Source: Chloroflexota bacterium
GTDB taxonomy: Bacteria > Chloroflexota > Anaerolineae > B4-G1 > DUEL01
Direction of reading: 5' to 3'
Length of the DNA stretch: 41,121 bases
Assembly (NCBI GenBank): GCA_014874475.1
Contig: JADBJJ010000028.1
Location: 1-41,121, forward strand
The translations under genes were made by a program, and so were the position numbers. Each line of letters opens with the position of its first letter. Positions within the stretch are counted from its first letter, which is position 1. The notes below the pieces were generated by a model. The model searched no databases. It was given only the letters and a program-made list of their open reading frames with translations, and was not told the origin of the DNA. Shown here piece after piece: positions 1 through 41,121 of the stretch.

Positions 1-122
1 TCCGACTTGAGCAGGATTTGTGCCCGTCGGATCTTGCGGGCTGGCGCTGTACCGGATGAGACAATCTGTTGGAGTTGTAAGCGTTCCTCTTCGGTCAATT
101 GCACAACGTATTTGCGATTCAT
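1..122 (-). CDS. IS630-family transposase, N-terminal fragment (runs off window)
   Basis: The first 40 codons read MNRKYVVQLTEEER, then a PARKIRRAQILLKS stretch. This is the characteristic N-terminus of IS630-type (Tc1/mariner-like DDE) transposases, which cut and paste the element usually at TA. The start ATG is at 122-120 and follows a strong ribosome site (GGAGGTGA, 134-127). The rest, including the helix-turn-helix and the catalytic DDE core, lies outside the window, so activity cannot be judged. The start codon overlaps the TGA of the interrupted gene upstream (ATGA). The family call rests on the N-terminal pattern only. Confidence 0.75.
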   Translation of the reverse strand, partial: MNRKYVVQLTEEERLQLQQIVSSGTAPARKIRRAQILLKS

Positions 123-126
123 CTCT

Positions 127-160
127 TCACCTCCAATGATGAAAACACCATTGGAGGTGA
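127..160. repeat. 12-bp inverted repeat over the transposase ribosome-binding site
   Basis: Arms TCACCTCCAATG and CATTGGAGGTGA are perfect complements separated by 10 nt. In the transposase transcript (minus strand) the GGAGGTGA Shine-Dalgarno lies in the downstream arm, so folding would hide it. Sequestering hairpins of this kind limit transposase synthesis from read-through transcripts in several IS families; that role is inferred here. Confidence 0.6.
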
Positions 161-914
161 GAAGATGCGAAATCCAGTTATCACACTTGACAGAGTACTA
201 GTAGCCTCTGCCACAACGGTCCAATCATACTTTTTTCTAGGAAACTTTGTGTAAAAATGGGTTAAAATTTGATCTATGTGGTCTAATGCGTAAGAAAGAA
301 GTTGATCATTATCTGCCTGTATGAGGTACTCTGGTAAAATTGGTTTATCGGGAGGACCGATATATCCCCATACTAAATGACCGCCAACAATTCTCCCATC
401 ACGGGGAGAGCGAGAAATAAATTGGTTTGCAAAATTAATTCCATGGGGGTTAAGCTGTTGCGGATCAGTGGGATGATATGTTACCTCTTCCGAAATATTA
501 GTTATTACCCAATCTGGAAAGTATCTTATTCCTTGATCTACCGCATTTCTTAGTGAACTTTTTCCCCATCCAGCTTCTGCTCTGATTTGAAGTTCTTTAG
601 AATTCAATCTAAAAGCACGATTTATATCAAAAACTTTCCACACCCACTCCCCATTTTCCCCCTTCTCAGCCATAAAGCCCATACTGTAAGCTCTGCCTTG
701 CTCATCGGCAACTGTATAGGTGGCAAGGATGTAGGGTCTTTGATCCGGGCCGATTCGCTGTTCAAACTGTAAGCCGTTGATTATGTTATCTGGCGCTACC
801 TCAATCCCGGCCATCCGCATCGCATTGACAAACTGGGGGATCGGGGCATCGGGGTCTTGCAGATCAAAAAGTTCGGGATGAGCAGCCCTCGGGTCAGGGA
901 CGCCGGGGAAGGCT

Positions 915-1020
915 GCCAGAGTGGGAATGGGCGTTGGCGTTGGGGTTGGAGTTGGTGTTGGCGTCGGAGTCGCCGTCGGCGTTGGGGTATTGGTGGGTCG
1001 GGGGGTGACAGTGGGGGAAG
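915..1020. repeat. Hexamer-like microsatellite coding the Thr-Pro linker
   Basis: Tandem GTTGGN/GTCGGN hexamers on the plus strand encode the alternating Thr-Pro linker of the lipoprotein on the minus strand. Such tracts separate a lipid anchor from an extracytoplasmic domain, and their length can change by slippage. Confidence 0.7.
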
Positions 1021-1355
1021 GGGTCGGAGTAGGTTCTCCCAGAGATGGGGGCAAGATCTTACAACCCTTCAGCAAGAGGGAGGCTGCGCCGAGAGAGAGT
1101 AATTTCAATACACCCCGCCGAGTTATCTTCTGTTCTTCCAGCCGCTGCATTTGGCTTTCCTCCTTCTGAAGTGATAAGGAGCATGGCCTGTAGACCTATG
1201 CCCTTTGCCGGGAGCGCACCATAGCCCGGAGCGAAGACCGACCACCCTCCCAGATTGGGCAACTCGCTGGGCGCTGCATCCATCTCCAGCCCGAAAGCAG
1301 ACGGTTGCAAAAACTATTGCTTGTAATGGGCCAATAGATCGTTACCAGTTCTGGG

Positions 1356-2153
1356 TCAACAGGAGAGAAGCAGATGGGCGCTGATCTCGTCCAGGATCAC
1401 CAGTGGGAAGAGGGCAATCCGATCATCCCCATTATAACCCAGGCGCCGCAGTACGGCCAGTGGGGGTTGGTTGTCCATCCCTTTTCCGGTGTGGGGAGCG
1501 CAGCCGGTTGTACACATCCACCCAATGGGCACTGAGGCGCAGGAACTGCTGGTATCGGGGCAGGTGATGGCGGCGCAGATGGGTGGTGTGAAGCGTCCCC
1601 AGAGTCCCCTTGTCGCGGATGTCTTTCACATCGGCCTGGATGAGAGTGAAGGGTCTCCCGACTTCCCAGACCCACAAGACGGGATAAACGCTCTGCCGCC
1701 CCGCAAAATACCCCGGATGCTGTTCCCGCTGATGGTTTCCCAGGCCCACAGGGCGGGATAGACGCTTTGCCGCCGCCGGCGTTGAGGCCGAAGGCCGTGG
1801 CGCCGCAGGATGGGGCGGATGGTGTGGGGGGAGAGGGTCACCCCGCGTCCCTGGAGGTACAGCGCCAGCCGGCGCCGTCCCAACCCCGTCTCCCGACGGG
1901 CGGCCAGCACGATCCGCTCTATCTCGGCAGGGGTCTGGCGCGGCGAACGCTGGGGGCGCCGGGAGCGATCCCTCAGCCCCGCCTCCCCTTCCGCCAGGTA
2001 ACGGGACACCCCCTTGCGCACCACCTGCTGCGAGGTGCGCCACAGGCGGGCAGTAGCGCTGATACTGCCCAACCGTAGGTAGGTCAGCACGATCTGCTTT
2101 CTTGCCTCTATTGGGTTTATGGCGTGTACTTCCCAGTAAGCCCGTTCAGCCAT
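1356..2153 (-). pseudogene. rve-type transposase remnant with frameshift and internal deletion
   Basis: The ATG at 2153 follows AGGAGGA and opens MAERAYWEVHAINPIEARK, then a helix-turn-helix region (LRLGSISATARLWRTSQQ) and an Arg-rich linker. Reading then jumps frame at an imperfect 74-bp-offset duplication of the YPALWAWE segment (YPVLWVWE in the second copy). It continues into FTLIQADVKDI, which carries the first catalytic Asp, and HLRRHHLPRYQ. It then joins directly to the C-terminal part (HWVDVYNRLR, after a further frame change GKGMDNQPPLAVLRRLGYN) and stops at 1358-1356. The segment with the second Asp and the Glu is absent. Clearly inactive. Confidence 0.8.
1664..1774. repeat. Imperfect direct duplication inside the dead transposase
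   Basis: Positions 1664-1700 and 1738-1774 match at 32 of 37 bases with an offset of 74. The offset is not a multiple of three, which explains the frame change. The divergence suggests an old event, or a junction between two related IS copies rather than a recent slip. Confidence 0.65.
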
Positions 2154-2272
2154 CGGCGGTGCTCCTCCTGGTGTAAATTCTTCCCCAATTCCTGTAAAGG
2201 GGGAGCGCCGCCTTTTGTCAGGATCATCTCCATCACCTGGTAACGATCTCCTGGCGCAAACGCAGCGCACGG

Positions 2273-2300
2273 TTGCGATTTCCGGCGCGTGTGGTAAAAT
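2273..2300 (+). promoter_or_regulatory. Sigma70-type promoter for the DksA-like gene
   Basis: TTGCGA (2273-2278), a 16-bp spacer and TAAAAT (2295-2300) lie 43 bp before the start codon and just outside the right end of the defective IS. Confidence 0.5.
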
Positions 2301-2342
2301 AAATTGCTGTCAGGGTAGAGTGATGACTCTTGGAGGAACCCC

Positions 2343-2687
2343 ATGCCCGTCTCAAACGAAGAGTTGCGGAATCGCCTTCTACAAGAACGCGCGTACCTTC
2401 TGGAACAGTTGACACGATCGGGCGAAAACGAATATCGCGGAGCCGGCTACGGAAACCACATCGCCGATGATGCCACAGAGACGTTTGAACAGGCCAAGGA
2501 GGTCTCCCTTCAGCGAAACGAGACCTCTTTGCTCTGGCTGATAAACCATACCTTAGAGAAGTTTGAACTGGGCACGTACGGCATCTGCGAGGCATGTGGT
2601 GCCCCAATTGATCGGGCTCGCTTAAAAGCCCTGCCCTACGCCCTCTACTGTCTGGACTGTCAGGCTCAGATGGAGCAGCGCCGGTAG
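2343..2687 (+). CDS. DksA/TraR-family C4 zinc-finger protein
   Basis: A 114-residue protein with an N-terminal helical coiled-coil-like half and a C-terminal four-cysteine zinc finger: CEAC (C82, C85) and CLDC (C103, C106), with the family's YGICEACGAPI signature. DksA/TraR proteins enter the secondary channel of RNA polymerase, often together with ppGpp, but short members like this one are poorly characterised. ATG 2343 follows GGAGGAACCCC. It is the first gene of a tight run with lspA and rluD (6 bp to the next start), an arrangement I recall for small DksA-like proteins next to lspA in other bacteria. Confidence 0.88.
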   Translation: MPVSNEELRNRLLQERAYLLEQLTRSGENEYRGAGYGNHIADDATETFEQAKEVSLQRNETSLLWLINHTLEKFELGTYGICEACGAPIDRARLKALPYALYCLDCQAQMEQRR

Positions 2688-2693
2688 GGGCAA

Positions 2694-3239
2694 TTGGGGG
2701 AGACGGCCCACAGGGGTGATCCGTTGGCTATTCTCAAAAACCCGGTTTTACCCGCTGTTGCAGGAATAGCCCTCGCCCTGGACCAACTTACCAAGTCCTG
2801 GGTAGTCGCCCATATGAATTTGGGGAAGTCCATAGAAGTGTCTTCATGGCTGGCCCCCCTGTTTTCCTTGACATACGTCACCAATACCGGCATCGCTTTC
2901 GGCCTTTTCCAGGGCATGGGTGATATCCTCCTGATTGTGGTTTTCATCGCTATTGGTGCGATTTTCCTCTTTTACCGCCATCTCCCGGCAGGCCCGATAT
3001 CTCTTCATGTTGCCCTGGGCCTCCAAATGGGCGGCGCTCTGGGCAACCTAGTGGATCGGCTGACACGAGGCGCAGTGGTGGATTTCATAGACCTGAACTT
3101 CTGGCCTCTCCACCACTGGCCCATTTTTAACCTGGCCGATACCAGTATTGTGGCCGGGGTGGTCTTGTTGTTGCTGGTGATGTTGACCGAGAAAGATCGT
3201 CAGCCCGCGCCTGTACCTGAGGAGAGCAGGGTAGAGTAG
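2694..3239 (+). CDS. lspA: Lipoprotein signal peptidase II
   Basis: LspA is the membrane aspartyl protease that removes signal peptides from diacylglyceryl prolipoproteins. The four hydrophobic segments, the DQLTKSW motif, NTGIAFGLF, GGALGNLVDR and FNLADT are all present. The catalytic dyad is D130 (VVDF) and D149 (NLADT), numbered from the TTG at 2694. That TTG lies 6 bp after the upstream stop. A second TTG at 2724, preceded by AGGGGTGAT, gives a length closer to the family norm and puts the Asp pair at 120/139, so the start is uncertain. The window itself contains lipobox proteins that would be substrates. Confidence 0.95.
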   Translation: MGETAHRGDPLAILKNPVLPAVAGIALALDQLTKSWVVAHMNLGKSIEVSSWLAPLFSLTYVTNTGIAFGLFQGMGDILLIVVFIAIGAIFLFYRHLPAGPISLHVALGLQMGGALGNLVDRLTRGAVVDFIDLNFWPLHHWPIFNLADTSIVAGVVLLLLVMLTEKDRQPAPVPEESRVE

Positions 3240-3275
3240 CAAGGCCTGGGACGACGAGTCCCCCTCGCACGGAAG

Positions 3276-4217
3276 ATGGCCCTCTCAGGAGAAACGTTGA
3301 CTGAGGAAACCGCCTTCGTTCTGCCTCCGGAAGAAGCCGGAGCGCGGCTGGACCGGGTACTGGCGGCCCGATTCCCGCAACTCAGCCGGGCCCAACTGCA
3401 GCGGCTCATTCGTTCTGGCGCCATCACCGTCAACGGTTCTGTCGTCCGTCCAGCCTACCGGCTCACACCGGGGGACCACATTGCGGTGACCTTCCCGGAA
3501 GAACCGACGGTCCGTCCCGAACTCCTCCCACTGGACATTGTCTACGAGGACGAGTACCTGCTGGTGGTGAACAAATCAGCGGGAATGGTCGTCCATCCAG
3601 CGGCGCGCATCGTCAGTGGCACACTGGTCAATGCCCTACTGTCTCATTGCCCCCAAGTGGCGGACGTGGGCGGTCCAGACCGGGCGGGCATTGTCCATCG
3701 GCTGGACCGGGAAACCTCGGGGCTGATTGTGGTCGCGAAGAATCCGGAGACCCACGCATCCCTTCAGCGGCAGTTTAAGCGTCGCCTGGTCCGCAAAACC
3801 TACGTCGCGCTGGTGGAAGGACAGGTCCACCCGCGCGAGGGCATCATTGAAGTCCCCATCGGCCGGGACCCGAATGACCGGACCCGCATGGCCGTCTCTC
3901 GGACGGGGCGCCCGGCGATCACGCAATATCGCGTCGTGGAGGTCTTTCCTCAGCACACCCTGCTGGAGGTCCGTCCCCACACAGGGCGGACGCATCAGAT
4001 ACGGGTTCACCTGGCTTGGCTGGGCTACCCGGTGGTGGGAGACCGCGTCTATGGTCGGCGTCGCCAGACGTTGTTGCTGGACCGCCATTTTCTCCATGCT
4101 CGTGAACTGGTCTTCACCCATCCCGTCACCGGCGAGAAACTGGCCCTTTCTGTCCCGCTTCCGCCGGAACTGACGGCCCTGCTGAACCAGTTGCGGCGAG
4201 AGAAAGGCACACGTTAA
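3276..4217 (+). CDS. rluD: RluD-like 23S rRNA pseudouridine synthase
   Basis: An RluA-family pseudouridine synthase of 313 residues. An S4 RNA-binding domain (about 22-75, ARLDRVLAARFPQLSRAQ) is followed by the catalytic domain with HRLDRETSGLIVVAKN, in which D144 is the catalytic Asp. The family modifies uridines in helix 69 of 23S rRNA or related sites. The symbol is given by similarity to the lspA-rluD neighbourhood; the RluA/RluC/RluD choice cannot be proven from sequence alone. ATG 3276 follows GGAAG. The next gene starts 24 bp downstream. Confidence 0.9.
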   Translation: MALSGETLTEETAFVLPPEEAGARLDRVLAARFPQLSRAQLQRLIRSGAITVNGSVVRPAYRLTPGDHIAVTFPEEPTVRPELLPLDIVYEDEYLLVVNKSAGMVVHPAARIVSGTLVNALLSHCPQVADVGGPDRAGIVHRLDRETSGLIVVAKNPETHASLQRQFKRRLVRKTYVALVEGQVHPREGIIEVPIGRDPNDRTRMAVSRTGRPAITQYRVVEVFPQHTLLEVRPHTGRTHQIRVHLAWLGYPVVGDRVYGRRRQTLLLDRHFLHARELVFTHPVTGEKLALSVPLPPELTALLNQLRREKGTR

Positions 4218-4241
4218 GTCAAACGGAGGCCAATCGCTTCT

Positions 4242-5123
4242 ATGTCTGATGACCTGCTCAAACGGGTTGTTCCCCCTCCTGAGCCTGCAGGTCCGGGCTT
4301 CCGGTTGCGGGCCGCCCGGGAGGCCCAGGGGCTTTCTTACCAGGACGTGGAGGCCGCCACCCGCATCCGCAGCCGCTATCTGGAGGCCCTGGAGACGGGA
4401 AAGTACGACGTGATGCCGGGAGGGGAAGCCCAGGTGCGCGGCTTTCTACGCCGCTATGCTGCCTTTCTGAACATCCCGCCGGAAGAGATTATCGCCCTCT
4501 ATGAACGGGAAACCCGTCAGGGGACCGTTCCCCTGTCTCCGGTGCCGGCTCCACCCCCCCCACCTTCTTCCGGACGCTCTCCTGTTCCCACCGTCCGCCC
4601 GACCTCTTCGGAACCTCTTCCCAGACGGAGGCTGCCAATTGGCGCCCTGTTGGGACTACTGGTTCTGATCGGGGCCATCGCGCTGGGAGCGGTATGGCTG
4701 GCGACCCATTCAGAGCAGGTTTTCCCCGGCTCCCGGCCCGTGCCGACGGCCGGTACGCCCCGGCCCGCCGCCTTTCCCTCGCCGATGTTCACGGCCACCC
4801 CCGTTTTTCCCACCTCGGTTCCCACCCCTGCCGCAACCCCGACTTTCCCTGTCTCCACCAGTGGGGTCACCCTGACCCTGGAGGCGCAGGAGCATGTCTG
4901 GGTGCGGGTGACGGTGGACGGCTTCACTGCTTTTGAGGGCATGCTCTCCCCGGGCACTCCCCAGACCTGGGTGGGGCAGGAGATGGTCATTGTGGAGACC
5001 GGCAACGGGGCCGGTGTGGTGGCTATCGTGAACGGACAACCCCAGGGCCCCCTCTGTGGACGGGGCGAGGTCTGCGCGCGCGGCTGGGAACCGACGGGGG
5101 AAATGACCCAAATTCATCGCTAA
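4242..5123 (+). CDS. RodZ-like HTH/transmembrane cell-shape protein
   Basis: This protein has the RodZ architecture. A cytoplasmic Xre-type helix-turn-helix (about residues 18-85, with LRAAREAQGLSYQDVEAATR and YLEALETGKYDVMPG) comes first, then a Pro-rich linker, one transmembrane helix (about 130-155), an extracytoplasmic Thr/Pro-rich stretch, and a C-terminal beta domain like DUF4115 (about 205-290, VTLTLEAQEHVWVRV). RodZ links the MreB cytoskeleton to the wall synthesis machinery; no mreB is in the window. It is 293 residues long and co-directional with rluD and the small membrane protein that follows after 17 bp. Confidence 0.85.
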   Translation: MSDDLLKRVVPPPEPAGPGFRLRAAREAQGLSYQDVEAATRIRSRYLEALETGKYDVMPGGEAQVRGFLRRYAAFLNIPPEEIIALYERETRQGTVPLSPVPAPPPPPSSGRSPVPTVRPTSSEPLPRRRLPIGALLGLLVLIGAIALGAVWLATHSEQVFPGSRPVPTAGTPRPAAFPSPMFTATPVFPTSVPTPAATPTFPVSTSGVTLTLEAQEHVWVRVTVDGFTAFEGMLSPGTPQTWVGQEMVIVETGNGAGVVAIVNGQPQGPLCGRGEVCARGWEPTGEMTQIHR

Positions 5124-5140
5124 GAGCAAGGAGGTGTCTT

Positions 5141-5620
5141 ATGCGACCGTGGCTGAAGGCCGGACTCATCGGCGGCGGTGTTCTCGCCATCCTGACCATC
5201 ATCCAGTCTGTGGGGATGCTGTTCCCCGAAGTAAGCGGGATCATCAGCTGCTGCATCTGTATCCCGTTCCTGCTGGCCTACCCGGGCGTCGGTGTGCTGG
5301 CTGCCTACTGGCTGACGCCGCCCCGGACGGCGGGGGAGGGAGCAAAAGAAGGGGCTCTGGGGGGCGTCGTCGCCGGAGCGATAGGTGCTGTCATCATTTT
5401 TATCATGGCCCTGATTACGGGCTCTGCCGGAATCCAGCAGGCCCTCCAGCAATTGCCGCCCGATGCTCTCCAGGCGTTGGAGGAGATGGGCATGAGCGGC
5501 CTTTTCTCCCCTGGTGGATTTGCTGCCCTCAATTGCTTAGATGGCATCTGTGGCATCCTCTGGGCTGTGGCGCTGGGCGCGGCGGGTGGTGCCGTCCTGG
5601 CGGCAGTCAAGCGGGATTAG
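5141..5620 (+). CDS. Small multi-pass membrane protein, unknown function
   Basis: A 159-residue hydrophobic protein with about four membrane segments (near 7-27, 34-59, 72-95 and 135-155) and Gly/Ala-rich helices (GGVVAGAIGAVIIFIMALI). Cysteines cluster in SCCICIPF and NCLDGIC. ATG 5141 follows AGGAGG. I do not recognise a named family; it resembles short DUF4199/DUF5518-like membrane proteins only in general appearance. Its place between the RodZ-like gene and pgeF suggests an envelope role, which is inference. Confidence 0.75.
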   Translation: MRPWLKAGLIGGGVLAILTIIQSVGMLFPEVSGIISCCICIPFLLAYPGVGVLAAYWLTPPRTAGEGAKEGALGGVVAGAIGAVIIFIMALITGSAGIQQALQQLPPDALQALEEMGMSGLFSPGGFAALNCLDGICGILWAVALGAAGGAVLAAVKRD

Positions 5621-5644
5621 CCACCCGTACGCAACGCGTCATTG

Positions 5645-7539
<1,895 letters not shown>

Positions 7540-7545
7540 AAGACG

Positions 7546-8544
7546 CTACAAGACCAACACTCCCGCCCCGTTGATTCGGCCTTCTTTCAAGGCCAAGAGT
7601 GCTTCGTTGGCGGCTTCTATGGGAAAGGTCTGGACGGTTGTCTGGACGGGGACTTCAGCGGCTAACTGGAGGAATTCCGCTGCATCCTGTCGGGTGAAGT
7701 TCGCGACGCTTCGCACAACCCGTTCCCAGTACAGGAGTCGGTCGTAATCCAGTTCTGGGATGGGGGTCATAGTGACCCCCGCCAGAGCCAGGGTCCCTCC
7801 CCGTTCCAGTACCCGCAGCGCTTCTGGGACCAGTCCTCCGGCCGGGGCGAAAATAATACCTCCGTGGACCAGGGCGGGAGGATTGTCTTTGGCGGCTCCT
7901 ACCCAAGCGGCGCCCAGTTCCCTTGCCAGTCGTCGGTGCCCTTCCCCCCGGGTGAAGACATAGACTTCGCATCCCCAATACCGGGCGATTTGCAGAGTGA
8001 TATGGGCGGATGCACCGAACCCCCACATTCCCAGGCGTTCTCCGGGCCGAACCCCGCTCAGCCGCAGAGCACGGTAGCCAATGATGCCTGCGCAGAGCAG
8101 TGGTGCGGCGGCCTCATCAGAGAATATTTCGGGGATCGGGTAGGCGAAGTCCTGATGGACGACCATCGCCTCGGCGTAGCCGCCGTCGGCGTGAAGGCCG
8201 GTGAAGCGAGCCTGCCGGCAGAGGTTTTCCATCCCCCGCTGACAGAACTCGCAGGTGCCGCATGTCCGGTAGAGCCAGGGCACGCCCACGCGCTGCCCGA
8301 TGGTGAACCGTCGGACTCCCTCGCCGACCGCGTCCACAATGCCGACCACTTGGTGGCCGGGCACGACCGGTAGTTTGGGTAGCGGGAGGTCTCCCTCTAC
8401 CGTGTGCAGGTCGGTGTGGCAGACGCCGCAGGCGCGGATGCGCAGACGAACTTCCTCCGTGTCCGGTTCGGGCAATGGGAGGTCCCTCATTTCCAGCGGA
8501 CCTTCTTCTGCAGGGCGAGGTGAGTAAAGGACCATGGCTTTCAT
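7546..8544 (-). CDS. Zinc-dependent alcohol dehydrogenase (MDR superfamily)
   Basis: A medium-chain dehydrogenase of 332 residues that oxidises alcohols or reduces aldehydes with NAD(P). The N-terminal GroES-like domain has CGVCHTDLHTVEG (catalytic Zn Cys/His), PGHQVVG and the structural-zinc loop CGTCEFCQRGMENLC with four Cys. The nucleotide-binding domain shows MWGFGASAH, a variant of GxGxxG. ATG 8544 follows GGAGG at a good distance; a longer reading from 8577 lacks a ribosome site. It converges on tgt with only 6 bp between stops. Substrate cannot be assigned. Confidence 0.9.
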   Translation of the reverse strand: MKAMVLYSPRPAEEGPLEMRDLPLPEPDTEEVRLRIRACGVCHTDLHTVEGDLPLPKLPVVPGHQVVGIVDAVGEGVRRFTIGQRVGVPWLYRTCGTCEFCQRGMENLCRQARFTGLHADGGYAEAMVVHQDFAYPIPEIFSDEAAAPLLCAGIIGYRALRLSGVRPGERLGMWGFGASAHITLQIARYWGCEVYVFTRGEGHRRLARELGAAWVGAAKDNPPALVHGGIIFAPAGGLVPEALRVLERGGTLALAGVTMTPIPELDYDRLLYWERVVRSVANFTRQDAAEFLQLAAEVPVQTTVQTFPIEAANEALLALKEGRINGAGVLVL

Positions 8545-8598
8545 TGGTGATCCCTCCGGTTTTCTGAGATTCAGCACCCGGTCATCTCCCTCCTGAGT

Positions 8599-8693
8599 GT
8601 TGCTGAAAATAAAGTGTGTGCTGGCACAGGATGGAGCCTTCAGTTCCAGGAACCGGAACCCGGCATTCTCGCCGGCGGTGAATATTCAGCAAC
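8599..8693. repeat. Inverted repeat flanking part of the dispersed element
   Basis: GTTGCTGAA (8599-8607) and TTCAGCAAC (8685-8693) are perfect 9-bp complements 77 bp apart. The second arm is part of the dispersed repeat (copy A), which suggests the region may be a decayed small mobile element. This 299-bp intergenic stretch (8545-8843) holds no other gene. Confidence 0.45.
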
Positions 8694-8710
8694 CCTTATG
8701 GGGAGACTAC
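8646..8710 (+). repeat. Dispersed intergenic repeat, copy A
   Basis: The segment beginning CCAGGAACCGGAA and ending in GGGGAGA matches copy B at 33436-33503 over about 60 bp, with few mismatches and one 1-bp indel. The shared core is AATATTCAGCAACCC followed by TATGGGGAGA. It lies between the divergent adh and ytxH genes. Confidence 0.8.
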
Positions 8711-8759
8711 CCAACACCCCGTTAGACGAAAAATAGGACACATCCCCCTCTTATGGCTC

Positions 8760-8787
8760 TTGTCAATTATCCTGAAAGGATTATAAT
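8760..8787 (+). promoter_or_regulatory. Sigma70-type promoter for the YtxH gene
   Basis: TTGTCA (8760-8765), a 16-bp spacer and a consensus TATAAT (8782-8787) lie about 57 bp upstream of the start codon and downstream of repeat copy A. Confidence 0.7.
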
Positions 8788-8843
8788 AAGCATAACTGGA
8801 TATGCAACAGGCCTGCGCTGCCGATTTCAGGGAAAGGAGTGCT

Positions 8844-9074
8844 ATGCGGAAGTTGATCGGATTTCTGGCCGGGCTGCTCTGTGGGGCGCTGGTGGGTGCT
8901 GTTTTGGGGATCTTGCTGGCGCCGTATGGTGGAGCGGAATTGCGGGAGCGGATTCGCTCCGGGATCCAGACGTTGATAGAAAAAGGTCGGGAGGCCGCAG
9001 CAGCCCGACGGGCTGAACTGGAGGCGCAACTGGAGGCCTTTAAGCAGGGGCGCTCTGTGGTTCTTCAGGAGTAA
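8844..9074 (+). CDS. YtxH-domain membrane-associated protein
   Basis: A 76-residue protein beginning MRKLIGFLAGLLCGALVGA. It has one Gly/Ala-rich membrane helix (about 4-27), then the conserved LLAPYGGAELRERI of YtxH proteins (LLAPKSGxELR in the family), then a charged amphipathic helix. The family is widespread and linked to stress in some bacilli, but its molecular role is unknown. ATG 8844 is chosen because AAAGGAG precedes it and because homology starts there; an upstream in-frame ATG lacks a site. Confidence 0.85.
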   Translation: MRKLIGFLAGLLCGALVGAVLGILLAPYGGAELRERIRSGIQTLIEKGREAAAARRAELEAQLEAFKQGRSVVLQE

Positions 9075-9216
9075 GCATTACGCTCTTCTGGAGAGGTTTT
9101 TCAAGACCTCGCTCTGCATAGTATCCTTTAAAGTAGAAACCGCCAGGACATCGTACGGCACCGCCGGATTCCTTTCTTTCCCTCTCTCTTGTAAAGAGGT
9201 AGAAGAAAGAGAGGGT

Positions 9217-9247
9217 GGGGACAGTGGCCCGCGAGGCTGCTGTCCCC
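9217..9247 (+). terminator. Hairpin in the 354-bp gap between ytxH and hpt (possible terminator)
   Basis: GGGGACAG (9217-9224) pairs perfectly with CTGTCCCC (9240-9247), and inner GGCC/GGCT pairing extends the stem. No U-tract follows (AAACCC), so it may be a transcript-end hairpin or an IS scar. A second 8-bp inverted repeat, CCCTCTCT/AGAGAGGG (9180-9187 / 9208-9215), lies just upstream. The rest of 9075-9428 shows no gene I can support. TATAAA at 9401 may be the hpt -10 box, but no good -35 is seen. Confidence 0.4.
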
Positions 9248-9428
9248 AAACCCTTCGTAAATTTCCTCCTTCCCGTGCAGCGGGGGGCTTTGTTTTCTGA
9301 GCCTGAGCGTTTGCGTCCAGGTTCCAGCGGGAGTAAATGGGCCGTCGGTGCGTGGAACAACAGGCTGGCGGTGCTCCGGTTTCCCAGAACGACGAGTTGG
9401 TATAAAAAAACAGATTGCGGATAAAGTT

Positions 9429-9974
9429 ATGGGCCTTTACGATGATGTGGCAAAAATATTAATCCCCGAAGACGTGCTTCAGGCCCGGGTGCGCTCGCTG
9501 GCCGAGGAGATCAATCGTCTGTATCGGGACGATGATTTTCCCCTCCTTGTTTGTATCCTGAAGGGCGCATTCGTTTTTCTGGCCGACCTGACCCGTCACC
9601 TCTCGTTTCGTCACGAAGTGGATTTTATGGTGATCTCCTCCTACGGAAGTGGAACGGTGAGCAGCGGGGTGGTGCGTATTCTGCTGGACCTGGAGCGAAA
9701 CATAGAGGGGCGTCATGTGCTGATCGTGGAGGACATCATAGATACGGGCCGCACAATGGATTACATCACCCGCAACCTGCGAACCCGTCGTCCCACCAGT
9801 CTCCGCATCTGTACCTTGCTGAGCAAGCCTTCCCGCCGTGAGATTGATGTTCTCCTGGATTTTGTCGGATTTGAAATCCCCGACGAGTTTGTCGTCGGCT
9901 ACGGTCTGGATTTTGCCGAAGCCTATCGGAATCTTCCATTCATTGGTGTTTTAAAGCCGGAAGTGGTCCGGTAA
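9429..9974 (+). CDS. hpt: Hypoxanthine phosphoribosyltransferase
   Basis: This enzyme salvages hypoxanthine and guanine to IMP and GMP using PRPP. The 181-residue protein has the family order: CILKGAFVFLADLTRHL, the flexible-loop region with SSYGSGT, the PRPP-binding signature VLIVEDIIDTGRT, and the C-terminal VGYGLDFAEAYRNLPFIGVL. The start is set at ATG 9429 (MGLYDDVAKILI) because it gives the normal family length; the ORF extends 27 codons upstream without homology. The ribosome site is weak. It is often beside tilS/ftsH in other bacteria, but not here. Confidence 0.95.
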   Translation: MGLYDDVAKILIPEDVLQARVRSLAEEINRLYRDDDFPLLVCILKGAFVFLADLTRHLSFRHEVDFMVISSYGSGTVSSGVVRILLDLERNIEGRHVLIVEDIIDTGRTMDYITRNLRTRRPTSLRICTLLSKPSRREIDVLLDFVGFEIPDEFVVGYGLDFAEAYRNLPFIGVLKPEVVR

Positions 9975-10015
9975 CAGGTGCCACTCCGGGAGGGCTAAAG
10001 GGGGGATATATCGTC

Positions 10016-10834
10016 GTGCCCCAATGGTTTGCCTTTTCCCTGCTCTGGATCGGTATTGCGTTGCTGTCCCTGGCCGTAGGGGCTGTTGGTGTCAGCATCT
10101 TAAAGTTTCGTCACGCCCAAACGGCACCCTATTACTTTATGCGGGAAACGGCAAGACGGAGCGGTACTCGCTGGCTCCTGGTGGCGATGGCGGCGCTCAT
10201 CCTGGGCGGAAGCACTTTTTACATTCATCAGCGTCAACGGGCGACCATGTCGCCTCCCGCTGGAGTGACGGGGACGATCTCGGCAGCGGCGGATTCTCCA
10301 ACGGCGACGGTTTCACCGTTGCCGACGGCGACGTATACTCCTTCCCCGTCGCCATCACCGATTCCACCTTCGCCCACAGCCACTCCATCTCCGACGCCCA
10401 CGCCCACTCCTTACCCGATGCCGGATACCGCCCGCTCCCCTCTGCCCGGTGCTGTTCCTGCTCGTCCGGAAGCCCGGATCGTCCTGGAGACCTTTGCGCT
10501 GGGAGTGGAGAACGGTCAGCCAGTTCAACCAGGGGTTGAATTTACGGCGGGAGATTTTCGGGTCTATGCTTTTATTCGCTACGAAGGGATGAGTCGGGGG
10601 GTTACCTGGACATATGGCTGGTACCGGGAGGGAGAATATCTGGATGGGAATACCTGTTTATGGTGGACCCAGTTACCGGACTGCCCGTATATGGTCGGGG
10701 AAACGGGGTTCACGTTTCTCTACTATCGCCGCCCGGGAGGCTATGACCCAGGCACATATGAGGTGCGCATCTGGATAGAGGACCGGTTCCAGGGGGCTTA
10801 CCATTTTGTCATCGTCCCCGCACCGGAGGATTAA
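10016..10834 (+). CDS. Membrane-anchored protein with Thr/Pro linker and C-terminal beta domain
   Basis: The GTG start at 10016 follows AAGGGGGG. The 272-residue product has two N-terminal membrane helices (about 6-27 and 53-70), a long Thr/Pro/Ser linker (about 90-145), and a C-terminal extracytoplasmic domain (about 155-268) rich in aromatic residues (VTWTYGWYREGEYL, GFTFLYYRRPGGYDPG, YEVRIWIEDR), probably an all-beta sandwich. No catalytic motif or named family is recognised. Such anchored proteins with TP linkers are frequent in Chloroflexota. The gene follows hpt by 41 bp. Confidence 0.75.
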   Translation: MPQWFAFSLLWIGIALLSLAVGAVGVSILKFRHAQTAPYYFMRETARRSGTRWLLVAMAALILGGSTFYIHQRQRATMSPPAGVTGTISAAADSPTATVSPLPTATYTPSPSPSPIPPSPTATPSPTPTPTPYPMPDTARSPLPGAVPARPEARIVLETFALGVENGQPVQPGVEFTAGDFRVYAFIRYEGMSRGVTWTYGWYREGEYLDGNTCLWWTQLPDCPYMVGETGFTFLYYRRPGGYDPGTYEVRIWIEDRFQGAYHFVIVPAPED

Positions 10835-10855
10835 ACGTGTAGAACTTTTGTGGGA

Positions 10856-10884
10856 TTGACAAGGCAGGGATGCGCATATAAAAT
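10856..10884 (+). promoter_or_regulatory. Sigma70-type promoter
   Basis: Consensus TTGACA (10856-10861), a 17-bp spacer and TAAAAT (10879-10884) sit 34 bp before the start of the secreted repeat protein. Confidence 0.75.
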
Positions 10885-10918
10885 CTATGGTATTCAGGGA
10901 GTTCTGATAGGGGGAGCG

Positions 10919-11929
10919 ATGGCGAATCGTATCGGGTCACATATGGGAAAGATCGGGGTTCTGATTGGGCTGGTGGTGCTTGTCGGGCTCGTCGCTCCTG
11001 TCGCTGCCTTACCGAACGGGCAACCGGCCTTCCCGGAGGGGGAGTCGGAATACTTCCAACTGACTGGCCACTATGTCAAGGGCCCATTTCTGGAATTCTT
11101 CCGGAAATTCGGAGGGAGCCGTATTTTGGGCTATCCTCAGACCGAAGTCTATTACGATGCCCGTCTGGGGCTGTGGGTGCAGTATTTTGACAATGTGCGG
11201 ATGGAATGGCACCCGGAAAACCCTCCTCCCTATCAAGTTCAGTTGGGTCTGTTGGGGGAAGAACTGGGACGAAGGACCCCACCTATTCCGCCGGACCAGG
11301 CCCCGCGCCGGAATCCTCTCCGGAAGTACTTCCCGGAGACTGGCCACACCGTCTCCTACGCGTTTCTCACCTTCTTTCAACAGAATGGGGGCCTGGATGT
11401 TTTCGGTTACCCCATTTCCGAGCCGCTGATAGAGAACGGGAGGATTGTCCAGTATTTCCAGCGCACCCGTTTGGAATGGCATCCGGAGCGGCCGCGCGGG
11501 GATCGGGTTGTCGTTGGGGCGCTGGGGTTGGCATACATCCAGAAGTTCGGGGTGCCTGAGGAGTACCGGCGACCGCAGCCCCTTTCGGCCCGGCCCGCAA
11601 CGGTCTCTCCTTCTGAGGAAAAAACCAGTCTGCGCGCCTACGCTTTTGTCCGCTATCCCGTCACCGGCCGGGAGGGATACCAGACGGTCTACCTTTATGT
11701 GACAGATGCTGGCCGTCAGCCGATGCGAGGTGTCCAGGCAACGGTTAAGGTTTATTTCCCCGGTGAGTCAGCAGTTTACCCGATGAATGCTACCGACTCC
11801 CGGGGAGTTTCCAGCCTGACGTTCTACTTCTCTGGGCTCCCGTCCGGACAGAAAATTGTGATTGAGGTCACCGTGCAGGCGGGCACGCAGGTCATCACGG
11901 TGCCAACCTCATTTGTCGTCTGGTACTAA
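10919..11929 (+). CDS. Secreted protein with two LGFP-like FFQ...GYP repeats and a C-terminal Ig-like domain
   Basis: A Sec signal peptide (GVLIGLVVLVGLVAPVAALP) precedes two related repeats of about 75-80 residues. Each carries the pattern TGH.V...FL.FF...GG...GYP, then VQYF...R.EWHPE (about 45-120 and 140-212). The C-terminal about 100 residues look like an Ig/carboxypeptidase-regulatory-like beta domain (VRYPVTGREGYQTVYLYVTD, ATVKVYFPG). The repeats are common in secreted Chloroflexota proteins, and LGFP repeats may bind cell walls; the function is unproven. ATG 10919 follows AGGGGGA; 23 upstream codons in frame are rejected because the promoter lies within them. Confidence 0.8.
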   Translation: MANRIGSHMGKIGVLIGLVVLVGLVAPVAALPNGQPAFPEGESEYFQLTGHYVKGPFLEFFRKFGGSRILGYPQTEVYYDARLGLWVQYFDNVRMEWHPENPPPYQVQLGLLGEELGRRTPPIPPDQAPRRNPLRKYFPETGHTVSYAFLTFFQQNGGLDVFGYPISEPLIENGRIVQYFQRTRLEWHPERPRGDRVVVGALGLAYIQKFGVPEEYRRPQPLSARPATVSPSEEKTSLRAYAFVRYPVTGREGYQTVYLYVTDAGRQPMRGVQATVKVYFPGESAVYPMNATDSRGVSSLTFYFSGLPSGQKIVIEVTVQAGTQVITVPTSFVVWY

Positions 11930-12026
11930 CTCCGGGACTGAACAGTTGCCCCGTAGAGCGGATTTTTGCGCTTCTCACCGGCAGGACGTTTCAGCCCGTC
12001 TGGATGGCCTGGAAAAGCTGTCCTTT

Positions 12027-12051
12027 AGGGCAAGGGATAACCCCTGTCCCT
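12027..12051. other. Hairpin between convergent genes
   Basis: AGGGCAAGGG and CCCCTGTCCCT pair with one bulge around ATAA. It lies in the 148-bp convergent gap between the secreted protein and the small membrane protein and may help end both transcripts; there is no U-tract. Confidence 0.3.
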
Positions 12052-12077
12052 GTCTCCCCGGTATCTTCTTCCCGGCG

Positions 12078-12311
12078 CTATGAGGATTTTTCACCGGTAC
12101 CGGATTCCTTTTCTTCTTCGTCTTCCCAGCCGATAATCCATACACACAGCCCGGCTACGCCGATGGTGGCAACAATGAGCGCGGCCCACTGGCCGGGCAG
12201 CAAGCCCACATCGCGGGCGGACCAGATTAGAATGGCCACCATCCCAATAGCCAGGACGATCCAGGCAGTCAACCGGGGATGGTTGCGGACAAACTCGGTC
12301 AATTTGGACAT
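12078..12311 (-). CDS. Small two-helix membrane protein
   Basis: A 77-residue product with two predicted membrane helices (about 15-32 and 42-60, WIVLAIGMVAILIW and ALIVATIGVAGLCVWIIGW) and an acidic tail (EDEEEKESGTGEKSS). ATG 12311 follows GGAGG, which supports real translation. No family is recognised. It lies 46 bp downstream of the acetyltransferase gene on the same strand and is probably co-transcribed with it. Confidence 0.7.
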   Translation of the reverse strand: MSKLTEFVRNHPRLTAWIVLAIGMVAILIWSARDVGLLPGQWAALIVATIGVAGLCVWIIGWEDEEEKESGTGEKSS

Positions 12312-12357
12312 TGAGCCTCCTTACAAAAGATAAGGTGAAGTTTCAATGGGCGGTGAT

Positions 12358-12858
12358 TCAGATAGGCCGCAGGACCCGATCGGTCCGGAGTTGTTTCAGT
12401 ACAACCTGGTCCTGGAGCGGGTTGGCCTCGCGCGCGACTTCTCGCCAGGCCCGGGGAAGACTGGCGATATCTCGGGGCTGGTAGCCGAAAGTCTCCCAGA
12501 ACTGCAGCACCTCTGGCGGCGCGTGGGTCGGAATAATCAGGATGGCTGCCTCGCACATCAGTTCCTGCGCCGCCTTCTCCATGGCTGCCAACAGGGCCTG
12601 GCCGACCGGAAGATTCAGGCGAGCCGGGAGGATCAAGAAATCCGTCACCCGCACGACCAGGTTCTCCACCTGCCATCCCAGAAGCCCGACTATCTCCCCA
12701 TCCATTTCGGCCAGCAGAAAGCCGACGGTACCGAACCGCTGCAGCACGTCTGAGGGGGTCACCGGTTTGGGAGGGTGTCCCCGGTTGACGAAAGCGGCGA
12801 TTCGCTCCGCGTCGGCCGGACGAGCACGCCGAATAGATACTGGCGATGATTCCCCCAT
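12358..12858 (-). CDS. GNAT-family N-acetyltransferase
   Basis: A 166-residue protein with the GNAT fold: VSIRRARPADAERIAAFVN at the N-terminus, the beta4 strand and acetyl-CoA region VTDFLILPARLNLPVGQAL (a degenerate R/QxxGxG/A loop), then EAAILIIPTHAPPEVLQFWETFGYQ, the usual FYxxxGF-like end. It transfers an acetyl group from acetyl-CoA to an amine; the substrate is unknown. The degenerate CoA loop and the VENLVVRVTDF segment resemble a Chloroflexota subfamily. ATG 12858 follows GGGGAAA. Confidence 0.8.
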   Translation of the reverse strand: MGESSPVSIRRARPADAERIAAFVNRGHPPKPVTPSDVLQRFGTVGFLLAEMDGEIVGLLGWQVENLVVRVTDFLILPARLNLPVGQALLAAMEKAAQELMCEAAILIIPTHAPPEVLQFWETFGYQPRDIASLPRAWREVAREANPLQDQVVLKQLRTDRVLRPI

Positions 12859-12946
12859 TGCAGTTTCCCCTTGAATTTGGACGCAGATAAATGGGACTTT
12901 CCCTCGGCGCCATTCTCAACATAGCACCGGCTGAGGGCCGAGTCTA

Positions 12947-12975
12947 ATTATACCTGGAATTGGCCATTTTTCCAA
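12947..12975 (-). promoter_or_regulatory. Promoter for the acetyltransferase unit (minus strand)
   Basis: On the minus strand TTGGAA (12975-12970), a 17-bp spacer and consensus TATAAT (12952-12947) give a leader of about 80 nt. The 363-bp gap 12859-13221 otherwise holds only the divergent ugd promoter. Confidence 0.65.
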
Positions 12976-13154
12976 GTCCGCTCCATCTTGACGTTACTCG
13001 CATCTTTAGGTCGGACTGTAAAAAACCAAAAACCGCGGTCGGCGTCGGGGTGGCTCTGAGAGACCCGGGCGGAAACGTCCGGGCCCAGAGCGCAAAGCCC
13101 TTCGGGTTGTTGTAGGAGCCCGTTGCTGACCATTTTGCAGGAATCCTGTGTCGG

Positions 13155-13183
13155 TTGTCAAATCCACGCCTTGATGGTATCAT
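13155..13183 (+). promoter_or_regulatory. Promoter for ugd
   Basis: TTGTCA (13155-13160), a 17-bp spacer and TATCAT (13178-13183) lie 38 bp before the GTG start. Confidence 0.65.
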
Positions 13184-13221
13184 ATCAGCCGTTAACCATA
13201 TTTTCTGGAGGGATGGGTGTC

Positions 13222-14535
13222 GTGAGAAACATCGCGGTTATTGGCGTTGGATACGTCGGACTGGTCACCGGGGCCTGCTTCGCCGACCTGGGCAACCGGG
13301 TGACCTGCATGGACATCAGCGAGGAGAAAATTGAGAAACTGAAGCAGGGTGTTATCCCCTTCTATGAGCCGGGCCTGGAGGAACTGGTGGAGCGGAACGT
13401 CCTTGCTGGACGCCTCTCCTTCACCACTTCCTATGCGGAAGCCATCCGGGACGCGGAGTTTGTCTTCATCGCAGTCGGAACACCCGAGGGAGTGGACGGT
13501 GAAGCGGACCTGCGGTACGTGCGCGCGGCGGCCGAGGCTATCGCGGATGTAATGGATCACCCGCTCATCATCGTCAACAAGTCTACCGTGCCCGTGGGCA
13601 CCGGAGACTGGGTGGCCGATATTATCCGGGCCCGCCGGGGCGATTCGGTTCCCTTTTCCGTCGTCTCCTGCCCCGAGTTCCTGCGGGAGGGCTCCGCGAT
13701 CAGTGACTTTATGAACCCCGCCCGGGTCGTTCTGGGCTCCCTGGACCGGGACGCGGCGGAGAAGGTGGCCCAACTCCACCTACCGCTGCGGGCGCCCATC
13801 GTCATCACCGACCTGCGCACGGCGGAGATGATCAAGTACGCTTCCAATGCCTTCCTGGCGACCCGTATTTCCTTCATTAACGAGATCGCCGCAATCTGCG
13901 AGGTCGTTGGCGCGGACGTTAAAGAAGTCGCCAATGGTATGGGCTACGACCCCCGTATCGGGCGGATGTTCCTGGATGCAGGAGTGGGATACGGCGGGTC
14001 CTGTTTCCCCAAAGACGTGAAGGCTCTGGCGCATATGGCTCTCAGCAACGGCTACCAGCCGCAAATTCTTCAGGCCGTGATGAGCATCAATGCCTACCAG
14101 CGGCGGCTGGTGGTGAACAAACTTCGGGACGCGCTGGGTTCGCTGAATGGCGCTGTGGTGGGGCTTTTGGGCCTGGCCTTCAAGCCGAATACCGACGATA
14201 TGCGCGAGGCGCCCTCTATCGACATCGCCCGCTACATTATCGCTGAGGGTGGGCGGGTGCGGGCCTACGACCCGGTGGCGATGGAGGTCGCCCGTCGCAT
14301 ACTCCCGGATGTAGAGATGGCTCCCGACCCCTACTCCCTGGCCGATGGCTGTGATGCCATCGTCATCGTCACCGACTGGAACGAGTTCAAGAACCTGGAC
14401 CTGGAGCGGATTCGGAACCGGATGCGCCGTCCGGTGCTGGTGGACGGGCGGAATATCTACGACCCGGCCTTTGTCCGCTCGCTGGGCTTCGTCTATCGCG
14501 GCATCGGTCGGGGGTTCAACGGCGAAGGGGGCTAG
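13222..14535 (+). CDS. ugd: UDP-glucose 6-dehydrogenase
   Basis: Oxidises UDP-glucose to UDP-glucuronate with two NAD+, feeding polysaccharide synthesis. The 437-residue protein shows the N-terminal Rossmann [21 protein letters not shown], the [10 protein letters not shown] loop, [10 protein letters not shown], and the active-site [10 protein letters not shown] with nucleophile C261, then the C-terminal UDP-binding half ([16 protein letters not shown]). The GTG at 13222 is chosen over ATG 13213 because GGAGG (13207-13211) sits 10 nt before the GTG but only 1 nt before the ATG. UDP-glucose and GDP-mannose dehydrogenases are related; motifs favour the glucose enzyme. Confidence 0.93.
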
Positions 14536-14599
14536 AAGAGCAGGGCTTTGCAGCGAACGGGGTTGGGCGGTGGTCAGAGGCCGCCGCCGCCCAATCCCA

Positions 14600-16414
14600 A
14601 TGGTCTCTACCGATATGAACTCTCAGCCCATTCTCCCTCTGGAAAGACTCCTCCGCGTCCCCTACGTGGACGACCTTTTTGACCTCTCGCCCGATGGGGC
14701 TGATGTCGCTTTTTCCTGGAACGGCACCGGGCGGTGGGAGGTCTATCTGGCCCCGACCGACGGGAGCGCGCCGCCCCATCCGGTCACCGAAGGGCCGGGG
14801 GCCAAACATGCCCCCCGCTGGTCCCCCGATGGCCGCCATCTGGCCTATGTCCTGGACCTGGATGGCAGCGAGCGGTACGACATCTGGCTCTGCCATCGGG
14901 ATACGGGCCGACACACCAATCTGACCCCCGAAACACCGGACTTGATTGCTCCCTCCTTCGCCTGGTCGCCCGATGGGCGATCCATTGCTTTTATCTCCAA
15001 TCGCTCCGGACGGATGGACACGTATCTCTTGCCGGTGGAGGGTGGGCCGGTCCGGCCTCTCCTGAGCCTTCCGTATTCCGACCTCGCGGTGATCTGGTCG
15101 CCCGACGGGCAGCATCTGGCGGTGGTCTGCATGACGCTTGGACAGGATACGGGCATCTTTGTCGTTCCGGCGGAGGGTGGGGAGCCCCGGCCTGTTGCCG
15201 GGCCCGATGGGCCGCTCTGTGCCAAACATCCGTCCTGGTCTCCGGACGGTTCCCGCCTGGCCTGTGTGGCGGAGCGGGACGGGTGCTTCCAGGTTGTCCT
15301 CTGGGATCTGGCATCGGGTGCCATGTCCTGGCTGACCGACGGCGAGGGCGACCGGGATCACCCGGCGTGGTCTCCGGACGGTCGTCGCCTGGCCTGGGTG
15401 CGCGGCCGAGGGCCGGTTAACTGGTTGGAAGTCGCCGATCTCTCTTCCGGCGCGGTGGAATCCTATCGGGTGGAAGCGGGTGTCTATACCTTCCCCCGTT
15501 TCACGCCCGACGGTGAGGGTCTCCTTTTCGTCTTTGATAATCCCCGCCACCCTGCCGACCTGTGGCATTTGCGCCTGACCGACGGGCATCTCCGCCAACT
15601 GACCCAATCCCTGCCGCCGGACTTGCAGGATGCTCCTTTTGTGATGCCGGAGGAGGTTCGCTACCCCAGCCTGGATGGGCAGGAAGTGCCCGCGCTCCTC
15701 TACCGCCCGCGCGCCACGCAGGGGCCCTCTCCGGCGGTCATCTATGTCCACGGCGGCCCGACGTGGCTGACCCAGGTCACCTGGGACCCGCTGATCCAGC
15801 ATATGGTCAGCCGGGGGTGGGTGGTGCTGGCTCCCAACTATCGGGGCTCCACCGGCTACGGGCGGGAGTGGCAACTGGCCAACCGCTTTGACCTGGGCGG
15901 CGGCGATACCCGCGACGTGGTGGCCGGCGTTGACTACCTGGTCCGGGAGGGGCTGGTGGACCCGGCGCGTGTCGCTATCACCGGAACCAGTTACGGGGGC
16001 TATCTGACGATGACCGCACTCACTGGCTACCCGGACCGCTGGGCAGCTGGGTCGGCTGTGGTGCCGTTCTTGAACTGGTTCACCGAGTACGCCAGCGAGC
16101 GGGAAGACCTGCAGCAGTGGGATCGGGAGAACTTCGGCGACCCGGAGAAGGACCGGGACCGCTACTATGAGCGCTCTCCCTTCTTTTTCCTGGATCGCAT
16201 CCGGGCGCCTGTCCAACTCATCTGCGGAGCCAACGACCCGCGCTGCCCGGCGCAGGAGTCCATCCAGGCGCGGGATGTGCTTCTGGCACTGGGAAAAGAG
16301 TGCGATTTCGTTCTCTATCCAGACGAAGGGCACGGTTTTCTGAAGACGGAGAACGTGGTGGACGCCAAACGGCGCCGGGTGGAGTTTCTGGCCCGATTTC
16401 TGGAAACCGGGTAG
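14600..16414 (+). CDS. S9-family prolyl oligopeptidase/acylaminoacyl peptidase
   Basis: A 604-residue cytosolic serine peptidase. The N-terminal about 350 residues form a beta-propeller built of repeated WSPDG motifs (PD40 repeats), which filters substrates. The C-terminal alpha/beta-hydrolase carries GTSYGG (nucleophile S464), D546 in GANDPRCP and H578 in DEGHGF. It trims short peptides or N-acylated residues. ATG 14600 and ATG 14615 are both possible and neither has a clear ribosome site; the longer reading back to 14345 overlaps ugd and is rejected. It follows ugd by about 65 bp. Confidence 0.92.
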   Translation: MVSTDMNSQPILPLERLLRVPYVDDLFDLSPDGADVAFSWNGTGRWEVYLAPTDGSAPPHPVTEGPGAKHAPRWSPDGRHLAYVLDLDGSERYDIWLCHRDTGRHTNLTPETPDLIAPSFAWSPDGRSIAFISNRSGRMDTYLLPVEGGPVRPLLSLPYSDLAVIWSPDGQHLAVVCMTLGQDTGIFVVPAEGGEPRPVAGPDGPLCAKHPSWSPDGSRLACVAERDGCFQVVLWDLASGAMSWLTDGEGDRDHPAWSPDGRRLAWVRGRGPVNWLEVADLSSGAVESYRVEAGVYTFPRFTPDGEGLLFVFDNPRHPADLWHLRLTDGHLRQLTQSLPPDLQDAPFVMPEEVRYPSLDGQEVPALLYRPRATQGPSPAVIYVHGGPTWLTQVTWDPLIQHMVSRGWVVLAPNYRGSTGYGREWQLANRFDLGGGDTRDVVAGVDYLVREGLVDPARVAITGTSYGGYLTMTALTGYPDRWAAGSAVVPFLNWFTEYASEREDLQQWDRENFGDPEKDRDRYYERSPFFFLDRIRAPVQLICGANDPRCPAQESIQARDVLLALGKECDFVLYPDEGHGFLKTENVVDAKRRRVEFLARFLETG

Positions 16415-16461
16415 CATAGGGGAAAGGCCGTTGGGATTCCTGTGGCATCGGAGGAAGCGAC

Positions 16462-16989
16462 ATGGAGGTTCAAAAAATCCCTATAGGTCGTGAAAAGAAA
16501 ATCGCATTGGTGGCTCACGACAACAAAAAGCAGGACCTTCTGGAATGGGCCAGGTTTAACCGCGATCTTCTGGCATGCCACATTCTGTATGCAACGGGAA
16601 CCACCGGGGAGATACTGGAGAGAGAACTGGGCATAGAGGTCCAGAAACTGCAAAGCGGCCCGCTGGGAGGGGACCAGCAAATCGGTGCGAAGATTGTAGA
16701 GGGTGAGATTGACTTTCTGATTTTCTTCTGGGATCCTCTGGAACCGTTGCCTCATGACCCGGATGTAAAGGCACTGCTGCGGCTGGCGGTGGTATGGAAC
16801 ATCCCCGTCGCCTGCAACCGGGCATCGGCCGACTTTATTATTTCCTCTCCGCTGATGGAAGGAGAGTACGAGCGGTTAGTGCCAGATTACGGACTCTATC
16901 GCAGACGTCGGCTTTTCTTCTATTCCCCTGAAGGGGAAATGACGAGTGTGCTCAGAGATGATTTGAACCCATCTGCCGGGAACGAATAG
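16462..16989 (+). CDS. mgsA: Methylglyoxal synthase
   Basis: Converts dihydroxyacetone phosphate to methylglyoxal and phosphate, a bypass of lower glycolysis that relieves sugar-phosphate stress. The catalytic and phosphate-binding residues fall at the same positions as in the E. coli enzyme: H19 (VAHDN), D71 ([10 protein letters not shown]), D91 (FFWD), H98 and D101 (LPHDPD). The protein has 175 residues, slightly longer at the C-terminus than usual. ATG 16462 follows GGAGG. It stands alone between the S9 peptidase and a convergent glycosyltransferase gene. Confidence 0.95.
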
Positions 16990-17030
16990 GCGCAGGTTCG
17001 CCCTGGCTTTTCTGCCCGGGCGGTTGGGAT

Positions 17031-18638
17031 TCAGGGGAGCGTTTGCCGCTGGTATTCGTACACGTCCACTCGGACAAAATGCGCCTCATCGGCCCGGGCG
17101 AAGCCCTTTTCCAGCCACCTCTGTACCAGATTCCGCTCGTCCCACATCTCTACCTCTGAGGCCACCAGCCAGACCCGCTCGCGGTCGCCGACGATCCGTG
17201 CCATCCACCGACCAGCGGACTCTTCGGATAGGCGATACTCCCCGCTCTCGGTGCGGTGGTTGGTGTAGAGGCCGTCGGCCCAGAGGTAGTCCGTCGGCCC
17301 GAAATAGTAGTCAAAGGTGTAGCGGATGTGAGGAATTTGGAAGAGGAGCAGGTCACCGGGCCGGTAGCGGGATTCCACATACGCGGCAGCCGCGCGGACG
17401 TCCGACTTAACCGGGATAGTGGCCTGGGCGTGCAGGTTCAGGGCGAAAACGACCAGCAGAGCCAGGAGAACCGCGCCCCGCAGACCCCAGGACGGGATTG
17501 TGTGCCTTCGCGTTGGGGCGGTCAAAGCGGTCCATCCTGCACCGACCAGCATGTAGAGGGCCGGCGCGCACCAGATGAGATACCGGTCGGTGAACAACGG
17601 CTGGCGCAGAGAGATGAGCCAGATGATCAGCAGGGGGAACGTGAGCCAGAGAGCCAGGAAATGCAGGGGCCACCCTGGCGGTTGCCCACCTCTGGCCATC
17701 TGGCGGGCGGCGGGGCGGGAAAGGCCCCGAGCCAGCCCCAGCGCGGCCATTCCCCCACAGACCAGCGCGCCCCAGGGCCAACCCCGGGAGAGAATCCCCG
17801 TGCTCCAACCGTTGAGCAGAATCAGCGCCATCTCCCCCAGCGTGTGGTGGGGGAACCCCGTCTCCCGCCGGAGCAGGATGGCGGGCATCTGCCAGAGGGC
17901 CAGCGGCAGATAGGGGAGGGTCAATAGAGCCATCCCGAGCAGCGCGCCGCGCCAGTGGGGCCGCCAGCGGGGCCAATCCATCAGCAGCCCCAGGATTTGC
18001 AGCGGGATCAGCAGCGCGCCCCAGATATGGGTGTAGAGGAGCAGGGACGTCGCCACCACCTGGACGGCCCACCATATCCCTCCTTCGTCCATCCCCCTCC
18101 GCAGGCCATAGAGGGCCAGGAGCACTAGCGCGGGGACCAGGGTGTACATCTTGACTTCCTGGCCGTACCAGACCATGTAGGGCGAAACCGCCATCAGCGC
18201 GGCGGCGACGGTGGCGGCAGGCCGGCCCAATAGACGGGTACCCAGCGCGGCGGTGAGTGGCACGCAGAGGACACCGAAGAACAGAGAGAAGAACCGCATA
18301 GCGTATTCGGTATGCCCGGCCAGCACCACCCAACCCCGAAGGAGGAAATAATAGAGGGGGCCGTTCTGGCGAATCATCCCCCCCAGTAATCCGACCACGC
18401 GCTCCCGGAGTGTCCCCGCTATCCAGTCATTGGCGATGGGGGGCGGAGGGCATGCACAGGGGGTCCGAAGGTCTCCACCCCGTCCTGGCTCCAGCGCCTC
18501 TACCAGGAGGTGGGGGAACTCGTAGGCGTAGCACAGGGCATCTACCTCATCCCGCCAGAGGGACTGGGCGGTGAGGGAACCCGCGCGCAGGCCAAAAGCC
18601 AGAAGAGCCAGAGCAACCAGAATCCACCAGCGACGCAT
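17031..18638 (-). CDS. GT39/ArnT-like integral membrane glycosyltransferase
   Basis: A GT-C-type polytopic protein of 535 residues with about 10-12 hydrophobic segments. The first helix is followed by SLWRDEVDALCY, whose Asp30-Glu31 matches the acidic catalytic site of PMT/ArnT-like enzymes that move a sugar from a lipid-phosphate donor. SPYMVWYGQEVKMYTL fits the family's P-x-x-W-YGQE-x-x-MY motif. The acceptor is unknown. ATG 18638 (MRRWWILVAL) is chosen because it opens a membrane helix; about 215 further upstream codons are Pro/Ser/Arg-rich without homology. It converges on mgsA. Confidence 0.88.
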   Translation of the reverse strand: MRRWWILVALALLAFGLRAGSLTAQSLWRDEVDALCYAYEFPHLLVEALEPGRGGDLRTPCACPPPPIANDWIAGTLRERVVGLLGGMIRQNGPLYYFLLRGWVVLAGHTEYAMRFFSLFFGVLCVPLTAALGTRLLGRPAATVAAALMAVSPYMVWYGQEVKMYTLVPALVLLALYGLRRGMDEGGIWWAVQVVATSLLLYTHIWGALLIPLQILGLLMDWPRWRPHWRGALLGMALLTLPYLPLALWQMPAILLRRETGFPHHTLGEMALILLNGWSTGILSRGWPWGALVCGGMAALGLARGLSRPAARQMARGGQPPGWPLHFLALWLTFPLLIIWLISLRQPLFTDRYLIWCAPALYMLVGAGWTALTAPTRRHTIPSWGLRGAVLLALLVVFALNLHAQATIPVKSDVRAAAAYVESRYRPGDLLLFQIPHIRYTFDYYFGPTDYLWADGLYTNHRTESGEYRLSEESAGRWMARIVGDRERVWLVASEVEMWDERNLVQRWLEKGFARADEAHFVRVDVYEYQRQTLP

Positions 18639-18650
18639 TGGACTTTTCGC

Positions 18651-18725
18651 AGAGCCCTCTCCTTTATCTCCCTCTCTGCTGCCGCTGCGCGGTGCGGGGA
18701 GGGGGGAGATAGATAGGGTGGGGGC
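18651..18725. repeat. Imperfect palindromic intergenic repeat
   Basis: CTTTATCTCCCTCT and GGGGGGAGATAGATAGGG form a long imperfect stem around GCTGCCGCTGCGCGGTGCGG. This composition (CTCTCCC...GGGGAGAGG...GGTGGGG) is typical of palindromic intergenic repeats in G+C-rich genomes. It sits between the divergent GT39-like gene and greA; the rest of 18639-18920 holds only the probable greA promoter. Confidence 0.45.
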
Positions 18726-18894
18726 CCGAAAGAGAACCCGAAAGAGGCGCATCCCTGTCCGATCTTTTGAGGTACCAATCTGCCCGCGCATTATCTTACC
18801 ACGAAACCCCACTCGCGCAATCCGACTGGGGATACGCCATACGGAATGCCCAACGCGCATCTTGCCAAAATCCCGTTTTGCGGTAGGATTACGG

Positions 18895-18900
18895 TATACT
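18895..18900 (+). promoter_or_regulatory. Probable -10 box of greA
   Basis: TATACT lies 21 nt before the greA start, giving a very short leader that still includes AGAGGAG. No convincing -35 box is seen at the usual spacing. Confidence 0.4.
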
Positions 18901-18920
18901 GCGGTCAAGAGGAGTCGTGT

Positions 18921-19388
18921 ATGCAACAGCCTGTATTGTTGACAACGGAAGGGATAGAGAAACTGCGCCGGGAACTGGATTATCTGGTCAACGTGCGGCG
19001 CCCCGAACTGGCCCAGGTCCTGCGTCGGGCCATCCAGCAGGGCGACCTCTCCGAAAACGCCGACTACATTGCGGCCAAAGAAGAGCAGGCGTTCCTGGAG
19101 GGACGTATCCAGCAAATTGAGACGATGTTGCGCAACGCCGTGCTCATTGAGAACAACGGCCCCACGGGCGTCGTGGATCTGGGAAGTCGGGTCACCGTTC
19201 TGGAAGAAGGGCGGGATACGCCGGAGGTCTTCCAGATTGTCGGCCCGGCGGAGGCCGACCCGATGAGCGGAAAAGTCTCCCATGAATCCCCCCTGGGGCA
19301 GGCCCTGTTGGGTCGTCAGGCCGGGGATAGGGTGACGGTGAACGCGCCGGCGGGCCCCATCACTTTCCGGGTACTGGAGGTCTCTTGA
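18921..19388 (+). CDS. greA: Transcription elongation factor GreA
   Basis: GreA enters the RNA polymerase secondary channel and stimulates cleavage of backtracked RNA. The 155-residue protein has the N-terminal coiled coil with the acidic tip (GDLSENADYIAAKEEQAFLE, carrying the D/E pair needed for cleavage) and the C-terminal FKBP-like domain (VVDLGSRVTV, SPLGQALLGRQAGD). ATG 18921 follows AGAGGAG. Its stop overlaps the TTG start of the aminotransferase gene, so the two are coupled, an unusual partner for greA. Confidence 0.96.
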   Translation: MQQPVLLTTEGIEKLRRELDYLVNVRRPELAQVLRRAIQQGDLSENADYIAAKEEQAFLEGRIQQIETMLRNAVLIENNGPTGVVDLGSRVTVLEEGRDTPEVFQIVGPAEADPMSGKVSHESPLGQALLGRQAGDRVTVNAPAGPITFRVLEVS

Positions 19389-20731
19389 CTGCGACGGCCT
19401 ATTCTCCCCACCTCTTCCGCCGCCGGATGTCGTTTCCCCACCCCCAGGCGGTACGCGGCGAAGGCATCTATATCTGGGATGCAGACGGTCGCCGGTATAT
19501 AGACGCGTCCGGTGGGCCGGTGGCGGTCAACATCGGCCACGGGGTGGCGGAGGTGGCCCGGGCGGTGGCCGACCAGATATCGGCCATCGCCTACGTCCAC
19601 GGAAGCCTTTTCACCACCCCGGGCCTGGAAATGTACAGCGACGCCCTGAGCCGTCGGCTCCCCATAGACGACCCCCGTTGCTATTACCTGACCAGTGGCT
19701 CGGAGGCGGTGGAGAGCGCGCTCAAGTTTGCCCGTCAGGTGCAGGTGGCCCGAGGCGAACCGGCCCGGGACCTGGTCATCAGCCGCTGGGGCTCCTACCA
19801 CGGCCTGAGCCTGGGGGCGCTGGCGGTCACGGGCAAACCGTCCATGCGCAATCTCTTCGCCCCGATGATGCGGGACCAGCCCCATATTCCGCCCCCCTAC
19901 TGCTATCGCTGCCCTTTCGGGGCCACCTATCCGGCCTGCGACCTATCCTGCGCGCGCTCCCTGGAGACGGAAATCCGGCGCCAGGGGCCGGGACGGGTGG
20001 CGGCTTTCATCGCCGAACCGGTGAGCGGCGCCACTCTGGGCGCGGTCGTCCCGCCGGAGGGGTACTGGCCGCTTATTCGGGAAATCTGCGACCGCTATGG
20101 CGTCCTTCTCATCGCCGATGAGGTGATGACTGGCTTCGGTCGCACCGGGCGCTGGTTCGGCATAGAGCACTTCGGCGTCCGACCGGACGGGATGACGATG
20201 GGGAAAGGGGCCACCGGCGGATATTTCCCGTTCTCCATCCTCGCCGTCCGGGGGGCGGATGTGGAGACCATTCGCCAGGCTCATGGCGACTTCAACCACG
20301 GCGGGACCTTTTCCCACCACGCCGTTGGCGCGGCGGCCGCGCTGGCGACTCTCCGCTACCTGGAAGAGCGCGACCTGGTGCGGGCGGCGGGAGTCCGGGG
20401 GGAGTACCTGGGTCAGAAACTGCGGGAGGCGCTGGCGGATCTCCCCTGCGTGGGAGACGTGCGCGGGATCGGGATGATGTGGGGCGTGGAGTTCGTCGCC
20501 GACCGCAAGACAAAGGCGCCGTTCCCGCCGGAGGTGGCGTTTGCCCGCCGCGTGGGCGACCGGGCCTTTGAGCATGGGCTCATCATCTATCCAGGAAACG
20601 GCGGCATAGACGGCATTCTGGGCGACCATCTCATGGTCGCACCGCCCTTTATCATCACCAAGGCGGAGATAGATGAAGTGGCGGCTCTCCTGCGCCGGTC
20701 TATCCTGGAAGTCTGGGAGAATGTGGCGTAG
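19385..20731 (+). CDS. Class III PLP-dependent aminotransferase
   Basis: A 448-residue fold-type I aminotransferase of the omega-aminotransferase group. Motifs in order: SGSEAVESALKFAR, SRWGSYHGLSLGALAVTG, AEPVSG, LIADEVMTGFGRTG and the PLP-lysine K274 in MGKGATGGYFP. A Cys-rich insert (YCYRCPFGATYPACDLSC) is seen in a subgroup of uncharacterised aspartate-aminotransferase-family proteins. The amino donor and acceptor are unknown. The TTG start at 19385 overlaps the greA TGA by 4 bp; no ATG or GTG near the homologous start competes. Confidence 0.9.
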   Translation: MTATAYSPHLFRRRMSFPHPQAVRGEGIYIWDADGRRYIDASGGPVAVNIGHGVAEVARAVADQISAIAYVHGSLFTTPGLEMYSDALSRRLPIDDPRCYYLTSGSEAVESALKFARQVQVARGEPARDLVISRWGSYHGLSLGALAVTGKPSMRNLFAPMMRDQPHIPPPYCYRCPFGATYPACDLSCARSLETEIRRQGPGRVAAFIAEPVSGATLGAVVPPEGYWPLIREICDRYGVLLIADEVMTGFGRTGRWFGIEHFGVRPDGMTMGKGATGGYFPFSILAVRGADVETIRQAHGDFNHGGTFSHHAVGAAAALATLRYLEERDLVRAAGVRGEYLGQKLREALADLPCVGDVRGIGMMWGVEFVADRKTKAPFPPEVAFARRVGDRAFEHGLIIYPGNGGIDGILGDHLMVAPPFIITKAEIDEVAALLRRSILEVWENVA

Positions 20732-20809
20732 GCTTCAGCCCGCGCCGTTGGACAGTGGGATAACTGCCGCTCTCCCCCACCATCGGGAAGAAAAAGAAGA
20801 AGGTGAAAA

Positions 20810-21652
20810 ATGAAAGAAGTGGTTATAGCGACCGATTCCGGGGCCAACCTGCCCCGACAACTGGCCCAACAGTGGGAGATAGAAATCATCCCGCTCTGGG
20901 TTCAGGTGAACGATGAGTCCTACCGGGACGGCGTGGATATCCAGCCGCTGGAGTTTTTCCGTCGGCTGAAGGAACGGGTCCAACGGCTCCGGACCTCTCA
21001 GCCGTCGCTGGGGGAGTTCCTGGAATTCTACCGGCGGCTTCAGGAGAAGGCCCGCTCCATCATCTCCATCCATGTCACCAGCCGCTACAGCGGCGTCTTC
21101 CAGGCGGCGCGCGCGGCGGCCGTCGAACTGGCACCGTACCCCATAGAGGTCGTGGATTCCGGGACCATCGCGATGGCCCAGGGGTTCGTCGTCCTGGCAG
21201 CCGCCCGCGCGGCGGCAGCCGGGGCATCGCTGGCGGAGGTGGTGGAACGGGCCCGGGCGGCCATCCCGAGGGTGGACCTGATCGCCGCTTTGGAGACGCT
21301 GGAGTATGCTGTCCGGGGCGGACGGCTGGCCGGGGCGGCCCGCATGCTGGGAAACCTGCTCCAGGTGAAGCCCCTGGTGCGCGTCCGGGATAACGACGTG
21401 GGCCTCGTCGGACAGGCGCGCAGTCGGGCAAAAGCCATCCAGCGAATGATGGATGCCCTGTCCCAGCGGGTAGGGGATGCTGCTGTCCATGTCGCCATCC
21501 TGCATACGGGCGCAGTGGAGGAGGCCCAGCGGCTCAAGGAGGAAATCCTGGCCCGGTTCCGTTGCGTGGAGGTCTACATTGAGCCGGTCACGCCGGTCTT
21601 GGGTGTCCACGCCGGTCCGGGGGCCCTGGGCCTGGCCTACTACGTGGAGTAG
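20810..21652 (+). CDS. DegV family fatty-acid-binding protein
   Basis: DegV/FakB proteins bind a fatty acid in a closed pocket; FakB members present it to fatty acid kinase FakA. The 280-residue protein has the family start VVIATDSGANLP, the RTSQPSLGEFLEFY segment (TSqPs motif), SIHVTSRYSGVFQAA, VVDSGTIAMAQGF and HAGPGALGLAYY at the end. No fakA-like kinase is in the window. ATG 20810 follows AGAAGGTG. Its 3' end overlaps the convergent membrane-protein gene by 13 bp. Confidence 0.92.
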   Translation: MKEVVIATDSGANLPRQLAQQWEIEIIPLWVQVNDESYRDGVDIQPLEFFRRLKERVQRLRTSQPSLGEFLEFYRRLQEKARSIISIHVTSRYSGVFQAARAAAVELAPYPIEVVDSGTIAMAQGFVVLAAARAAAAGASLAEVVERARAAIPRVDLIAALETLEYAVRGGRLAGAARMLGNLLQVKPLVRVRDNDVGLVGQARSRAKAIQRMMDALSQRVGDAAVHVAILHTGAVEEAQRLKEEILARFRCVEVYIEPVTPVLGVHAGPGALGLAYYVE

Positions 21653-22068
21653 CGCAGTTTCCGGCTCATCCACCCGAACGCCAGCCCCATTGCCACCAGT
21701 CCCGCGCCGTCAAACAGAATGAAGCGCAGGCCGGTGGCCCACAGCGCCGGATGACCAGGCGGTAGGGTAGCCCACATGGCCGTCTCTCCGACCACTCCTA
21801 TGGCCTGCTGGACCAGGATGACGGCGAAGAGGGTCCGCTGACGGTCCGGTCGGACCAGGACGGGCGGGTAGGTGGCGTTCCACATCAGGAAGAGGATGCC
21901 CATCCCCCGGACCAGAATCTCGCCGGGCACGCCGCTCACCTCAAAGGCCGGCGCGTAGTCCCCGGGGCGGGCGATGAACGCCAGCGCACACGTCACGTTG
22001 AAGAAAAAGACGGTGCCGACAACCAGCCGGATTGTCCATAGGATGTGGGAACGGTTCATTGGAGGCAT
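21640..22068 (-). CDS. Four-helix membrane protein, unknown function
   Basis: A 142-residue hydrophobic protein with four predicted helices (about 8-28, 46-64, 77-97 and 108-132), for example WTIRLVVGTVFFFNVTCALAF. Starts at ATG 22068 or ATG 22059 are possible; neither has a strong ribosome site. The longer reading to 22404 covers the opposite-strand gene and is rejected. I do not recognise a named family; it resembles small DoxX-like or DUF-type proteins only by topology. It overlaps the end of degV on the other strand. Confidence 0.65.
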   Translation of the reverse strand: MPPMNRSHILWTIRLVVGTVFFFNVTCALAFIARPGDYAPAFEVSGVPGEILVRGMGILFLMWNATYPPVLVRPDRQRTLFAVILVQQAIGVVGETAMWATLPPGHPALWATGLRFILFDGAGLVAMGLAFGWMSRKLRYST

Positions 22069-22116
22069 AGGGGGATTGTACACTGAAAGCGTGAAAAATA
22101 AAACGTGGAAAGTGAT

Positions 22117-22557
22117 ATGACGGTTGCGGAGCGGGAGAAACATTTGCGGATTGTCGCTGAGATTCTGCTGGTTCACCTGCCCCGGGTCCTGCACGACCAG
22201 GAACTGGCGAAGGACTTGCTTTCGGTGGTGGGGGTGACGCTGCGAGCGGCCTGGGAGGACGCTCTGAAGTCGGCGGATGTGTGGGACCGCAAGCACTACC
22301 ACGTGCGGGCCGACCAGTTGCGGGATGAGTGGGCATGGGCGCTGGCGGCAGCCAACACTGCCGAAGGGCTGGCTGAACGGGCCGCCCCGGTGACGAAAGC
22401 GCATCTGGATCGACTGCGCCGGTTGATCCGGGCCACGTTGGAGGTGCCAAGCCGTCCGATCATCCGCAACGTGGAGGCATTCCGGGGCGCCGCACGGGCC
22501 AATCGGGAGCGGCGCCAGCGCGAGGGGCGCCGTACCCCGCGCCGCTCGCTGGTGTGA
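22117..22557 (+). CDS. Hypothetical helical, basic protein
   Basis: A 146-residue, mostly helical product (TVAEREKHLRIVAEILLVHL at the start, long charged helices, an Arg-rich tail ANRERRQREGRRTPRRS). No domain is recognised. ATG 22117 is preceded by GGAAAGT; GTG 22105 in frame is an alternative. A possible promoter, TTGTAC (22076-22081), 17 bp and TAAAAC (22099-22104), is close upstream. Composition and codon use match the neighbours, which supports a real gene. The basic tail could bind nucleic acid, but this is a guess. Confidence 0.55.
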   Translation: MTVAEREKHLRIVAEILLVHLPRVLHDQELAKDLLSVVGVTLRAAWEDALKSADVWDRKHYHVRADQLRDEWAWALAAANTAEGLAERAAPVTKAHLDRLRRLIRATLEVPSRPIIRNVEAFRGAARANRERRQREGRRTPRRSLV

Positions 22558-22624
22558 AAAAGAGCCTCACACAAAGACGCAAAGACCAAAGTGGGGGAGC
22601 GAAACTCTTGTTGAGGGGACCCCA

Positions 22625-23431
22625 ATGAGCACAGAGTTGACCATCGCACTGGGACAAATGGACGTGCCGCCGGGCCAGCCGGAGCGGAATCTGGCCCGGG
22701 CGCGGGAACTGGCTGCCCAGGCCCGGGAGGCCGGTGCCGACCTGATGCTGTTGCCCGAACTCTGGCTGCATGGCTACGACCTGGCCCGCGCGGCCGAGTG
22801 GGCTGACCCCCTGGGCGAAGGGGGCTTCGCCGAAATGGCGGCGATGGCGCGGGAGTTTGGTCTCTACCTCTGCGGTTCCCTGCTGGAGCGGCACGAGGGC
22901 GGCGTCTCTAACACTGCTGTCCTCTATGCCCCCGACGGCGCGCTCCTGGGCGCCTATCGCAAAGTCCACCTCTTCCGCCTGATGGACGAGCCGCGCTACT
23001 TGGCCCCAGGCGACCGGGCGGTCCTGTGCCCCACTCCCTGGGGGCCGGCGGGGTTGGTGATTTGCTACGACCTGCGTTTTCCCGAACTGAGCCGGGCGCT
23101 GGCTGTGGCGGGGGCTCGTCTCCTGCTGGTGCCGGCCCAGTGGCCGATCCGGCGGCTGGAAGCCTGGCTGCTGCTGGCCCGCGCCCGCGCAGTGGAGAAC
23201 GAACTCTTTGTCGCCGCCTGCAACCGGGTCGGCGCGGACGGGGACGCCCTCTTTCCTGGTCGCTCTATGGTGGTGGACCCCTGGGGCAAAGCCCTGGTGG
23301 AGGGGGACGACCAGGAGCGGTTACTAGTTGCTCGCGCCGACCTGCGGGAGATTCAGAAGGCCCGTCGCTACCTGACCGTTTTTGAGGACCGCCGCCCGGA
23401 GGCGTACGAGCGGGTGTCTATACCATCCTGA
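22625..23431 (+). CDS. Nitrilase-superfamily carbon-nitrogen hydrolase
   Basis: A 268-residue amidase of the nitrilase superfamily with the complete Glu-Lys-Cys triad: E45 (LLPELW), K113 (YRKVHLF) and C147 (VICYDLRFPE). The pattern CNRVGADGD and the length resemble omega-amidase/YafV and other C-N hydrolases that act on small amides; the substrate is not deducible. ATG 22625 follows GAGGGGA. Its stop overlaps the start of the next gene (TGATG), so it is coupled to the pseudouridine synthase. Confidence 0.92.
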   Translation: MSTELTIALGQMDVPPGQPERNLARARELAAQAREAGADLMLLPELWLHGYDLARAAEWADPLGEGGFAEMAAMAREFGLYLCGSLLERHEGGVSNTAVLYAPDGALLGAYRKVHLFRLMDEPRYLAPGDRAVLCPTPWGPAGLVICYDLRFPELSRALAVAGARLLLVPAQWPIRRLEAWLLLARARAVENELFVAACNRVGADGDALFPGRSMVVDPWGKALVEGDDQERLLVARADLREIQKARRYLTVFEDRRPEAYERVSIPS

Positions 23432-24156
23432 TGGAGGAGCGACTGCAGAAGATTCTGGCCCGCGCCGGGCTGGGTGCCCGACGGGCCTGTGAGGACCTCA
23501 TCCGGCAAGGGCGGGTGACGGTCAACGGCGAAGTGGCCCAATTGGGGCAGAAGGCCGACCCTGAGCGGGACCGGATTGAGGTGGACAGCCGTCCGGTCCG
23601 GCTTCCGTGCGCGTTCACCTACATTGCCCTGCACAAGCCTCCCGGCGTCCTCTCCGACGAGGGGGACGGCACTGGCCGTCGCCTTACCGTCCTGGACCTG
23701 GTGAAGCATTCGGCCCGTCTGTTTCCGGTGGGACGGCTGGATTTGCGCAGTGAGGGGCTGGTTCTCCTCACCGACGATGGCGACCTGGCACTGCGGCTCA
23801 CTCATCCCCGCTTCGGGCACGAGAAGGAGTACCACGTCCTGGTGGAGGGCCATCCCACGGAGGAGACGCTGGATCGCTGGCGGCGGGGGGTGGAACTGGA
23901 TGGGGAGATGACCGCCCCGGCGAAAGTCCAGGTCCTGCGGACGGAGGGAGAGCGGGCATGGCTGCGGGTGGTCCTGCGGGAGGGGCGCAAACGGCAGATT
24001 CGGCGGGTGGCCGCGCTCCTGGGCCATCCCGTCGTCCGCCTCATTCGGGTGCGCATTGGCCCCATCCGCTTGGGCGACCTCCTGCCGGGGAAGTGGCGGC
24101 TCCTCACTCCGGCGGAAGTGCGGGCTTTGAGGAAGTGCGTGAATGAACGCGGGTGA
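23431..24156 (+). CDS. rluB: RsuA/RluB-family pseudouridine synthase
   Basis: An N-terminal S4 domain (EERLQKILARAGLGARRACE, about 1-50) and the RsuA-type catalytic domain with GRLDLRSEGLVLLTDDGDL, in which D104 is the catalytic Asp, then EGRKRQIRRV. The 241-residue size and motifs fit 23S rRNA U2605-type RluB; RsuA or RluE/F cannot be fully excluded. ATG 23431 overlaps the stop of the amidase gene. With cmk and rsmD downstream, it belongs to an RNA-modification/nucleotide cluster that often includes rluB-cmk in other phyla. Confidence 0.9.
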   Translation: MEERLQKILARAGLGARRACEDLIRQGRVTVNGEVAQLGQKADPERDRIEVDSRPVRLPCAFTYIALHKPPGVLSDEGDGTGRRLTVLDLVKHSARLFPVGRLDLRSEGLVLLTDDGDLALRLTHPRFGHEKEYHVLVEGHPTEETLDRWRRGVELDGEMTAPAKVQVLRTEGERAWLRVVLREGRKRQIRRVAALLGHPVVRLIRVRIGPIRLGDLLPGKWRLLTPAEVRALRKCVNERG

Positions 24157-24179
24157 AACGCGGATTCCCCATCCGCGTT
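24157..24179 (+). terminator. Hairpin after rluB (weak terminator or repeat)
   Basis: AACGCGGAT (24157-24165) and ATCCGCGTT (24171-24179) form a perfect 9-bp stem with a 5-nt loop immediately after the rluB stop. No T-run follows, so it may slow rather than end transcription. Confidence 0.4.
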
Positions 24180-24244
24180 CATCTGCGTGGGTCTGCGTTC
24201 TACCTGACTGACTATGGAATGGAATACGGAACACGGGACAGGCT

Positions 24245-24928
24245 ATGCTTCCATCCATCATCACCATAGACGGCCCTGTTGCATCGGGGAAGAGCACTAT
24301 TGGACACTTACTGGCCCAACATCTGGGCTACTTGTATCTGGATACCGGCGCGATGTACCGCGCTGTGACCTGGGTTGCGCGGGCCCGCGGTGTGCCGGTG
24401 GAGGATGAGGCCGCCGTCACCGCGCTGGCCCAGTCTCTCCACATAGACGTTGTGCCACCCACCGCCGACGACGGGCGCCAGTACACCGTCCTGGCCGATG
24501 GCGAGGATGTCACCTGGGACATCCGGAGGCCGGAAGTGGATGCCACCGTCTCCATCGTTTCCGCCTGGGCGGGGGTGCGGCGGGCAATGGTCGCCCAGCA
24601 GCGGCGCATCGCCGCCGCTGGTCGGGTCGTTATGGTCGGGCGGGATATCGGCTCTGTGGTCCTGCCCGATGCGGATTTGAAACTCTACCTGGACGCCTCT
24701 CCTCAGGAGCGAGCGCGGCGGCGGTGGCTGGAGCGGCAGGCGCGCGGGGAAAACGTCTCCTACGAAGAGGTGCTGGCGATGATGCTCCGCCGGGACGAGA
24801 TAGATAGCCACCGCTCGGTCTCCCCGCTGCGGGTTCCGGAGGGCGCGATCGTTATAGACACCACCGGGCTGACGGTAGAGGAAGTTATGGCTTGCGTTCT
24901 CCGGTACGTGGAGACCGCCGACCCATAG
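24245..24928 (+). CDS. cmk: Cytidylate kinase
   Basis: Phosphorylates CMP and dCMP with ATP. The 227-residue protein has the Walker A loop GPVASGKST (10-18), the CMP-site segment YLDTGAMYRAVTWVA, VMVGRDIGSVVLPDADLKLY and the lid SPQERARRRW with RRDEIDSHR, all normal for the family. ATG 24245 opens MLPSIITIDGP; a longer reading in another frame is discounted. It lies 88 bp after rluB and precedes rsmD. Confidence 0.96.
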   Translation: MLPSIITIDGPVASGKSTIGHLLAQHLGYLYLDTGAMYRAVTWVARARGVPVEDEAAVTALAQSLHIDVVPPTADDGRQYTVLADGEDVTWDIRRPEVDATVSIVSAWAGVRRAMVAQQRRIAAAGRVVMVGRDIGSVVLPDADLKLYLDASPQERARRRWLERQARGENVSYEEVLAMMLRRDEIDSHRSVSPLRVPEGAIVIDTTGLTVEEVMACVLRYVETADP

Positions 24929-24989
24929 ACGCTTCATGCGCACCGCGCGGGTTGCGATATCTTGCGCCCCACGGGACTTGCGATGGGCT

Positions 24990-25538
24990 ATGCGTGTTGT
25001 TACGGGAAAAGCCAAAGGCCGCAAACTGAAATCGGTACCGGGCATCGGGACCCGCCCCATCACTGACCGGGCCAAGTCCGCCCTCTTCAGCATTCTGGGG
25101 GATAGTGTGGTGGGAGCCCGCTTTCTGGACCTCTTCGCTGGCACCGGGCAAGTGGGGATTGAGGCGCTCAGTCGGGGGGCGGCGAAGGCGGTCTTTGTGG
25201 AGCGGAATCCAGCGGCTCTACGCACTATCCGGGAGAACCTGGCGTTGACCGGGCTGGCGGGTTCCGCGCAGGTCGTCCGGGCCGATGTCTTCGCCTTCCT
25301 GCGCCGAGAGCCGGAGCCGTTTGACTATGTCTACATCGCTCCGCCCCAGTACCAGGGCCTCTGGGCGGCCACCCTTCAGGCCATAGATGCCGCCCCCGGC
25401 TGGCTGGCTCCCGGGGGCCGCGCCATCGCCCAGATTCACCCCCGGGAGTACCAGGAATTGCTCCTGCGCCACCTGGTTTTGGCAGACCAGCGACGGTACG
25501 GGAGCGTGATGCTCTGCTTCTACGCGTCCGAACCCTGA
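24990..25538 (+). CDS. rsmD: RsmD-like RNA guanine-N2 methyltransferase
   Basis: RsmD methylates G966 of 16S rRNA. The start at ATG 24990 (MRVVTGKAKGRKL) matches the family's MRVIxGKxKGRxL; 18 more upstream codons in frame lack homology. SAM-binding motif I is DLFAGTGQVGIEALSRGA, followed by VFVERN. The family's catalytic DPPY motif is replaced by IAPPQYQ, as I recall for Chloroflexota homologues, so the target or mechanism may differ. It is 182 residues long, co-directional with cmk and convergent with osmC. Confidence 0.82.
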   Translation: MRVVTGKAKGRKLKSVPGIGTRPITDRAKSALFSILGDSVVGARFLDLFAGTGQVGIEALSRGAAKAVFVERNPAALRTIRENLALTGLAGSAQVVRADVFAFLRREPEPFDYVYIAPPQYQGLWAATLQAIDAAPGWLAPGGRAIAQIHPREYQELLLRHLVLADQRRYGSVMLCFYASEP

Positions 25539-25573
25539 TCCGCGCAGGCAACAGCAAATTGGCCCATACAAAG

Positions 25574-25609
25574 AACGCGCCGGGCACCTCCACAAAGGCC
25601 CGGCGCGTT
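25574..25609. terminator. Bidirectional hairpin between rsmD and the OsmC gene
   Basis: AACGCGCCGGGC (25574-25585) pairs perfectly over 12 bp with GCCCGGCGCGTT (25598-25609), with a 12-nt loop. It lies midway in the 131-bp convergent gap and is followed by short T-containing tracts on both sides, so it probably ends transcription in both directions. Confidence 0.6.
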
Positions 25610-25669
25610 GCCATTTCCGATCCCGGCGGCGAAACCGCCTTGGGGCGATTCAGGGCGCACGGGGCGGGA

Positions 25670-26095
25670 TCAGCCCTCCTCAATCCGGTAGGAGGTGGTG
25701 ATGGTTGCTGTTTTGGCCAGCATCGCTGAGACGGAGCAGTACTTGCCTTGGGAGAGTTCAATGGCCCGCTCCACAGCCTGGGGGTCCACTCCCTTCCCCT
25801 TCACTACGTACTCCAAGTGAATCTGCGTATAGACTTTGGGATGGTCGCTTGCGCGCTCGGCGGTGGCATAGACCTCCAGTCCCGTAAACGGCTGTCGCTT
25901 TTTCTGGAGAATAGAGATGACATCCATCGCCGTGCAGCCGCAAAGGCCGATCAACACCACCTTCATCGGGGTGGGGCCGCTCTCGGGTCGCTCATCCCCC
26001 TCCAGCGCATGGTCTAGAATGATGGCGGGCCCTCCGGCCTCTCCCACCAGCCGCAGGCCCGGCCCGACCCAGGTTACTTGTGCTTTGGTTGTCAT
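25670..26095 (-). CDS. OsmC/YhfA-family protein
   Basis: A 141-residue OsmC-fold protein with the two conserved cysteine regions: CGCTAMDV (C52/C54) and GKYCSVSAM near the C-terminus. OsmC/Ohr members reduce organic hydroperoxides with these cysteines; the YhfA branch, which this resembles (GGPAIILDHALEGDERPESG at the N-terminus), is less well defined. ATG 26095 follows AGGAGG and is preferred to an upstream in-frame ATG at 26110. It is downstream of pncB on the same strand by 68 bp. Confidence 0.88.
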   Translation of the reverse strand: MTTKAQVTWVGPGLRLVGEAGGPAIILDHALEGDERPESGPTPMKVVLIGLCGCTAMDVISILQKKRQPFTGLEVYATAERASDHPKVYTQIHLEYVVKGKGVDPQAVERAIELSQGKYCSVSAMLAKTATITTSYRIEEG

Positions 26096-26163
26096 CGGTT
26101 CCTCCTTCATTTTGTCTTTTCAGTAGTCGTCCGGTTTCGTGCGCATTCGTGGCGAAACCCGCT

Positions 26164-27705
26164 TCAGTGCGCCTGCCGGATCAGTTCTTGCTTCAGATTC
26201 CACAACTTTTCCGTCAGGGAGACGTGATAGACGTGGGGGTTGATGAGCCGTTTGACCCCTGCGTCCAGCCGTTCCATATCCGCCTGACGGACGCGGCGGA
26301 TGTCTTCAATGGACGGGAATTCGTAGACCAGCCGGCCGTCCCGAAGCACATCCACCAGGAGCGGCTCTATCTCGGAGATGTCCTGGCGCCTCAGCACCCG
26401 GTAGGCGGTGTGGTCGGTGGGGTGGCGCAGGATGACCTGCTCCATCTGTCGGGGGTCTTCGTCCTGAAGGCTCAGCAGATCAGCCGTGGCTTTCCCGCGC
26501 CGGTCGTAGAGCCGCCAGACCCGCTTGTCGCCGGGGTTGATGGTCTTCTCCGGCGTCTCGGAGATTTTGATAGCCGGCACCCATTGCTCGCCATCTTGTA
26601 CCGCCACCAGTTTGTAGACGCCATCCAGCGCTGGCGCGCCCTCGGAGGTGATGAGCCGGGTCCCCACGCCGTAGACCAGCCGGTTGATGAGCCGATCCGG
26701 GTCCACGCCGTAGCGGGGCGCCTCTTTCTGAATCTGGGTGATGATCTCCCAGATGGCCAGTTCGTCCAGTTGGTTGGAGAGGACGATGACCGTATCCGGG
26801 AACCCGGCCTCCTCCAGCATCCGGGCGGCCTGGATGCTCAGATAGGCCATGTCGCCGGAGTCCAGCCGGATGCCGACGGGTTCGTGCCCTTTGCGGCGCA
26901 GTTCCTCAAAGACGCGGATAGCGTTGGGGATGCCACTCTCCAGGGTGTTGATGGTGTCCACCAGGAGCAGGCAGTCGTCCGGGTAGACCTCCGCGTAGGC
27001 CCGGAAGGCGCCCAGTTCGCCCTCGCCCAGGGCCATAAAAATCTGGACCATACTGTGGGCGTGGGTGCCTTTGGGGGGATAGCCCAGGATATGGGAGATG
27101 CCGACGTTGGAGGTGAAGTCGGCGCCCCCGATGAGGGCGGCCCGAGCGCCAGCGAGGGCGGCTCTCTCCTGGGCCCGCCGCAGGCCGAACTCCAGCAGGG
27201 TCCGCCCGCGCCCGATTTCATGGATGCGCGCCGCTTTGGTAGCGATGAGCGTCTGGTAGTTCAGGTGGTTGAGGAGTGGCGTCTCCAGAATCTGGGCCAT
27301 CGCCAGCGGGCCCCGCACCACCACCAGGGGAACGTTGGGGTGGACCACCCGCCCTTCAGGGATCGCCTGCATAGAGAGGGCGCCGAAGTGGCCGTTCTCC
27401 CGCAGCCAGTCCAGAAAATCGTCCCCAAAGAGACGGCGTCCCGTCCGCCCGACCTGGCTGCGCAGGTATGCCAGGTCCTCCTCCCGGAACCGGGCCTCCT
27501 GCATCCAGTCCACCAGCCACTCCAGGCCGGCGTTAACACAGTAACCGGCCCGATGGGAGTCGTAGTTGGGGTAACTGCGAAAGAAATAGTCAAATAGCGC
27601 CCATTTCTCGTGGAGGCCCATCCGATAGTAGAGTTGGGCCATCGTGAGTTGGTATTGGTCGGTGTAGAGGATTCCCTCAGCGGTTCGGCGGTCGGATGGC
27701 TTCAT
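26164..27705 (-). CDS. pncB: Nicotinate phosphoribosyltransferase
   Basis: Makes nicotinate mononucleotide from nicotinate and PRPP, the entry step of NAD salvage. The 513-residue protein shows the N-terminal [36 protein letters not shown] (with the His that is phosphorylated in homologues), [16 protein letters not shown] and [13 protein letters not shown]. The start overlaps the end of kptA by 4 bp (ATGA), so the two are translationally coupled. Confidence 0.96.
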
Positions 27706-28274
27706 ACCTCCTCCGGGAATTCCAGAAACTCCGGCGGGATCGCCCTGGCCAGGTAAGTGGACTCATCGGCTCGGTGAAAGAGGATGCCCGCTTCGGCAGC
27801 CTCCGCGGCGTGGACGGTGAGGACCACCGGAGCCGGGGCGTGGCGGGCGCCGACCCGGGCTGCTGTCTCCCGGTCGGCGGAGAGGTGGACGTACTGGCGG
27901 CGCATAGGGCGCAGCCCTTCCCGCTGGATGTGTTTCAGCGCGCGGGGGGACGTGCCGTGGTACAGGCGGGGCGGCGGAGTGCAGGGCGGAAGGTCGGCGC
28001 GCAGGCGGACGGTGTGACCGTAACGGGCGCGGATACGCTCACCGATGACCTCAAAGCGCCGTTTCTCGTCCCCGCTCCCTTTCTCCACCACTTCCATCAC
28101 GTCGGCGCGGGTGGCCCAGCGGAAGTTGGGCAGTCCCTGCAGAATTTCCAGCACCTCCGGCAGCGATGCCCACCCTTCCTCGTCCAGTTTCAGTCCGAAG
28201 CGCTCCGGCTGATGACGGAGGATGAGGGCGAGGAACTTGCTCAACTTGACCATCTGGGTGGACTGGGCCGGCAT
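27702..28274 (-). CDS. kptA: RNA 2'-phosphotransferase (Tpt1/KptA)
   Basis: Tpt1/KptA removes an internal RNA 2'-phosphate by transferring it to NAD+, giving ADP-ribose 1'',2''-cyclic phosphate and nicotinamide. The 190-residue protein has the family blocks [20 protein letters not shown] (catalytic Arg-His), [21 protein letters not shown] and [17 protein letters not shown] with the later Arg. The start is ATG 28274, or ATG 28253 (MVKLSKFL). It is the first gene of a minus-strand unit with pncB, pairing an NAD consumer with an NAD salvage enzyme. Confidence 0.93.
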
Positions 28275-28360
28275 TTTTCCCCTCTGGCTCTATAATAGCA
28301 CGGAACGGAGGGGAAGACAAGGGAGAGACGGGAGTCGGATGTGCCCCAAAATATAACGTT

Positions 28361-28381
28361 AACCCTCTATGGGGGGATTAT
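28361..28381 (+). repeat. Dispersed repeat, partial copy C
   Basis: AACCCTCTATGGGGGGATTA matches the 3' core of copy B (33482-33502) at 20 of 21 positions including the following T. It lies in the 158-bp gap before xseA; the left half of the repeat is missing. Confidence 0.55.
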
Positions 28382-28393
28382 CCGGAGATGGGC

Positions 28394-28422
28394 TTGCCAT
28401 TTATCCCCGCTTGATGTACACT
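28394..28422 (+). promoter_or_regulatory. Promoter for xseA, nearly leaderless
   Basis: TTGCCA (28394-28399), a 17-bp spacer and TACACT (28417-28422) end only 10 bp before the xseA ATG, so the transcript would start about 4 nt before the codon. Confidence 0.55.
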
Positions 28423-28432
28423 AAAAACCACT

Positions 28433-29656
28433 ATGCTGGAGCAACTCCCACTGTTCGCCGTCGCAGACCGGAAGCCGTACACTGTCAGCCAGTTGATGGC
28501 CCGTATCCGCACCACCGTGGAGGCGGACCCCCGCTTGATGGACGTCTGGGTGGAGGGGGAAATCTCCAACTTCCGCCAGGTCGCCTCCGGCCACTGTTAC
28601 TTCACCCTGAAGGACGCAGGGGCCGAATTGCGCTGTGTGATGTGGCGGGACCGGGTTCGGGGGATGCGCACGCTCCCCAACAACGGTGACTCGGTCCTGG
28701 CCCACGGACGGGTGGGGGTATACGAGCAACGAGGCGACCTGCAACTCTATGTGGAGACGCTGGAACCGCTGGGGCTGGGGTGGCTATATCAGGAATACGA
28801 GCGGTTGAAGGCGCGGCTGGAGGCCGAGGGGCTCTTCGCTCCGGAGCGGAAGCGCTCCCTTCCCCGCTTCCCCCGCCGTATTGGGATTGTCACCTCTCCC
28901 GACGCGGCCGCCCTGCGGGACATCCTCAACGTTCTCTCCCGCCGCTATCCGCTGGCGGAGGTGATCCTGGCCCCCACGCTGGTTCAAGGAGAAGAGGCTC
29001 CGCCCCAGATTGTTGCCGCCCTGCGCGCGCTGAATGCCCGGGTGGACATAGACGTCATTCTGCTGGCCCGGGGCGGGGGCTCTCTGGAGGAACTCTGGGC
29101 CTTCAACGATGAGCAAGTGGCCCGGGCAGTGGCCGCGTCCCGCATCCCCGTCGTCTGCGGGGTGGGGCATGAGACGGATTTCAGCCTGGCCGATTTCGCC
29201 GCCGACCGGCGCGCGCCCACGCCCTCGGCAGCGGCGGAACTGGCGACCCCGGACCGCGCGGAACTCCGCCAACAGGTGCGCTTCTGGAGGGCCCGCCTGA
29301 CCCGGGCCTTGGGGGCCGATCTGGCCCGGCGGCGCGAGCGGGTCCAGGGGCAGGTCCGGGCCCTGCGCCGCCTTTCTCCAGCCCTCCGGCTGGCCCAGGC
29401 TCGCCAGCGGCTGGATGACCTGACGGAGCGGGCCAGGCGGGCCTTCTGGCATCAGATCGCCGTCCGCCGGGAGCGGCTGGCCGGCCTGGCGGGGCGGCTG
29501 GAAGGAGTCAGCCCGCTGGCCACGCTGGAGCGGGGGTACGCCATCGTCCGGCGGGCAGCCGACGGCCTCATTGTCCGCTCACCGGCCCAGGTGGAAACTG
29601 GGGACGTGCTGCGCGTGCGGGTGCGCGATGGAGAGTTTGGAGCAAAGGTGCAATGA
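28433..29656 (+). CDS. xseA: Exodeoxyribonuclease VII large subunit
   Basis: The catalytic subunit of ExoVII, which degrades single-stranded DNA. The 407-residue protein has the N-terminal OB-fold (YTVSQLMARIRTTVEADPRL, VWVEGEISNFRQVASGHCYF), the catalytic domain (RIGIVTSPDAAALRDILNVL, ILLARGGGSLEELWAFNDE, GVGHETDFSLADFAADRRAP) and a helical C-terminus. ATG 28433 fits the family start. No xseB is seen downstream; the next gene instead encodes an FAD oxidoreductase overlapping by 4 bp. Confidence 0.96.
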   Translation: MLEQLPLFAVADRKPYTVSQLMARIRTTVEADPRLMDVWVEGEISNFRQVASGHCYFTLKDAGAELRCVMWRDRVRGMRTLPNNGDSVLAHGRVGVYEQRGDLQLYVETLEPLGLGWLYQEYERLKARLEAEGLFAPERKRSLPRFPRRIGIVTSPDAAALRDILNVLSRRYPLAEVILAPTLVQGEEAPPQIVAALRALNARVDIDVILLARGGGSLEELWAFNDEQVARAVAASRIPVVCGVGHETDFSLADFAADRRAPTPSAAAELATPDRAELRQQVRFWRARLTRALGADLARRRERVQGQVRALRRLSPALRLAQARQRLDDLTERARRAFWHQIAVRRERLAGLAGRLEGVSPLATLERGYAIVRRAADGLIVRSPAQVETGDVLRVRVRDGEFGAKVQ

Positions 29657-30957
29657 CGGATATCGCCATCATCGGCGCCGGCGTCACCGGTCTGACGGCT
29701 GCCTATGAACTGACCCGCGCGGGCCATCGGGTGACCGTCTACGAGGCCCGCCCCTACGCCGGAGGGCTGGCCTCTGGCTTTCATGATGAGCGCTGGGAGT
29801 GGCCCCTGGAGCGGTTCTACCACCACTGGTTCGCTTCCGACCAAGAGGCCATCTCCCTGATCCGGGAACTGGGAGCAGCCGGACGGCTTTTCTTCCCTCG
29901 CCCTACTACTTCTATCTACTACCGGGGGCGCATCTATCCCTTTGACAGCCCGATGCGGGTACTGCGATTCACCCCTCTGCCCTTTCACGACCGGCTGCGG
30001 GTAGGGCTGGTCACCCTGTACTTGCGCCTGCTGCGCCGCTGGGAGCCACTGGAGGGAGTGACGGCGGAGGAGTGGACCCGGCGCGCGGTCGGCCCTCGGG
30101 CGTATGAGATTCTCTGGAAGCCTCTGCTCATCAGTAAGTTCGGCCCGGACGAGTATCGCAACGTCAATATGGCCTGGTTCTGGGCCCGTCTGCACAAGCG
30201 GACGCCCCGTCTGGGCTACTTCGTCGGCGGGTTCCAGGGATTCGTAGACATTCTGGTGGAGCGGGTGACGGCTCAAAGGGGCCGGATTCTCCTGAACGCG
30301 CCCGTCCGCCGTATCCAGCCGGCAGAGGAGAAGTGGGTGGTGGAGTACGCCGGCGGGTGGGCGAGCCACGAGGGGGTGATCGCCACCTGCGCGCCGGGAG
30401 TGCTGGCCGACCTGGCCCCCGACCTGCCCGCCGACTACGGGGCCCGCCTGCGCGCTCTGAAGTCCCTGGGCGCGGTCACCCTGGTCCTAGCCCTCCGGCG
30501 CCCTCTTACCCAGGGTCATTACTGGATCAACCTCCCCAAAGGTGACGAGTTTCCTTTTATGGGACTGGTGGAGCACACCAACTATATCTCCCCGGATCAT
30601 TACGGGGGAGACCGTATCGTTTACTGCGGCGATTACCTGCCGCCGGACCATCCCATTTTCGGGATGGATAAGGGTACCCTGTTGGAGCACTACTGGCCCG
30701 GGCTGGTGCGAATTCAGCCTGAAATTCGGCCCGACTGGGTGCGAGCGTTCTGGATGTTCACTGAACCGTACGCCCAGCCAGTGCCGACCCTCTATCACTC
30801 CCGGAATGTCTTGTCATTGAAGACGCCGCTTCCTGGCCTGTGGATGGCGAATATGAGCCAGGTCTATCCCTGGGACCGGGGCACCAACTACGCAGTGGAA
30901 CTGGGGCGGCGGGTGGCGCGGGAGGTGAGCCAGGGGTTGGCAGGGGGTAGCCAGTAG
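29653..30957 (+). CDS. FAD-dependent oxidoreductase (amine oxidase/protoporphyrinogen oxidase-like)
   Basis: A 434-residue flavoprotein. The N-terminal dinucleotide-binding motif is GAGVTGLTAAYEL, followed by the acidic VTVYEARPYAGG; a C-terminal FAD motif is GLWMANMSQVYPWDRGTNYAVE. Proteins of this type (RFYHHWFASD, WKPLLISKFG) are annotated as NAD(P)/FAD-dependent oxidoreductases near glycan genes and may act on sugar nucleotides or lipids; the substrate is unknown. ATG 29653 overlaps the xseA stop (ATGA). A phosphohexomutase follows after 57 bp, in line with a polysaccharide role. Confidence 0.85.
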   Translation: MTDIAIIGAGVTGLTAAYELTRAGHRVTVYEARPYAGGLASGFHDERWEWPLERFYHHWFASDQEAISLIRELGAAGRLFFPRPTTSIYYRGRIYPFDSPMRVLRFTPLPFHDRLRVGLVTLYLRLLRRWEPLEGVTAEEWTRRAVGPRAYEILWKPLLISKFGPDEYRNVNMAWFWARLHKRTPRLGYFVGGFQGFVDILVERVTAQRGRILLNAPVRRIQPAEEKWVVEYAGGWASHEGVIATCAPGVLADLAPDLPADYGARLRALKSLGAVTLVLALRRPLTQGHYWINLPKGDEFPFMGLVEHTNYISPDHYGGDRIVYCGDYLPPDHPIFGMDKGTLLEHYWPGLVRIQPEIRPDWVRAFWMFTEPYAQPVPTLYHSRNVLSLKTPLPGLWMANMSQVYPWDRGTNYAVELGRRVAREVSQGLAGGSQ

Positions 30958-31014
30958 TCGGCAGGGCGCGGGGCCCAGGGGCAGGGTCAATCATCCAACC
31001 AGGAGGTGCATACG

Positions 31015-32433
31015 ATGATGGTTATCCAGTTCGGGACCGACGGCTGGCGAGGAAAAATTGCCGAAGACTTCACTTTTGATAACGTGCGCCGTTGCGCGCA
31101 GGGTTTTGCCCACTACCTGGCGGCCCACGGCAAATCCGGCGCCGATGTTGTCATTGGCCACGACCGACGCTTCGCCTCGCGCGATTTCGCAGTCGCGGCG
31201 GCTGAGGTCATGGCCGCTAACGGCCATCGTGTCTGGCTGACCGAGGGCCCGACTCCCACCCCCGTCATCTCCTACTCCGTTGTGGAGCGGAAGGCCGCCG
31301 GCGCTATCAATATCACCGCCAGCCACAACCCACCCTCTGATAACGGTTTCAAGGTACGGGATGAGCACGGGGCGGCGATTGCTCCGGACGGCCTGCGGGA
31401 GATTGAGGCAGCCATCCCGCCCATAGAGGGGGTGCGCCGCACCGACTTCGCCACTGCGCAGGAGGAGGGGCGCATCGTCGTCTGGGACCCCGCTCCGGCC
31501 TACATCGCCCATCTCTCCCGTCTGGTGGATATCGGACGGATCCGGGACGCCGGGCTTCACATCCTGGTGGAGCCGATGTGGGGCAATGGCATCGGCTGGT
31601 TCCCGCGCCTTCTGGCCGGAGGCCGGACGCGCGTCACCGAAATTCACAACGTCCCCAATCCCCTCTTCCCGGAGATGGTCCGCCCGGAGCCCATTCCGCC
31701 CAATGTGGACGTCGCGCTGGCGAAGACGACCGAATTGGGCGCCGACGTCTGCGTCATCCTGGACGGCGACGCCGACCGGATGGGCATCGGCGATGAGCAC
31801 GGGCGCTTCATCAACCAGTTGCAGGTCTACGCGCTGCTGGCGTACTATCTGCTGGAAGTACGGGGGGAGCGGGGGGCGATCGTCAAGACGCTCTCCACGA
31901 CCTCTATGTTGGAGAAACTGGGGGAAATCTACGGCGTGTCGGTCTACCAGGTCGGCGTGGGTTTCAAGTACGTGGCGCCCAAGATGCTGGAGACCGATGC
32001 AATGATCGGCGGGGAGGAGAGCGGCGGTTACGCCTTCCGGGGCAACATCCCCGAACGGGATGGCATCCTGGGCAATCTCTATTTCCTGGATATGATGGTG
32101 CGGACAGGGAAGACGCCGTCCCAACTGCTGGACCAGTTGTACGGGAAACTGGGCGCCGTCTACTCCTACAGCCGCTTAGACGTGACCTTTCCGGCCCAAC
32201 GGCGGGAAGAGATTAAAGCCCGGCTGGACGCGGCCCGGCCGGATTCCATCCTGGGCCTGCGGGTGACCGACATCCTCACGTATGACGGCTACAAGTACTA
32301 TCTGGAGGACGGCGGCTGGCTCCTGCTGCGCTTCTCCGGCACGGAGCCTCTGCTTCGTATCTACTGCGAGACCACCGATGCAGCGCGCGTCCGTCCGCTT
32401 CTGGAGGAGGGCCGAAAACTGGCCGGATTGTGA
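31015..32433 (+). CDS. Phosphoglucomutase/phosphomannomutase family protein
   Basis: An alpha-D-phosphohexomutase of 472 residues that interconverts hexose 1- and 6-phosphates. Motifs: FGTDGWRG at the start, [11 protein letters not shown] with phosphoserine S103, the Mg loop DGDADRMG, the sugar loop GGEESGGY and the phosphate loop [11 protein letters not shown]. Glucose versus mannose or glucosamine specificity cannot be told. ATG 31015 is chosen because AGGAGG (31001-31006) is 8 nt away; the GTG at 31006 overlaps that site. Its stop overlaps the tatD ATG. Confidence 0.93.
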
Positions 32434-33209
32434 TGTTGGTGGATTCGCACGCCCACCTGGATTTTCCGGAGTTTGATTCCGACCGCGAGGCGGTGATTGC
32501 GCGGGCGCGGACGGTGGGGATGGTCACCATCCTGAATGTGGGGGCCGACCTGGAGTCCAGCCGCGCTTCGGTCGCATTGGCCCAACAGTACGACTTTATC
32601 TACGCCGCCGTGGGGGTGCACCCCCACGATGCCCGCACTCTGACCCCTTCTGGACTGGAGGAGTTGCGGGCCCTGGCCCGCCACCCCAAAGTAGTTGCCA
32701 TCGGCGAGATTGGGCTGGATTACTACCGCGACCTCTCCCCCCGTCCGGTGCAGCGGCAGGCCTTCGCCGACCAGTTGGCGCTGGCGGCGGAGTTGGGGCT
32801 TCCGGTGGTCATCCACAGCCGCGACGCGCTGGAGGATACGCTCTCTATCCTGCGGGGGTGGGCCGGCGGCGGTGTCCTGCACTCCTACTCCGGCGGCCCG
32901 GAGCGGCTGGGGGAGGTGCTGGCGATGGGCTTCTCCATCGGCATCTCCGGCCCTGTCACCTTCGCTAACGCCCACCGGCTGCGAAGGGTGGCCACAACGG
33001 TCCCCCTGGACCGTTTGCTCATAGAGACGGATTGCCCGTATCTCACCCCGGAGCCGTACAGGGGCCGCCGCAACGAGCCGGCCTATGTCTGGTACGTTGC
33101 CGGGGCAGTGGCGCGGGCGCGAGGGATGGCCGCCGAGGAGGTGGCCCGCGTCAGCGCGGAGAATGCCATCCGACTATTCCGTTTGCCCATTCGGAGCGCG
33201 GCGGGCTGA
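32433..33209 (+). CDS. tatD: TatD-family metal-dependent deoxyribonuclease
   Basis: A TIM-barrel hydrolase of 258 residues with the metal ligands of the family: SHAHLDF (H6, H8), GEIGLDYYRD, VIHSRDA, LHSYSGG and ETDCPYLTPEP. TatD proteins degrade DNA 3'-5' or act in DNA repair. ATG 32433 overlaps the mutase stop by one base (TGATG); a GTG at 32430 is an alternative. It is the last gene before a strong promoter. Confidence 0.94.
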   Translation: MLVDSHAHLDFPEFDSDREAVIARARTVGMVTILNVGADLESSRASVALAQQYDFIYAAVGVHPHDARTLTPSGLEELRALARHPKVVAIGEIGLDYYRDLSPRPVQRQAFADQLALAAELGLPVVIHSRDALEDTLSILRGWAGGGVLHSYSGGPERLGEVLAMGFSIGISGPVTFANAHRLRRVATTVPLDRLLIETDCPYLTPEPYRGRRNEPAYVWYVAGAVARARGMAAEEVARVSAENAIRLFRLPIRSAAG

Positions 33210-33218
33210 CCGCGCGGA

Positions 33219-33247
33219 TTGACAATTTCCCTCATTCATTGTATACT
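33219..33247 (+). promoter_or_regulatory. Near-consensus sigma70 promoter of the proS-operon leader
   Basis: TTGACA (33219-33224), a 17-bp spacer and TATACT (33242-33247). This is the best promoter match in the window. Transcription should start near 33254. Confidence 0.85.
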
Positions 33248-33273
33248 ATAATCGCTCTTTCCAGAGGAGTCCG

Positions 33274-33324
33274 ATGGATACGTATCGCCTGCCCAGCCCG
33301 CCGGTCCCTGAGAGCCAGACCTGA
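33274..33324 (+). CDS. Putative Pro-rich leader peptide (16 aa)
   Basis: ATG 33274 follows AGAGGAG and encodes MDTYRLPSPPVPESQT before TGA. Four of 16 codons are Pro, clustered at codons 7-12 (CCC, CCG, CCG, CCT). The last three sense codons and the stop lie in the 5' arm and loop of hairpin 1. Its size, position and link to a proS operon fit a ribosome-stalling attenuator peptide. Such Pro content could also arise by chance in C-rich DNA. Confidence 0.45.
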   Translation: MDTYRLPSPPVPESQT

Positions 33325-33372
33325 TGGTCTGGTCGGGCGCGCTGGGCCGGCCCCTGTCCCCAGATATACCAG

Positions 33373-33403
33373 CCAGCCTCCCAGACCCGGAGGCTGGTTT
33401 TTT
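33373..33403 (+). terminator. Intrinsic terminator of the leader
   Basis: CCAGCCTCC (33373-33381) pairs perfectly with GGAGGCTGG (33389-33397), with a 7-nt loop and six T residues immediately after. It is a textbook Rho-independent terminator and the only one in the window with a full T-run. Confidence 0.9.
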
Positions 33404-33435
33404 ATAGGACGCAGATATGGCATGCTCGCCTCTAT

Positions 33436-33503
33436 CCAGGAAACGGAATCCGGCATTCTTGCGCGGCGGTCAATATTCAGCAACCCTCTATGGGGAGATT
33501 ATT
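33436..33503 (+). repeat. Dispersed intergenic repeat, copy B
   Basis: Matches copy A (8646-8710) over about 60 bp, beginning CCAGGAAACGGAATCCGGCA and sharing AATATTCAGCAACCC then TATGGGGAGA. It fills the space between the leader terminator and the metallophosphoesterase ATG. Confidence 0.8.
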
Positions 33504-33518
33504 GGGTGAGGTCAGCAA

Positions 33519-34147
33519 ATGAAAATTCTGGCCCTCAGTGACCAGGTGGTGGAGTCCATCTATAGCGCCGACGTTCGGGAGCGGTTCGGGGATGTGGGCC
33601 TGCTCCTCTCCTGCGGCGACCTGCCCTATTCCTACCTGGAATATCTGGTCACCTTACTGGGCGTTCCCGCCTTCTATGTCCACGGCAATCATGACCAGCC
33701 GGAAGACCTGGGCCAGGGGGAATTGCTGACCGGGCCGCGCGGCTGGGTTAACCTGGATGGCCGTACGGTGCGGGTGGGCTCTATCCTACTGGCGGGGCTG
33801 GAGGGCGCTCTGCTCTATAAGCCCAACGCGCCCTTTCAGTACAGCGAATGGGAGATGCGCTGGAAAGTTGTCCATCTGTTGCCGGCTCTCCTGTTCAACC
33901 GGCTGCGATACGGGCGGTATCTGGATATCCTGGTGACCCATTCCCCGCCTCTGGGCATCCACAACGACATTGATTTACCCCACCGGGGGTTTGCTGTCTT
34001 CCGGTGGTTGATGGAGCGCTTCCGTCCGCGCTACTTGCTGCATGGCCATAAGCACGTCTACAAGCCTCAGGCCACCCGTACCCGCTTCCGAGAGACTCTA
34101 GTGGTGAACGTGTACCCCGTTGCCGTTCTGGAGTTGGAGGACATCTG

Positions 34148-34148
<1 letters not shown>
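33519..34148 (+). CDS. Calcineurin-like metallophosphoesterase
   Basis: A 209-residue binuclear metallophosphoesterase. The signature residues appear in order: LSDQ (first Asp), SCGDLPYSYLEYL, YVHGNHDQPED, VTHSPPLG and HGHKHVYKP. Substrates of such small members range from phosphoproteins to cyclic nucleotides and are unknown here. ATG 33519 has only a GGTCAGC-like site. The stop overlaps the next start (TGATG). Confidence 0.9.
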
Positions 34149-36498
<2,350 letters not shown>

Positions 36499-36508
36499 GG
36501 GATGCATT

Positions 36509-36554
36509 GCGGGGGTGGCGGCGGCTCGCGGCTGCTGCCCCCGCCACTACCCCC
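36509..36554. terminator. Bidirectional hairpin between proS and guaB
   Basis: GCGGGGG (36509-36515) pairs with CCCCCGC (36538-36544), and an alternative stem uses GGGGGTGGCGG with CCGCCAC and CCCCC (to 36554). It fills the 56-bp convergent gap and probably serves both genes. Confidence 0.5.
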
Positions 36555-38039
36555 TTATGGGTTGACCTGGTAGTTGGGCGCCTCTTTGGTGATGACCACG
36601 TCGTGGGGGTGGCTCTCTATCAGGCCGGCGTTGGTGATGCGGATCAACCGCCCTTTCTGCCGGAGTTCCTCCAGCGTGGCCGCGCCCGCGTACCCCATGC
36701 CGGCCCGCAGGCCTCCCACCAATTGGTAGATGTAGTCGTGGAGGGGGCCCTTATAGGGGACCCGTCCCTCTACCCCTTCGGGCACCAGTTTGCCGCCCGG
36801 ATTCTGGCCGGAGCCGTAGCGGTCTCGCCCGTAGCCGTGCATCGCACTGAGACTCCCCATCCCTCGGTACTCCTTGAACCGTCGGCCTTCGTAGAAGACG
36901 ACCTCACCCGGCGCCTCGTCCAGCCCCGCCAGCAGGTTCCCCAGCATCACCGCCGATGCCCCGGCGACGATGGCTTTCACAATATCGCCGCTGTACTTGA
37001 TGCCTCCGTCGGCGATGATCGGGATTCCGAAGCGCATAGCCGCCCTGGCGCACTCGTAGATAGCGCTTAACTGGGGCATACCCGCCCCGGCCACGACGCG
37101 GGTGGTGCAGATGGACCCCGCTCCGACCCCTACTTTGACCACGTCGGCGCCGGCCCGGATCAGCGCTTCCGTCCCTTCGGCCGTCACCACGTTCCCGGCG
37201 ATGATGGGCAGTTCGGGCCAGTGATGGCGGATGCGGTGGATGGCCTGGATGACCCCTTCCGAATGGCCGTGGGCCGTATCTATCACCACCACGTCCACTC
37301 CGGCGTTCACCAGCCCTTGGGTGCGTTCCTCCAGGTCGTCCCCCACGCCCACCGCCGCCCCCACCAATAGCCGCCCTTGCGCATCCCGGGCCGAGTTGGG
37401 GTACTGACGGGCTTTCTGGATGTCTTTCACCGTAATCAGCCCTTGCAGCACCCCCGCCTCGTCCACCAGGGGCAGTTTCTCAATCCGATGTTGCTGGAGA
37501 ATCGCCTTCGCCTCCTCCAGCGTAATCCCGACCGGCGCAGTGATGAGCGGCGCGCGGGTCATAAAGTCGCTGACTGGGTGGTCCAAGTCCTCCGCTTCCA
37601 GAAAGCGGATATCCCGGTTGGTGAGGATGCCGACCAGCCGGTTCTGTTCATCGGTGATGGGAACCCCGCTGATGTGGTACGTGGCCATAATCTCCTCGGC
37701 CTGCCGGACCGTCGCGGTGGGGGGAAGGGTGATGGGGCCCACGATCATCCCGGACTGAGCGCGTTTCACCCGGGCGACTTCCTGGGCCTGCGCCTGCGGA
37801 GACATATTCCGGTGGATGACCCCCAGTCCTCCCTCCCGGGCCAGCGCGATGGCCATCGGCGCCTCCGTCACCGTGTCCATCGCAGCGGAGAGAATCGGGA
37901 TATGCAACTGGATAGTCGGCGTCAATTGGACACGGATATCCGTCTCGGATGGCAACACCTCACTGTAACCCGGAACCACTAGCACATCGTCAAACGTCAG
38001 CGCTTCAAAATGGTGGAACAGATCGGCATTTTGGTTCAT
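36555..38039 (-). CDS. guaB: IMP dehydrogenase
   Basis: Oxidises IMP to XMP with NAD+, the committed step to GMP. The 494-residue protein has [18 protein letters not shown] at the N-terminus, two CBS domains (about 100-210), [28 protein letters not shown] with catalytic C311, the [15 protein letters not shown] flap and a complete C-terminus. ATG 38039 follows AAAGGAGGGG. It converges on proS; its strong promoter is listed separately. Confidence 0.97.
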
Positions 38040-38075
38040 ATTCCCCTCCTTTGCCGTTGTGCGGTATTATCGGAA

Positions 38076-38104
38076 ATTATACTCCATCCGGGGTTGCATT
38101 TCAA
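38076..38104 (-). promoter_or_regulatory. Promoter for guaB (minus strand)
   Basis: TTGAAA (38104-38099), a 17-bp spacer and consensus TATAAT (38081-38076) on the minus strand give a leader of about 30 nt. Confidence 0.75.
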
Positions 38105-38118
38105 TCCGGATACTGACG

Positions 38119-38174
38119 GGGGTCTATCCCCGAATCGGCGAGGGAACCCGTCGCCAGCCCTGCTCGCCGGGGCT
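38119..38174. other. Three consecutive hairpins between guaB and the NACHT gene
   Basis: GGGG/CCCC (38119-38122 / 38128-38131), GGCGAGGG/CCC-TCGCC (38137-38144 / 38147-38155) and AGCCC/GGGCT (38156-38160 / 38170-38174) lie side by side. They are outside both predicted leaders, between the divergent promoters. They could belong to an unrecognised small RNA or a repeat; the 273-bp gap shows no ORF I can support. Confidence 0.4.
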
Positions 38175-38247
38175 CAAGTCGGAAGGGCGCTTTTCGTGGG
38201 TTCGTGCCCCGATGGGTGGACGGTCCCCCCTGGGAGCGAAGCTCTCT

Positions 38248-38275
38248 TTGCCTCCCCACCATTTTGGAGTATAAT
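38248..38275 (+). promoter_or_regulatory. Promoter for the NACHT-HEAT gene
   Basis: TTGCCT (38248-38253), a 16-bp spacer and consensus TATAAT (38270-38275) lie 37 bp before the ATG. The local GGAGTATAAT also occurs at the divergent guaB -10 box. Confidence 0.65.
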
Positions 38276-38312
38276 GTTATTAGATATTCTATCGCCGGAG
38301 AAGCCTGGCAGC

Positions 38313-41121
38313 ATGCAAAACGCGGCCACCAATCCTCTCAACCCAGAAGTCCTTGCCAGATGGACGGCGGACTACCGCCAGGCCGTTGGCGATGCGTGGC
38401 AGTGGCTGGGCCCTGAATCGGACGCCCGGGATACCCCGCGCGTGCCGCTCACCGACGTCTTCGTCCTCCTGGAGGCCCTCCACCGGCCCCCACCCAGCCC
38501 GACGCAAAAGGAATACCCTGCCGACCTGCCGCCGGAGGCAGCGCGCTGGGAACACGCTGGGATGCCACCGCCCTTCGCTTCCCCACCCGAACCCCTGCCG
38601 CCAGAGGCAGCGCGCGGGGAACACGCTGGGATGCCGCTGCCCTCCGCTCCCCCACCTGAACCCATGCCACTGGGGCGGGCGCTGCAGGAATGCCGGCATA
38701 TGGTCCTCCTGGGCGAGCCTGGCAGCGGCAAGAGCACCACCCTTCAGTTCATCGGCCTCTGTTTTGCCCGCGCCGGAGAGGGCTGGCCTCAGCAGCGCTT
38801 GGGCCTCCCCGAAGACCGGTTGCCCATCCTGCTCCGCCTGCCGGACGTGGCCCGGGAACTGGCCACTTCCCCGTCCTCCACTCTTTTGGACTGCCTGGCC
38901 GGAGAGGTGCGCCAACGCCTTCAGATAGACAAAGGATCGGCGTGCGCGCTGATCGCGCGCTGGGCTGAGAACGACGGCCTGCTGGTGCTGCTGGACGGGC
39001 CTGACGAAGTGGAGAGCGACCGGCGCGGCGGCGTACGCGATGCGGTTCTGAAATTCGCCCACTCCCCCATCGGCGAGAAGGCGCGCCTGGTGGTGGCCTC
39101 CCGTATCGCCGGTTATATCCTGCTGGGAGGACCGTTCCGGGATTATCAGTTGCGCCCGCTCACCGGGCCGGAGGATAGAAAAATCTTCCTGAAGAACTGG
39201 CTGCGCTCCCTGCGCTCCGACTGGGGGGACGAAGAGGCCGGGCAGCAAGCGGAGCGGCTGCTGGCCGCCCTGGAGGGCCACCCGGCCCTGCGCCGCCTGC
39301 TGGGCATCCCGCTTCTCCTGCGCCTGTGCGCCGAAATCTACGCTGGGGGCAGAGAGATTGCCCGCAGCCGCGCCGACCTCTACCGCCGCTACTTTGAGGT
39401 GCTGCTGGACCGGGCCGAGGGGCGCGGCCTGCATCAGAAGAGGCGGGGAGCGCTTCTGGACGTAGCTGAGGCGCTGGCCTGGCACCTGCATCTGGGCGGC
39501 GACGGGCGGCCGGAGGCGTGCGTTCAGGCCCTCCTGAATCGGCTGGCGAAGAACAGGGAGGAGGCTGAGGCGTTCCTGGATGACCTGCGAGCAAAAGCAG
39601 GGTTAATCGTGCGCCTGGACGGGCGACTGGCCTTCAGCCACACCACCTTGCAGGAGGCGCTGGTGGCGGAGCGGCTGAAAAAAGCCTGGGAGCGGAACCG
39701 GCGCGGGGCCTGGCGGTTTCTGCGGCCGCGCCTGCACCGGGAGGAGTGGCGGGAGCCGCTGCTCCTGCTGGCAGGGGGGCTGGAGGAAGCGGAGCGGTTC
39801 ATCCGGAAGGTGGAGCGGGCAGGCAGCCCCTCTGAGCCCATCCTGCGCCGGGACCGCCGCCTGGCGCTGGCGATGTTTGCAGAGCGGGGGCAGGTGGGGT
39901 CGCTCATCCGGGCCCTGAAGGATGGGGATTGGGTGGTGCGCCGGGCGGCAGCGGAGGCGCTGGGGGGAATCGGAGACCCATGGGCGGTGGAGCCCCTCAT
40001 CCGGGCCTTGAAGGATGAGGATTGGCGGGTGCGCCAGGCGGCAGCGGAGGCGCTGGGGGCGATTGGAGACCGGCAGGCGGTGGAGCCCCTCATCCAGGCC
40101 CTGAAGGATGATGAGGGGGATGTGCGCCAGGCGGCAGCGAAGGCGCTGGGGAGAATTGGAGACTCGCAGGCGGTGGAGCCCCTCATCCGGGCCCTGAAGG
40201 GTGAGGATTGGTGGGTGCGCCGGGCGGCAGCGGAGGCGCTGGGGAGAATTGGAGACTGGCAGGCGGTGGAGCCCCTCATCCAGGCCCTGAAGGATGAGGA
40301 TTGGGATGTGCGCCAGGCGGCAGCGAAGGCGCTGAGGGAAATCGGAGACCTGCGGGGGATAGAGCCCCTCATCCAGGCCCTGAAAGATGAAGATAAGGGT
40401 GTGCGCCGGGCGGCAGCGGAGGTGCTGGGGGAAATCGGCGAGCCGGCCGTGCTGCCCCTCATCCAGGCCCTGAAGGATGAAGATAAGGGTGTGCGCCAGG
40501 CGGCAGCGGAGGCGCTGGGGAAAATCGGGGACCCGCGGGCGGTGAAGCCCCTCATCCGGGCCCTGAAGGATGAGGATAAGCGGGTGCGCCGGGTGGCAGC
40601 CTGGGTGCTGGGGAAAATTGGAGACTCGCAGGTGGTGGAGCCCCTCATCCGGGCCCTGAAGGATGGGGATTGGTGGGTGCGCCAGGCGGCAGCCTGGGCG
40701 CTGGGGAGAATTGGAGACTGGCAGGCGGTGGAGCCCCTCATCCGGGCCCTGAAGGATGAGGATTGGGGGGTGCGCTGGGCGGCAGCGGAGGCGCTGGGGA
40801 GAATTGGAGACTGGCAGGCGGTGGAGCGCCTCATCCGGGCCCTGAAGGATGAGGATTGGGAGGTGCGCCGGGCGGCAGCCTGGGCGCTGGGGGCGATCGG
40901 AGACCGGCAGGCGGTGGAGCCCCTCATCCGGGCCTTGAAGGATGAGGATTGGCGGGTGCGCCAGGCGGCAGCGGAGGCGCTGGGGGCGATTGGAGACCGG
41001 CAGGCGGTGGAGCCCCTCATCCAGGCCCTGAAGGATGAAGATAAGGGTGTGCGCCAGGCGGCAGCGGAGGCGCTGGGGAAAATCGGGGACCCGCGGGCGG
41101 TGAAGCCTTTCATCCAGGCCC
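38313..41121 (+). CDS. NACHT NTPase with C-terminal HEAT repeats (runs off window)
   Basis: An uninterrupted frame of at least 936 codons from ATG 38313. The N-terminal about 120 residues include [11 protein letters not shown] and a Pro-rich duplicated linker. The NACHT domain follows: Walker [10 protein letters not shown] (K140), Walker [12 protein letters not shown] (D228, D231, E232), the sensor-like VVASRIAGY, then LPLTGPED-type helices ([10 protein letters not shown]), [27 protein letters not shown] and [15 protein letters not shown], all typical of bacterial NACHT STAND proteins. From residue about 531, 13 full HEAT repeats of 31 residues (one of 30) and the start of a 14th follow. No separate effector domain is visible at the N-terminus. 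Bacterial NACHT proteins include antiphage factors; that role here is inferred. Confidence 0.9.
38526..38663 (+). repeat. Two 69-bp tandem repeats coding the NACHT linker
   Basis: 38526-38594 and 38595-38663 are close copies of 23 codons each, both with LPPEAAR, EHAGMP and PPEP. They lie in frame between the N-terminal segment and the NACHT domain. Confidence 0.85.
39903..41121 (+). repeat. Near-identical 93-bp tandem repeats (HEAT array)
   Basis: The CTC codon of the LIRAL/LIQAL segment recurs at 39903, 39996, 40089, 40182, 40275, 40368, 40458, 40551, 40644, 40737, 40830, 40923 and 41016, and as TTC at 41109. All steps are 93 bp except one of 90. Each unit encodes [10 protein letters not shown], a variable W or K site, VR, AAAEALG and IGD. 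Longer blocks are exactly repeated: 39983-40111 equals 40910-41038 (129 bp). Confidence 0.95.

Follow-up and report, generated by a model that had tools for sequence, protein, structure and literature searches.

The window, by which we mean the whole analysed stretch of 41,121 bp from a Chloroflexota bacterium (GenBank assembly GCA_014874475.1, contig JADBJJ010000028.1), contains three copies of a dispersed repeat, A, B and C (Table 1). All three lie upstream of plus-strand genes, as a sequence-only reading of the window had reported, with ORFs at 8802/8844 (A), 33519 (B) and 28433 (C). The match of about 60 bp that it described between A (8646-8710) and B (33436-33503) is borne out in a BLAST-type comparison (90% identity across ~67 bp, E 3.6e-17), and a 21-bp core, AACCCTCTATGGGGAGATTAT, is present at B and, with one mismatch, at C, where shuffled sequences are expected to give 0.00 such matches. 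The repeats are real, but their extents needed revision: the stretch first described as A covers just the right half of an element spanning 8580-8711, and B continues leftwards to about 33417. The 9-bp inverted partner noted for A at 8599-8607 is also genuine and belongs to a longer left terminal repeat starting at 8580. Copy A gives two profile matches, 8585-8644 to model positions 3-83 and 8645-8711 to positions 180-248, and the right edge of B is 15 bp before the ATG at 33519. Copy C, first placed at 28361-28381, retains the core but reaches only E 2.5 in the profile search alone, below acceptance; its support is the 21-bp match together with a left-end remnant, AAAATATAACG, seen by eye at 28348-28358.

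Table 1. Repeat copies A, B and C in the window, with the ends and target duplications of copy A.
Feature	Position	Strand	Basis
Left target duplication of A, CAGCACCC	8572-8579	+	Sequence; 7/8 identical to 8712-8719
Copy A, complete element of 132 bp with an internal deletion	8580-8711	+	Profile matches and located ends
Left terminal inverted repeat of A, GGTCATCTCCCTCCTGAGTGTTGCTGAAAATA	8580-8611	+	Matches the end pattern without a mismatch
Right terminal inverted repeat of A, minus-strand GGTAGTCTCCCC..GGTTGCTGAATATT	8681-8711	-	Base pairs to the left end when folded
Right target duplication of A, CAACACCC	8712-8719	+	Sequence
Copy B, right-hand part, model 162-246	33417-33503	+	Profile search; orthologous loci of same-genus genomes lack it
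Copy C, relic in which the left-end remnant AAAATATAACG adjoins the right end AACCCTCTATGGGGGGATTATCC	28348-28383	+	Core match, by eye

Searching the window's own genome (3,015,132 bases) with a full copy returned 38 BLAST matches, and BLAST and profile searches together give about 35 whole or broken copies in this 3.0-Mb genome after merging. Two weak BLAST matches (C7:19712-19748 and C11:31545-31591, the contig preceding the coordinates) and a separate short element (C12:550-702) were left out of this number. The end pattern has 50 matches against one for a reversed control. A profile scan of 800 kb of contiguous stretches recovers the same nine copies and adds only two weak matches, which cover the palindrome region only and were not counted (C21:400696-400834, E 4e-4; C22:159417-159488, E 0.004), so the census of the family is near complete.

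Full copies begin GGTAGTCTCCC...GTTGCTGAA and close with an inverted version of this sequence; the consensuses drawn up by eye for the left end, GGTAGTCTCCCTCCTGAGKGTTGCTGAAAATATAACGC, and for the inverted right end, GGTAGTCTCCCCATAGAGGGTTGCTGAATATTCACCGC, are alike at 29 of 38 positions. Among the twelve copies that retain both ends, lengths are 195-292 bp, falling to 132-170 bp in those with an internal deletion such as A, and every one of the twelve (132-292 bp) is non-coding and too short for a transposase gene. Broken copies that keep only the right part number 16, versus 7 with only the left part (p=0.09, sorted by eye from the profile matches). Copies diverge from one another by ~10-30%, and recent movement is therefore not demonstrated. 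A GC-rich palindrome is present inside many copies; as an independent repeat it was rejected at the stringency tested, with 10 of its 10 genome sites lying inside family members. Two copies have matching changes in both ends, GGTCGTCTCC/GGAGACGACC in one (L073, G000:C16:101383-101550) and GTAATCTTC/GAAGATTAC in the other (L061, G000:C19:44464-44716); these may reflect joint change of the two ends, and may be subfamily markers.

The sequences on either side of the copies carry a clear signature of insertion. Across the twelve both-ended copies the flanking 8-mers agree at a total of 78 out of 96 positions, where permuted flanks average 49.0; none of 5000 permutations reaches this value (z 11.2), and z peaks at a length of 8. 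The test allowed shifts of up to 3 bp to the left and 1 bp to the right, with the permutations treated alike, and a fixed-offset version has modest peaks only, at 8 and 9 bp. Four copies have perfect 8-bp duplications (GGAAGATC in C19, GCTTTGCC in C22, CGCGCTTG in C32 and GACCTCAT in C11), the flanks of A, CAGCACCC and CAACACCC, are 7/8 identical, and three of the twelve are near chance (5, 5 and 4 of 8, where the permuted mean is about 4.1). One copy (L062, G000:C22:331187-331478) has a palindromic target, with TTCAGGGCGGGC to the left and GCCCGCCCTGAA to the right of the duplicated GCTTTGCC, which would place the element in a hairpin loop, in this single case.

Loci lacking the element are found in relatives. 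In three genomes of the same genus (G002, G003 and G004) the loci orthologous to those of A and of B keep the flanking genes and are missing the element, and the sequence adjoining the gap has diverged. B-like copies are seen in one of 60 genomes, the window's own, so the family is either restricted or too diverged elsewhere; most of the 60 are fragmented, which hides repeats. The sequence-only reading had proposed a genome-wide count of copies and their target duplications as a check, and this yields about 35 dispersed copies with 8-bp duplications. The outcomes it had named as telling against its proposal (no further copies, ends that are not conserved, or placement at random, including within genes) are none of them observed.

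Placement relative to genes was assessed with gene calls from a home-made codon scorer. Thirty-three of 35 copies are intergenic, with intergenic sequence making up 10% of the sampled genome; of the two copies scored as lying within genes, one overlaps an ORF with a weak score (19.7) and the other the very 5' end of a long ORF. By spacer type, 19 of the 33 intergenic copies are in tandem, 12 in divergent and 2 in convergent spacers, where spacer length predicts 72%, 20% and 8% respectively. The upstream placement described earlier thus holds, but it is mostly set by the available space and follows largely from gene spacing; copies are slightly too frequent in divergent spacers (12/33, with a fraction of 0.199 expected; p=0.027) and not in convergent ones (p=1.0).

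The same reading offered a shared regulatory block as an alternative, in which the 60 bp would be a conserved cis element, such as a promoter, a leader or a binding site, that selection maintains in front of a set of genes. The position of all three window copies, the proximity of B to a start codon, the divergent excess and the orientation of the copies, with the right end toward a gene start in 25 of 33 intergenic cases, are all compatible with such a role. Left ends, however, face gene starts in 18 of the 33, and the informative contrast among these intergenic copies (13 vs 6, p=0.17) shows no significant orientation bias. Insertion is shown by the target duplications and by copies complete with both inverted repeats, an Rfam search of the window returned no match at gathering thresholds, and the single promoter-like match around B is on the minus strand. 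Because same-genus relatives retain the downstream genes without the repeat, a regulatory origin is not supported, and we consider it very improbable; local effects of individual copies on expression are possible.

A search for an insertion sequence with the same ends (GTTGCTGAATATT), also suggested by the sequence-only reading, was largely successful. Contig C11 carries an IS1-like insertion sequence of 1182 bp (2276-3457, minus strand), with ends AGTAGTCTCCCTCTTGAGTGTT and GGTAGTCTCCATGTCAAGTGTTGCTGAG and a right end reading GGTAGTCTCC...GTGTTGCTGAG. Its ends match those of the family at 18-22 of 28 positions, with 21 and 22 for the left consensus and 18 and 21 for the right. The left end of a second insertion sequence, found at contig breaks in C7 and C11, matches at 24 and 21. 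Sites reaching 21 are scarce, with only 9 and 8 in 800 kb, approximately the number of family copies there (9).

The C11 element encodes two overlapping minus-strand frames, orfA (154 aa, 2916-3380 on L178) and orfB (232 aa, 2239-2937 on L178), and the overlap contains an A7 run, GGTGAAAAAAAGG, as for IS1 frameshifting (putatively -1). The best NCBIfam match of orfA is an IS1 model. It scores 33.1 bits against the IS1/IS1595 zinc domain model NF050000, above the cut-off of 28, and 59.2 bits against the IS1 equivalog NF033558, below the cut-off of 100; joining the ORFs still leaves the product below the cut-offs (56.9 vs 100 for NF033558, 14.3 vs 24.1 for PF03400). A defence-gene library gave no match to orfA. 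The flanks of the C11 element, GGTCAAGT and GGGACTCA, contain no recognisable duplication, and its transposase has K where two related transposases have E in an ER motif, so that this complete copy may be inactive. The second insertion sequence has an identical 77-bp left end at two contig breaks (the start of C7 and the end of C11), and there are therefore at least two near-identical copies whose bodies are unassembled; it is a better candidate than the C11 copy for a recently active driver. Related transposases are encoded elsewhere in this genome, at C6 and C12, as well as in six of 25 other genomes, and those at C6 and in the same-order genome G020 also have IS1 models as their best NCBIfam matches. 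The G020 transposase passes PF03400 (37.4 vs 24.1), both ends of its insertion sequence start GGTA (GGTATTGTCCC), and a perfect 8-bp duplication, GATTTATC, was read by eye. The element at C12:550-702 (L151), excluded from the census, is a different short element with the same type of ends (GGTAGTCTCCCTCTGGGGTGTTGCTG ... inverted) and suggests that the same driver serves a further MITE family.

Given the inverted ends, the 8-bp duplications, the ~35 dispersed copies, the element-free loci and a resident insertion sequence with similar ends, we conclude that the repeat is very probably a MITE that an IS1-like insertion sequence mobilises in trans through its transposase, and the earlier suggestion of a decayed MITE-like element is supported on all of these grounds. 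In the mechanism that we propose, an IS1-like transposase, supplied by the C11 insertion sequence or by the second, unassembled form, would act in trans on a short non-coding transposon with terminal inverted repeats GGTAGTCTCCC...GTTGCTGAA, and insertion would stagger the target by 8 bp and leave an 8-bp direct repeat behind. Copies would subsequently decay, through internal deletion (A), loss of the left part (B) or reduction to a relic (C), and would persist mainly between genes because insertions into genes are selected against; such selection would explain the intergenic bias of the family.

Movement of the MITE by a transposase of another family, for example IS1595 or IS256, seems decidedly unlikely. 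Elements of these families also make duplications of ~8 bp, and orfA matches the zinc domain shared by IS1 and IS1595 and, weakly, that of IS256, with orfB matching IS256 at 0.019. The IS1 models preferred by orfA and by the C6 and G020 transposases in NCBIfam nonetheless argue for IS1, as does the IS1-like overlap of two ORFs with its A7 run. We also considered a palindrome of the REP/BIME type, mobilised by a RAYT (tyrosine) transposase, since GTAG, the tag of one REP class, is in both ends, the copies are extragenic and copy A folds as RNA into a single long hairpin (z -4.23); the hairpin is a consequence of the inverted ends and is no evidence of RNA function. To our knowledge 8-bp target duplications and ends matching a two-ORF insertion sequence are not expected of REP/RAYT systems, and both are seen here. 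REPs are reported in Chloroflexi, and their length is given as 20-40 bp (PMC3733652), whereas the elements here are 132-292 bp. On their size and their 8-bp duplications we reject a REP/RAYT origin, which has scarcely any likelihood.

The family, with its likely IS1-like driver, adds one more case to a well-known class of element. ISAba3-like elements of the IS1 family are described in PMC6382973 as having 24-bp ends GGTGGTGTTTCAAAAAGTATGCTG, GGTGGT starts and 8-bp target duplications; the ends here also begin GGTRGT and leave 8 bp, but those elements are autonomous insertion sequences of Moraxella/Acinetobacter with other sequence past the first bases, and the present family is non-coding. 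MITEAba12, in the same paper, is likewise a short bacterial MITE (111-114 bp, near genes) recognised by ends shared with a resident insertion sequence and by target duplications, but its partner is ISAba12, its duplications are 9 bp, its ends are unrelated, and it is highly uniform where the family here is decayed. Features in common with the IS1 family are, in the partner candidate, an orfA with a zinc ribbon, an orfB that overlaps it and a run of A within the overlap, and, at the MITE copies, the 8-bp duplications, whereas the C11 copy does not reach the main IS1 cut-offs and, at about 380 aa when joined, is longer. MITEs tied to other insertion sequences are described in PMC3718332 and PMC11448079, and among titles and abstract openings of the open-access literature we found no IS1-family MITEs and no MITEs in Chloroflexi.

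The end sequence GTAGTCTCCCTCTTGAGTGTT occurs exactly in nine genome-contig stretches assigned to Chloroflexi/Chloroflexota, Anaerolineales, Thermoflexia, Armatimonadetes, Latescibacterota and Deltaproteobacteria, all of them MAGs in which binning errors are possible. For five short end pairs in other genomes the flanks match at 8, 7, 7, 2 and 3 of 8 positions, two of the five being without a duplication. We can envisage that IS1-like MITEs with GTAGTCTCCCTCTTGAGTGTT in common but with unrelated interiors constitute a broad superfamily, as yet undescribed, across Chloroflexota and further phyla, and in addition that some right-hand halves here, such as B, have been kept as a 5'-leader/promoter module of the abutting gene, a combination that we regard as speculative and rather unlikely. 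The repeats of the window are accounted for as ordinary transposon debris with a likely driver, so annotators need not take the copies for regulatory sites; they add an IS1-like MITE family in a Chloroflexota lineage, with a common end sequence as a handle for finding more.

Two other features of the window are of separate interest. Just upstream of copy B, 33219-33407 (plus strand) is a likely small-RNA gene, with a TTGACA - 17 bp - TATACT promoter read by eye, a long hairpin and a terminator at 33371-33399. It is conserved in six of six same-genus relatives (72-88%) and has a fold z of -3.95; it has no credible match in Rfam, and of 34 pairs a single one shows a double change, too few for covariation to establish the fold as yet. 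At the right end of the window an open frame (38313-41121, plus strand) runs off the sequence; it encodes a P-loop motif, GEPGSGKST, and many 31-residue HEAT-like repeats, with 93-bp tandem repeats from 39770, and its product is presumably a NACHT/HEAT-type protein.

What the first reader, a model, noticed from the sequence alone, without database searches (positions are those of the whole stretch)
33219..33403. Candidate proline attenuator upstream of a proS operon
A near-consensus promoter, a 16-codon ORF with a Pro cluster (codons 7-12), a hairpin whose 3' arm GGTCTGG can pair either with CCAGACC at 33315-33321 or with an identical CCAGACC inside the terminator at 33381-33387, and a perfect terminator with six T residues. 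The downstream co-transcribed genes end in prolyl-tRNA synthetase. This is the layout of ribosome-mediated attenuation, which I do not know to be described for proS in this phylum.
Basis: partly seen in the sequence, partly recalled or inferred. Interest (0 to 1): 0.78.

Follow-up and report, generated by a model that had tools for sequence, protein, structure and literature searches.

The report
Proline-codon attenuator controlling proS operon
The stretch is very probably a genetic switch in a Chloroflexota bacterium that turns on the gene loading proline onto its tRNA when ribosomes stall at proline codons in a tiny leader gene, and close relatives use the same switch with arginine, lysine or glutamine codons in front of the matching genes.

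Summary
In detail: promoter, 16-codon ORF with Pro codons 7, 9, 10 and 12, the two alternative partners of GGTCTGG, and a terminator with six T residues all lie where stated. Related leaders lie upstream of proS, or of the [mazG-]metallophosphoesterase-X-proS operon, in about ten families of the class. Several sit directly in front of proS, including the unrelated bacterial-type proS. In 15 aligned leaders GGTCTGG is invariant. Its partner in the terminator keeps 99% pairing, its local partner only 70%. A covariance model built from the proS leaders also finds leaders of other genes with matching codons: Arg before argC, argG and carA; Lys before lysS and lysX (139 matched residues against 78 after label permutation, 0 of 100,000 as high). 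Gln runs precede glnA in sister genera. The module appears confined to one class of Chloroflexota. I conclude this is ribosome-mediated transcription attenuation of proS by proline-tRNA charging, built on a shared chassis with exchangeable sensor codons. The mechanism type is classical; Pro specificity, proS as target and the class-wide chassis were not found described in the open-access library searched. Starvation response and read-through are inferred, without expression data.

The parts
33219..33247 (+). sigma-70-type promoter TTGACA-17-TATACT
   Evidence: TTGACA and TATACT-like boxes also precede most homologous leaders
33263..33269 (+). Shine-Dalgarno AGAGGAG of the leader ORF
   Evidence: by reading
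33274..33324 (+). leader ORF MDTYRLPSPPVPESQT*, Pro codons at 33292-33294, 33298-33303, 33307-33309
   Evidence: Pro codons kept in homologues while neighbouring codons change
33287..33307 (+). arm 1: holds the Pro codons, pairs with arm 2 (33331-33351)
   Evidence: same helix with different sequence in G010, G021, G033
33315..33321 (+). CCAGACC, local partner of GGTCTGG (hairpin P2)
   Evidence: 69.5% of cells paired in 15 leaders
33326..33332 (+). GGTCTGG switch element, invariant in 15 proS-operon leaders
33331..33351 (+). arm 2: pairs with arm 1, or (33341-33345 GCTGG) with the foot of the terminator 5' arm (33369-33373)
33371..33403 (+). intrinsic terminator, stem 33371-33381/33389-33399, six T 33398-33403
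   Evidence: 100% of cells paired with 9 double changes in 15 leaders
33381..33387 (+). CCAGACC in the terminator 5' arm and loop, distal partner of GGTCTGG (antiterminator)
   Evidence: 99% of cells paired; 44 of 51 leaders in the wider family
33418..33502 (+). dispersed repeat inserted between terminator and first gene; not part of the switch
33519..34148 (+). calcineurin-like metallophosphoesterase, first gene of the operon
   Evidence: Pfam PF00149
34148..35080 (+). ORF of unclear function (only weak DUF4032 match), second gene
35065..36498 (+). proS, archaeal/eukaryote-type prolyl-tRNA synthetase
   Evidence: TIGR00408 565 bits

Best explanation
A ribosome-mediated transcription attenuator that senses proline-tRNA charging and controls the proS operon. 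RNA polymerase starts near 33254 and a ribosome follows through the leader ORF. With enough Pro-tRNA the ribosome passes the Pro codons and reaches the stop codon, where it covers GGTCTGG or lets arms 1 and 2 (and P2) close. The terminator 5' arm stays free, the terminator forms, and a roughly 150-nt RNA is released. When Pro-tRNA is short the ribosome stalls on Pro codons inside arm 1. Arm 2 and GGTCTGG then pair with the terminator 5' arm and its CCAGACC, the terminator cannot form, and transcription continues into the operon that ends with proS. Shown here: the parts, their conservation, both pairings, and the match between sensor codons and downstream gene. Inferred: the stalling, the termination, the read-through and the induction by proline shortage.
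For: Anatomy. Orthologous leaders keep Pro-rich peptides (RLPSPP.., RPPSLPAPE, YPNGPAPE, NPPCPVEP, SPNSPNPTP) using all four Pro codons. GGTCTGG is invariant, its distal partner pairs in 99% of cells against at most 53% when slid, its local partner in 70%. In the wider family 44 of 51 leaders keep a full distal complement against a mean of 5.2 and a maximum of 12 with permuted cores. The leader is tied to proS, not to the neighbours: directly before archaeal-type proS (G006, G093, G121, G090) and before the unrelated bacterial-type proS (G009, G057, G092). Codons match gene across the family: 139 against 78, 0 of 100,000 permutations. Nascent-RNA partition functions: terminator 5' arm sequestered 0.72 with a Pro-stalled ribosome, 0.45 without ribosome, 0.37 with the ribosome on the stop. 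Another lineage has a T-box before proS instead.
Against: No transcript or expression data. For the full-length window RNA at equilibrium the terminator wins even with a stalled ribosome, so the model needs co-transcriptional timing. In the window's genus the stop codon lies before GGTCTGG, so a ribosome on the stop leaves part of arm 2 free (0.64 sequestered in the window). In some relatives the T tract is weak (G007, G012), and G013, G017 and G023 keep a terminator but lack a recognisable leader ORF. Within the genus substitutions show no third-position bias (4, 8, 5). The wider-family set was partly selected on a CCAG-like element.
Confidence: 0.88

Rival explanations
1. The leader senses slow polyproline elongation (EF-P activity, as in the Pro-rich mgtL leader) rather than Pro-tRNA charging.
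For: PP pairs occur in most proS leaders; EF-P effects on leader attenuation are reported (PMC5021804, listed, abstract only).
Against: Several leaders have separated Pro codons without PP (G010 YPNGPAPE, G093 SPNSPNPTP, G064 TPQPGPAP, G099 IPQPGPEP). Arg, Lys and Gln leaders of the same build cannot be EF-P sensors. proS as target fits charging.
Confidence: 0.08
2. An independent small RNA gene that happens to lie upstream of the operon; the operon has its own start site after the terminator.
For: Perfect promoter and terminator bound a roughly 150-nt unit; an 85-bp repeat separates it from the first gene.
Against: No promoter-like site on the + strand between 33404 and 33519. In six or more relatives the terminator abuts the proS ribosome-binding site. 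The unit follows proS through different gene orders and two unrelated ProRS types. Its codons match the gene across the family.
Confidence: 0.03
3. A tRNA-binding T-box or other riboswitch, with the short ORF incidental.
For: T-boxes regulate synthetase genes and one lies upstream of proS in another lineage of the class (L078, 65.5 bits, E 4.7e-14, below the gathering score).
Against: No Rfam family matches the window or 20 related leader loci, tRNA genes apart. No T-box sequence in the leader. The conserved feature is in-frame cognate codons.
Confidence: 0.02

Closest known systems
Classical leader-peptide attenuators (trp, his, leu, thr, pheA)
   Same: Short ORF with cognate codons, arms 1-2-3-4 with mutually exclusive pairings, intrinsic terminator before the structural gene.
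   Different: Proline as the sensed amino acid; a Chloroflexota-specific sequence module (CCAGAC-loop-GTCTGG-stop) repeated in the terminator; the same module reused for Pro, Arg and Lys.
Attenuators of aminoacyl-tRNA synthetase genes: pheST in gammaproteobacteria, trpS and leuS in Streptomyces (PMC1262725), hisS/hisZ in bacilli (PMC2965389)
   Same: A synthetase gene regulated by a leader peptide rich in its own amino acid.
   Different: No proS case is named in those two papers as searched here; different phylum.
T-box upstream of proS
   Same: Same target and presumably the same signal, uncharged tRNA-Pro; found in this class in G117.
   Different: T-box binds tRNA directly; the window leader uses a translating ribosome.
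mgtL / mgtCBR Pro-rich leader of Salmonella (PMC3641672, listed)
   Same: Pro codons in a leader ORF influence transcription of downstream genes.
   Different: Targets are Mg transport and other genes unrelated to proline charging; the RNA structures are unrelated.
Leader-peptide attenuation of lysine biosynthesis in Thermus thermophilus (from memory, not verified here)
   Same: Lys codons before alpha-aminoadipate pathway genes, as in the lysS/lysX leaders found here.
   Different: I could not find or compare the paper in the library.

Membership tests
Ribosome-mediated transcription attenuators | translatable short leader ORF near the transcription start | tested here: met
   ORF 33274-33324 with Shine-Dalgarno; homologous ORFs in about 20 genera
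Ribosome-mediated transcription attenuators | cluster of codons for the amino acid related to the operon | tested here: met
   Pro 24% of sensor residues in proS leaders, 12% in Arg leaders, 0% in Lys leaders; permutation 0 of 100,000
Ribosome-mediated transcription attenuators | intrinsic terminator before the first gene | tested here: met
   T tract weak in G007 and G012
Ribosome-mediated transcription attenuators | mutually exclusive antiterminator pairing that depends on ribosome position | tested here: met
   (sequence and thermodynamic evidence only; equilibrium favours the terminator)
Ribosome-mediated transcription attenuators | read-through rises on shortage of the amino acid | not testable with these tools
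   no expression data
T-box leaders | T-box sequence and specifier loop, Rfam RF00230 | tested here: not met
   no match in the window or in 20 related leader loci
EF-P dependent polyproline leaders | response to EF-P rather than to charging | not testable with these tools
   PP present in many but not all proS leaders

The most novel reading that the evidence does not exclude
The proS leader is one member of a homologous, class-wide family of attenuators in Chloroflexota. A common 3' chassis (CCAGAC-loop-GTCTGG-stop-terminator with CCAGAC) was copied between operons and re-specialised by exchanging the sensor codons: Pro for proS, Arg for argC/argG/carA, Lys for lysS/lysX. Related leaders carry Gln for glnA and a mixed Gln/Pro/Arg set for citrate synthase, together sensing the glutamate family.
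Probability: 0.5. Interest if true: 0.86.

Novelty: new variant of a known kind. Interest (0 to 1): 0.74.

Why it matters
It would add proline and proS to the amino acids and synthetases under leader-peptide attenuation and bring this control to Chloroflexota. It also gives an unusual view of how attenuators evolve: one RNA chassis whose specificity changes by swapping a few codons, serving Pro, Arg and Lys genes in the same group of bacteria. Because every part is a short DNA stretch, codon swaps in a reporter would test directly whether specificity is that portable. For metagenome work, the conserved module gives a way to predict amino-acid regulons in bacteria that are mostly uncultured.

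Tried and rejected
Rfam scan of the window and 20 leader loci: only tRNA genes. First alignment mixed strands because genome loci are not oriented; redone. Equilibrium folding alone does not show antitermination in the window; partial-transcript models do. Coding signature by codon position within the genus: no third-position bias, so the peptide as such is not claimed to be conserved, only the Pro codons. Own-genome search for further family members: no convincing second copy at E below 0.5. A presumed T-box before proS in G117 was confirmed only below Rfam's gathering score. About a dozen pattern hits were judged chance: no leader, no terminator; the backwards control pattern gave about 12 hits.

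Full report
What is in the window. The RNA 33254-33404 folds 4.2 standard deviations better than dinucleotide shuffles. The ORF is MDTYRLPSPPVPESQT, with Pro at codons 7, 9, 10 and 12, preceded by AGAGGAG. The upstream gene is a TatD-family nuclease. Downstream, three overlapping genes run in one direction: a metallophosphoesterase, an ORF of unclear function, and proline--tRNA ligase of the archaeal type. An 85-bp dispersed repeat with 11 other copies in the genome is inserted between terminator and first gene; it looks incidental. The window lies in a 3.0-Mb, 32-contig genome. A same-family genome, G007, appears to be 'Thermoflexia bacterium J88' (its 41,695-base contig C97 and GenBank DUEL01000037.1 have the same length and carry the same leader), so the phylum is Chloroflexota.

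Orthologous leaders. A DNA search found the leader in six genomes of the genus and one of the family. Upstream regions of the metallophosphoesterase added seven more aligned leaders in two families of the order, often with a mazG gene between leader and phosphoesterase. The peptides differ but stay Pro-rich: RLPSPPVPE, RLPNPPAPE, RLPIPPAPE, RPPSLPAPE (Pro codons shifted, number kept), RLPSPPEPEKP, YPNGPAPEMP, LSPPAPSRP. In G006 the leader sits directly in front of proS, and that genome has no match to the phosphoesterase at all.

The link to proS is specific. In other families the same leader stands directly before archaeal-type proS (G093 MGRLSSTTRFVSPNSPNPTPDCRSG, G121 MWFKQINPPCPVEPSDKPDLRSG, G090 MMLGFPLPCPIPRSFPAPGSG). 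It also stands before the unrelated bacterial-type proS (G057 MFRSFGTFPRRPSPLPGHQSG, G092 MNSQQFALPSTPDTLSSPVSG), and G009 has a Pro-rich leader (MSNANLPIPSSFPPAPSRGLG) and terminator before bacterial-type proS. In most of these the terminator lies close to the ribosome-binding site, so proS can be expressed only by read-through. Most other proS genes of the class have no such leader; one has a T-box instead (65.5 bits, E 4.7e-14, below Rfam's gathering score).

The alternative pairing. In 15 aligned leaders GGTCTGG is invariant. Pairing with the terminator's CCAGACC holds in 99% of cells, with three substitution types that all keep the pair through G-U, against at most 53% when the partner is slid by 1-3 columns. 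The local partner is kept in only 70%. The terminator stem is 100% paired with nine doubly changed cells. Because GGTCTGG does not vary there is no two-sided covariation in that helix; the support is one-sided wobble changes plus the loss of the local partner in relatives. Arm 1 and arm 2 keep their helix with changed sequence (CCCAGC/GCTGGG in the window, CCCAAC/GTTGGG in G010, CGCTCT/AGAGCG in G021). Partition functions of the nascent RNA give mean sequestration of the terminator 5' arm of 0.72 with a ribosome stalled at Pro codons, 0.45 without a ribosome and 0.37 with the ribosome on the stop codon, over 20 proS-type leaders. In the window itself the values are 0.61-0.79, 0.09 and 0.64; its stop codon precedes GGTCTGG, unlike most relatives, so the off state there may depend on ribosome release. 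At equilibrium the complete terminator is favoured whatever the ribosome does, so timing during transcription must decide.

A wider family. A covariance model from the 15 leaders hit 75 of 396 genomes of the class at E <= 0.001, but in a 251-genome sample of the phylum only five, one of them outside the class. Most of the weaker hits are leaders of other genes with other codons: Arg before argC, argG and carA (for example ..IRRRTDERSDPASG..LRRSPRHTPDQWSG..VIRRKLAKKPDPRSG), Lys before homocitrate synthase lysS and lysX (..TKKSKAKKPDLRSG..IIKRAKKQFGNRPDWRSG) (identities of representatives checked by NCBIfam). They share the end ..PDxxSG-stop, which is the hairpin CCAGAC-n-GTCTGG followed by the stop codon, and usually CCAGAC again in the terminator. 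A pattern of that module alone found 53 places against about 12 for the reversed control. The complete module, scanned over 84,980 species genomes, gave 17 places, 15 of them such leaders in Chloroflexota records.

Test of specificity. With one leader per genus and gene (47 leaders), Pro makes up 24% of sensor residues in proS leaders, Arg 22% in arg leaders, Lys 24% in lys leaders. The sum of matching residues is 139 against 78 after permuting labels, none of 100,000 permutations as high. GTCTGG has a full complement in the terminator 5' arm or loop in 44 of 51 leaders, against 5.2 on average with permuted letters. Caveats: the automated set required a CCAG-like element downstream, and the model may favour it. 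The 15-leader alignment was drawn by gene position and sequence similarity and not by that element, apart from the terminator anchor used to cut the sequences.

Known and new. Leader-peptide attenuation is classical, and synthetase genes under it are known (pheST, trpS, leuS in PMC1262725; hisS in PMC2965389). Searches of the open-access library found no description for proS, for Chloroflexota, or of a shared chassis with exchanged codons. Subscription papers are largely not covered. From memory, a Lys leader in Thermus is described; I could not check it.

Judgement. Attenuation of proS by proline codons is very likely (0.88). Direct proof needs expression data. The class-wide family is strongly supported as a pattern; whether all members descend from one ancestor remains open.

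Noticed in passing
L267-L296 (glnA upstream regions, order-wide); first seen in L183: In one sister family glutamine synthetase glnA is preceded by leader ORFs with Gln or Asn-Gln runs (QQQQQQ, NNQQQ, QQQQQQQ) and a similar terminator: candidate glutamine attenuators, seen in 9 genomes; not seen in the window's own family.
   Followed up: partly
L297-L305 (citrate synthase upstream regions); first seen in L189, L184, L195: Class II citrate synthase is preceded by leaders mixing Gln, Pro and Arg codons (RQQIQPQPRPP, RQPIQPRPP, VNPQERPLKPRP, AQQPQP): a possible multivalent sensor of glutamate-family amino acids.
   Followed up: partly
window 33418-33502: Dispersed repeat of about 85 bp with 11 further copies in the genome, inserted between the terminator and the first gene; no promoter-like site found in it.
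   Followed up: partly
L130-L134 (lysX leaders): In these Lys leaders the terminator loop carries GTCTGG-like sequence (the sense copy) instead of CCAGAC, suggesting another topology of the switch.
   Followed up: no
L034, L038, L039 (G023, G017, G013): Relatives with a promoter and the typical terminator before mazG but hardly any leader ORF between them: possibly decayed attenuators.
   Followed up: no
window 33254-33270: A small hairpin GCTCTTT/GAGGAGT covers the leader's Shine-Dalgarno; similar inverted sequence in G001 and G002 (TTTCCGGAGAAA).
   Followed up: no
L080/L238 (G093), also G058, G128, G101, G161: Archaeal-type and bacterial-type proS genes lie next to each other; in G093 both follow the Pro leader.
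   Followed up: no
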